Source of the DNA: a virus
DNA length: 43,103 nucleotides
Strand: one strand, 5' to 3'
Virus record (IMG/VR): IMGVR_UViG_3300009154_004367
Span: 1-43,103 of that record
This document shows positions 1-43,103 of the stretch, one piece after another (the stretch's first letter is position 1; each line of letters begins with the position of its first letter). A program made the position numbers and the translations under genes. The notes under the pieces are model-generated. The model saw only the letters and a program-made list of their open reading frames with translations. It did no database searches and was not told the DNA's origin.

Positions 1-97
1 TAAAGGACTAAAGCAACCCTTGAAACAACAGAAGGATTATACTCATTCTTATAGATGTAGTCAATAGGTATTTCTACTCATTCATATGAATAACAAA

Positions 98-163
98 TAG
101 TGGGTGTGCCGCTTGTGAAACCGTCCACTATACTCACCGCAGCACCTCCAAAGGTGCTATACT
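98..163 (+). promoter_or_regulatory. Hairpin plus extended -10 promoter module (copy 1)
   Basis: Seen: TAGTGG at 98-103 pairs with CCACTA at 125-130, enclosing the conserved core TGTGCCGCTTGTG. Downstream is TGCTATACT, an extended -10 box (TG-n-TATACT, -10 at 158-163). It lies 40 bp before the ATG at 203 and belongs to a family of similar modules found throughout the first 10 kb. Inference: it punctuates operons and drives the gene at 203. Confidence 0.6.
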
Positions 164-202
164 GTAAGTTCAATCAAGCACTGACTCTAAACTTTTCTCA
201 TT

Positions 203-628
203 ATGACTCTTACTTTCCCCCGTATTCAAGCAGGCGAATATCAAATCAATGACGGTCATAAAATGCTAGGTTATATAATCAAAAAATCGGCAAGCAAGTG
301 GCTAATGTATAAGTGCAGCAATGCTTCAATGCTGGGTAATCCAATCTCTGTGAAGAAAACTCTGAAAGAGATTAAACTTGATGCAGGTTGTATGATTGGC
401 TCTAGCCCTGCTCCAGTTGTTGAGCTTGACGAGAATAGTGCTGAACTGGATTCTCTGCTCAAAGATGTGATGTCGGAGCAGCCTGATAAGTATGCGATTA
501 TGAAGGAAATGCTTGAGACTGATTATGTTATCAAGCTCAATGAGTATGAACTCACCGAGGATGGTCTAGAAGAAGTGAAAGCTCCTTTCAGCAACTTCCT
601 TACCCCCGAAGAAGCAGCAGCTCTCTGA
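203..628 (+). CDS. Hypothetical protein, 141 aa
   Basis: An open frame of 141 codons starting with ATG behind TTTTCTCATT, with no Shine-Dalgarno sequence, as for most genes of this arm. The N-terminal half is mixed beta/basic; the C-terminal half is acidic and helical, with many Glu and Asp. No domain was recognised. It is followed directly by a terminator-like hairpin, so it probably forms a single-gene unit driven by the promoter module ending at 163. Confidence 0.8.
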   Translation: MTLTFPRIQAGEYQINDGHKMLGYIIKKSASKWLMYKCSNASMLGNPISVKKTLKEIKLDAGCMIGSSPAPVVELDENSAELDSLLKDVMSEQPDKYAIMKEMLETDYVIKLNEYELTEDGLEEVKAPFSNFLTPEEAAAL

Positions 629-637
629 TACTCTCCT

Positions 638-669
638 GGAGGCATCCTACGGTGCCTCCTTATATTATA
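638..669 (+). terminator. Intrinsic terminator-like hairpin
   Basis: GGAGGCA (638-644) pairs perfectly with TGCCTCC (653-659) around an 8-nt loop and is followed by TTATATTAT. It sits 9 bp after the stop codon of the gene ending at 628. The U-tract is imperfect. Confidence 0.6.
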
Positions 670-696
670 CCCCATTCCATTACCAGAAAACGAACA

Positions 697-852
697 ATGA
701 CTGAAGTTAATCTTAATCAGCTTACGCACGAACAACTAGAAATGATCGCAGAAGATGCGGAAGATTTTCTGAATGACCGAGACATTGAGTTGACTTCTCA
801 TTCTTATGGGAATATCATCCTTCAAGCACAGAAACACGGATTTAAAGTATGA
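697..852 (+). CDS. Hypothetical protein, 51 aa
   Basis: The ATG at 697 (protein start MTEVNLNQLTHEQLEM) was chosen over an upstream in-frame ATG at 652, because 652 lies within the terminator hairpin and the intervening residues look non-coding. The protein is acidic and mostly helical. Its stop overlaps the next start (ATGA at 849-852), suggesting translational coupling. Function unknown. Confidence 0.72.
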   Translation: MTEVNLNQLTHEQLEMIAEDAEDFLNDRDIELTSHSYGNIILQAQKHGFKV

Positions 853-1112
853 TTTCTGAAACTCACCTACTTCAAAAGTCTGCCGGAAAAGCAGGCGAAA
901 TACTCCAAGTAATTGATTGGTATGATGATTTAAAGTTTATTCAAATCTTTAAGCATCTTTACTTATTGGATGGAGGTAATGATGAGATTTTAATGAGGCA
1001 CTGGATTCACACTCCAAATACTCATCTTCAATCTAAAGTTCCCGCAAACTTGATTACTACCGAACAGGGTATTCAAGATGTTCTAGACTATATTCTTTAT
1101 CTTTCTCACTGA
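849..1112 (+). CDS. Hypothetical protein, 87 aa
   Basis: The start overlaps the previous stop by 4 bp (ATGA). The protein is mixed alpha/beta with aromatic-rich stretches (WYDDLKFIQIFKHLYLL). No family recognised. It is the second gene of a run with 697-852 and 1116-1382. Confidence 0.75.
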   Translation: MISETHLLQKSAGKAGEILQVIDWYDDLKFIQIFKHLYLLDGGNDEILMRHWIHTPNTHLQSKVPANLITTEQGIQDVLDYILYLSH

Positions 1113-1115
1113 ATT

Positions 1116-1382
1116 ATGACGCTCTACACGATTCAAATTCGTGGTTCTGGTTCTATTCTATCTGAACTTGTATGCACTTATCAAAGTTTGGCGGAAATTA
1201 CACACATTCTTGATAGAGCAGAACCTTACAGGGTTTTTGAGTATAAAATAAGTTCTTCTGGTGGTTGCGTTTATTCCCCTAAATTATTTCCATTTCACTG
1301 TGAAAAACTTGTGACTGAATTTGATTGGGATAAAGAATACATTCCACCTAAATTTCAGTTTGAGGATGAAACAGACACCTGA
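1116..1382 (+). CDS. Hypothetical protein, 88 aa
   Basis: Starts 3 bp after the previous stop. The sequence begins MTLYTIQIRGSGSILSELV and contains several predicted beta strands and a Cys-poor core; function not recognised. Its 3' end runs up to a hairpin/promoter module (1389-1430) that serves the pentapeptide gene. Confidence 0.75.
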   Translation: MTLYTIQIRGSGSILSELVCTYQSLAEITHILDRAEPYRVFEYKISSSGGCVYSPKLFPFHCEKLVTEFDWDKEYIPPKFQFEDETDT

Positions 1383-1388
1383 ACAACT

Positions 1389-1430
1389 GGCACACTGTCT
1401 CTTGAGTCTCGGTGTGCCTGATGCTATGAT
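1389..1430 (+). promoter_or_regulatory. Inverted-arm hairpin plus extended -10 (copy A of a 48-bp direct repeat)
   Basis: GGCACAC (1389-1395) pairs with GTGTGCC (1412-1418) and is followed by TGCTATGAT (-10 at 1425-1430). The 48 bp at 1389-1436 are repeated exactly at 1879-1926. In both copies the -10 ends 25 bp before an ATG (1456 and 1946). The arms use the same heptamers as the other modules, in reverse order. Confidence 0.6.
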
Positions 1431-1455
1431 GACTTCATTACCAAACGAACTTCAA

Positions 1456-1872
1456 ATGAAAATCAACGGATACGAAATCAAACCCGGTGCTAATCTTGAG
1501 GATGCTAACCTTGAGGGTGCTGAACTTAGGGGTGCTAACCTTGTGGGTGCTAACCTTGAGGGTGCTAACCTTGAGGGTGCTAACCTTGAGGGTGCTTACC
1601 TTGTGGGTGCTAACCTTGAGGATGCTAACCTTGTGGGTGCTTACCTTAGGGGTGCTGAACTTAGGGGTGCTTACCTTAGGGGTGCTAATCTTCGGGGTGC
1701 TAACCTTGTGGGTGCTAACCTTAGGGGTGCTAACCTTCTGTATACTAACTTAATTGGAACCATTCTTGAGAAAAAAGAAGAACCTCAAGATGATAAAGAC
1801 CTCAAGATTAAAGAACTTGAAGAAGAACTTAAGAAATATAAAGATACACTTAAGGCCCTACTGGACACTTGA
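1456..1872 (+). CDS. Pentapeptide-repeat protein with C-terminal coiled coil
   Basis: About 18 consecutive A(N/E/Y)L(E/R/V)G pentapeptides follow a short N-terminus (MKINGYEIKP). A charged helix ends the protein (KELEEELKKYKDTLKALL), probably a coiled coil. Pentapeptide proteins fold as right-handed quadrilateral beta helices; some mimic DNA and act on gyrase, but no such role can be claimed here. At DNA level this is a 15-bp tandem repeat (unit like GGTGCTAACCTTGAG). Start choice: the frame is open upstream to 1366 or 1321, but that stretch is the promoter module also found at 1879, and 1456 has the same spacing to its -10 as the next gene. If 1366 is used the protein is 168 aa. Confidence 0.85.
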   Translation: MKINGYEIKPGANLEDANLEGAELRGANLVGANLEGANLEGANLEGAYLVGANLEDANLVGAYLRGAELRGAYLRGANLRGANLVGANLRGANLLYTNLIGTILEKKEEPQDDKDLKIKELEEELKKYKDTLKALLDT

Positions 1873-1878
1873 AGAACC

Positions 1879-1920
1879 GGCACACTGTCTCTTGAGTCTC
1901 GGTGTGCCTGATGCTATGAT
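1879..1920 (+). promoter_or_regulatory. Inverted-arm hairpin plus extended -10 (copy B of a 48-bp direct repeat)
   Basis: Exact duplicate of the element at 1389: GGCACAC (1879-1885), GTGTGCC (1902-1908), TGCTATGAT (-10 at 1915-1920). It begins 7 bp after the pentapeptide stop and lies 25 bp before the ATG at 1946. Inference: promoter for the run 1946-2606. Confidence 0.6.
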
Positions 1921-1945
1921 GACTTCGTAACCGCAAAGAACTATT

Positions 1946-2104
1946 ATGAAACTCACAGAAAAGGAAAAAATCCAAGAGTGCATTTCTGAACTTCGATTTA
2001 TTAGTAAAGGACTATTTGTTAAAGGGGACTATCATTGGCATTTAAATCTAAAAAATGTCTCCGATAGACTATCATCCATTCTTGAAAAAACTGAGGAGAT
2101 TTGA
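1946..2104 (+). CDS. Hypothetical small protein, 52 aa
   Basis: Begins MKLTEKEKIQECISELRF and ends EKTEEI. Helical, charged; no family recognised. It is supported by the promoter module just upstream and by the tight junction with the next gene (stop at 2102-2104, next ATG at 2106). Confidence 0.65.
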   Translation: MKLTEKEKIQECISELRFISKGLFVKGDYHWHLNLKNVSDRLSSILEKTEEI

Positions 2105-2105
2105 A

Positions 2106-2363
2106 ATGCTTACTGGTGATGACCTACTTAAAAAAGTCCAAAGTCTAGAAACTCATACTAGAGTTGTTCCTGTTGAACTCGCAAAGTTTCTTTCACAAGA
2201 AGTTTGCAAAGACCTAGACTACGATGAAATCTACAAACTTGCCGAAGAAGCAATGTCCCGTAGGTTTATGAGAAAGTATAATGTAAAGTCTCTCTGTGAA
2301 GAATACGGAGAGAGGTATGACTATGTTTTTCTTCACAATCGAATTGACCCATTAAATGTTTAA
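2106..2363 (+). CDS. Hypothetical protein, 85 aa
   Basis: The ATG at 2106 (MLTGDDLLKKVQSLETHT) directly follows the upstream stop. A longer in-frame start at 2055 would overlap the upstream gene by 50 bp and was rejected. It is a helical protein ending in a motif rich in Tyr and acids (CEEYGERYDYVFL). A short copy of that motif (EYGERYD) recurs out of frame at 2605. Function unknown. Confidence 0.72.
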   Translation: MLTGDDLLKKVQSLETHTRVVPVELAKFLSQEVCKDLDYDEIYKLAEEAMSRRFMRKYNVKSLCEEYGERYDYVFLHNRIDPLNV

Positions 2364-2369
2364 AACAAA

Positions 2370-2606
2370 ATGTACGCACAAGACGCAAGAAACAAAACTG
2401 TTTGCAACTCTCAACTTTTCAAATTTATTATGGAAGATATTGAGATAGCAGTTCAAAATGAGAAGTTTGAGATTACTATGAACAATATTGATGACTTCAG
2501 AGAATGGACCCCACTTGGTACTGCTATTGTTGGGGTGTTGAGAACAAGAGGATTTGAAGTGGATGTATGTAAATACTCTTATATTACAACTATTTCTTGG
2601 GTGTGA
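2370..2606 (+). CDS. Hypothetical phage small protein, 78 aa
   Basis: Begins MYAQDARNKT and ends with a Gly-Phe-x-Val strand and TTISWV. This layout (helical start, then a GF.V......ISW end) is common among small phage proteins of unknown role. It has a non-SD start (AACAAAATG). It is the last gene before the TnpB fossil. Confidence 0.75.
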   Translation: MYAQDARNKTVCNSQLFKFIMEDIEIAVQNEKFEITMNNIDDFREWTPLGTAIVGVLRTRGFEVDVCKYSYITTISWV

Positions 2607-2628
2607 ATACGGAGAACGTTACGATTGA
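2605..2628 (+). pseudogene. Remnant of a paralogue of the 2106-2363 protein
   Basis: In the frame starting at 2605 the sequence reads E-Y-G-E-R-Y-D-stop, preceded by a Cys codon. This matches the C-terminal motif C-E-E-Y-G-E-R-Y-D-Y of the gene at 2106-2363. It lies out of frame just past the stop at 2606 and 4 bp before the TnpB fossil. Short, so chance or convergent similarity is possible. Confidence 0.4.
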
Positions 2629-2631
2629 AAA

Positions 2632-2814
2632 TTACTTAACTTCACAGTTTAAGTTTCCTGCTTCAACGGAATTGCCTCTGGAACTCACTTCCTTTGGTCT
2701 TACATTACCTCCACAGGCATAGACGGTATTTCCTACCGCAAGAATATTCTTTGCCGCATTAAGGTCCCTATCGTGATGAGCACCACAATACAGACACTTC
2801 TTCAACTGCCACAT
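2632..2814 (-). pseudogene. tnpB: C-terminal fragment of an IS200/IS605-type TnpB (OrfB)
   Basis: On the minus strand this encodes CLYCGAHHDRDLNAAKNI, the last zinc-binding Cys pair and the RuvC III segment (HDRDLNAAKNI) typical of TnpB. It is followed by the usual tail with ACGGNVRP. Reading upstream in frame past 2814 gives about 15 further plausible residues (to about 2858) and then nothing like the rest of TnpB. Intact TnpB proteins are about 350-400 aa, so only the last sixth remains. It lies opposite to all neighbouring genes. Inference: a decayed insertion of a transposon encoding an RNA-guided nuclease. Confidence 0.85.
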
Positions 2815-2840
2815 AAGACAGTCAAATCCATTAAAATCTC

Positions 2841-2848
2841 TGTATAAT
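2841..2848 (+). promoter_or_regulatory. -10 box upstream of the gene at 2874
   Basis: A perfect TATAAT at 2843-2848, preceded by TG, 25 bp before the ATG at 2874. No good -35 was found. The -10 to ATG spacing equals that of several other genes in this arm. Confidence 0.45.
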
Positions 2849-2873
2849 ATCTTTGTAGTTAAAAACTTCCACT

Positions 2874-3074
2874 ATGATTAACCAATCCTTTGTAGTTAAA
2901 GATTTTGAGAATGAAGAGACTTATGAGTTTTATCTAATCAGTGAGAATAACTGGTTGGGTAAGCGAGGAGATAAAGAAGTTAAACTAGAACAACAAGATG
3001 TTGAGGGGCATTATGACTACTTCACCTCTCACTGGCAGGATTATGATGTGACGCTTCTGGAACCGGCACAGTAA
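2874..3074 (+). CDS. Hypothetical protein, 66 aa
   Basis: Begins MINQSFVVKDFENEETYEF; acidic, mostly beta, Trp/Tyr-rich C-terminal half (HYDYFTSHWQDYDV). No family recognised. Its last codons lie within the next hairpin/promoter module, so the C-terminus (LLEPAQ) is encoded by regulatory DNA. Confidence 0.72.
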   Translation: MINQSFVVKDFENEETYEFYLISENNWLGKRGDKEVKLEQQDVEGHYDYFTSHWQDYDVTLLEPAQ

Positions 3075-3104
3075 ACGAGCACGGGCTCCAAAATGTGCTA
3101 TTCT
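3059..3104 (+). promoter_or_regulatory. Degenerate promoter module with TGCTATTCT
   Basis: Contains GGAACCGGCACAGTAAACGA, matching the right half of the other modules, and the extended -10 TGCTATTCT (-10 at 3099-3104) followed by AGAGGA. The left hairpin arm is degenerate because it lies in the coding end of the preceding gene. Confidence 0.55.
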
Positions 3105-3193
3105 AGAGGAATCAACCAACTACTTTCTTATCATTGGAGTTGCCCGACACTTTAATGACAATCATTCAACAAACATTCACACATTAAAATAGT

Positions 3194-3508
3194 ATGATTA
3201 ATCTAAACAACCTATCTAAGAAAGAAATTCTTGAACTTGAAAAACAACTTCAAGAATACAAGAAAACAGAAAAGTTTTTAACTGGATACAAAGTGACTTT
3301 TTGTGTGAAGTTCAATCCAGAAACTCATAAAGAAAGCGACCTTAACGACACTGAATCATTTGGTGATTGGTTGTGTGATGTTATTCCAAAGGAAATCATT
3401 GGGTCATTTAATCTTAAAAAACCAGAATCAGTAAGTCTTTTTAATGTTGAAGAAATGATCGAGGAAGATGAGAAGTATTGGAAATGTTGGACTGAGTGGG
3501 ATAACTGA
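3194..3508 (+). CDS. Hypothetical protein, 104 aa
   Basis: Starts with a helix (MINLNNLSKKEILELEKQL) and continues with a more globular acidic part. No domain recognised. First gene after the promoter module at 3059-3104, with a 90-nt leader in which nothing was identified. Confidence 0.78.
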   Translation: MINLNNLSKKEILELEKQLQEYKKTEKFLTGYKVTFCVKFNPETHKESDLNDTESFGDWLCDVIPKEIIGSFNLKKPESVSLFNVEEMIEEDEKYWKCWTEWDN

Positions 3509-3540
3509 AATGATTACTGATCCAACAACCTCAAAAAGCA

Positions 3541-3762
3541 ATGACTCAACAACTCTCTGACGCTACGATTCATAAACTTGCTGATGCTCTAACTGCGGAT
3601 GCGATTAAGTATCTTGAAACTGATGAAGAAGTTATTGAAACTTTGGTAAGTGTAATTGATAGGTTTCTAATTGACCGAATGGGACAGATGGATGATATTC
3701 TTTTGAATGAACTGTCTATTCAGATTCTTGAGAAAATCAACATCACTCCTGTTAACAAATGA
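3541..3762 (+). CDS. Hypothetical acidic helical protein, 73 aa
   Basis: Sequence MTQQLSDATIHKLADALTAD and onward is all helical and acidic, ending KINITPVNK. The layout resembles the proteins at 6525 and 6839 (short helices around an Asp/Asn-Met core), but kinship is not certain. Its stop overlaps the next ATG (ATGA at 3759). Confidence 0.75.
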   Translation: MTQQLSDATIHKLADALTADAIKYLETDEEVIETLVSVIDRFLIDRMGQMDDILLNELSIQILEKINITPVNK

Positions 3763-4022
3763 CTAATTCAAATCTTTCCAAGATTAAACCAAAGTTAAGA
3801 ACGACTGGGCGAGTATCTGGAAACTTTGGTAGAAATCGGGTAAAAGCAAACTCTCCACTTCAAACTATTGGTGAAACTAAAGGTGCGGTAGGCAATCTAC
3901 CAACGCAAGATGATTACCTTGCTAGATTGTATCACGCATTTGATTCAACTACCGATGTGAAGCTCAAAAAGTTTATTTACAGTCAGATTCGCCAAATCCT
4001 AATCCAACAGGGTAAGTGGTAA
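3759..4022 (+). CDS. Hypothetical basic protein, 87 aa
   Basis: Coupled to the previous gene through ATGA. The N-terminal half is basic and Gly/Asn/Ser-rich, probably disordered (KPKLRTTGRVSGNFGRNRVK). The C-terminal half is helical (DDYLARLYHAF, KLKKFIYSQIRQILIQQ). It could bind nucleic acid, but this is only inferred from charge. Confidence 0.75.
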   Translation: MTNSNLSKIKPKLRTTGRVSGNFGRNRVKANSPLQTIGETKGAVGNLPTQDDYLARLYHAFDSTTDVKLKKFIYSQIRQILIQQGKW

Positions 4023-4043
4023 TCTAGGTATAACGAATAGTGG

Positions 4044-4102
4044 GTGTGCCACTTGTGGAACTGGCACACTAAACGGGCACAGCCCTGAAAATGTGGTACT
4101 CT
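4044..4102 (+). promoter_or_regulatory. Hairpin plus extended -10 promoter module
   Basis: GTGTGCCA (4044-4051) pairs with TGGCACAC (4062-4069). The conserved TAAACGGGCAC follows, then TGGTACTCT (-10 TACTCT at 4097-4102) and the conserved leader start GAGTGGAGGGG. It ends the run 3194-4022 and precedes the membrane-protein run 4157-5097. Confidence 0.65.
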
Positions 4103-4156
4103 AGATGAGTGGAGGGGCTCTGGCGCCTTACTACAGTTCACTTAACTAAATCAAAA

Positions 4157-4324
4157 ATGATTACTCAAGTCGTTCAGTATAAAAATCTTGATGCAGTTTA
4201 TCAGAATCAACTTCCTCAAGATATTTGCGCCGAACAAATGGTTTATGTTGTGAAAGATAATAAAAACACTGTAAAATCTATTACGACTTCTGTTCTTGCT
4301 GCTATTCAAAAGACGCAAAAATGA
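4157..4324 (+). CDS. Hypothetical protein, 55 aa
   Basis: The ATG at 4157 (MITQVVQYKNLDAVYQNQLP) was chosen; an in-frame GTG at 4109 lies within the 5' leader of the promoter module. The protein ends with a basic helix (LAAIQKTQK). Its stop is coupled to the next start (ATGA at 4321). Function unknown. Confidence 0.7.
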   Translation: MITQVVQYKNLDAVYQNQLPQDICAEQMVYVVKDNKNTVKSITTSVLAAIQKTQK

Positions 4325-4437
4325 CTTTGATTGATATTGTAGCTATACTTGCCTGTTTAGGCGCTGCGATATTTGCTATATCTGTTATCTATAATACGAT
4401 TCTAAACTACTCCGACAACGCAACTCACCTCAAATGA
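4321..4437 (+). CDS. Single-pass membrane miniprotein, 38 aa
   Basis: Overlaps its neighbours by ATGA on both sides. It encodes one hydrophobic segment (residues about 4-25, IDIVAILACLGAAIFAISVI) and a short polar tail. First of three membrane-type small proteins in this run. Role unknown; phage membrane miniproteins can act in superinfection exclusion or lysis control, but nothing here decides that. Confidence 0.65.
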   Translation: MTLIDIVAILACLGAAIFAISVIYNTILNYSDNATHLK

Positions 4438-4649
4438 ATAACACTTTTTCTCTCACTTCTAACTACGGCCACGTTCACATCGGTTTTCTTTACATTGGCT
4501 GGAACAATGTTGTTTATCCTAATGCTAATGCGATTGATTGTGGTGAGGAGTTGTTCGGTATTGGTATCGGACGATTCTATGCTGGTTGTTATTCTGGTTC
4601 TGGCTGGTGTGCTGGTTTTCTGAATGAATATGGTTGTCTCCCTGACTGA
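4434..4649 (+). CDS. Gly/Tyr/Cys-rich hypothetical protein, 71 aa
   Basis: Coupled by ATGA to the membrane miniprotein upstream. Rich in Gly, Tyr and Asn with four Cys (IDCGEE, AGCYSGSGWCAGF, YGCLPD); aromatic and beta-like. No family recognised. The Cys could form disulphides if the protein is exported, though no signal peptide is evident. Confidence 0.65.
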   Translation: MNNTFSLTSNYGHVHIGFLYIGWNNVVYPNANAIDCGEELFGIGIGRFYAGCYSGSGWCAGFLNEYGCLPD

Positions 4650-4687
4650 TTAACTCTTACATACTCACTTATTTTAGAGGTAACACT

Positions 4688-4936
4688 ATGTATTCTGACG
4701 ATTCTCTCGCCGACAAGTTGTTTTCTGCTTTTGTTTTTGTTGGCGTTCCTCTCATTGTTGTAACCATCATAATCGCTACTCCTATTGCTAACTGGTATTC
4801 CGCAGGAGTGGAACAAAAAACAATCAACACTCAATGTGGAACTAACTACTCTCAACTTGATGTTCTGACGAGTAGCAAAAGCCTAACTGAACTCTGCCGC
4901 ATCAAGAATCAATCCATCACTCTGAATCAAAAATGA
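4688..4936 (+). CDS. Membrane-anchored small protein, 82 aa
   Basis: Preceded by AGAGGT at 4675-4680, one of the few Shine-Dalgarno-like sites in this arm. A hydrophobic segment at about residues 12-34 (LFSAFVFVGVPLIVVTIIIA) is followed by a polar domain of about 45 residues with two Cys (TQCGTN, LCRIKN). Probably an N-terminally anchored inner-membrane protein. Its stop overlaps the next ATG. Confidence 0.72.
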   Translation: MYSDDSLADKLFSAFVFVGVPLIVVTIIIATPIANWYSAGVEQKTINTQCGTNYSQLDVLTSSKSLTELCRIKNQSITLNQK

Positions 4937-5097
4937 ACTTTAGTCAAACTCTCACAGTATTGTTTATTGGCTTGAAGCTCACTAGCTTTATTGCTTGGCC
5001 TTGGGTATGGGTTCTTTCTCCACTTTGGATTCCTCTTGCATTTGGCCTTTTTCTCAAGTTTCTTTCTTGGTTGCTTGGTCTCATCAGTAAAGATTGA
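4933..5097 (+). CDS. Two-segment membrane miniprotein, 54 aa
   Basis: Starts in the ATGA of the previous gene. It encodes two hydrophobic stretches rich in Trp, Leu and Phe (about residues 5-25 and 27-49) with a Lys-Asp tail. Role unknown. Its size and topology fit phage membrane effectors in general, but no family was recognised. Confidence 0.65.
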   Translation: MNFSQTLTVLFIGLKLTSFIAWPWVWVLSPLWIPLAFGLFLKFLSWLLGLISKD

Positions 5098-5110
5098 GAC
5101 TCACTAGCCC

Positions 5111-5169
5111 GTGTGCCAGTTGTGGAACCGGCACACTAAACGGGCACGACCCTGAAAATGTGGTATTCT
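5111..5169 (+). promoter_or_regulatory. Hairpin plus extended -10 promoter module
   Basis: GTGTGCC (5111-5117) pairs with GGCACAC (5130-5136). Inside, GTT-GTGG-AAC adds three base pairs, which replace the TT/AA of other copies. The conserved TAAACGGGCACG is followed by TGGTATTCT (-10 at 5164-5169), AGAGGAGTGGA, and a small leader hairpin GGGCGC-TA-GCGTCCC. Confidence 0.7.
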
Positions 5170-5274
5170 AGAGGAGTGGAAGGGCGCTAGCGTCCCGATA
5201 CGATTAGATAAAGCAACGGCAGCGGCTTAAAATAGACTCCTTTCATTTGTTCTTTCCTTCATTACTTAATCAAA

Positions 5275-5457
5275 ATGGCTGTTGTTCTGAATCCTGATTT
5301 CGGTAATCGTGAAGTCGCAGTTGCGCTGGGTGTGCGTATGCTGAAGAACCCTACTGTTTCTATGACCGACATTCTGAACTTCATTGATAATGAAGTTCTC
5401 GTGAATGTTCCCGATGAAGATGTAGAGGCTATTGATGAGGTTGCTCTCGCAGTCTGA
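5275..5457 (+). CDS. Hypothetical protein, 60 aa
   Basis: MAVVLNPDFGNREVAVALGV and onward; acidic C-terminus (DEDVEAIDEVALAV). Compact alpha/beta appearance; no family recognised. First gene after the module at 5111-5169, with a 100-nt leader. A 140-codon antisense frame here is a shadow. Confidence 0.75.
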   Translation: MAVVLNPDFGNREVAVALGVRMLKNPTVSMTDILNFIDNEVLVNVPDEDVEAIDEVALAV

Positions 5458-5499
5458 AATTAAGTTTAGTTCATTTTTCACCATTCTTTTTTTAACACA

Positions 5500-5727
5500 A
5501 TGCAAAATCAAATGCCTGAAACTCTCGCTGATTTCATTCTTCTGCTGACTGCTGCTAAAGAAAAGTATGGTAATCTGAAAGTTCGCTACGTTTTCGAATC
5601 TGGTAATGTTGGTGATAGTGATGAGTATAATGAGTTTGAAGATATTGTGATTGCTGGAGGTGTTGAATCTCTTGTTCGCAGTAATCAATCTTCGGATAAT
5701 GAGCGTTATTTCCTGTTTGTGAGATAA
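5500..5727 (+). CDS. Hypothetical protein, 75 aa
   Basis: MQNQMPETLADFILLLTAAK and onward; an in-frame ATG at 5512 is an alternative start. The alpha/beta pattern ends in a strand (NERYFLFV). A 28-bp tandem duplication (5695-5750) sets the stop. Without the second copy the protein would end FVNR instead of FVR, so the C-terminus has recently changed by a residue or two. Confidence 0.75.
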   Translation: MQNQMPETLADFILLLTAAKEKYGNLKVRYVFESGNVGDSDEYNEFEDIVIAGGVESLVRSNQSSDNERYFLFVR

Positions 5728-5750
5728 TGAGCGTTATTTCCTGTTTGTGA
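5695..5750 (+). repeat. Perfect 28-bp tandem duplication
   Basis: The 28 bp at 5695-5722 (beginning GATAATGAGCGTTATTTCCT) are repeated without change at 5723-5750. The first copy is coding; the second is mostly past the stop it creates. No divergence, hence recent or a sequencing/assembly artefact. Confidence 0.9.
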
Positions 5751-5771
5751 ATCGTTGATATAAAATATAAC

Positions 5772-5833
5772 AGTGGGCCAGTCGTGGAACTGGTCCACTA
5801 GCACTCCCAAAGCGCCGTAGAACGTGCTATGAT
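5772..5833 (+). promoter_or_regulatory. Promoter module with a compensated hairpin stem
   Basis: AGTGGGCCAGT (5772-5782) pairs with ACTGGTCCACT (5789-5799), an 11-bp stem with one G-U pair around CGTGGA. The stem sequence differs from the other modules but pairing is kept. The extended -10 is TGCTATGAT (5828-5833), 44 bp before the ATG at 5878. Confidence 0.65.
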
Positions 5834-5877
5834 GAACGGGAAGTTCAAAAGCGAAAACCTAAAAAGTTTTTTTAACA

Positions 5878-6468
5878 ATGACTTATTCTATCACAAAAAA
5901 AGGTCAAGTGATTGAGTTTGATTCTGCATTTGAATCGGCTCAAGAAGCAAAGAAATATGCCTCGGAGTTTCTCGGTTATAATACTTTCGCAATGGACTTG
6001 GTTGGAAAGATTAAGCTCTCATTCTCTCAAGAATCTTGGCTGCATTATCTCGCAACCGAGAGCCTGAACGCTTCTTTGTTTCCTGTAGAGAAAGAAGATG
6101 GTCCTTATCTTTCTTTGGTGAAGAAGATGTATGAGTGTGTGAAATCTCCTACTCGTAAGTTTCAAGTTCACATTCCTGGTGATATCACTCTTTCCACTGT
6201 TGTAAATGGTTTGAATGTAGGACACGTTTATGTCTTTGAGAATATGAACTATTCAGGTAAGATTACTCCTGAAGGTGTGCTTAAAGCAGAAGTGAGTGAA
6301 GATACTCTTAATCTTCTGGAAGATGCGAATGATAATCTTCTCAAACTCGCTCAAATGTACGGTCACGAAACAGGACAATGTTCTCTGTGTAATCGTCCGC
6401 TGAGTGATAAACTCTCCATTCAACTTGGAATGGGGCCAGTTTGCTTCAAGCGATTCAAAGAGGTGTAG
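5878..6468 (+). CDS. Zinc-knuckle (DUF6011-like) protein, 196 aa
   Basis: The C-terminal 35 residues carry CSLCNRPLSDKLSIQLGMGP followed by VCFKRF. This C-x2-C ... Gly-x-Gly-Pro-x-Cys pattern is that of the small DUF6011-type metal-binding motif found in many phage proteins. Residues 1-140 contain no recognised domain; there is a mixed beta region around TRKFQVHIPGDITLSTVV. Function unknown; the metal ligands (three Cys visible) suggest structural zinc. Single-gene transcript after the module at 5772-5833, or head of the run 5878-7499. Confidence 0.82.
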   Translation: MTYSITKKGQVIEFDSAFESAQEAKKYASEFLGYNTFAMDLVGKIKLSFSQESWLHYLATESLNASLFPVEKEDGPYLSLVKKMYECVKSPTRKFQVHIPGDITLSTVVNGLNVGHVYVFENMNYSGKITPEGVLKAEVSEDTLNLLEDANDNLLKLAQMYGHETGQCSLCNRPLSDKLSIQLGMGPVCFKRFKEV

Positions 6469-6524
6469 TAATACATCTCTTTCTTTCTTTTTCTTTAACC
6501 TAATCTACTTACAAACAAACCAAA

Positions 6525-6803
6525 ATGTCTAACCTTACTTCCGAGCAAATCAGCGAGATTCTGCTAGCACACTGCTATCGTGTGATTGATAATATGAATC
6601 ACGATGATTTGGTGTCTTATGCTGTTCAAATGATGTGTGAATCATTTTATAAGAATCCAGGTCAAGGTGATACTGATGTTAATATGTTGATTCAAGATAT
6701 TTGGTATGCTGAAGGTGAGGATGATGACTCTACTTTAGAGTTCGTTGCTGGTGTTGTAGGTAATGAGATTGCTGATGAAATCATGAAGACCACCCAGTTC
6801 TGA
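6525..6803 (+). CDS. Small acidic helical phage protein, 92 aa
   Basis: SEQISEILLAHCYRVIDNMN and DDLVSYAVQMMCESF resemble the next gene's EQLIESYADSLIQGMDYKTM and EQFVYDTITENL. This is a pattern (E-x-L-I-x-x-Y ... D-x-M ... L-x-x-Y/F-x-x-x-x-x-x-x-N/F-L) seen in many small cyanophage proteins of unknown role. Probably a tandem paralogue pair. Confidence 0.75.
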   Translation: MSNLTSEQISEILLAHCYRVIDNMNHDDLVSYAVQMMCESFYKNPGQGDTDVNMLIQDIWYAEGEDDDSTLEFVAGVVGNEIADEIMKTTQF

Positions 6804-6838
6804 AATTAATTAAACTACCCCCCTTATCTGAATCAACA

Positions 6839-7096
6839 ATGATTAGCCGCGAACAACTGATTGAAAGCTATGCAGATTCCCTCATTCAAGGGATGGACTA
6901 TAAAACAATGGAACAATTTGTGTATGATACAATCACCGAAAACCTTGACAACTATTCAAACTATCAACTCGCAAAGGAAGTAGTTGGATACGATTCAAGT
7001 CTTTTTGACCTTTCTTTTAACGAAGACCTTAAAGACGACCAGATTGTGAGAAAGTTCGTGCAGGCTAATGATGTAGATGAAAGTTGGGAAGACTGA
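6839..7096 (+). CDS. Small acidic helical phage protein, 85 aa (paralogue of the preceding gene)
   Basis: MISREQLIESYADSLIQGMD aligns by eye to the N-terminus of the 6525 gene. The C-terminal part is acidic (DLKDDQIVRKF, DVDESWED). All helical, no catalytic motif. Non-SD start after TCAACA. Confidence 0.75.
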   Translation: MISREQLIESYADSLIQGMDYKTMEQFVYDTITENLDNYSNYQLAKEVVGYDSSLFDLSFNEDLKDDQIVRKFVQANDVDESWED

Positions 7097-7139
7097 CTTT
7101 AGTTAAAACTCCAGTAAAATCCATTTGTCCCACACCAAA

Positions 7140-7499
7140 ATGACTAAAAAGACTTACGATTGGACTCAACCAGTAATGAGCCTACTTCACAAACTCCAAA
7201 AAGCTGATGTAAAGATTATCGCTGTTAATGATGGTGATGAATATGAAAATGTAGTAGGTGATACTAATCTCGCCGCCCGAAAAGATGCAGCAGATAGGAT
7301 TACTGCTGTAGATGAATCGTGGGTGCGAGTTCAACATAAAGATGATTTCGCAACTCTATACATTGTCTTGGGTAATGATACTAACGAAATCCTTGCTGAT
7401 TATGGTTTCACTCCTGGTAGTAAACTACAAGCAATCATTGAAGGTGTAAGTGAAGCCTTCTACGAACAATGGGAAGATGTTCCTTGTCCTATGGTCTGA
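7140..7499 (+). CDS. Hypothetical protein, 119 aa
   Basis: The ATG at 7140 (MTKKTYDWTQPVMSLLHKLQ) was chosen over an in-frame TTG at 7125. The pattern is alpha/beta: a strand KIIAVNDGDE, a strand TLYIVLGND and a helix KLQAIIEGVSEAFYEQWE. No known family recognised, though the size and layout suggest a compact folded domain. Confidence 0.77.
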   Translation: MTKKTYDWTQPVMSLLHKLQKADVKIIAVNDGDEYENVVGDTNLAARKDAADRITAVDESWVRVQHKDDFATLYIVLGNDTNEILADYGFTPGSKLQAIIEGVSEAFYEQWEDVPCPMV

Positions 7500-7516
7500 C
7501 TAATTCTTTATACCAC

Positions 7517-7574
7517 TGTGCCGCTTGTAGAACTGGCACACTAAACGAGCACCAGTTCTAGAATGTGGTATTCT
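7517..7574 (+). promoter_or_regulatory. Hairpin plus extended -10 promoter module
   Basis: TGTGCCG (7517-7523) pairs with TGGCACA (7534-7540) with one G-U pair. TAAACGAGCAC follows, then TGGTATTCT (-10 at 7569-7574) and AGAGGAGTGGAAGGG. It lies 60 bp before the DUF2786 gene. Confidence 0.7.
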
Positions 7575-7633
7575 AGAGGAGTGGAAGGGATGCAATAAGG
7601 TTAAAGTATAAACAAAACTCATCAACAATTCCA

Positions 7634-8311
7634 ATGAAAACTCGTCAAGAAATCATCACCAAGATTCAATCCATTCTGAAACTTCAGGCTGGAACTTCTT
7701 TTGAAGGTGAAGCCTCCGCAGCAGCAAATCTGATTGATAAGCTGTGCAAACAGTATGGATTGAGTGTGGATGAAATTGGGAAAGTTCAAGTTCTCGATGA
7801 GAGCTTCTACACCTACAAGCGTGTTAATGCTGCACACAATACTCTGCTTAATGCAGTCGCAAAGTTCTATGATGGAGCTGCATACATCAAGAATAGTGAT
7901 GTAAAATCTCTTCAAATCATCGGTTCTGAAGGACAACAAATTCAAATCAGGCTCTATTTTGAATACCTTCTGGGTGTGATGGAGAAAGAATGTAATACTG
8001 CCTATGAAGCAGAAAAGGTTCTTTCTGAACTCACTGGTGGTTCTGTTTCTCGGAGTTTCAAAATCAACTTCCGAAAGGCATTTGCCGGAATGGTAAGTAC
8101 CCGTCTGAATGAGATGAAAATTGAAGAGAATCGGATTCACGATGATGCGAAAGCCGTGAAAGAACAAGTTGCACTGATGCGCTTTGGTCGTGCAAAAGCA
8201 ACTACTGGTGCTAATGGTGCTGGTGCATTTGCAGGTGCTGGTGTTGGTTCTTCCGTAAGTCTCAATCGCCAAGCATCAGGTTCTACTCGCCGTGCTCTTT
8301 GCGGAGTATAA
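7634..8311 (+). CDS. DUF2786 domain protein, 225 aa
   Basis: Residues 1-45 match the DUF2786 signature: a helix ending in KIQSILKLQ, then EGEASAAANLIDKLCKQYGL and SVDEIGKV. A helical middle and a basic region follow. The tail is Gly/Ala-rich and low complexity (ATTGANGAGAFAGAGVGSS) and ends STRRALCGV. DUF2786 proteins occur in phages and bacteria; their function is not established. Single gene between two promoter modules, so probably its own transcript. Confidence 0.88.
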   Translation: MKTRQEIITKIQSILKLQAGTSFEGEASAAANLIDKLCKQYGLSVDEIGKVQVLDESFYTYKRVNAAHNTLLNAVAKFYDGAAYIKNSDVKSLQIIGSEGQQIQIRLYFEYLLGVMEKECNTAYEAEKVLSELTGGSVSRSFKINFRKAFAGMVSTRLNEMKIEENRIHDDAKAVKEQVALMRFGRAKATTGANGAGAFAGAGVGSSVSLNRQASGSTRRALCGV

Positions 8312-8322
8312 AGAATAGTTGC

Positions 8323-8380
8323 TGTGCCACTTGTGGAACTGGCACACTAAACGAGCACGGAGCCCAAAATGTGGTATTCT
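8323..8380 (+). promoter_or_regulatory. Hairpin plus extended -10 promoter module
   Basis: TGTGCCA (8323-8329) pairs with TGGCACA (8340-8346). TAAACGAGCACGG and TGGTATTCT (-10 at 8375-8380) follow, then TAAGAGGTGGAGAGGG, a slightly altered leader. It lies 70 bp before the ATG at 8451. Confidence 0.7.
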
Positions 8381-8450
8381 TAAGAGGTGGAGAGGGCGAG
8401 AGAAGCACCCAAAACATAGTTAGTATAAACAAATCTTTCTTTTTTCAAAA

Positions 8451-8780
8451 ATGATTCAAACCCGCACTCCCGAACAGATTGAAGCTCGCCGCGCTCGCGT
8501 TGCACAAATGACTGCTGAGGGTCGCGTGATGACTTCTACGATGCGCACTCGTATTGCGAATCAACAACGTAAAGCACAAAAACTTCAAGATGCAGCTGAT
8601 GCTGTGATTGCTGGTCTAAGCGCCTCTCAAATCGCTTCTAATCGCTATAGCGGTATCTCCACAGCTGAAGTGGTTGTTAACGTTGCTCCAGAGGCTACTA
8701 CTAACCTCCCACGCAATCAAAAAGAAGATACTCTCGCACTGAAAGCATCTAAAGTTCTTCAAGAGCTTCTGAATAGCTGA
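8451..8780 (+). CDS. Hypothetical Arg/Ala-rich helical protein, 109 aa
   Basis: The N-terminal 50 residues form a basic amphipathic helix (PEQIEARRARVAQMTAEGR, RTRIANQQRKAQKLQDAAD). The C-terminal part is more polar, with a final helix (LKASKVLQELLNS). Possible DNA/RNA binding by charge; no family recognised. Confidence 0.77.
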   Translation: MIQTRTPEQIEARRARVAQMTAEGRVMTSTMRTRIANQQRKAQKLQDAADAVIAGLSASQIASNRYSGISTAEVVVNVAPEATTNLPRNQKEDTLALKASKVLQELLNS

Positions 8781-8819
8781 AAGAACTATCTCTTTAATCA
8801 ACTCACACAAAAATACAAA

Positions 8820-9086
8820 ATGATTGATGCTTTCACTGATTATCCTTTTCCATCTTGTGGTGACACCGCAGGGCAAACTGCACCAATCCGTAAATGTACC
8901 ATCCTAACTTATGACCGAAATAAGTATTGCGATATTCTTGTTTATTTTGTAGATAGCGATGGTGATGAGACAGGATATGTTGATAGCATCAAAGCCGGAT
9001 ATCTTTATAAAAATGAAGCAAGGATTGATGATGGAGTAACCTTCTCAGATGATGAACTAAAAGCTCTTCCTTGGCGAAGTGTTTAA
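8820..9086 (+). CDS. Hypothetical protein, 88 aa
   Basis: MIDAFTDYPFPSCGDTAGQT, then a beta-rich core (CTILTYDRNKYCDILVYFVD, GYVDSIKAGYLY). The beta-barrel-like layout with the DYPF start and KAGYLY strand is one I associate with small conserved cyanophage proteins of unknown function. Confidence 0.78.
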   Translation: MIDAFTDYPFPSCGDTAGQTAPIRKCTILTYDRNKYCDILVYFVDSDGDETGYVDSIKAGYLYKNEARIDDGVTFSDDELKALPWRSV

Positions 9087-9136
9087 CTTTATAAATCCAA
9101 CTCTAACACTTTATCACACACACAACACTCAAAACA

Positions 9137-9337
9137 ATGGCAAAACTTCAAGTTACTTCAATTGAATATGATTTTGATTGTGACGGTGAACAAAGTATTC
9201 CTCGTGCGCATCAAGAAAATCTAACTCAAAATACGATTGGTAAAGTGTATGAAGTAGAGGATGAAGACTATCTTGCTGATGTGATTAGTGATGAAACTGG
9301 TTGGTGTGTTAAATCTCTTGATTATGTTATTGTATGA
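9137..9337 (+). CDS. Hypothetical acidic beta protein, 66 aa
   Basis: MAKLQVTSIEYDFDCDGEQS and onward; acidic, several strands with a Gly-x-Val-Tyr-Glu-Val turn (IGKVYEVEDEDYLADVI) and a C-terminal strand (LDYVIV). Resembles small SH3-like phage proteins but unassigned. Stop coupled to the next gene (ATGA at 9334). Confidence 0.75.
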   Translation: MAKLQVTSIEYDFDCDGEQSIPRAHQENLTQNTIGKVYEVEDEDYLADVISDETGWCVKSLDYVIV

Positions 9338-9519
9338 AAGTAAACTATAGAAAGCTGATTGAAGATTGCATTGAAACTGGTATTGAGCGAGGATGGCGAA
9401 GAGCACATAAACATACCGAAAATCCAAATCCCGAATCAATAAAAGATACGATTCACGATTGTATAATGGAACAGTTTTATGAGTATTTCATCTTTGATAA
9501 TGAGTTTTCAAATGACTAA
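9334..9519 (+). CDS. Hypothetical small helical protein, 61 aa
   Basis: MKVNYRKLIEDCIETGIERG WRRAHKHT and onward, with a second acidic helix (TIHDCIMEQFYEYFIFDNEF). Pattern typical of small phage proteins of unknown role. Overlaps both neighbours (4 bp and 8 bp), suggesting a coupled cassette 9137-9727. Confidence 0.75.
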   Translation: MKVNYRKLIEDCIETGIERGWRRAHKHTENPNPESIKDTIHDCIMEQFYEYFIFDNEFSND

Positions 9520-9727
9520 CACTTTTGATTATGATGAGTTTATGTCGGACGCAAATGGCGCTTATATGTATCATCCCAAACATCAACGATACGGTCAGTT
9601 TTTGATGAACTATCTCACACAACATCACCCCGATATTGTTGTGCCTGATGAAGTAGATTGCTTTTATAATGATAATAAGGTTCCAAAGTTTATGAGGTTT
9701 CTATGTAAACTCTCTGATGGTACTTGA
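9512..9727 (+). CDS. Hypothetical protein, 71 aa
   Basis: The ATG at 9512 (MTNTFDYDEFMSDANGAYMY) gives an 8-bp overlap with the upstream gene and was preferred to the in-frame ATG at 9479. Aromatic-rich; no family recognised. Last gene of its run, followed by a promoter module. Confidence 0.7.
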   Translation: MTNTFDYDEFMSDANGAYMYHPKHQRYGQFLMNYLTQHHPDIVVPDEVDCFYNDNKVPKFMRFLCKLSDGT

Positions 9728-9747
9728 TAGCTACATTTTTATACGGC

Positions 9748-9805
9748 TGTGCCACCTGTAGCACTGGCACACTAAACGTGCGCTGGCCTGAAAATGTGGT
9801 ATTCT
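9748..9805 (+). promoter_or_regulatory. Hairpin plus extended -10 promoter module
   Basis: TGTGCCA (9748-9754) pairs with TGGCACA (9765-9771). TAAACGTGCGC, TGGTATTCT (-10 at 9800-9805) and AGAGGAGTGGAGGGA follow. Last recognised copy; it drives 9872-10908. Confidence 0.7.
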
Positions 9806-9871
9806 AGAGGAGTGGAGGGACGAGGTGAGTGAGATAATAGGTTAGACTAAACAAATTCCTTCTCTGTTTCA

Positions 9872-10093
9872 ATGAAAACAATCAAAGTGCAAATCATTGG
9901 TGGTGTTTCTACTAAATCTGTTATTGAATCTGGAGTTGATGAAATTCAACATCCTCTAACATTTCATGCCTATTCTGATACGATGAAGGCTCGCGTTCTG
10001 GAATCTTATCTTAAGAATCCAGAAAAAATTGTGTTGAGTTTCACTGATGAATCTCCTCGTGATGGTGAATGGCACGAGAGCCTTTTCAATTAA
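9872..10093 (+). CDS. Hypothetical protein, 73 aa
   Basis: MKTIKVQIIGGVSTKSVIES and onward; begins with a strand, then a helix (YSDTMKARVLESYLKNPEK) and a final strand (KIVLSFTDES). No family recognised. First gene of the run leading to the Toprim gene. Confidence 0.75.
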   Translation: MKTIKVQIIGGVSTKSVIESGVDEIQHPLTFHAYSDTMKARVLESYLKNPEKIVLSFTDESPRDGEWHESLFN

Positions 10094-10127
10094 CTAATCT
10101 CACATTCACTCACTCTAAAAACACAAA

Positions 10128-10301
10128 ATGATTGTTTCTGAATTGATTCATAAGCTTCAACAGCTTCCTCCTGATAAAGAAGTCTGTATCACTGAGGGTT
10201 ATGAATGTAAGTTTTATAAAGGAGAGTTTAGTGTTTCTTTATTTGAGGATGGTGATGATAGCTTTGTAGATATTGGTATTGGTGGATGTGGGATAGAATA
10301 A
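10128..10301 (+). CDS. Hypothetical small protein, 57 aa
   Basis: A short gene with a non-SD ATG (CACAAAATG): MIVSELIHKLQQLPPDKEVC, then beta strands and an acidic, Gly-rich end (DIGIGGCGIE). The start (helix, then PPD-x-x-V) is common in small phage and bacterial proteins with a beta-barrel end. Function unknown. Confidence 0.7.
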   Translation: MIVSELIHKLQQLPPDKEVCITEGYECKFYKGEFSVSLFEDGDDSFVDIGIGGCGIE

Positions 10302-10330
10302 TCTTTACAAACTTAAACAACAAACGAAAA

Positions 10331-10375
10331 ATGGAGAAGATTAAATCTAAGTCTTCTTACACCACTACACAATGA
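10331..10375 (+). CDS. Possible 14-codon leader peptide upstream of the Toprim gene
   Basis: Starts after ACGAAAA at 10331, reads MEKIKSKSSYTTTQ and ends in the ATGA that starts the next gene (10372-10375). Its start context matches the neighbouring genes. Inference: translation of this peptide could couple initiation of the Toprim protein. Chance occurrence is possible. Confidence 0.35.
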   Translation: MEKIKSKSSYTTTQ

Positions 10376-10908
10376 GGTATAGAAACAACATTAAAGAACA
10401 TCTTCTAGAGAGACATCTAAATCTAGAACTTCATCACCCAGTTTTAGATTTAGAATTGAATATTGCGACTTTCTATTGTTATAATCTATCAGGTCAAATT
10501 GTAGGATATCAGCAGTATAATCCTAATGGAGATAAAAAGATCTTCAATTCTAAACTAGAAGGAAGGTATTATACTTATCGTAAACTACCTACAGTTTCTC
10601 TATTTGGAACTGAAAGCTTATATCAATCTAATGGTGTTATCTATTTAACGGAAGGAGTATTTGATGCTGCGCGAATGACTAATGTAGGTCAATCTGCACT
10701 TGCAACTTTAACTAATAATCCACCTAAAGATTATAAGAATTACTTGCAAATGTTAGGTAGACCTATTGTTGTAGTATGTGATAATGATAGTGCAGGAAAA
10801 CAACTCTTGCCTTATGGTGATTATGTAGAAGTTGTTCCTGATGAGGTTAAAGATCTAGGTGAAGCTCCTAATGATTATATTCAGTATCTTTTAAGTAAGT
10901 ATGAATAA
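10372..10908 (+). CDS. Toprim-domain primase-like protein, 178 aa
   Basis: Residues about 88-165 form a Toprim fold: a strand and acidic motif IYLTEGVFDAARM (Glu94), then IVVVCDNDSAGKQL (Asp137, Asp139), then KDLGEAPNDY in the position of the third acidic motif. The N-terminal 80 residues (GQIVGYQQYNPNGDKKIF) resemble the RNA-polymerase-side part of phage primases, but there is no zinc-binding domain and no helicase. T4 gp61 primase is 342 aa, so this is a reduced or accessory protein. It may act in primer synthesis or in nicking/recombination. It is the last gene before the repeat-rich region with DnaA-box sequences, which supports a replication role. Confidence 0.82.
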   Translation: MRYRNNIKEHLLERHLNLELHHPVLDLELNIATFYCYNLSGQIVGYQQYNPNGDKKIFNSKLEGRYYTYRKLPTVSLFGTESLYQSNGVIYLTEGVFDAARMTNVGQSALATLTNNPPKDYKNYLQMLGRPIVVVCDNDSAGKQLLPYGDYVEVVPDEVKDLGEAPNDYIQYLLSKYE

Positions 10909-10921
10909 ATGTTAAATTAAA

Positions 10922-10974
10922 TGGTATAGTATGTTGTGGAAAAGCTGTGGAAAAGTGTTGAATATTGTGGAAAA
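10922..10974 (+). other. Three phased cyanobacterial DnaA-box sequences behind an extended -10
   Basis: TGTGGAAAA occurs at 10935-10943, 10946-10954 and 10966-10974, with starts 11 and 20 bp apart (about one and two helical turns). The reverse complement, TTTTCCACA, is the DnaA-box consensus described for cyanobacterial oriC. TGGTATAGT (10922-10930), an extended -10 sequence, lies 4 bp upstream. Inference: a host-DnaA binding cluster, as an origin or as a repressible promoter. Confidence 0.6.
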
Positions 10975-10987
10975 CTAAAGTAAGTTA

Positions 10988-11098
10988 TGTGATACTATAA
11001 ACCTTTTTTAAACGTTTCTTTTAATCGTCATCTAATCGTTTATAAATGCTTTAGGTTATGCTATTCTAAACCTTTTTTAAACGTTTCTTTTAATCGTC
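10988..11098 (+). repeat. Two 32-bp direct repeats, each behind an extended -10
   Basis: The 32 bp at 10998-11029 and 11067-11098 are identical: TAAACC, a T-run, the palindrome AAACGTTT, then CTTTTAATCGTC. Each copy is immediately preceded by a TG-n -10 box: TGTGATACT (10988-10996) and TGCTATTCT (11059-11067). The repeats are 69 bp apart. Inference: two tandem promoters with the same 5' leader. Confidence 0.7.
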
Positions 11099-11171
11099 GT
11101 CCAGGATTTCTATAATTATATCACACCACTCCTTCACTGTCAAGTATTTCCTCCAAACCCCTTATCACCAC

Positions 11172-11200
11172 TTGACGAATACTCCGAATGATGCTACACT
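11172..11200 (+). promoter_or_regulatory. Sigma-70-type promoter
   Basis: TTGACG (11172-11177), 17-bp spacer, TACACT (11195-11200) with an extended TGC just before the -10. It is the best full promoter in the non-coding region. It points right into a stretch without a + strand gene, ending at a terminator-like hairpin at 11439-11480. Confidence 0.65.
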
Positions 11201-11206
11201 AAAACA

Positions 11207-11485
11207 GTGAAGAATTGAATTTGCTAAATAATAACACTTATGAACAGTTAGTTCTGATAAGCTTACTTGAACTCTAGGCCACTGTAAGGTAATACTTATA
11301 CGCCAATCAGAGGTAACAAAAGTAATCAGAAAGAATGTGAAATAAGTCATATCAATATCCTTAACACGAGAATTAAACTCTTTGTGAAGTGTTGGATAAT
11401 ATAACATAAAGTTACAACTCATATAATAGGCTATAAGGCTCTCTAGAATGTTTTAAGCATTCAGTCTAAAGAGAGATTTTGTTGT
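11207..11485 (+). ncRNA. Candidate phage non-coding RNA, about 280 nt
   Basis: Bounded by a consensus promoter (11172-11200) and a terminator-like hairpin with a T-rich tail (11439-11485). No + strand reading frame of useful size lies between; an 85-codon minus-strand frame has no coding look. Function unknown. The 5' end would be near 11207. Inference only; no RNA family was recognised. Confidence 0.4.
11439..11485 (+). terminator. Terminator-like hairpin
   Basis: CTCTCT (11439-11444) pairs with AGAGAG (11470-11475). Inside, GAATG and CATTC form a second helix. It is followed by ATTTTGTTGTGTTTA. Confidence 0.5.
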
Positions 11486-11515
11486 GTTTATTCATAATAG
11501 CATTTTCATAAAAGA

Positions 11516-12075
11516 GGATACGTGGGGAGGTTCGTTATTCTTACTAGGCAGCAGTGATTCACTTCGTGTTAATCAGCGCCAGGATGTAACAAACACCTTC
11601 GTCTTTAATCCTTCCCAGTTATAGTTACAGCTTCGTCATTAAATCTTCTTATGAATGGGAACTTCGTCATTAGCAGTACTAAATACTTCTTCACTTCGTC
11701 CTGAAAGCATTATACTCAGATGTCGTGAGTAACATCGTCTTGATGTACTTTTCATTTATTGTTTACATCGTCTATTCACAGTTATTTCGTTATTTGGATA
11801 CGTGGGGGAGGTTCGTTATTCTTACTAGATAAGGGTTACACACTTCTATACATTTGCCTCTGTGTATAGAGAATAGAGGACAACTCTTCGTTTATTCTTT
11901 ATACTGAAAGATACAGTTATTTCGTTATTTGGATACCTGGGGGAGGTTCGTTATTCTTACTAGATAAGGGTTACACACTTCTATACATTTAGTGCTAAAT
12001 GTAGCAAATAGCAGTTAATTCTTCGTTTATTGTTATAGCAGTCTAATCGTATTCCTTCGTTTATTGTAATCGACA
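11516..12075 (+). repeat. Array of TTCGT/TCGTC motifs with three longer repeats
   Basis: No gene is visible. Short motifs of the form CTTCGTCATTA, ATCGTCT or CTTCGTTTATT occur near 11531, 11562, 11598, 11632, 11662, 11695, 11735, 11767, 11786, 11812, 11887, 11921, 11947, 12022, 12046 and 12056, often 30-36 bp apart. Three copies of a longer block (GGATACGTGGGGGAGG then TTCGTTATTCTTACTAG) begin at 11517, 11796 and 11931. Stem-loops are evident, for example TGATTCAC-TTC-GTG-TT-AATCA near 11555. It may be iterons for a DNA-binding protein or a large structured RNA. Confidence 0.6.
11778..11990 (+). repeat. Pair of 78-bp near-identical repeats
   Basis: 11778-11855 and 11913-11990 differ at one base as read (CGTGGG versus CCTGGG), with starts 135 bp apart. 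Each runs directly into a hairpin of different sequence: TCTATACA/TGTATAGA after the first, and TACATTTAG-TG-CTAAATGTA after the second. Confidence 0.85.
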
Positions 12076-12125
12076 GTGTATTGCGATTTATTTGTGATTC
12101 TTATGGTAAACCGTTGCCCGTATAT

Positions 12126-12146
12126 AATAGTAGGAGTCCCACTATT
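12126..12146 (+). other. Stem-loop AATAGT..ACTATT
   Basis: AATAGT (12126-12131) pairs with ACTATT (12141-12146), with GG/CC pairing inside. It overlaps a TATAAT at 12123-12128 and lies just upstream of the AT-rich tandem repeats. It may be an operator or an RNA hairpin. Confidence 0.4.
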
Positions 12147-12157
12147 CCGAAAGGCTG

Positions 12158-12254
12158 TTGCTAACCACTTGTAGATATATAAATTTCTGAAAAATTTTTG
12201 AGAAAGGCTCCATTGCTAACCACTTGTAGATATATAAATTTCTGAAAAATTTTT
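12158..12254 (+). repeat. 42-bp direct repeats (two copies, 55-bp period)
   Basis: 12158-12199 and 12213-12254 are identical: TTGCTAACCACTTGTAGA, then TATATAAAT, then TTCTGAAAAATTTTT. Both carry TATATAAAT, close to a T4 late promoter core, and an A-tract/T-tract junction typical of bent or easily melted DNA. Confidence 0.85.
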
Positions 12255-12368
12255 CCGAGAAGTTAAAACCATTTTTTGTAAAGTAAATTCCTCAAAAATT
12301 TTTCCGAGAAGTTAAAACCATTTTTTGTAAAGTAAATTCCTCAAAAATTTTTCCGAGAAGTTAAAACT
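12255..12368 (+). repeat. 49-bp tandem repeats (two full copies and a partial third)
   Basis: 12255-12303 and 12304-12352 are identical; a third copy starts at 12353 and breaks off after about 15 bp. The unit begins CCGAGAAGTTAAAACCA and ends CCTCAAAAATTTTT. Very AT-rich; a possible DNA-unwinding element. Confidence 0.88.
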
Positions 12369-12410
12369 GTTTTTCTCTATATAATTCTTGGTAAGACTAA
12401 TTAAAAGAAA

Positions 12411-12548
12411 ATGAATTTAGAAGAATACGAAAAGGATCTCTTAATTGAGACAATAGGACACCGTTTAGAGAATGATGAGTCTCTTTTATATCGCACAAGT
12501 CTAAAAGAGAACTTAGAAGATTTATTGAGTAAGCTAGAAGATGAATAG
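12411..12548 (+). CDS. Hypothetical acidic miniprotein, 45 aa
   Basis: Reads MNLEEYEKDLLIETIGHRLE and onward, ending LLSKLEDE; all helical, strongly acidic. It has a TATAAT at 12380-12385, 25 bp upstream, the same spacing as other genes of the left arm. First gene after the repeat region. Function unknown. Confidence 0.65.
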   Translation: MNLEEYEKDLLIETIGHRLENDESLLYRTSLKENLEDLLSKLEDE

Positions 12549-12564
12549 ATAATATTGACGAGTA

Positions 12565-12573
12565 TGCTATAAT
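12565..12573 (+). promoter_or_regulatory. Consensus extended -10 promoter
   Basis: TGCTATAAT with a perfect TATAAT at 12568-12573, 34 bp before the glycosyltransferase ATG. TTGACG at 12555-12560 is too close to serve as -35. Confidence 0.6.
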
Positions 12574-12607
12574 ATACTTGTAAACTTAATTACACACTAT
12601 AAACGAT

Positions 12608-13366
12608 ATGACGAAGGGATTTACTGTAAAGGCAAAACTTCCAGAGAAGGGGCCAAATGAAAATGAATTTGATCTTCAAGCTGCTAAAGATATGGTGCGG
12701 GGTAAGACAGTAGTGTTCTGTCTACCTGGCCGAGGAGTATCTTATACTTACTTGAAGAATTTCGTTCAGTTATGTTTTGATTTAGTTTCCAATGGAGTAG
12801 GAATTGCGATTCAACAAGATTACTCTTCAATGGTAAACTTTGCTCGTTGTAAGTGTCTTGGAGCAAATGTATTGAGAGGGCCAGATCAATTACCTTGGAA
12901 CGGTCAGCTTGAGTATGATTATCAACTTTGGATTGACTCTGATATTGTTTTTAATACTGAAGTGTTCTATCGTTTGGTTGCGATGGATAAGGATATTGCT
13001 TCTGGATGGTATCTTACAGAAGACCGTAAGACTGCTTCGTGTGCTCACTGGTTGGAAGAAGATGACTTTAAGAACAATGGGGGCGTAATGAATCACGAAA
13101 CGATTGAGACCCTTCCTAAGCGTCGTAAACCGTTCACAGTAGATTACATTGGATTTGGTTGGACGTTGATTAAAAAAGGAGTCTTTGAGAATCCAAAGAT
13201 GACCTATCCTTGGTTCGCACCTAAACTTCAAGTTTTTGGAAATGGTGAAGTTCAGGATATGTGTGGAGAAGATGTGTCGTTCTGTTTAGACGCAATCGCA
13301 GCAGGTTATGAGATTTGGGTGGACCCTCTTAGTAGAGTAGGTCACGAAAAAATGGGAGTTATTTGA
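12608..13366 (+). CDS. GT-A-type glycosyltransferase, 252 aa
   Basis: Residues 33-75 form the first nucleotide-binding strand and helix (KTVVFCLPGRGVSYTYLKNF). DYQLWIDSDIVF carries the DxD motif (Asp110, Asp112) that binds metal and nucleotide sugar. Near the C-terminus GEDVSFCLDAIAAGYEIWVD matches the catalytic acidic E-D motif of GT2-like enzymes, followed by a His (RVGHEKMG) suited to metal binding. Sugar and acceptor cannot be told; phage enzymes of this kind may modify DNA, virion proteins or host glycans. It has its own extended -10 promoter at 12565. Confidence 0.82.
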   Translation: MTKGFTVKAKLPEKGPNENEFDLQAAKDMVRGKTVVFCLPGRGVSYTYLKNFVQLCFDLVSNGVGIAIQQDYSSMVNFARCKCLGANVLRGPDQLPWNGQLEYDYQLWIDSDIVFNTEVFYRLVAMDKDIASGWYLTEDRKTASCAHWLEEDDFKNNGGVMNHETIETLPKRRKPFTVDYIGFGWTLIKKGVFENPKMTYPWFAPKLQVFGNGEVQDMCGEDVSFCLDAIAAGYEIWVDPLSRVGHEKMGVI

Positions 13367-13385
13367 GATACTCTCATCTAGGCAC

Positions 13386-13422
13386 TTGACTCACTCTCTC
13401 AACCTTGATAGACTAAGAGAGT
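13386..13422 (+). promoter_or_regulatory. Sigma-70-type promoter overlapped by an inverted repeat
   Basis: TTGACT (13386-13391), 17-bp spacer, TAGACT (13409-13414). ACTCTCT (13393-13399) in the spacer and AGAGAGT (13416-13422) just past the -10 form a perfect inverted repeat flanking the -10. It could be an operator or a hairpin in transcripts from the gene upstream. Confidence 0.6.
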
Positions 13423-13459
13423 TCTAAACAACATACTAAGAGGGAGGTACTTCTCACTT

Positions 13460-13594
13460 ATGGCGCTAAATCGTAAAGATATGCAAATTAAGAGTAATTC
13501 AAAAAATACTCGTCAAGGGCAAGGCAAAAATACTAAGTATGCTGCAACAAGTTCTAATAAAGCTCGTAAAAAAACGAGAGGTCAGGGTAAATAA
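13460..13594 (+). CDS. Small, highly basic protein, 44 aa
   Basis: Reads MALNRKDMQIKSNSKNTRQG, then QGKNTKYAATSSNKARKKTR, ending GQGK. Lys/Arg/Gln/Asn-rich, without hydrophobic core, so probably disordered and nucleic-acid-binding. AGGGAGG (13441-13447) upstream is a strong Shine-Dalgarno, though 12 nt from the ATG. It follows the promoter at 13386-13414 directly. Family not recognised. Confidence 0.75.
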   Translation: MALNRKDMQIKSNSKNTRQGQGKNTKYAATSSNKARKKTRGQGK

Positions 13595-13600
13595 TCTAAA

Positions 13601-14191
13601 ATGGAAATTGAAGAGGAATTTAATTCAATAAATTCAAAAGATCTTTGGGTCTATAACAAACTTCAACTTTCCAAACTTCTTAATTATAATTGTGGTCCCG
13701 CAGGAATGAAAGTTCATTCTTCGGGACTTTATATTGTGCGACCTTCTGTGAATTTTATGGGAATGGGGAAAAAATCTCGTATAGTTTTTTTGGAATCCTC
13801 TACGGAACATCTACATCCTGGTGAATTTTGGTGTGAAATCTTTAAAGGAGAGCATCTAAGTGTTGATTTTATGAATGAGAAGTCTATTTTAGTAGTTAAA
13901 GGTCATCGGAACGTAAAAAACTCGCTTTCTAGGTGGAATTGTTGGAGTAAAGTGAACCGCTCTATTGAATTTCCGGCAATTTTGGAGAATCTAGTAGGAG
14001 GTTATAAGGTTATCAACTGTGAATTCATTGGAAATAAGCTCATTGAGGTGCATTTTCGTCCAAATCCTGATTTTAGATATGGAAATTCAATTGCAATGCC
14101 CGTATGGAGAAATGAAACTTCCCGTTCTTATAAGAATTTTAAGTATATTGAAGACTCCGATGCAGATAGATTGGGATTTTGGATAAAATAA
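13601..14191 (+). CDS. Hypothetical protein, 196 aa
   Basis: Begins MEIEEEFNSINSKDLWVYNK. Includes NCGPAGMKVHSSGLYIVRPS and NFMGMGKKSRIVFLE, then a beta-rich middle and FRPNPDFRYGNSIAMPVW near the end. The VYNK..LS......GPAG....S..YIVRPSVN.MGMG arrangement is reminiscent of an ATP-grasp-like enzyme, but the catalytic set cannot be confirmed. It lies 6 bp after the small basic gene. Confidence 0.75.
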   Translation: MEIEEEFNSINSKDLWVYNKLQLSKLLNYNCGPAGMKVHSSGLYIVRPSVNFMGMGKKSRIVFLESSTEHLHPGEFWCEIFKGEHLSVDFMNEKSILVVKGHRNVKNSLSRWNCWSKVNRSIEFPAILENLVGGYKVINCEFIGNKLIEVHFRPNPDFRYGNSIAMPVWRNETSRSYKNFKYIEDSDADRLGFWIK

Positions 14192-14195
14192 ATAA
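14188..14195 (+). promoter_or_regulatory. T4-late-promoter-like box ATAAATAA upstream of speD
   Basis: ATAAATAA overlaps the stop codon of the preceding gene and lies 21-28 bp before the candidate speD starts. It matches the T4 late core TATAAATA in all but its first base, and recurs at the same distance before other genes here. Confidence 0.45.
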
Positions 14196-14216
14196 TCTTT
14201 TTGGAGTTTTATGTAA

Positions 14217-14558
14217 TTGGAACAGTTTTCAATGGGAAATCATCTCCTTTTAGAGGTGTATGATGTAGAATTTGAGCTTTTGAACACACTTGAACCCTTA
14301 TTAGATGTAATAAGGAAAGGAATTAATCGCGCAAATATGACGATTTTAACCTATTATGGTTATAAGTTCACTCCACAAGGACTTACTATATTTTTTGCTC
14401 TTGCAGAAAGTCACGTTTCGTTACATTCTTTCCCTGAAGAAGGTTGTTTGAGCTTTGATGCTTATACTTGTGGTCCAGCTAATCCTAAAATCATTGTAAT
14501 TGAACTACTTAAATATCTAAATTCGGATAATTATAAATTAAGACAATTGTATAGATAG
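14217..14558 (+). CDS. speD: S-adenosylmethionine decarboxylase proenzyme
   Basis: ALAESHVSLHSFPEEGCLSF then DAYTCG is the SpeD signature. With the start at 14217, cleavage between Glu64 and Ser65 would turn Ser65 into the pyruvoyl cofactor; His70 and Cys85 correspond to the processing His and catalytic Cys of the bacterial enzyme (Ser63, His68, Cys83 in Thermotoga). The enzyme makes decarboxylated AdoMet, the aminopropyl donor for spermidine. speD is a known cyanophage auxiliary gene. Start: TTG at 14217, 10 nt after GGAG (14203-14206); the next in-frame ATG is 14232 (MGNHLLLEVYD), too far from that site. An ATG-TAA start-stop pair (14211-14216) lies in frame directly before the TTG. Confidence 0.92.
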   Translation: MEQFSMGNHLLLEVYDVEFELLNTLEPLLDVIRKGINRANMTILTYYGYKFTPQGLTIFFALAESHVSLHSFPEEGCLSFDAYTCGPANPKIIVIELLKYLNSDNYKLRQLYR

Positions 14559-14620
14559 TTTTAGAGATTTAGAAACCTCTTTAAAAGTTTCTCCTGTAAC
14601 TTAAATAGGAGACAAAACAA

Positions 14621-14860
14621 ATGGGCCTCTCGCCAGTAGATAGAAACACCGAATATATGAAGGATACTTGGGGTACAACCCGATTAGTCACTGATTATGT
14701 CGCAGAACCAAAGAAAATTCTTCAAGAAATTATGTATGATCCAGCTCTCACCAATAAAAATGCAAAGCAGGAGCTGTTTGAAACCTCTGATGATGAGTTT
14801 TCTTATGGAATTGAGCCAACTTATAATATTGGAAAAGATCAAAAGCTCATTTGTGACTGA
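14621..14860 (+). CDS. Conserved-looking hypothetical protein, 79 aa
   Basis: MGLSPVDRNTEYMKDTWGTT and onward, with a good Shine-Dalgarno (AGGAG at 14607-14611). Acidic, without a clear domain. Its place immediately before gp25, and a start unlike the small genes of the left arm, suggest a structural or assembly-linked small protein. Function unknown. Confidence 0.78.
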   Translation: MGLSPVDRNTEYMKDTWGTTRLVTDYVAEPKKILQEIMYDPALTNKNAKQELFETSDDEFSYGIEPTYNIGKDQKLICD

Positions 14861-14868
14861 ATAAATAA
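14861..14868 (+). promoter_or_regulatory. T4-late-promoter-like box ATAAATAA upstream of gp25
   Basis: ATAAATAA begins directly after the TGA of the preceding gene, 21 bp before the ATG at 14890. Confidence 0.55.
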
Positions 14869-14889
14869 CTTTGGTATTATAGTTTTTTA

Positions 14890-15291
14890 ATGGCGATCAC
14901 AATATCAAGAGGATTTAAGGATATTAGCTTCTCCTTTTCAAAAAATCCAATCACAAATGATATTTTAGTTCTTCAAAATGAAGATGCGATTAAAAAATCT
15001 GTAATAAATTTAGTTCGTACTCAAATTGGGGAGAGGTTCTTCAATAGTTTAATTGGGTCCTCTCTTGAAAAATCACTATTTGAATTAAATACTGAAGAAA
15101 TAGCATCATATATTGATGAAGAAATCACCAACTTATTAAATAACTTTGAGCCAAGAATTAGAGTAAGAGAAGTGATGGCTGAGCCAGAGTATGATACAAA
15201 TGATTTAAATGTGAAAATACAATATGATATTGTTGGCCTTCCTGTTCCGACACAAAATATAGAATTTTTACTTCAACCCACTAGGCTATAA
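14890..15291 (+). CDS. 25: Baseplate wedge subunit gp25
   Basis: 133 aa, the same size as T4 gp25 (132 aa). Typical gp25/GPW features: an N-terminal strand pair (ISRGFKDISFSFSKNPITND), then DAIKKSVINLVRTQIGERFF and the turn FFNSLIGSSLEKSLFEL, and a C-terminal beta sheet. gp25 is the lysozyme-like wedge component that contacts the sheath initiator side of the baseplate. Its stop shares one base with the gp6 start. Confidence 0.93.
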   Translation: MAITISRGFKDISFSFSKNPITNDILVLQNEDAIKKSVINLVRTQIGERFFNSLIGSSLEKSLFELNTEEIASYIDEEITNLLNNFEPRIRVREVMAEPEYDTNDLNVKIQYDIVGLPVPTQNIEFLLQPTRL

Positions 15292-17183
15292 TGTCATTCA
15301 ATCAGTTTACGAATTTAGACTTTAATAGTTTAAGAACCCAAATTAAAGACTACTTGAGAGCAAACAGTAATTTTACTGATTTTGACTTTGAAGGGTCTAA
15401 TTTTTCAGTATTGATTGATACTCTAGCCTATAATACTTACATTACCTCCTTTAACACCAATATGGCTGTTAATGAGAGCTTTATTGATAGTGCTACATTA
15501 AGAGAGAATGTAGTATCATTAGCAAGAAATATTGGTTATGTACCTCGTTCAAAAAGATCAGCTCGTGCGATTATAAGTTTTTCAGTTAATACTTCAGCAT
15601 TTGATACAAATAAAAATATTAGAAATATTACATTAAAATCAGGAGTTGTTGCTCTTGGTTTAGTTCAAGGTGGAAGTTTTATATTTTCAATTCCAGATGA
15701 TATTACAGTTACAGTAGATGAAAATCAAAATGCATACTTTAATAATATTGAAATTTATGAAGGATCATATTTAACCAAGAATTTTAATGTGAATAGTGGA
15801 ACTCCAAATCAAAAATTTGTAATTCCAAATCCCAATGTTGATAGTACAACAGTAAGAGTGCGAGTAATCACTAACGTAACAGAAGAATATCAACAGTTTG
15901 CAAATATATTTAAGGTTGATAGTAATACAAGAATGTATTTACTTCAGGAAGTATTAGATGAAAAGTATCAAATTGTTTTTGGAGATGATATTCTAGGTAA
16001 AAAACCTGAAAATGGAGCAGCAATATTTGTAAGTTATATTGTTACCAATGGAACTTCAGGTAATGGTGCAAGAAATTTTAGTTTCTCTGGAATTCTTAAG
16101 GATAATAATGATAATGTAATTACAACAGGTATCTCTCTTGTAACCGCCATACAGGCGTCTGAAAATGGTGATGATATAGAACCATTAGATAATGTAAAAT
16201 ACCTCGCTCCAAGGGTGTATGCATCACAATACAGAGCGGTTTCATCTAATGATTATAAGAGTTTAATTCCATTCCTATTTTCAAATGTAGAATCTGTAAG
16301 TGCATATGGAGGAGAAGAGTTACCGACTCCAGAATATGGAAAAGTTTTTATATCAGTGAAGCCAAAGAATGGAACTTTTATTTCAAATGCAACTAAAGAT
16401 AGAATTTTAAAACAACTCAAGACATATTCAATTGCTGGAATTAAACCTCAACTAGTAGATTTAAAATACCTTTATGTAGAATTAAGTTCATCGGTATACT
16501 ACAATAAGAGTAAAGTAAATAATTTAGACAGTTTAAGATCAAGTGTAATTAATACAATTACACAATATGCAAAATCTTCTGATTTGAATGTGTTTGGAGG
16601 AAGATTTAAGTATAGTAAAATGACTTCATTAATTGATAATACTAGCAATGGTATTACATCAAATATTACTACAGTTAAAATTAGAAGAAATCTATTTCCA
16701 GTAGTGAATAAAAATGCAACTTATGAAATCTGTTTTGGAAATCGTTTTCATATTAAAAAGTCAAACTCAACTGATGGTGGAGGATATAATATAAAATCTA
16801 CAGGATTTAAAATTAAAGATAATTCAAATACATTATATCTTGGAGATACTCCAACTTCAGATAAAGAAGGAGTGCTATTCTTCTTTAAAATTGTAGATCA
16901 AACTCCAGTTAATGTGGTCGCAAATGTAGGAAAAATTAATTATCTAAAGGGTGAGATTATATTAAATTCTGTTGTATTCACTTCATTTGATGGAGCTGAA
17001 ATACAAATTGAAGCAGTTCCAGAATCAAATGACGTTATTGGGTTGAGAGAGTTATATCTTCAACTAAATACGACTAATCTAAACGTTCAAATGGTAGAAG
17101 ATACTCTTGCATCAGGCTATGACCTATCAGGCAAAAGTTATACAGTATCTTCCAGTTATACTAACGGTTCTTTCATAAGATAA
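15291..17183 (+). CDS. 6: Baseplate wedge subunit gp6
   Basis: 630 aa against 660 in T4. The N-terminus (NFTDFDFEGSNFSVLIDTLA then YNTYITSFNTNMAVNESFID, ATLRENVVSLARNIGYVPRS) is the conserved gp6/J-like baseplate signature. gp6 forms the inner ring of the baseplate that holds wedges together. Downstream residues (QLVDLKYLYVELSSSVYYNK) match the conserved second half. Order gp25-gp6 is as expected for cyanomyoviruses. Confidence 0.93.
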   Translation: MSFNQFTNLDFNSLRTQIKDYLRANSNFTDFDFEGSNFSVLIDTLAYNTYITSFNTNMAVNESFIDSATLRENVVSLARNIGYVPRSKRSARAIISFSVNTSAFDTNKNIRNITLKSGVVALGLVQGGSFIFSIPDDITVTVDENQNAYFNNIEIYEGSYLTKNFNVNSGTPNQKFVIPNPNVDSTTVRVRVITNVTEEYQQFANIFKVDSNTRMYLLQEVLDEKYQIVFGDDILGKKPENGAAIFVSYIVTNGTSGNGARNFSFSGILKDNNDNVITTGISLVTAIQASENGDDIEPLDNVKYLAPRVYASQYRAVSSNDYKSLIPFLFSNVESVSAYGGEELPTPEYGKVFISVKPKNGTFISNATKDRILKQLKTYSIAGIKPQLVDLKYLYVELSSSVYYNKSKVNNLDSLRSSVINTITQYAKSSDLNVFGGRFKYSKMTSLIDNTSNGITSNITTVKIRRNLFPVVNKNATYEICFGNRFHIKKSNSTDGGGYNIKSTGFKIKDNSNTLYLGDTPTSDKEGVLFFFKIVDQTPVNVVANVGKINYLKGEIILNSVVFTSFDGAEIQIEAVPESNDVIGLRELYLQLNTTNLNVQMVEDTLASGYDLSGKSYTVSSSYTNGSFIR

Positions 17184-17184
17184 A

Positions 17185-19293
17185 ATGACTGATATTAGAA
17201 AAGTAAAAATAGAAAGTATTTTAGAATCCCAAATTCCTGGATTTTTATCATCAGATTCACCACTATTTAAAGAATTTTTAACTCAATATTATATTTCACA
17301 GACTCATTCAACTGGGACGTTAGATTTTGCAAATAATTTAACTGATTATAAAAATATATCAACATATGCATCTGAAAAATTATATACATCTACGCATACT
17401 TGCAGTTTAACCCAAGAGGTTCTTTCATTTGATGATGAGATTCAGGTTAATTCAACTATAGGATTTCCTGATAAGTACGGACTTATTCAAATTGATGAAG
17501 AAATTATTACGTATACTGGAATTACAACAAATTCTTTCACTGGATGTGTTCGTGGATTTAGTGGAGTATCTGAAATCAATGATACTCAAGATGTTACTGG
17601 ATTAGTTTTTTCAGTCACAACTGCAGAAGAGCATACAACATCATCAACTGTTAAGAATTTAAATCTTGTTTTTTATCAAAAATTATTTGAAAAGTTTAAA
17701 GCTCATTATTTACCTGATTTTGAAGATAGAGAATTTAGTTCCAAAATTGACTTAGAGTTAATTTTAAGTCGTGCTAGAGATTTCTATCTTACAAAGGGTA
17801 CTGATACTTCATTTAAAATTTTATTTGAAATTTTATATGATGATGCAGTTACAATAATTAAACCTCAAGAATATATAATTCGTTCATCTGATAATCAAGA
17901 ATTAGTTACAAAAAATATACTAGTAGAACCTTTAAGTGGAAAGTTTATTCCATCAGAAGTTATTGGATATACCATAACTCAAGATTTACCAAGTGAAGTA
18001 ACTGCAAGTGCTGCAATTTATAATGTAGAATTTAGACCTACTGATGAGGTCACTTTATATGAAATCTCATTAGATTCAGAATCATTTATCTATAATTTCA
18101 ATTCAACCAAAAAAACTATCATTATAGAAAGACTATCAGATAGTCTTATTGTAGACTCAACTGTAGGTTTCCCTGATTCTGGAACATTATATGTAAAAGT
18201 AAAGAATTTTGATGGAACTTATACAGTTAATACTCTACAGTATTCAGGTAAAACTATTAATCAATTTTTAAATATAACAAATATTTCTCAATTAATATAT
18301 GATACTATTAAATCTGGAGATGAAATTATAGAAGATAATTTACTCCAAATTATACTTGATGATGCATCTACAGTTAAATTTAGACTTGTTAATGTACTTG
18401 GTAGTTTTGATTATTCAAATACCAATACAATTGAAGTTAATGATATGATATTTCTCTCTTCATTTGGTGAGAATTTTGTAGACAATCCAGGATATTCAAG
18501 TTGGATTTATAATTATCCCACATATCACGAAATTGAACCTACTACTTCTGGTTTTATTACATTTAAAGATTCTGTTAGATTTGTAATTGGAGAAATAGTT
18601 GAATTATTGGATAGTAATAATAATTCAATCAAAACAGAAGTTATAAGTATAATATCTAAAAATCAAATAGAAGTTGCAAATAATTCAGGACAGGATAAAG
18701 TTAAATTAAAAAAAACTATAATGAAAAATGATGCAGACTCATCAATTTGTGTAAATATTGAAAATGTATATTCAAATGAATCTAAAAAAAGTATAATTGT
18801 AACATCTTCTGGACTGCCTGTTATTTCCGATAAAAATAGATTAAATCCATTTACATATAATATTATTGGGATTGGTTATACCTTCACTACAACAAGAATA
18901 GATGAACCTACTATTAGTATTCCACATAATTTATTAAGTGGTAATAAAATTTATATCACTTCTAATAATGTAGGTTTATCTACAGGGCAATATTATGTAA
19001 AGAAGGTAAACAATAATCAAATATCTCTATACCAAAGCACTAGCGATTTATATTTAAGTTTTGCTAATAATTCAAATTTATCATCACATTCTAATTCAAT
19101 TAATATTATTGAACCTTCAGTTAATAATATCATTGGAGTAGCTACTGCTATAGGATATGAAGAATCAAATAATAAATTTGCAAATCAATTATTACTTAAG
19201 GAGTTTAATGTAGAGGATTCTTTCTACAGAAATAAAATCACTTCCAGTAGTCAAATATATACTATTGAGGATGCCTATAATGCATTTAGTTAG
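17185..19293 (+). CDS. Baseplate wedge-region structural protein at the gp7 position, 702 aa
   Basis: Starts 1 bp after gp6. The N-terminus PGFLSSDSPLFKEFLTQYYI and the segment ARDFYLTKGTDTSFKILFEI then LYDDAVTIIKP are typical of myoviral wedge proteins that follow gp6. T4 gp7 is 1032 aa and no direct similarity is evident, so the gp7 name is positional only. Residues about 85-135 contain a beta module (LIQIDEEIITYTGI ... GCVRGFSGVSE) that recurs in other structural proteins here. Its stop lies within the ribosome-binding site of the next gene. Confidence 0.8.
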   Translation: MTDIRKVKIESILESQIPGFLSSDSPLFKEFLTQYYISQTHSTGTLDFANNLTDYKNISTYASEKLYTSTHTCSLTQEVLSFDDEIQVNSTIGFPDKYGLIQIDEEIITYTGITTNSFTGCVRGFSGVSEINDTQDVTGLVFSVTTAEEHTTSSTVKNLNLVFYQKLFEKFKAHYLPDFEDREFSSKIDLELILSRARDFYLTKGTDTSFKILFEILYDDAVTIIKPQEYIIRSSDNQELVTKNILVEPLSGKFIPSEVIGYTITQDLPSEVTASAAIYNVEFRPTDEVTLYEISLDSESFIYNFNSTKKTIIIERLSDSLIVDSTVGFPDSGTLYVKVKNFDGTYTVNTLQYSGKTINQFLNITNISQLIYDTIKSGDEIIEDNLLQIILDDASTVKFRLVNVLGSFDYSNTNTIEVNDMIFLSSFGENFVDNPGYSSWIYNYPTYHEIEPTTSGFITFKDSVRFVIGEIVELLDSNNNSIKTEVISIISKNQIEVANNSGQDKVKLKKTIMKNDADSSICVNIENVYSNESKKSIIVTSSGLPVISDKNRLNPFTYNIIGIGYTFTTTRIDEPTISIPHNLLSGNKIYITSNNVGLSTGQYYVKKVNNNQISLYQSTSDLYLSFANNSNLSSHSNSINIIEPSVNNIIGVATAIGYEESNNKFANQLLLKEFNVEDSFYRNKITSSSQIYTIEDAYNAFS

Positions 19294-19308
19294 GAGGATA
19301 GCCAATTA

Positions 19309-22300
19309 ATGGCGAATTTAGTAGACGAAAATACAAAAAGTACTATAGATAAGTCTTTAGGGCTGCTAATAAATGGTGTTGAATTATATTCGCCATCAGT
19401 TTTAAATGAAACAATATATTTTGGAGAGATTTCCGACGTTCAAATTTTAAATGAAGGAACTGGATATGATGTAATTACCCCATCAAGTATTGAGATTTTA
19501 GATTTAGAAGGATTTGGCGAAGGAGCCAAAGTATGGGGAAATATGAAGGGTAAACTTACTGAAGTTTTAGTAATTTCACCTGGAATTGGTTATGATAGAA
19601 AGCCAACTTTAAGTTTAACTGGAGGTAATTTTACTGGTGGAGTTGAATTAGAAACAAATTTAATCAAAAAAACATTAACCGCAAGTTTTGTACCTAATGT
19701 CGTAGGTGTAAGTTTAACTACAATTACATTCATTGAAAATCATAATTTTGAAAATGGCGAAAGACTTATATACAATACAAATTCATTCCCTCCAGTTGTT
19801 GGGTTAGTATCAAATTCATCATATTATGCTGGAATTGTAGATTTAAACACAATTTCATTATATAGAAGTTATTCTGATGCATTAAACAGATTAAATGAAA
19901 TTAATACTCTGGCTACAGTTATCGGTATTAATACTGGAATTCAAGAATTTTCAACTTACAATGTTAAAAATATAATTGATAAGGTTTATATTAAGAGCTT
20001 TGATGGTGAATTATATAACAAAGTTATAAAATTACCTTCTAGAGAATATAATGATAGTAGTACATTAAGTGGAATTAGTACTGTTGATGATTATATCTAC
20101 GCTAGAAATCACAACTTAAAAGAAAAAGATTTAATTGTATATAATTCATCATCAACTTCAATTGTAGGATTAGGTACAACTTCTCAATATTATGTTACAG
20201 TCATAGATGATAATAAATTTAAACTTTCAAATGCAGGGATAACCAATATTCCAGATGATTCAAATTATATTAACAAAATATATGTAAATTTTAATAGTAT
20301 TGGAGTAGGAACTCATACGTTTTCATATCCACCAATTAAAATTTTAGTTTCATCTATACCAGGAACAACTTCAAATATTTCTCCAGTTTTAAAGCCAGTA
20401 GTTTTAGGCTCATTTGAGAGTATTTTTATTGAAGATTATGGAGTAGGGTATGGTATAAGTGAAGTTATAAATTTAAATAAAAATCCAATAATTCAAATTT
20501 CCGATTCATCTATTTCATCATCCAGTTTTAGCGATGACGCAGTTCTTCAACCAATTATACTTGAGGGTAAAATTGTAGAAGTTCAAATATTAAATTCTGG
20601 AAACAATTATCAAAGTAATATTGATATCATTGTTGATGGAGTAGGAAAATATGCGAAGTTATACCCAAACGTTATTAACGGTAAAATTGTAAGCGTAACA
20701 ATATTATCTACTGGAGCTGGTTATATTTCAGGAAAAACTAGATTAGCAATTCAAAAAAGAGGTAGTGGGTCAAAATTTCTAGTAAATATTTCAAAATGGA
20801 TTATTAATCAATATTTTAAAAATAAAGATATTATTGATAATAATTTAAATAATGGATATGTTATACCAAGTAGAAATGTTAAAAATTCTTTACAATTTAT
20901 AAATCTATATCCATCAACAGAATTAAGAACCTCAATTAATGATGTTAATACAGAGTTAAAGTCTTCTCCTATTCTTGGATGGGCGTATGACGGAAATCCA
21001 ATCTTAGGTCCTTATATTTATTCCAATGCTTCTATAGGTATAGTTACAAGTGGGTATAATACAAAAGATGTAGAGACTTTAAGTAATCAATTAAAAAGAC
21101 CACCTACTAGTAAATTCTCTAGTGGTTACTTTATAGAAGATTATGAATATATTCCAGGAATATCAGAATTAGACGAACATAATGGAATGTATATCAGCAC
21201 AGATAGAGGTGAATTATCTAGTGGAACATATGCTTATTTTATGACTGTTGATAACAAAACTGATAATAATCCAGTATATCCATATGTAATTGGAAAAACA
21301 TTCAAAAATGAGCCAAATCCTCAAAATTATGACTCATCATATAATCAAAATATAGATTTTACAGACAAAACTTATATAAAGAATACAAATCCTTTATATT
21401 TAACCTCACAAACTTCTGGTTATGAGTATCTAAGAGATTCTCAAGAAAAGTACAAACAAGATGTCGTAGTTACAAATATATTAAGTTCAAAAATTGATAA
21501 TATTAAAATATTAAATGCTGGAGAAAATTATAAAGTCGGAGACAAATTAGTTTTTAAAGTTGATAACGATCAAGATTTAATTCCAAGTGCTAAAATATCA
21601 AAATTAAATGGAAAAGTATTATCTAATATTGAAGTTGGTATAACAACATATAGCAATGTAATATTTAAAAATGAGAATAATAAAATTATTGGAATTACTA
21701 CCACTCCAAATTTAATTGAAAATTTAAATTATGTTTATATTTCAAATGGAACTGATTCTAACCTAGATGGAAATAAAATAGTCACAGTTAAAAATAAAAC
21801 TGTTAATTTAGAGTCAAATCATACTGCTAGTGGAATCACTGCTTACATTAAGGTAAATGATATTTCTGGATTTTTAATAGATGATTACATTCAAATAGAT
21901 AATGAAATTGTTAAAATTATTGAAATATTCCCACAACAATCCAAATTTTTTGTATATCGTTCGGGCACTTTAGGTATTCATACTGCTGGTGAGTCTTTAG
22001 TAACATTATTGCCTACTAAATTTGAATTCATAGAAGCTAAAATTACATCACAATTAAGTATAGATAATAAACAATACTTTAATCCAAAAAATTCTATAGG
22101 ATTAGGTACAACTGGTTCAGTTATAGTAAACAATAATACAAACACAACTTATGCTGTTCCACAACAAACTGTCTATATCCCAAATCATCATTATGAATCA
22201 AATCAATCTTTAACTTATTCTGTTATTGGAGCTGGAGTAAGTGGATTATTAGTAAGTAATAATGGAAGTGGAGCTAATACATTTAGACTTACAAACGGAC

Positions 22301-25300
22301 AAACAGTATATGCTATAAATTTAGGAAATGATTATCTGGGAATATCAACAGTTGGTTATAGTTCAAGTCCATTATACTTTAGAGAACTCTCATATACAGA
22401 AGATGAAATTCACTCATTTACATACGTTAAACCTGGAATAACCACTGCAAAAGTAGAATTAAGTACTTTATCTGTCTCTACTAACGAAAATCACGAACTT
22501 TTAACAAATGATTCAATTAGATTAAGTGCTTTAGATGAAACTTGGGAGTATTATGTTGTAAAATTTGATTTCAATCAAAATTATAAGATTAAAAAGAGTT
22601 CAAACACTTCCTTTGATATTAATTTATCCACAAAGCCTCAATTTATTAGTTATGGTAAAAATATTTCACCTGGAAATATTTCATATACAACTGACTCTGT
22701 AAATGCTCGTGGGAGTATCTCTGACGTAAAAATAATCACTTCAAGTAGTCTTTATAAAACTGTTCCAATTATTGAGTCTGTAGAGTCTGACGAGGGGATA
22801 AATGCAAATTTACTCGCATACTCAAATAAAATTGGAAAAATTGATTCAGTTGAAAGAATTAAAGATGGATTTGATTATCCAAGTGATATAACACTTCAAC
22901 CAAAATTAAGCACAAATACAATATGCTATCTTGATAATATCAATAAAGTAGGAAAAGTTAATGTATTATTTGGGGGAAAAAATTACAATTCTCCACCTTC
23001 ATTAAAAGTTATAGGAAATGATTCCGTAATATTAAATGCAAAACTTAAAAACTCTACTGTAAAATCTGTTAGTGTTGACGTTACACCAAATAATTTATCA
23101 GTAGCATTAGAAATTATTCCCATTAATAATTCTAACGGATTTGATATATTAAACATTTATTCAACATCTAATACAACTAATAGAATTGAAGTAGACATTA
23201 ATCAATTTCCACTAATTTATAGGGACTATGCAGATCCTATAATAGATTTTCCTTTTAGTATATCTGATTCTATTTTTATAGAGAATTGTAGAATTGATGA
23301 AGTAAATAGTGTAAATTACAATTCAATAAATCATTCTAATTCATTTTTTAAAGTAGTTGGAGTAAATACTTCACTAGGTTATATTGATTATTCAACTTCA
23401 AATATTGGTATTGGATCAACTACATTTGGATCTTATAATTATTTTAATGGGTATGGAACAGTAGTTAATAAAAATATATTAGCTAAATTTGAGATGGTTC
23501 TAGAAAAAAATAATTATATTAACGGAGAATCAATAAAAGTATTAGATAGTGAAAATAATATTAAATTTACTGGTTTAGTAATGAGTGAAAATGGGTGGAA
23601 TATTAAAAGAAATCAATTAAGATTAACAAAAACTGAAGGTGTATTAAAAAAGGATGATATAATTATTGGATCAAAATCATTTTTAGAGGGTAAAGTATTA
23701 TATTCAAATTCTTTCACAATGAAGGCAACTCTTGGATCTACAAGAGATAAAATAAATTATACAAATAAAAATATTGAAGATTTAAATAGTGATACGAAGA
23801 AGATTCAGGATAGTAATTATTATCAAGATTTTTCGTATTCAATTAAAGGTGTAACTCCATATGAAACTTGGAAGGAGTCAGTAAAATCAATAGTGCATCC
23901 ATCGGGATTTAAAGAGTTTTCAGATTTACAGATTCTAAGCCAGCCATCAAATAATTTAACAGTAAGTACTACAGACTCAACATTAGAATTTAATATAGAA
24001 ATTGAAAATGAGAACTCATTCTACACTAGAAGTAATTATACAGTAGGTTATGAAGATGATAGGATAAATTCAACAACAATAGAAAGAGTCTATATGGGCT
24101 CAGGTGATAATTTATGGCCTGTTGCATACAAGGGAAATGCTAGCATTAAAGGTAAAGAATTACTTCCATATTTACTTAATAAATCTAACAATGTAATAGC
24201 AATTAAAGATATTAGTTCACAATTTACTGGAACTTATGATTTTATTAGTTTAGGTGCAACTAATGTTACATTCAATTCAAATGCTCCATATTACCTAGGA
24301 GTATCAACTTCAGGATTAGCTGTAGGAGATATGATTGGATATTCTACATATCACGAATACCCATATAACACTAAAATTATTTCTGTTGGAATTAATAGTA
24401 TCAAAACTCTATATCCACATAAATTATACACGGGAATTAGTACAGAATCATTAGAATTTACAAGATATTTAAATCAAAATAAATTAGTTGGAATTACTTC
24501 TTTCATTTTAACTGGAGAAAATAATTCTCCAATTTATAAAGTAACCGGAGTCTCTACAAATATAAATGTAAGTTCAAGTACAATTCAATTAGATCACAAT
24601 TTTGAAACAGGTCAAATAATACATTATGAAAATATTGGAGGAACTCCCATTGGAATTATAACAACTACAGATGTTATTGGTGGAATTTCAACAAATGTAT
24701 TACCATCAAGTGTTTATGTAATCAAAACAGCTGAAAATAAATTCCAAGTTTCAGGTTTATCTACTACACAAAGACTTGGATTTACTACCTCTGGTAGTGG
24801 TATTCACAAATTTGTATTTGATTCTCCAAATGCAAGTAGTTTAATTACAATTGATGATATTATTCAAACTCCTATACATTTTAGAGGATTAAATGTTGAA
24901 TTAACTTCGGGAATTGGAATAGGAACTTCAACAATTTATGTTTCTTCAGGAATTTCTTCATTATCTTCTATTGATATTTTAAAAATAGAAGATGAATATT
25001 TAAAAATTGTATCAGTTGGATTTGGTTCTACTAATTCAATAGAAGTTGAGCGTGGATTTTTAGGAACCACTGATAGTTCTCACATAGGAATACTCACAGC
25101 GACGGTATACAGGGGTAATTACTTAATTGATGAAGATATTATCTATTTCACATCTGCTCCATTTGGACCATCAGGATTACCTGGAATTGAAATTTCTTCT
25201 AAATTTAAAGGAAGAGCTTTTAGTAGAAGTTTTAGTCCAACAAGACCAAATGATAGAAATATAATCCTAGATGATATTTCAGATGAATTTGTTGGAGTGA

Positions 25301-28300
25301 GTAGTTTTGTATTAAAAGAGAATGGAAATAATGTTGTTGGTCTTTATACAAACACTAATGATTCAAATTTAATCAATATTAATAATAATCCATTCATATT
25401 AATTAATAATATTTCACAAATTACTCACGTAGATTATGAACTTACAACTCCAAATAATAATAGTATTGAATTTATAAGTGGAGTTCCAAATTCAGGAAAA
25501 ATTTTAAAATTTGAAACAAATCAAGGGTATGGTTATATACCCTTTGTAGGAGCCGCTGCAACAGTTGCAGTTTCTATTGCGGGGACAATATCACAAATCT
25601 ATCTTAATGGGGCTGGAAGTGGCTACAGGACTCCTCCTGTGATTAATATCGTCTCACCTATTGGCTCGGGGGCTTCAATATCAGCTACTATTGGTACATC
25701 TGGAACAATTACAAGTTTAACAATTGTAAACCCTGGTGTAGGGTACACTTTATCATATATTCCAGAAATTTCAATAGATGCTCCATTACCTTATTATAAT
25801 TTAAATTTATCATATCAATCTGGAAATTCTGGTATTGGTTCCAATGCTAAAGCATCTATAGTTGTAGGAAGCGGTTCAAGTATAGAAAATATTGAAATAA
25901 TTAATCCCGGACAAAATTATAAAGTTGGAGATATATTAAATGTAGTTGGTTTAATGACTGATGTTGGAGTAGGTCCGTCATTTGAAGGATTCAAAATTAC
26001 GGTTAAAGAAGTATTCTCGGATACATTTACTGGATTATATCCAGGTCAATTTTTACAATTTGATGATATATCAAATGATTTTAATTCTATTAAAACAGTT
26101 TTTGATGTTACAACTGTATTGAATGGTGAAAAAACTAGATTAACATTTAAATCTAGTAACCCTACACAAGATATTGAAAATAACTTCTTTATTTTTATCA
26201 ATGATGTACTACAACAACCAAAAATTTCATATAATTATGTTGGAGGAAAACTAATTTTCACTGAAGCTCCAATTTCGGAATCAAAGTGTAATATTTTATA
26301 TTACCAAGGATCAATAGATGATACTCAATTAATAGTTCCATTACAATCTCTTAAAGAAGGTGATGAAATTAAATTAGAATCTAGTGAATTATCTAAATCA
26401 ATTACAGGACAATTAGAAAGAATTATAAAGAGATTAATAAGTCCAAATAGTTTAGATACATTCCCATATAATCAAATAGGAATTAGTAGTAATATAGCTA
26501 GACCAATTAGTTGGACTAAACAAAAAAATGATAGATTAATTAATGGTTCTTATATTTCAAAATCTAGAAGCGAACAAAAATCTAAAATTTATCCAACTTC
26601 AAAGCTAATATGGAATGTAAATTCTTCAGATGAAGTATTTTACGTAGATAATGCTTATCCACTTTTCATTGAATTAGATAATGGAACTGGAGGATTAATT
26701 GAAGAAAAGAGAAATGTAAGAATAGTAAAAGACTATAATTTTGTCCCTGCATCAGTGTTGTCTATTAATGTTTCTGGTACGAGTACAATTTCTTCTATAG
26801 ATATTGAGAATGGTGGAAGTGGGTATGATTTTACACCAGGAATTTCCATTTCCAACCCAACATCAGGAATACAAGACCCATTGTATAATTGGAATACTAC
26901 TTTAGGAATTTCTACAATTTATGATTTTAATTCAATAGTACAAGGTGATGTTATTATCAGCGTAGGTGATAATAACTTAGTTGCAATATCAACTAACTTA
27001 ACTAACTGGGATTTTGATTCACTAGATTATCCATCAAATATAGATCTTAAAAAGATTGGAGTTTCTACTGAAAATAGTTATATTTCGGTTGGTAGTAATG
27101 GTAAAATATTTTCAAAGCTGAATAAAGATGCATCTTGGACTGTTTGTGGAATTAAAACCGAAATATATAATGGATTTGTTTTCCAAGGATTAGCAGATAG
27201 TTCATATGCTGGAACTTTTAATGATATAATCTATAATTCATACTTAGATTTTTGGATTTCAGTTGGAGATAATGGAAAAATTTATACAGGTGTAGGTATT
27301 GGAACTACAATATTTACGGAATGTAAAGCCAAATCTATTGATTATAAATCTATCGCATATAATTCAATCACTATGGTTGCAGTTGGTTATTCTGGTATCA
27401 ATAAAAGTATAGATGGGAAAGCTTGGACTGAAGTTACTAATACCCAATCATATAATTTTGTTCTGTGGGATGGAAGTAAATTTGTAATTACATCAGATGG
27501 AGGGATATACACTTTAGATAATAATGGTAATAATCCTAGTTTAGTTGTTGGAAGTCCTACAAATTTAAATAAAATCTCACAATATAATGATCTTTATATT
27601 GGAATAGATTTTAGTGGTAATGTATATCATTCATTCAATTTATCTGATTGGGAGTTAAGAATAATTCCAACAGCATCTCAAATAGCTGAAATTAAAACTA
27701 TAGAAATTGATAATTCATATCGTCAAGGTGCAGTTGGAACATCTGGAACTATAATTTATTCTACTTTGGCGACCAATAGGGCGCAATTAGAAAATAATGT
27801 TATTAACGGTAGCATCTCTTCAATTAATATTATTAATGGTGGTTTTGGATATTCATCTGAAAAATCTCCAATTATTCTAATTGAAGAGCCCAAATCTCAA
27901 AGTGAAACCATATATGCAATCAATGCAGTAGGTGATTTTGGTAAAATTGTAGGAGTTAAAACTTCAAATACTGGAGTTGGTACTATAACTCCAAGTATAA
28001 GTTTTGAATTATTAACTGATTATTCTGTATCTGGATATGATACTTTAGATGATTATGGTATTACATTCAGTCATTTATCAGTTGGTGATTACTTTATTAT
28101 CACAAACAGTAATGTAAGCACTATTACTGGCTATGCACTTACAGGAATTACTACATCTTTAGGTGGGATGAGTAATTATCCAATATCAAGAATAGGAACA
28201 GCTACAAGTTATATTGATGGCGTGTATAAAGTAGAAGATGTAAATACATCTTCTACTCCTCAAGGAATTGCAACAGTAACTTGTAATGTTGTTCCAGTTA

Positions 28301-28491
28301 ATGGAGGTATTGGAATAAATACAAGTGGAGTTACTGGAAAATACTACGGAGATTATAGCTGGAGTAAAATTATTAACTATGAAAACAGAGCAATTAGAAC
28401 TCCATTAGATTATACAGTAGATACTAACAATGGATTAACTGGATTATCTACTGCACCTACGGTTCAAAGAATACCTCCACTCATCTTTTAA
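19309..28491 (+). CDS. Giant baseplate-region structural protein with YHYH-like and beta-propeller-like regions, 3060 aa
   Basis: A 9.2-kb gene with a strong Shine-Dalgarno (AGGAGG at 19292-19297). Mostly beta, with many GxGY-type repeats (ILNEGTGYDVITP, ILSTGAGYISGKT, LNGAGSGYRTPPVI). Residues about 557-665 resemble a YHYH domain: GWAYDGNPILGPYIY, ELDEHNGMYIST, TYAYFMTVD, YPYVIGK. The Tyr-His-Tyr-His core has lost its His. Residues about 2530-2820 carry repeats of the V-G-x-x-G-x-I-Y type (YISVGSNGKIFS, WISVGDNGKIYTG, MVAVGYSGINKSIDGKAW), like Asp-box/BNR propellers. Proteins of this kind sit between gp7 and gp8 in cyanophages; a peripheral baseplate or host-contact role is inferred. Confidence 0.85.
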   Translation: MANLVDENTKSTIDKSLGLLINGVELYSPSVLNETIYFGEISDVQILNEGTGYDVITPSSIEILDLEGFGEGAKVWGNMKGKLTEVLVISPGIGYDRKPTLSLTGGNFTGGVELETNLIKKTLTASFVPNVVGVSLTTITFIENHNFENGERLIYNTNSFPPVVGLVSNSSYYAGIVDLNTISLYRSYSDALNRLNEINTLATVIGINTGIQEFSTYNVKNIIDKVYIKSFDGELYNKVIKLPSREYNDSSTLSGISTVDDYIYARNHNLKEKDLIVYNSSSTSIVGLGTTSQYYVTVIDDNKFKLSNAGITNIPDDSNYINKIYVNFNSIGVGTHTFSYPPIKILVSSIPGTTSNISPVLKPVVLGSFESIFIEDYGVGYGISEVINLNKNPIIQISDSSISSSSFSDDAVLQPIILEGKIVEVQILNSGNNYQSNIDIIVDGVGKYAKLYPNVINGKIVSVTILSTGAGYISGKTRLAIQKRGSGSKFLVNISKWIINQYFKNKDIIDNNLNNGYVIPSRNVKNSLQFINLYPSTELRTSINDVNTELKSSPILGWAYDGNPILGPYIYSNASIGIVTSGYNTKDVETLSNQLKRPPTSKFSSGYFIEDYEYIPGISELDEHNGMYISTDRGELSSGTYAYFMTVDNKTDNNPVYPYVIGKTFKNEPNPQNYDSSYNQNIDFTDKTYIKNTNPLYLTSQTSGYEYLRDSQEKYKQDVVVTNILSSKIDNIKILNAGENYKVGDKLVFKVDNDQDLIPSAKISKLNGKVLSNIEVGITTYSNVIFKNENNKIIGITTTPNLIENLNYVYISNGTDSNLDGNKIVTVKNKTVNLESNHTASGITAYIKVNDISGFLIDDYIQIDNEIVKIIEIFPQQSKFFVYRSGTLGIHTAGESLVTLLPTKFEFIEAKITSQLSIDNKQYFNPKNSIGLGTTGSVIVNNNTNTTYAVPQQTVYIPNHHYESNQSLTYSVIGAGVSGLLVSNNGSGANTFRLTNGQTVYAINLGNDYLGISTVGYSSSPLYFRELSYTEDEIHSFTYVKPGITTAKVELSTLSVSTNENHELLTNDSIRLSALDETWEYYVVKFDFNQNYKIKKSSNTSFDINLSTKPQFISYGKNISPGNISYTTDSVNARGSISDVKIITSSSLYKTVPIIESVESDEGINANLLAYSNKIGKIDSVERIKDGFDYPSDITLQPKLSTNTICYLDNINKVGKVNVLFGGKNYNSPPSLKVIGNDSVILNAKLKNSTVKSVSVDVTPNNLSVALEIIPINNSNGFDILNIYSTSNTTNRIEVDINQFPLIYRDYADPIIDFPFSISDSIFIENCRIDEVNSVNYNSINHSNSFFKVVGVNTSLGYIDYSTSNIGIGSTTFGSYNYFNGYGTVVNKNILAKFEMVLEKNNYINGESIKVLDSENNIKFTGLVMSENGWNIKRNQLRLTKTEGVLKKDDIIIGSKSFLEGKVLYSNSFTMKATLGSTRDKINYTNKNIEDLNSDTKKIQDSNYYQDFSYSIKGVTPYETWKESVKSIVHPSGFKEFSDLQILSQPSNNLTVSTTDSTLEFNIEIENENSFYTRSNYTVGYEDDRINSTTIERVYMGSGDNLWPVAYKGNASIKGKELLPYLLNKSNNVIAIKDISSQFTGTYDFISLGATNVTFNSNAPYYLGVSTSGLAVGDMIGYSTYHEYPYNTKIISVGINSIKTLYPHKLYTGISTESLEFTRYLNQNKLVGITSFILTGENNSPIYKVTGVSTNINVSSSTIQLDHNFETGQIIHYENIGGTPIGIITTTDVIGGISTNVLPSSVYVIKTAENKFQVSGLSTTQRLGFTTSGSGIHKFVFDSPNASSLITIDDIIQTPIHFRGLNVELTSGIGIGTSTIYVSSGISSLSSIDILKIEDEYLKIVSVGFGSTNSIEVERGFLGTTDSSHIGILTATVYRGNYLIDEDIIYFTSAPFGPSGLPGIEISSKFKGRAFSRSFSPTRPNDRNIILDDISDEFVGVSSFVLKENGNNVVGLYTNTNDSNLININNNPFILINNISQITHVDYELTTPNNNSIEFISGVPNSGKILKFETNQGYGYIPFVGAAATVAVSIAGTISQIYLNGAGSGYRTPPVINIVSPIGSGASISATIGTSGTITSLTIVNPGVGYTLSYIPEISIDAPLPYYNLNLSYQSGNSGIGSNAKASIVVGSGSSIENIEIINPGQNYKVGDILNVVGLMTDVGVGPSFEGFKITVKEVFSDTFTGLYPGQFLQFDDISNDFNSIKTVFDVTTVLNGEKTRLTFKSSNPTQDIENNFFIFINDVLQQPKISYNYVGGKLIFTEAPISESKCNILYYQGSIDDTQLIVPLQSLKEGDEIKLESSELSKSITGQLERIIKRLISPNSLDTFPYNQIGISSNIARPISWTKQKNDRLINGSYISKSRSEQKSKIYPTSKLIWNVNSSDEVFYVDNAYPLFIELDNGTGGLIEEKRNVRIVKDYNFVPASVLSINVSGTSTISSIDIENGGSGYDFTPGISISNPTSGIQDPLYNWNTTLGISTIYDFNSIVQGDVIISVGDNNLVAISTNLTNWDFDSLDYPSNIDLKKIGVSTENSYISVGSNGKIFSKLNKDASWTVCGIKTEIYNGFVFQGLADSSYAGTFNDIIYNSYLDFWISVGDNGKIYTGVGIGTTIFTECKAKSIDYKSIAYNSITMVAVGYSGINKSIDGKAWTEVTNTQSYNFVLWDGSKFVITSDGGIYTLDNNGNNPSLVVGSPTNLNKISQYNDLYIGIDFSGNVYHSFNLSDWELRIIPTASQIAEIKTIEIDNSYRQGAVGTSGTIIYSTLATNRAQLENNVINGSISSINIINGGFGYSSEKSPIILIEEPKSQSETIYAINAVGDFGKIVGVKTSNTGVGTITPSISFELLTDYSVSGYDTLDDYGITFSHLSVGDYFIITNSNVSTITGYALTGITTSLGGMSNYPISRIGTATSYIDGVYKVEDVNTSSTPQGIATVTCNVVPVNGGIGINTSGVTGKYYGDYSWSKIINYENRAIRTPLDYTVDTNNGLTGLSTAPTVQRIPPLIF

Positions 28492-28498
28492 TAAATAA
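28491..28498 (+). promoter_or_regulatory. T4-late-promoter-like box ATAAATAA upstream of gp8
   Basis: ATAAATAA starts on the last base of the giant gene's stop, 17 bp before the ATG at 28516. Confidence 0.5.
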
Positions 28499-28515
28499 AG
28501 AAAAGTATCAAATCA

Positions 28516-30051
28516 ATGTCCGCAATTATATCAGACCAATTTAGAGTTTTAAATGCAGAAACATTTAACAATTATATAGTAAGTGGTATTAATACCACTT
28601 ACACTTTTATAGGTCAACCATATGCTACAAATCCAGAGGTAGGTATAGGAAGAACAGATTGGGGGTTTGGTCCAATCCCATTAGATACTATAGAGCAAGA
28701 AAATAGAATTAAAGAAACTCTTATTGCACTTAAAAAAATTACATCTGCAGACGTAAGGAGAGCAGTTAGAAAAAATATTTGGGAAAGCGGTCAAATCTAT
28801 GAGATGTATAGACACGATTATAGTATTTACAATTTATCACCTCAAACTAATTCATCATCACTATATGAATCAAACTATTACGTCATAAATGAAAATTATA
28901 GAGTCTATATTTGCTTAAGTAATGGAACTAATACCGAAAATTCACTAGGTCGTCAATCTTTAGATCAACCTGATTTTGTTGATTTAGAGCCTAGACCTGC
29001 AGGTTCAAGTGGAGATGGTTATATTTGGAAGTATCTTTATACTATTAAGCCAGCAGATATTATTAAATTTGATACTGCAAATTATATTTCTTTACCTGAA
29101 AGTTGGGGAAATCCTGGTACTGAAAGTTCTTCAATTAAAAATAATGCAGTTAGTGGAAAAATTGAAAGTGTAATAGTAAAAGTGAAGGGTGCAGGATACC
29201 CAGCATCTAGTTCATTCTCTGGAATTCCCATTTTAGGTGATGGAGTTGGGGGCACTTTAACTATAATTACTAATTCCTTCGGTGAGGTTTCAGATGCAAT
29301 TGTAACTGATGGAGGTTCTGGGTATACTAAGGGTATTGTTAAATTTGAAGTGGGAGCACCAGGAATACCTTTAACTTTTACTAGTGTATCTAATAGTATT
29401 GCAGAATTTGATGTAATCATACCACCAAAAGGCGGTCACGGTTATAACATTTATAATGAATTGGGTGCATATAGAATTTTAATTTATTCTCGTTTTGAAA
29501 CTGATTCAACAAATCCAGATGTTATTGTTGGTAATGATTTTGCTACCGTTGGAATTATTAACAACCCTAAAGTAATAAGTGAATTAAATTATGTAAGTGC
29601 GTTAAAAGGACTAAAGTTAACCGAAGTAGATTCTACATATCGTGTAGATGATATTATAACACAAACAATTGGAACAGGTAAAACTGCTATTGGATATGTT
29701 GCGTCTTGGAATAATGATACTAAAATTCTTCGTTATTATCAACCAGCAGGAGCGGCTAATGCCTCAGTTGGCTATTCTTTAAATAATTTTACGTCTACTC
29801 CTACAACTGGAGGTAATTTAACAATTACAAATTCTTATGGTACGAGTTTACAAATTGATACCTCATTTAATGGTTCAACTATCACTATAAATAATGGTAC
29901 GACTTATAATTTAGGAAGCAATTACACTTCTGGAATTTCTTCATCTGAATATGAAGCTGGTTCAGGTGATATCATTTATATTGATAACCGTCAGCCTATT
30001 CTTCGCTCATTAAGTCAAAAAGAAGACATTAAAATTATTCTAGAGTTCTAA
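28516..30051 (+). CDS. 8: Baseplate wedge subunit gp8, with an inserted GxGY module
   Basis: N-terminal half is gp8-like: MSAIISDQFRVLNAETFNNY, IGRTDWGFGPIPLDTIEQEN, ADVRRAVRKNIWESGQIYEM, YRHDYS, and SGDGYIWKYLYTIKPADIIK. T4 gp8 has 334 aa; this protein has 511. Much of the excess is a Gly-rich beta stretch around residues 210-320 (KGAGYPASSSFSG, TDGGSGYTKGIVKF) and a C-terminal extension. gp8 is part of the intermediate wedge. Confidence 0.9.
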   Translation: MSAIISDQFRVLNAETFNNYIVSGINTTYTFIGQPYATNPEVGIGRTDWGFGPIPLDTIEQENRIKETLIALKKITSADVRRAVRKNIWESGQIYEMYRHDYSIYNLSPQTNSSSLYESNYYVINENYRVYICLSNGTNTENSLGRQSLDQPDFVDLEPRPAGSSGDGYIWKYLYTIKPADIIKFDTANYISLPESWGNPGTESSSIKNNAVSGKIESVIVKVKGAGYPASSSFSGIPILGDGVGGTLTIITNSFGEVSDAIVTDGGSGYTKGIVKFEVGAPGIPLTFTSVSNSIAEFDVIIPPKGGHGYNIYNELGAYRILIYSRFETDSTNPDVIVGNDFATVGIINNPKVISELNYVSALKGLKLTEVDSTYRVDDIITQTIGTGKTAIGYVASWNNDTKILRYYQPAGAANASVGYSLNNFTSTPTTGGNLTITNSYGTSLQIDTSFNGSTITINNGTTYNLGSNYTSGISSSEYEAGSGDIIYIDNRQPILRSLSQKEDIKIILEF

Positions 30052-30056
30052 AAAAG

Positions 30057-33000
30057 ATGCCTCAAAATATTAATCTCAACATTTCTCCATATTATGACGA
30101 TTTTGATGAGAATAAAAACTACTATAAAGTATTATTCAAGCCAGGGTCTTCAATTCAGGCTAGAGAATTAACTACTTTACAGTCTATTTTACAGAATCAA
30201 ATTGAAAAATTTGGTAAGCACTTCTTTAAAGATGGTGCTATGGTTATACCTGGAAATGTAGCATTTGATTCTAATTATAATTGTGTTGAAATTAATAGTA
30301 TCCATTTAGGAATACCTACAATTGAATACTTGCAAAATTTACAAGGAAAAACAATTAAAGGACAGACTAGTAATATTCTTGCTAAAATTGAAAGAGTTAT
30401 TGATGAAAATTCATCAGAAAGAGAAAATAATACACTTTACATTAAATACCAATCATCAAGTCAATCAGACTTTACTAGTAGTAAATTTATTGATGGAGAA
30501 AATCTAGTAATTCAAGAAGATATTGAATATTCATTGGGAGTATTAAAACAAGGTAATACAATTGCTACAACAATATCAAATAATTGTAATTCAGTTGGTT
30601 CTGCAGTTAAAGTATCGCCTGGTGTTTATTTCATTCGTGGATTCTTTTTAAATATTGAAGCTCAAACATTAATCTTAGAGCAATATTCTAATACTCCATC
30701 ATATAGAGTTGGACTTGCAATTAAAGAGACATTTGCTACAGCATCTAACGAATATAGTGATCTTCTTGATAATTCTCAAGGATTTTATAACTTTGCAGCA
30801 CCTGGAGCAGATCGTTTATTAATTGAAAATGAACTAATAAAAAAACCATTAGATGATTTTAATGATGATAACTTCGTTCAACTTCTTAAGATTGAAAATG
30901 GTATTTTAGAGAGGATTGTAAAAACTACAGATTATAATGTATTTGCAGATGAGTTAGCTAGAAGAACTTATGATGAAAGCGGAGATTATTACATTAAACC
31001 ATTTGATATTCAGATTAAAGAATCTTTAAATAATTATCTTGGAAATAATGGAGTTTATAATGAAGGACAAAATACAAAGCAAGGTGCTACACCTTCCAAT
31101 GAATTAGCTTGTATTTCAATAAGCCCAGGTAAGGCTTATGTAAGAGGCTATGAGGTAGAATCAATCTCAAATACTATAATTGATTTAGATAAAACTAGAA
31201 CTACTGATGTAGTAGTTAATGAGGCAGCTCAATTTAATTTTGGAACTCAAATTGAATTGAATAATGTTTATGGTACTATTTCAGTTGGATATGGAACAGA
31301 TTCATATGTAAACTTATACAGAGGTAGAACTGCAGTTGCGGGAATATCTTCTGGTATTCAAATAGGTACAGCTAAACTTTATGATTTAAAATTAAAAGCC
31401 GCAGCATACCAGGATGAATCGTCTATTTTTGAGGCGTCATTATATGATATTCAAACTTATACTACATTAGAAATAAGTAGTGGATTAGATAAAAGTCTAT
31501 TAAGATCTTCATTTATTGAAGGCGGAAATAGTGGTGCGAGTGGATTTCTAGTATCTGGAATTGGTAGTACAGCTACACAATTTGACTTATATCAAGTTTC
31601 AGGTAATTTTATTAAAAATGAATCATTAATTATAAATGGTATTGAAAATAATAGGATTATTAAATCTGTTATAGATTATGGAATTAATGATGTATATCAA
31701 ATTACGTCTTATAATGAATCTCCAACAACTTTTACTGCAGATTTAGTACTTGGAAGAAAGTTAAATTTATCAGATAATCAATCCCCTTATACTATTACTG
31801 CGGGAGATTTGGGAATTAGTACGATTACTTCATCTAATAGTAATTTTTACACTAATATAAAAGTTGGAGATATTATATCTTACACTAAATCTGGAGAGAT
31901 TTTGCCCACATATAATATAATTAAAAGTGTAGATTCATCTCTATCAGTAGCTACAATTAGCTCAATCACTAGTGTATCTAGAGTAAATAATGGAAATTTA
32001 CCAACGACAACTATAAGTTCTAGTGATTTAAGAAAAGTCACAGTTGATGTTAAAGATGTTAATAATTCATTATATTCTAGCTTAAATCATAATTATGTAT
32101 CAACAGTTGATTTAACTTCATCTAATATAACATTGAGAAAAACTTTAGATGTATTTACAATTAATAATTCTACAGTATTTGAAGTTTCTGTTTTTGAAGG
32201 AGTGACCGATTCAATTTTAGTTCCTTTTGATGAAGAAGCTTATACTTTAACTTACGCTGATGGTACAATTGAAGCATTAGATTCTCAAAAATTAATTCCA
32301 AATAAAGACTCTTCAAATAATTCAGCTCAAGGTAGAATAACATTAAGAAATTTAAATATATCTTCACCCCAAGACGCATATTTAACTGTAACCTATGAGA
32401 AAATAAAGTGTAAAACTAGGAAAAAGACTTTTAATAGGTGCGCTCAAATCACCATTGATAAAACAAATGCTGGAATTAATACTATAAGTTCTGGTTTAAC
32501 ATATAGTGATGTTTATGGGTGTAGAATTGAAGATTCTGCTATATCATTAAATATTCCAGATGCATCTTCAATTATTGGCGTATATGAGTCATCTAATAAT
32601 AGTAATCCAACATTACCCTCATTTACGGTAAGTTCATTATCTGCAAGTATTACTAATTTAATTAAAGGTGAAAAAATTATTGGTTCAGAAACTAAAGCTG
32701 TAGCTACTTTAATTGATACAGATAATTCATCTAAAGTTTATTTTGGTTATTTAAATGATTCACAATTTAAAGTTGGAGAAACTGTTACATTCAAAGAAAG
32801 TGGGATTACTGCAATAATTGGTGGTATTACTATTGGAGATAAAAATATTCTAAATTCATATCTATTTGATAGTGGTAGTAGGTCTTCATATCTTGATTTT
32901 TCTCGTATTATTCGTAAACCTTCCGCAGAAGCACCAAAACGAAAAATTACAATTGTTTATAACTATTACTCAATTGAAAGTAATGATGATGGAACTTTTG

Positions 33001-36000
33001 TTGCTGTAAATTCTTATGATTTAAATAGATACGATGAAATTCCTTTAGTTGATGGTATTGGATGTAGTGATGTATTAGATTTTAGACCTAGAGTTTCAAA
33101 TTATAATACCTCATCTGATATATCTCCATTTGAATTTAGGTCTAGATTATTTAAATCTAATAATGGCTCATCTAAAGATATTGTAGCAAAAGATAGTTCA
33201 ATTGTATTATCATACAATTATTATTTGCCTAGAATTGATAAGCTATTCTTATCTAAATATGGAACGTTTAATTTACTAAAGGGAATACCATCATTATCAC
33301 CTAAATTACCAGAAACTTTAGATTATTCTTTAGAAGTTGCAACTTTATATTTGCCTCCATATGTTTATAACGTTAATGATATTAAAGTAACAACTAACAC
33401 CCATAAAAGATATACAATGAAAGATATCTCTAGATTAGATGATCGTATATCTAATGTTGAATATTACACTGCATTATCTTTATTAGAGTCCGATACTCAA
33501 AATCTAACTATTACTGATCCAAGTACTAATTTAAATAGATTTAAATCTGGTTTCTTTGTTGATAATTTTAGTTCATATAGTGGTGGAGATATTACAAATC
33601 AAGTATATAGGGCAAGTGTAGATGCAAATAGTAATATATTAAGACCACAATCATATACTAGTTACATTGATTTAGAGGTAGATTCAACAGAAAATGTAAA
33701 TGTAAAGAAGATAGGTGATGTAATTTGCCTAAATTATGATGATATAGTTTATACTCAAAATAAATTTGCAACCAGGGTTGAAAATATAAATCCATTTAAC
33801 GTTATCAATTGGATAGGAAATATTCAATTAAAACCTTCAACGGATACTTGGATTGAGCCTAAAATTATATCTAAACAAGAAGATACAGTTGAGGGTAATT
33901 ATTTAAATACTCTTAATAACTTAAATGCTGATAGTAATACTGGACTTTCTCCTGCGGAATGGGGTTCTTGGACTACTAATTGGACTGGAACTCCAGTAAT
34001 TACTAGAGGTTCAACATCTAGTGAGTTATCTAATAGTTCAGCGATTAATAGTAATGATACTAGAAGAAGTGAACGTACTCGCGGACATAATATAAGAGAA
34101 AGAGTAACTACAAATACAACAATTAGAGATACATTTACAAATTTTACTCCAGTAACTACAACTGTAAATATAAATCAGTCTCGTCAAGGTATTCAAAATA
34201 AAGTCATAGAAAGATTTGATACTAAAACAGTTGGTAATCGTATATTATCTAGAGATACAATTACTACAATTAGATCCAGAAATATTGGAATCCTATCTAA
34301 AAGATTAAAACCCAACACACGTTTTTATGGTTTCTTTGATAATGTAGATGTTACGGGGTATGTAGTACCTAAATTAATTGAAATTGAAATGTTAACTGGT
34401 ACTTTTAGTGCTGGAGAAGTAATAGAAGGAAATCTTGGGAAAATTTCAATAGTATTCAGACTTGCAACACAAAATCATAAGTATGGTGACTATAATTCTC
34501 CATCTGAAGTTTATTCTAAAAATCCATATGATATAAACTCTACAATACCTTCAAATTATTCATCTACATCTACAATATTAAATGTTGATACAAATTCATT
34601 AGATTTACAGAGTGAATCTGACTATTATGGATATATTTCATCAGGAATGCGTTTGGTTGGTAAAACAAGTGGATCAATTGCAAGAATAAAAAATATCAGA
34701 ATAATTAGTGATAGTGCTGGCACCTTTATAGGTTCGCTATTTATTCCAGATCCTTCAATTCCAACAAATCCTAAATTTACAACTGGAACTAAAACATTTA
34801 CATTAACTACTAGTTCTATAAATTCATCTATACCTGGAACCACAGATAGTAATGCAGAAGCTATTTTTACTTCAAGTGGATTAATTGAGAACATAGAGGA
34901 ACATACTCTTCGTATTCGCAATGCAAGTATTGAAAGAATTCCTTTATCAGATTCAATTACTAGAACACTTACATCAAATACTATTGATACCTCAACATCT
35001 ACAATAGATAGAACTGAAACTAATACTAGATTTGTTGACCCTTTAGCACAATCATTTGAAGTTACTGATAGAACTGGTGTTTATATTACTAAATGTGATG
35101 TATTCTTTAAAACAAAAGATAAAAATGATATTCCAGTTACAATGCAAGTGAGAACTATGCAGAATGGATTTCCTACTCAAAAAATACTACCTTTTGGGGA
35201 AGTAATATTAGAATCAAAGGATATTAAAATATCAGATACTTCATTAGTTCCAACTACATTTACATTCCCCTCTCCAATTTACCTAGAAGGTGGTAATTCA
35301 TATTGCATAGTTCTTATTTCTGCATCTGATAGTTATACTGTTTGGATTTCTAGAATGGGCGAAGAAGATGTTACATCTTTAAATCAACAAGAAGGTAATC
35401 GTGTATTAGTATCACAACAACCAACTCTTGGATCATTATTTAAATCACAAAATGCATCAACGTGGGATGCAAGTCAATATGAAGATTTAAAGTTTAATTT
35501 ATATCGTGCAGATTTTACATCTACCAGTGGAACTGCTACATTCTATAATCCAATTTTAGGTGTAGGTAATAGACAAATTGCATCTTTAAGGCCAAACCCA
35601 ATAACTTCATATAGTCGTTCACTATTAGTTAACTTAAGTAAAAATTTATCCTCGTCTGATGTAAATTTAATTCAGTCTCAATATACATTAACTCAAACCT
35701 CAAATTCTACATTTACATCAAAAGTAAAGAGCGTAGTGGGTACTATAACTCCAACCGCAAATTTATCTATAGTAAATCCTGGAACTGCATTTACTGTTGG
35801 AGCTGTATCATATACTAATGTTGATTTGATTAGCCTTACAGGTACTGGTTCTGGAGGTAAGATAACCCTTGGGATTAGTACAGGAGTTGTAGGTTATGCA
35901 ACAATTACTGATGGTGGGTCTGGATATTCAATTGGAGACGTACTAACTATTGATTATAAAGATTCTGGAAATTTAGGAAAGGACTTAGTTCTTACTATAC

Positions 36001-37493
36001 CCAATACTGTTGGAATTTTAACTTCCGCAAATTCCATAATAATTGATGAAGTTCAAGGGAGCTTAACTATTTCCAGTGGAAATCTAATTATAAACGGAAC
36101 TACACTCACTGGTACATACCCCACTCAAGTTTCAGAACTTACTGACGGATTACATTTTAAAGTAAATCATAATAATCACGGAATGTATTCCCAAAATAAT
36201 TTAATAGCTCTATCTGGAATTGAGTCTGATATTCCTCCATCTAAATTAGTTTCTGATATAACATCATCTTCAACTGAAATTATTGTAGGCGATACAAGTA
36301 CTTTTGTTACATTTGAAGGTAAGGTAGTAGGAATAGCAGATACAGGATATCTAGTTATTAATAATGAGATTATTGGTTACAGTGGAGTAAACACTTCCAC
36401 TTCTACTATTACAATTAATACTGTACCTACATTTAGTCGTGGAGTTGATAGTACAGTTCCAACTTCACACTTCACTAATGATCTTGTGTTTAAATATGAA
36501 TTCAATGGAATTTCATTGAGAAAAATTAATAAACAGCATAGTATGTCTGATGTGGATAGTTCAAAATATCCAATAGAACTAGATAACTATCACATTAAAA
36601 TTGAAGATAGTGGAAACAAATACTTTAAACAATTTAAAACAGGTGGTTCATACCTATATGATACTTACAGTTTAACTGGAAAAGTTGTTCCAAGAGCAAC
36701 CCAAAATATCTCCTATGATATTTTACATCCAGTAAGTAGTATACTTACTCCAGTTAGTACTGAAATTTCATCTAAAATAAGAACTGTTTCTGCGTCTAGC
36801 GTAAATGGAAATGAAATAGCATTTATAGATAACGGGTATGAGGATTTATCTTTAAACTCTGATAACGATTTTAATACAATGAGAGCAATTTTTTCTCGTA
36901 TTAATGAACTTGAGTATTTAAGTGCTCCTAACAATAAATCACTTTCATTAAAAATACAATTAGATACAACTGATTCTAAAGTATCTCCAATGATTGATTT
37001 AGAAAGAATTGGAATGATTACTATAATGAATAGAATTGATTCGCCCATAACTAATTATATAACTGATTCTAGAGTCAATAAATTAATTGAAGATCCAACT
37101 TCTGCAATTTATGTTTCTCAAGCAGTAAAACTCGAAAAACCAGCAGATAGTTTGAAAGTCTTATTTGATGCATATCGTCATCAAAGTAATGATATTCGTG
37201 TTGCATATCGCATCTTTAGAAATGATACTCCAGATGAATATCAACTTTATCAGCTTTTCCCTGGATATGGAAACATTGATTCTAGAGGTAATACGATTGA
37301 TATGAGTCTATGTAATGGTCTCCCAGATACTTTAGTTACCCCTTCTGGAAATTCATCCGAATATAAATCATATGCATACAATATGAGAAGCGGTATAACA
37401 TTCACTGGATTCCAAATAAAAATTATAATGGCTGGAACCGACCAAGCAAATGTTCCAAAAATTAAAGATTTGCGAGTGATTTCAACATTATGA
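30057..37493 (+). CDS. DUF4815-containing baseplate/fibre protein (gp10-like), 2478 aa
   Basis: The N-terminus (NLNISPYYDDFDENKNYYKV then LFKPGSSIQARELTTLQSIL, QNQIEKFGKHFFKDGAM) is the DUF4815 signature common in cyanophage proteins annotated as gp10 or tail fibre. FVDPLAQSFEVTDRTGVYIT then KCDVFFKTKDKNDIPV (about residues 1660-1700) is a jelly-roll-like domain seen in phage baseplate proteins. Later come GxGY (TDGGSGYSIGDVLTI) and an RG...H module (IIGYSGV ... SRGVDSTVPTSHF). T4 gp10 is 602 aa. Inferred role: peripheral wedge/pin linking fibres to the baseplate. Confidence 0.85.
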   Translation: MPQNINLNISPYYDDFDENKNYYKVLFKPGSSIQARELTTLQSILQNQIEKFGKHFFKDGAMVIPGNVAFDSNYNCVEINSIHLGIPTIEYLQNLQGKTIKGQTSNILAKIERVIDENSSERENNTLYIKYQSSSQSDFTSSKFIDGENLVIQEDIEYSLGVLKQGNTIATTISNNCNSVGSAVKVSPGVYFIRGFFLNIEAQTLILEQYSNTPSYRVGLAIKETFATASNEYSDLLDNSQGFYNFAAPGADRLLIENELIKKPLDDFNDDNFVQLLKIENGILERIVKTTDYNVFADELARRTYDESGDYYIKPFDIQIKESLNNYLGNNGVYNEGQNTKQGATPSNELACISISPGKAYVRGYEVESISNTIIDLDKTRTTDVVVNEAAQFNFGTQIELNNVYGTISVGYGTDSYVNLYRGRTAVAGISSGIQIGTAKLYDLKLKAAAYQDESSIFEASLYDIQTYTTLEISSGLDKSLLRSSFIEGGNSGASGFLVSGIGSTATQFDLYQVSGNFIKNESLIINGIENNRIIKSVIDYGINDVYQITSYNESPTTFTADLVLGRKLNLSDNQSPYTITAGDLGISTITSSNSNFYTNIKVGDIISYTKSGEILPTYNIIKSVDSSLSVATISSITSVSRVNNGNLPTTTISSSDLRKVTVDVKDVNNSLYSSLNHNYVSTVDLTSSNITLRKTLDVFTINNSTVFEVSVFEGVTDSILVPFDEEAYTLTYADGTIEALDSQKLIPNKDSSNNSAQGRITLRNLNISSPQDAYLTVTYEKIKCKTRKKTFNRCAQITIDKTNAGINTISSGLTYSDVYGCRIEDSAISLNIPDASSIIGVYESSNNSNPTLPSFTVSSLSASITNLIKGEKIIGSETKAVATLIDTDNSSKVYFGYLNDSQFKVGETVTFKESGITAIIGGITIGDKNILNSYLFDSGSRSSYLDFSRIIRKPSAEAPKRKITIVYNYYSIESNDDGTFVAVNSYDLNRYDEIPLVDGIGCSDVLDFRPRVSNYNTSSDISPFEFRSRLFKSNNGSSKDIVAKDSSIVLSYNYYLPRIDKLFLSKYGTFNLLKGIPSLSPKLPETLDYSLEVATLYLPPYVYNVNDIKVTTNTHKRYTMKDISRLDDRISNVEYYTALSLLESDTQNLTITDPSTNLNRFKSGFFVDNFSSYSGGDITNQVYRASVDANSNILRPQSYTSYIDLEVDSTENVNVKKIGDVICLNYDDIVYTQNKFATRVENINPFNVINWIGNIQLKPSTDTWIEPKIISKQEDTVEGNYLNTLNNLNADSNTGLSPAEWGSWTTNWTGTPVITRGSTSSELSNSSAINSNDTRRSERTRGHNIRERVTTNTTIRDTFTNFTPVTTTVNINQSRQGIQNKVIERFDTKTVGNRILSRDTITTIRSRNIGILSKRLKPNTRFYGFFDNVDVTGYVVPKLIEIEMLTGTFSAGEVIEGNLGKISIVFRLATQNHKYGDYNSPSEVYSKNPYDINSTIPSNYSSTSTILNVDTNSLDLQSESDYYGYISSGMRLVGKTSGSIARIKNIRIISDSAGTFIGSLFIPDPSIPTNPKFTTGTKTFTLTTSSINSSIPGTTDSNAEAIFTSSGLIENIEEHTLRIRNASIERIPLSDSITRTLTSNTIDTSTSTIDRTETNTRFVDPLAQSFEVTDRTGVYITKCDVFFKTKDKNDIPVTMQVRTMQNGFPTQKILPFGEVILESKDIKISDTSLVPTTFTFPSPIYLEGGNSYCIVLISASDSYTVWISRMGEEDVTSLNQQEGNRVLVSQQPTLGSLFKSQNASTWDASQYEDLKFNLYRADFTSTSGTATFYNPILGVGNRQIASLRPNPITSYSRSLLVNLSKNLSSSDVNLIQSQYTLTQTSNSTFTSKVKSVVGTITPTANLSIVNPGTAFTVGAVSYTNVDLISLTGTGSGGKITLGISTGVVGYATITDGGSGYSIGDVLTIDYKDSGNLGKDLVLTIPNTVGILTSANSIIIDEVQGSLTISSGNLIINGTTLTGTYPTQVSELTDGLHFKVNHNNHGMYSQNNLIALSGIESDIPPSKLVSDITSSSTEIIVGDTSTFVTFEGKVVGIADTGYLVINNEIIGYSGVNTSTSTITINTVPTFSRGVDSTVPTSHFTNDLVFKYEFNGISLRKINKQHSMSDVDSSKYPIELDNYHIKIEDSGNKYFKQFKTGGSYLYDTYSLTGKVVPRATQNISYDILHPVSSILTPVSTEISSKIRTVSASSVNGNEIAFIDNGYEDLSLNSDNDFNTMRAIFSRINELEYLSAPNNKSLSLKIQLDTTDSKVSPMIDLERIGMITIMNRIDSPITNYITDSRVNKLIEDPTSAIYVSQAVKLEKPADSLKVLFDAYRHQSNDIRVAYRIFRNDTPDEYQLYQLFPGYGNIDSRGNTIDMSLCNGLPDTLVTPSGNSSEYKSYAYNMRSGITFTGFQIKIIMAGTDQANVPKIKDLRVISTL

Positions 37494-37687
37494 TACCAGT
37501 AAAAGGACACATTGGATTATATAGAGACGAGCAAACCAATGCTATCATTAACAATAATGATAGCATTTATACAGAGTATATAAAATCTAGAGATAAATTA
37601 ATTGAAGATGCAAAAAAATTAATAGAACTAGAAAATGAAATTATTGAGATAAAACTAATATTAAAAAAAGTTCTAGAAAATAAATAA
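37490..37687 (+). CDS. Small coiled-coil protein, 65 aa
   Basis: Coupled by ATGA to the DUF4815 protein. A short N-terminal polar part (MIPVKGHIGLYRDEQTNAII) is followed by a long charged helix (KLIEDAKKLIELENEIIEIK). Place and size suggest a small structural or chaperone protein for the fibre-region product; not recognised. Confidence 0.72.
   Translation: MIPVKGHIGLYRDEQTNAIINNNDSIYTEYIKSRDKLIEDAKKLIELENEIIEIKLILKKVLENK
37680..37687 (+). promoter_or_regulatory. T4-late-promoter-like box ATAAATAA upstream of gp13
   Basis: ATAAATAA overlaps the stop of the preceding gene, 20 bp before the ATG at 37708. Confidence 0.5.
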
Positions 37688-37707
37688 AATAAAGGTAATT
37701 TACTAAA

Positions 37708-38523
37708 ATGGCTCAACCAAATTCTAGAGACGAATTACTTGAATATTGTTTAAGGTCTTTGGGTGCTCCAATTTCAGAAATTAATGTAGATGAAGAACAG
37801 CTTAATGATAGATTAGATGATGCTCTTCAATATTTTCAAGAGAGGCATTTTGATGGAATACAAAGAGTATTTTTAAAGCATAAATTATTAAAAGAAGAAA
37901 TTAATCTAATTAAAAAGGATCCAGTTTATGAAAATGCTTACTCTACAACTGGAATTACTACCGCAATTATTGAAGAGGCTCAAAACTTCATTCCACTCCC
38001 TGATACAATTGTAAGTATAAACAGTGTATTTAAATCAGATTCAACTCACATTTCAAGTGGAATGTTTAGTATAAAATATCAAATTTTCTTGAATGATTTA
38101 TATACTATGGGAGGTCTAGATTTATTAAATTATGCAATGACTAAAACTTATCTAGAAGATATAAGTCGTATAATTACACCAGACGTTCAATTAAGATTTA
38201 ATAAGAAAAATCACCGATTATATCTTGATATTGATTGGGCGAATGTTACTGCAAATCATTACATTATTATTGATTGCTATAGAATTGTAAGTCCTTCTGA
38301 ATTTCCTAAAATATATAATGATTATTGGTTGAAGAAGTATTTAACTGCTACTATTAAAAAACAATGGGCACAAAATTTGAGTAAGTTTAATAACGTTCAA
38401 TTACTAGGTGGAGTTACAATGAATGGAGAGAAGCTCTATTCTGATGCAGAGAGGGAGCTAGAAGCCATTGAGAAGCAGTTGAGAGATGAATATGAACTAC
38501 CACCTCTAGGATTAATTGGGTGA
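37708..38523 (+). CDS. 13: Neck protein gp13
   Basis: 271 aa (T4 gp13: 309). The N-terminus RDELLEYCLRSLGAPISEIN then VDEEQLNDRLDDALQYFQER HFDG is the typical head-completion/neck connector start. The C-terminus (RELEAIEKQLRDEYELPPLG) is also typical. gp13 binds the portal side of the filled head with gp14 and accepts the tail. Followed immediately by gp14 in the T4 order. Confidence 0.9.
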   Translation: MAQPNSRDELLEYCLRSLGAPISEINVDEEQLNDRLDDALQYFQERHFDGIQRVFLKHKLLKEEINLIKKDPVYENAYSTTGITTAIIEEAQNFIPLPDTIVSINSVFKSDSTHISSGMFSIKYQIFLNDLYTMGGLDLLNYAMTKTYLEDISRIITPDVQLRFNKKNHRLYLDIDWANVTANHYIIIDCYRIVSPSEFPKIYNDYWLKKYLTATIKKQWAQNLSKFNNVQLLGGVTMNGEKLYSDAERELEAIEKQLRDEYELPPLGLIG

Positions 38524-38527
38524 GCTA

Positions 38528-39898
38528 ATGGCGTTAAATCCTTATTTTTTAAATGGTACAAAAACAGAACAGGGATTAGTTCAAGATTTAGTAAATGAAC
38601 TAATCAAAATGGGTGGGCAAGATGTAGTATATCTGCCTAGAAAGTTTATAAATGAAAAAACTATTATTAAAGAATTATTAGTCTCCAAATTTGATATAGG
38701 CTTTTCAATTGAAGCTTATGTATTAACCTATGATGGATTTGGGGGACAAGGAGATATATTAAGTAAATTTGGAGTAAGAAGTACCGATGAAATTACGTTT
38801 GTAATCTCAAAGGAGAGATACGAACAACTTATTATTCCGTTTATATCTAATCATTCTGACATCAAATTAACATCTAGACCTCAAGAAGGTGATTTAATTT
38901 ATTTACCAATTGATAATGGATTATTTGAAATCAAATATGTAGATGTTAAAAAGCCATTCTATCAATTAAATAATTTATATTCATATCAACTAAAATGTGA
39001 ACTATTTGAATATGAGGATGAAATTATTGATACTGGGATTGAACTTGTTGATAACTCTGTGAAAGATTTTGGATACACTCAAACATTAACAATGATTTCA
39101 TCTGATGCTACAAATGCGGAAATATCTGTTGGACTAGCCTCATCTACATCTCAAAAATCAGTTTATTATGTTGATATAATAAATGGAGGTTATGGATATA
39201 AATCAATACCTACAGTTGAAATTGAAAACGCACCATCTGGTGGTAGAACTGCAGAAGCAGTAGCAACTTTAAAAACATTAGGAAATGCAAGCACAATTGA
39301 TAAAATCTTAATCACAGATCCTGGATTTGGATATGAGGTTCAACCTAAAGTTAAAATATTATCAAATTCTGGTAGTGGATTTATAGGAACTTGTGTAATT
39401 GGTACTGGAGTATTATCTCCTATTACAATTCTTGATTCTGGATCAAATTATTCCTCTGCACCTCAAGTTTCAATATCTACGTCACCATCTGGTGCAAATG
39501 CCGAGGCTATTTCTATTATTAATACCTCTGGAAGTATAGTTCAAATTCGTTATACAAATGCTGGTGCAGGTTATACAGTAGCACCATCAATTCAAATCGG
39601 AGAATCTATTGGAATTACAACTGGAACATATGCATTCAATGAAGTAGTAGTTGGAGATACTACTAATACTAGAGCATATGTTAAAAATTGGGATTATACT
39701 TCAAGAATTCTCAAAGTTGCAATTATTGATGGTAGTTTTTCACAAGGAGAAACAATTGTTGGCGCAGGCGCAAGTTATAAGATTTATTCAGTAGAAAAAG
39801 ATGATTTATATGATGCATTTGCATCAAATAAAGAAATTGAAATTGAAGCTGATAATATTCTAGACTTCTCGGAGAAAAATCCATTCGGAGAATTCTAA
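38528..39898 (+). CDS. 14: Neck protein gp14 with GxGY C-terminal extension
   Basis: The N-terminus (MALNPYFLNGTKTEQGLVQD ... DVVYLPRKFINEKTI, KFDIGFSIEAYVLTYDGFGG, KFGVRSTDEITFVISKERYE) parallels T4 gp14. The ATG at 38528 was chosen; an in-frame TTG at 38516 lies inside gp13. The protein has 456 aa against 256 in T4. The extra C-terminal half is a series of GxGY/P beta repeats (INGGYGYKSIPTVEI, ITDPGFGYEVQPKVKI, TNAGAGYTVAPSIQI). Confidence 0.9.
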   Translation: MALNPYFLNGTKTEQGLVQDLVNELIKMGGQDVVYLPRKFINEKTIIKELLVSKFDIGFSIEAYVLTYDGFGGQGDILSKFGVRSTDEITFVISKERYEQLIIPFISNHSDIKLTSRPQEGDLIYLPIDNGLFEIKYVDVKKPFYQLNNLYSYQLKCELFEYEDEIIDTGIELVDNSVKDFGYTQTLTMISSDATNAEISVGLASSTSQKSVYYVDIINGGYGYKSIPTVEIENAPSGGRTAEAVATLKTLGNASTIDKILITDPGFGYEVQPKVKILSNSGSGFIGTCVIGTGVLSPITILDSGSNYSSAPQVSISTSPSGANAEAISIINTSGSIVQIRYTNAGAGYTVAPSIQIGESIGITTGTYAFNEVVVGDTTNTRAYVKNWDYTSRILKVAIIDGSFSQGETIVGAGASYKIYSVEKDDLYDAFASNKEIEIEADNILDFSEKNPFGEF

Positions 39899-39906
39899 AT
39901 AAATAA
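39899..39906 (+). promoter_or_regulatory. T4-late-promoter-like box ATAAATAA upstream of gp15
   Basis: Within TAAATAAATAAG directly after the gp14 stop, 18 bp before the ATG at 39925. Confidence 0.55.
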
Positions 39907-39924
39907 GAGAATATTTAATAAATT

Positions 39925-43103: not shown

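Follow-up and report, generated by a model that had tools for sequence, protein, structure and literature searches.

Phased host-type DnaA boxes upstream of the baseplate genes in a subset of T4-like cyanophages, a candidate replication origin

The window analysed here is a complete virus record of 43,103 bp, which contains a non-coding region of 1.5 kb with three copies of the 9-mer TGTGGAAAA and several families of repeats. The three boxes lie at 10935–10943, 10946–10954 and 10966–10974, all on the + strand and at offsets of 11 and 20 bp, exactly as a sequence-only reading of this DNA had described them. Just upstream, outside the element itself, is a small Toprim/primase-like gene (10372–10908, + strand; 178 aa), whose product matches PHROG 849 (E 1e-34) and, below Pfam's cut-off, Toprim_2, so that the primase-like neighbour noted earlier is real. 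The genes located 3′ of the array include a glycosyltransferase-like gene (phrog_1574; 12608–13366, + strand), hereafter w12608, which is the anchor of the conserved locus described below, a SAM-decarboxylase-like gene, and the baseplate wedge genes 25 and 6 (14890–17183, + strand), which are its landmark. Such a gene content identifies the record as a fragment of a cyanophage of the T4-like group. No tRNA was found in the window. Elsewhere in it, we observed a remnant of a TnpB/Cas12f-like zinc-ribbon C-terminus (2632–2814, − strand; scoring slightly under Pfam's cut-off), with no full transposase gene apparent, and a perfect 28-bp tandem duplication that ends a small ORF (5695–5750). Moreover, a 90-nt intergenic module is dispersed at 3030, 4028, 5095, 7500, 8306 and 9731, with a related copy near 85; it consists of a hairpin (GTGTGCCA..TGGCACAC) followed by the extended −10-like TGTGGTATTCTAGAGGAG and is reminiscent of the cassettes of promoter and stem-loop in other large phages.

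The flanks of the array were compared with those of its nearest relative, L004, in which the Toprim protein is 94% identical. Directly 5′ of the boxes, an A+T-rich stretch (10906–10934), 26 of whose 29 bases are kept in L004, is a weak candidate for an unwinding element. Duplex stability beside the array lies at about the 14th–20th percentile in the window and at the 1st–5th in L004, i.e., the adjacent DNA is not unusually unstable in the window but is so in L004, while the 5′ flanks are slightly A+T-richer across arrays (P 0.004). On the 3′ side come two copies of an A+T-rich 43-bp direct repeat (10990–11032 and 11059–11101, + strand), of which L004 has a multiplied version, AAACCTTCTTTAATGTTTCTTT, also 3′ of its array. 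A perfect sigma-70 promoter, TTGACA-17-TATAAT (11115–11143, − strand), points leftward, through both repeats and towards the array; its counterpart in L004 is TTGACT-17-TATACT. Along that strand, its transcript meets no ORF of at least 40 codons within the first 1.1 kb. Divergent from it is a rightward promoter-like site, TTGACG-17-TACACT (11172–11200, + strand), weak alone with 9 of 12 matches. The same non-coding region holds 13 strand-biased, YTTCGTYATT-like TTCGT repeats (11531–12060, + strand), and four A+T-rich direct repeats with AAAAATTTTT cores follow at spacings of 55, 49 and 49 (12163–12374, + strand). The TTCGT repeats, dense on one strand 3′ of the array (13 vs. 2 in this region), also occur in L004, L019, L024, L027, L040, L050, L055, L070, L125 and L168–L170; in L168 and L169, they are present without DnaA boxes. 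Finally, a search for structured RNA downstream returned no Rfam hit, and the sequence folds no better than its shuffles (z −0.12). As for the extended −10 promoter that had been placed at 10922, its letters (TGGTATAGT) are there, but L004 has TGGTATTTA instead; DnaA control of this promoter was rejected because the nearest relative does not conserve it.

The three boxes are the only exact copies of TGTGGAAAA in the record, both strands counted, and all fall within 40 bp in one orientation, which refutes a random scatter of the motif elsewhere in the window. Their number by itself is weak evidence (0.84 expected, and at least three in 5 of 100 shuffles), while the chance of such clustering, for three given boxes on one strand in this span, is about 4e-7. 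In L004, the three boxes recur at exactly the same offsets, with 27 of 27 box bases identical to those of the window, whereas the spacers and the 3′ flank together keep 11 of 24 (Fisher P 5e-6). The boxes are under purifying selection in this comparison, the spacers having drifted. The tie between the array and the Toprim gene, on the other hand, was rejected as incidental: boxes are missing next to its more distant relatives (L005–L013, about 60–76%), and a Toprim neighbour is missing from most other arrays.

When IMG/VR was scanned by DNA pattern (three direct copies of TGTGGAAAA with gaps of 0–30), at least 120 viral stretches were recovered, compared with 17 for the reversed motif. Many of these stretches are unrelated to cyanophages; phased TGTGGAAAA arrays are found in unrelated viral contigs, some of them high in G+C (L021, L030, L043, L053, L061, L067, L071, L083 and others), and arrays of DnaA boxes may be widespread among phages. 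Among the matches listed, 51 carry homologues of the anchor genes (w12608, gp25, gp6 and neighbours), and in all 51 the array is found upstream of the baseplate genes 25 and 6, most often 0.7–2.5 kb before the w12608 homologue. A motif-blind sample of 80 loci, fetched with the w12608 protein alone, has 46 boxes at −0.5 to −4 kb, compared with an expectation of about 2 derived from 200 permuted motifs, and a single one within 6 kb downstream; TGTGGAAA is among the commonest clustered 8-mers at these loci. In IMG/VR contigs of 100–205 kb, boxes are nearly confined to the cluster (e.g., 4 of 4 within 65 bp in a 107-kb contig), which is thus, as in the window, essentially unique in its replicon. 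One 284-kb contig, behind L055 and L095, bears two different arrays and two w12608/baseplate loci, and is probably two phages joined in one record.

Besides T4, 21 complete named cyanophage genomes were scanned for exact box pairs less than 60 bp apart. Such pairs exist in six of the 21: S-SM2 (58.06 kb), P-TIM68 (58.2 kb), DSL-LC02 (24.4 kb), Syn9 (52.6 kb), S-PM2 (19.2 kb, three boxes) and S-RIM8 (41.4 kb). Each of these pairs is located 2–8 kb upstream of gene 25, with no further exact pair in the 21 genomes, and the product of the chances of these positions is about 5e-9 for a position range chosen post hoc. No close pair of TGTGGAAAA occurs in T4. In S-PM2 (NC_006820, 19177–19333), a tRNA-Asn and a tRNA-Leu are annotated over the array, where ARAGORN finds no tRNA; this annotation is likely shifted. 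The array belongs to a subset of T4-like cyanophages and most relatives are devoid of it: exact-box clusters occur in just 5 of the 41 motif-blind loci having at least 2 kb of upstream DNA and in 6 of the 21 named phages, and thus the family can do without it. Alternative boxes with a TGTGGA core, considered as substitutes, were rejected, as they form no clusters in the array-less relatives. Upstream of the w12608 homologue in L173, L174, L178, L224 and S-SRM01 (L159), clustered palindromic CTCGTCGAG/TCTCGACGA repeats replace the DnaA boxes and are perhaps the site of a different initiator.

Across 66 distinct arrays, same-strand boxes are offset by 11/12, 20–22 and 32 bp, which corresponds to one, two and three turns of the helix (Rayleigh P about 1e-36, a value inflated because the loci are related and non-independent). 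In a frequent layout, one inverted box is followed after 56 or 79 bp by boxes at 21, 11 and 22. Promoters that match the sigma-70 consensus at 11 or more of its 12 bases reach 1.46/kb within 250 bp of arrays vs. 0.18/kb elsewhere, an approximately eightfold enrichment (P 2e-15); there is often one outward-reading promoter per side, though distance (30–240 bp) and direction relative to the array vary widely. Altogether, phased host-type DnaA boxes in non-coding DNA, a few kb upstream of genes 25 and 6 and accompanied by strong early promoters, are a conserved cis-element of this subset of cyanophages. TAG-type DnaA-trios were found beside 1 of 37 arrays only, in a search that degenerate trios would escape; several host genomes do have DnaA-trios. 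The GC-skew change anticipated at the array was not seen, the skew there following the one-sided coding direction; because almost all genes are on one strand, GC skew is uninformative as an origin marker.

Which protein would bind these boxes? The motif had been taken for the cyanobacterial DnaA-box consensus, and it does equal the published TTTTCCACA, the DnaA box of Synechococcus elongatus, Anabaena and Cyanothece; DnaA binding was demonstrated for the Cyanothece boxes, and the boxes were confirmed in Anabaena (PMC4674748). In 30 genomes of the picocyanobacterial family Cyanobiaceae, TGTGGAA ranks with the 7-mers most often repeated before dnaN (50 copies vs. 1 for the reversed control); the exact 9-mer precedes dnaN in 11 of the 30, and some clusters before dnaN (G040, G087) share the array offsets of 12 and 21–22. 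Host genomes also hold exact box pairs away from dnaN. A DnaA C-terminal domain is encoded in none of 11 array-bearing phage records. Host DnaA is thus very probably the natural ligand of the array, and the best reading of the latter is a predicted docking site for this protein. Recruitment of host DnaA, the core of the sequence-only reading, is strongly suggested by the purifying selection, the helical phasing, the conserved locus, the match to host oriC and the lack of a phage DnaA, while its other parts (the Toprim link, the 10922 promoter and the GC-skew change) fail.

Two alternatives would do without DnaA. A chance cluster of an A+T-rich 9-mer might be entertained, three copies per 43 kb not being rare by count, yet the clustering, the conservation, the fixed locus and the reversed-motif control all contradict it, and the comparative data already leave it a negligible probability. 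It is also conceivable, albeit improbable, that the array provides operators or iterons for a phage-encoded protein and resembles DnaA boxes by chance: iteron systems with their own initiators are common, and this locus holds short clustered repeats of a different kind in other phages (e.g., CTCGTCGAG). However, the boxes exactly match the host oriC box and published DnaA-bound boxes, as a family-specific operator should not. If host DnaA is the ligand, titration is a further candidate, in which multiplying phage copies would soak it up and stop new rounds of host replication, in a datA-like manner. High-consensus box clusters in a multiplying replicon without its own DnaA are in line with this idea, but 2–8 boxes per genome are few at infection, and titration would need neither a fixed baseplate-side locus, nor helical phasing, nor attached promoters; we regard it as slightly more improbable still than a phage-encoded ligand, both being less likely than the two readings that follow.

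We estimate at roughly 0.5 the probability that the array is a replication origin, at the place of T4 oriE, rather than the seat of another DnaA function. A DnaA-assisted origin is favoured by the positional match to oriE, by the absence from cyanomyoviruses of MotA and AsiA, which the T4 oriF/oriG route requires (PMC2984593), and by the prediction of a single theta origin for Syn9, for which the review reporting it names no sequence element (PMC2984593). Early in infection, host DnaA would bind the array, bend the DNA and load on it; it would then help to open the neighbouring A+T-rich DNA, either alone or with an R-loop from the adjacent early transcript, and the opened DNA would admit the phage helicase and primase before replication turns recombination-dependent. 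Against an origin stand the absence of a GC-skew switch, the scarcity of TAG-type DnaA-trios, the flank in the window, which is not markedly unstable, and the lack of an array in most relatives. The main rival, which we consider less likely than an origin but which persists because arrays are strongly linked to promoters, is a switch in which host DnaA, sitting on the phased array, would repress or activate the divergent sigma-70 promoters beside it and thereby time early transcription, without any replication start. The eightfold enrichment of near-consensus promoters, often outward on each side, would fit such a switch, as would the perfect promoter into the array of the window, conserved in L004, and the host box pairs away from dnaN; it is weakened by the variable distance and direction of the promoters, by the non-conservation of the one at 10922, and by the leftward transcript of the window, which offers no obvious gene to control. 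Returning to the DnaA-assisted origin, we tentatively propose, with less confidence than for the origin itself, that a T4-like lineage put an oriE-position origin under host DnaA control and that, given the other repeats at this locus in relatives, the initiator may be an exchangeable module, with phage replication coupled to the replication state of the host.

T4-like cyanophages are major viruses of marine picocyanobacteria. Chromosomes and plasmids are known to have origins with DnaA boxes, and such origins have also been predicted in individual phages (e.g., PMC11512268); in the open-access literature, we found no report of these boxes for cyanophages or T4-like phages. An array at a fixed genome place suggests that some viruses of photosynthetic bacteria borrow the replication starter protein of their host; if true, phage replication would be tied to host DnaA and hence to host replication control. 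The array makes the question of where replication starts in T4-like cyanophages directly testable in the culturable S-PM2, Syn9 and S-SM2.

Among known systems, T4 oriE is similar in lying upstream of gene 6 and in combining phased short repeats with an early leftward promoter, on which it depends (PMC3016281). The T4 annotation places it 1.7 kb upstream of gene 6 and gives it a primer RNA that runs leftward, antisense to the series of genes. In contrast to the array, its repeats are 24-bp units inside the coding sequence of gene 5, and a kinship between these iterons and DnaA boxes was rejected for this reason; the repeats of the array differ from T4-type iterons, and the ORF list of the window holds no homologue of repEA or repEB. 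In T4 (NC_000866, about 79.4–79.6 kb), the direct repeats of the oriE region keep a 24-bp period within gene 5, and these "iterons" may simply be coding repeats of the gp5 beta-helix. As at T4 oriF and oriG, a promoter next to A+T-rich DNA could prime by R-loop, which is putative for the array, but these T4 origins need MotA promoters, and cyanomyoviruses are devoid of motA (PMC2984593). Iteron plasmid origins with DnaA boxes likewise unite boxes, A+T-rich DNA and direct repeats in one non-coding region; in the array region, however, no Rep initiator was recognised, the sole neighbour being the Toprim/primase-like gene, which is not conserved there. Finally, cyanobacterial oriC, upstream of dnaN, shares with the array the identical 9-mer, its clustering and, in some Cyanobiaceae, the offsets of 12 and 21–22 bp, whereas the phage array has no dnaN or dnaA neighbour, TAG DnaA-trios or skew switch, and comes instead with strong sigma-70 promoters and phage repeats attached.
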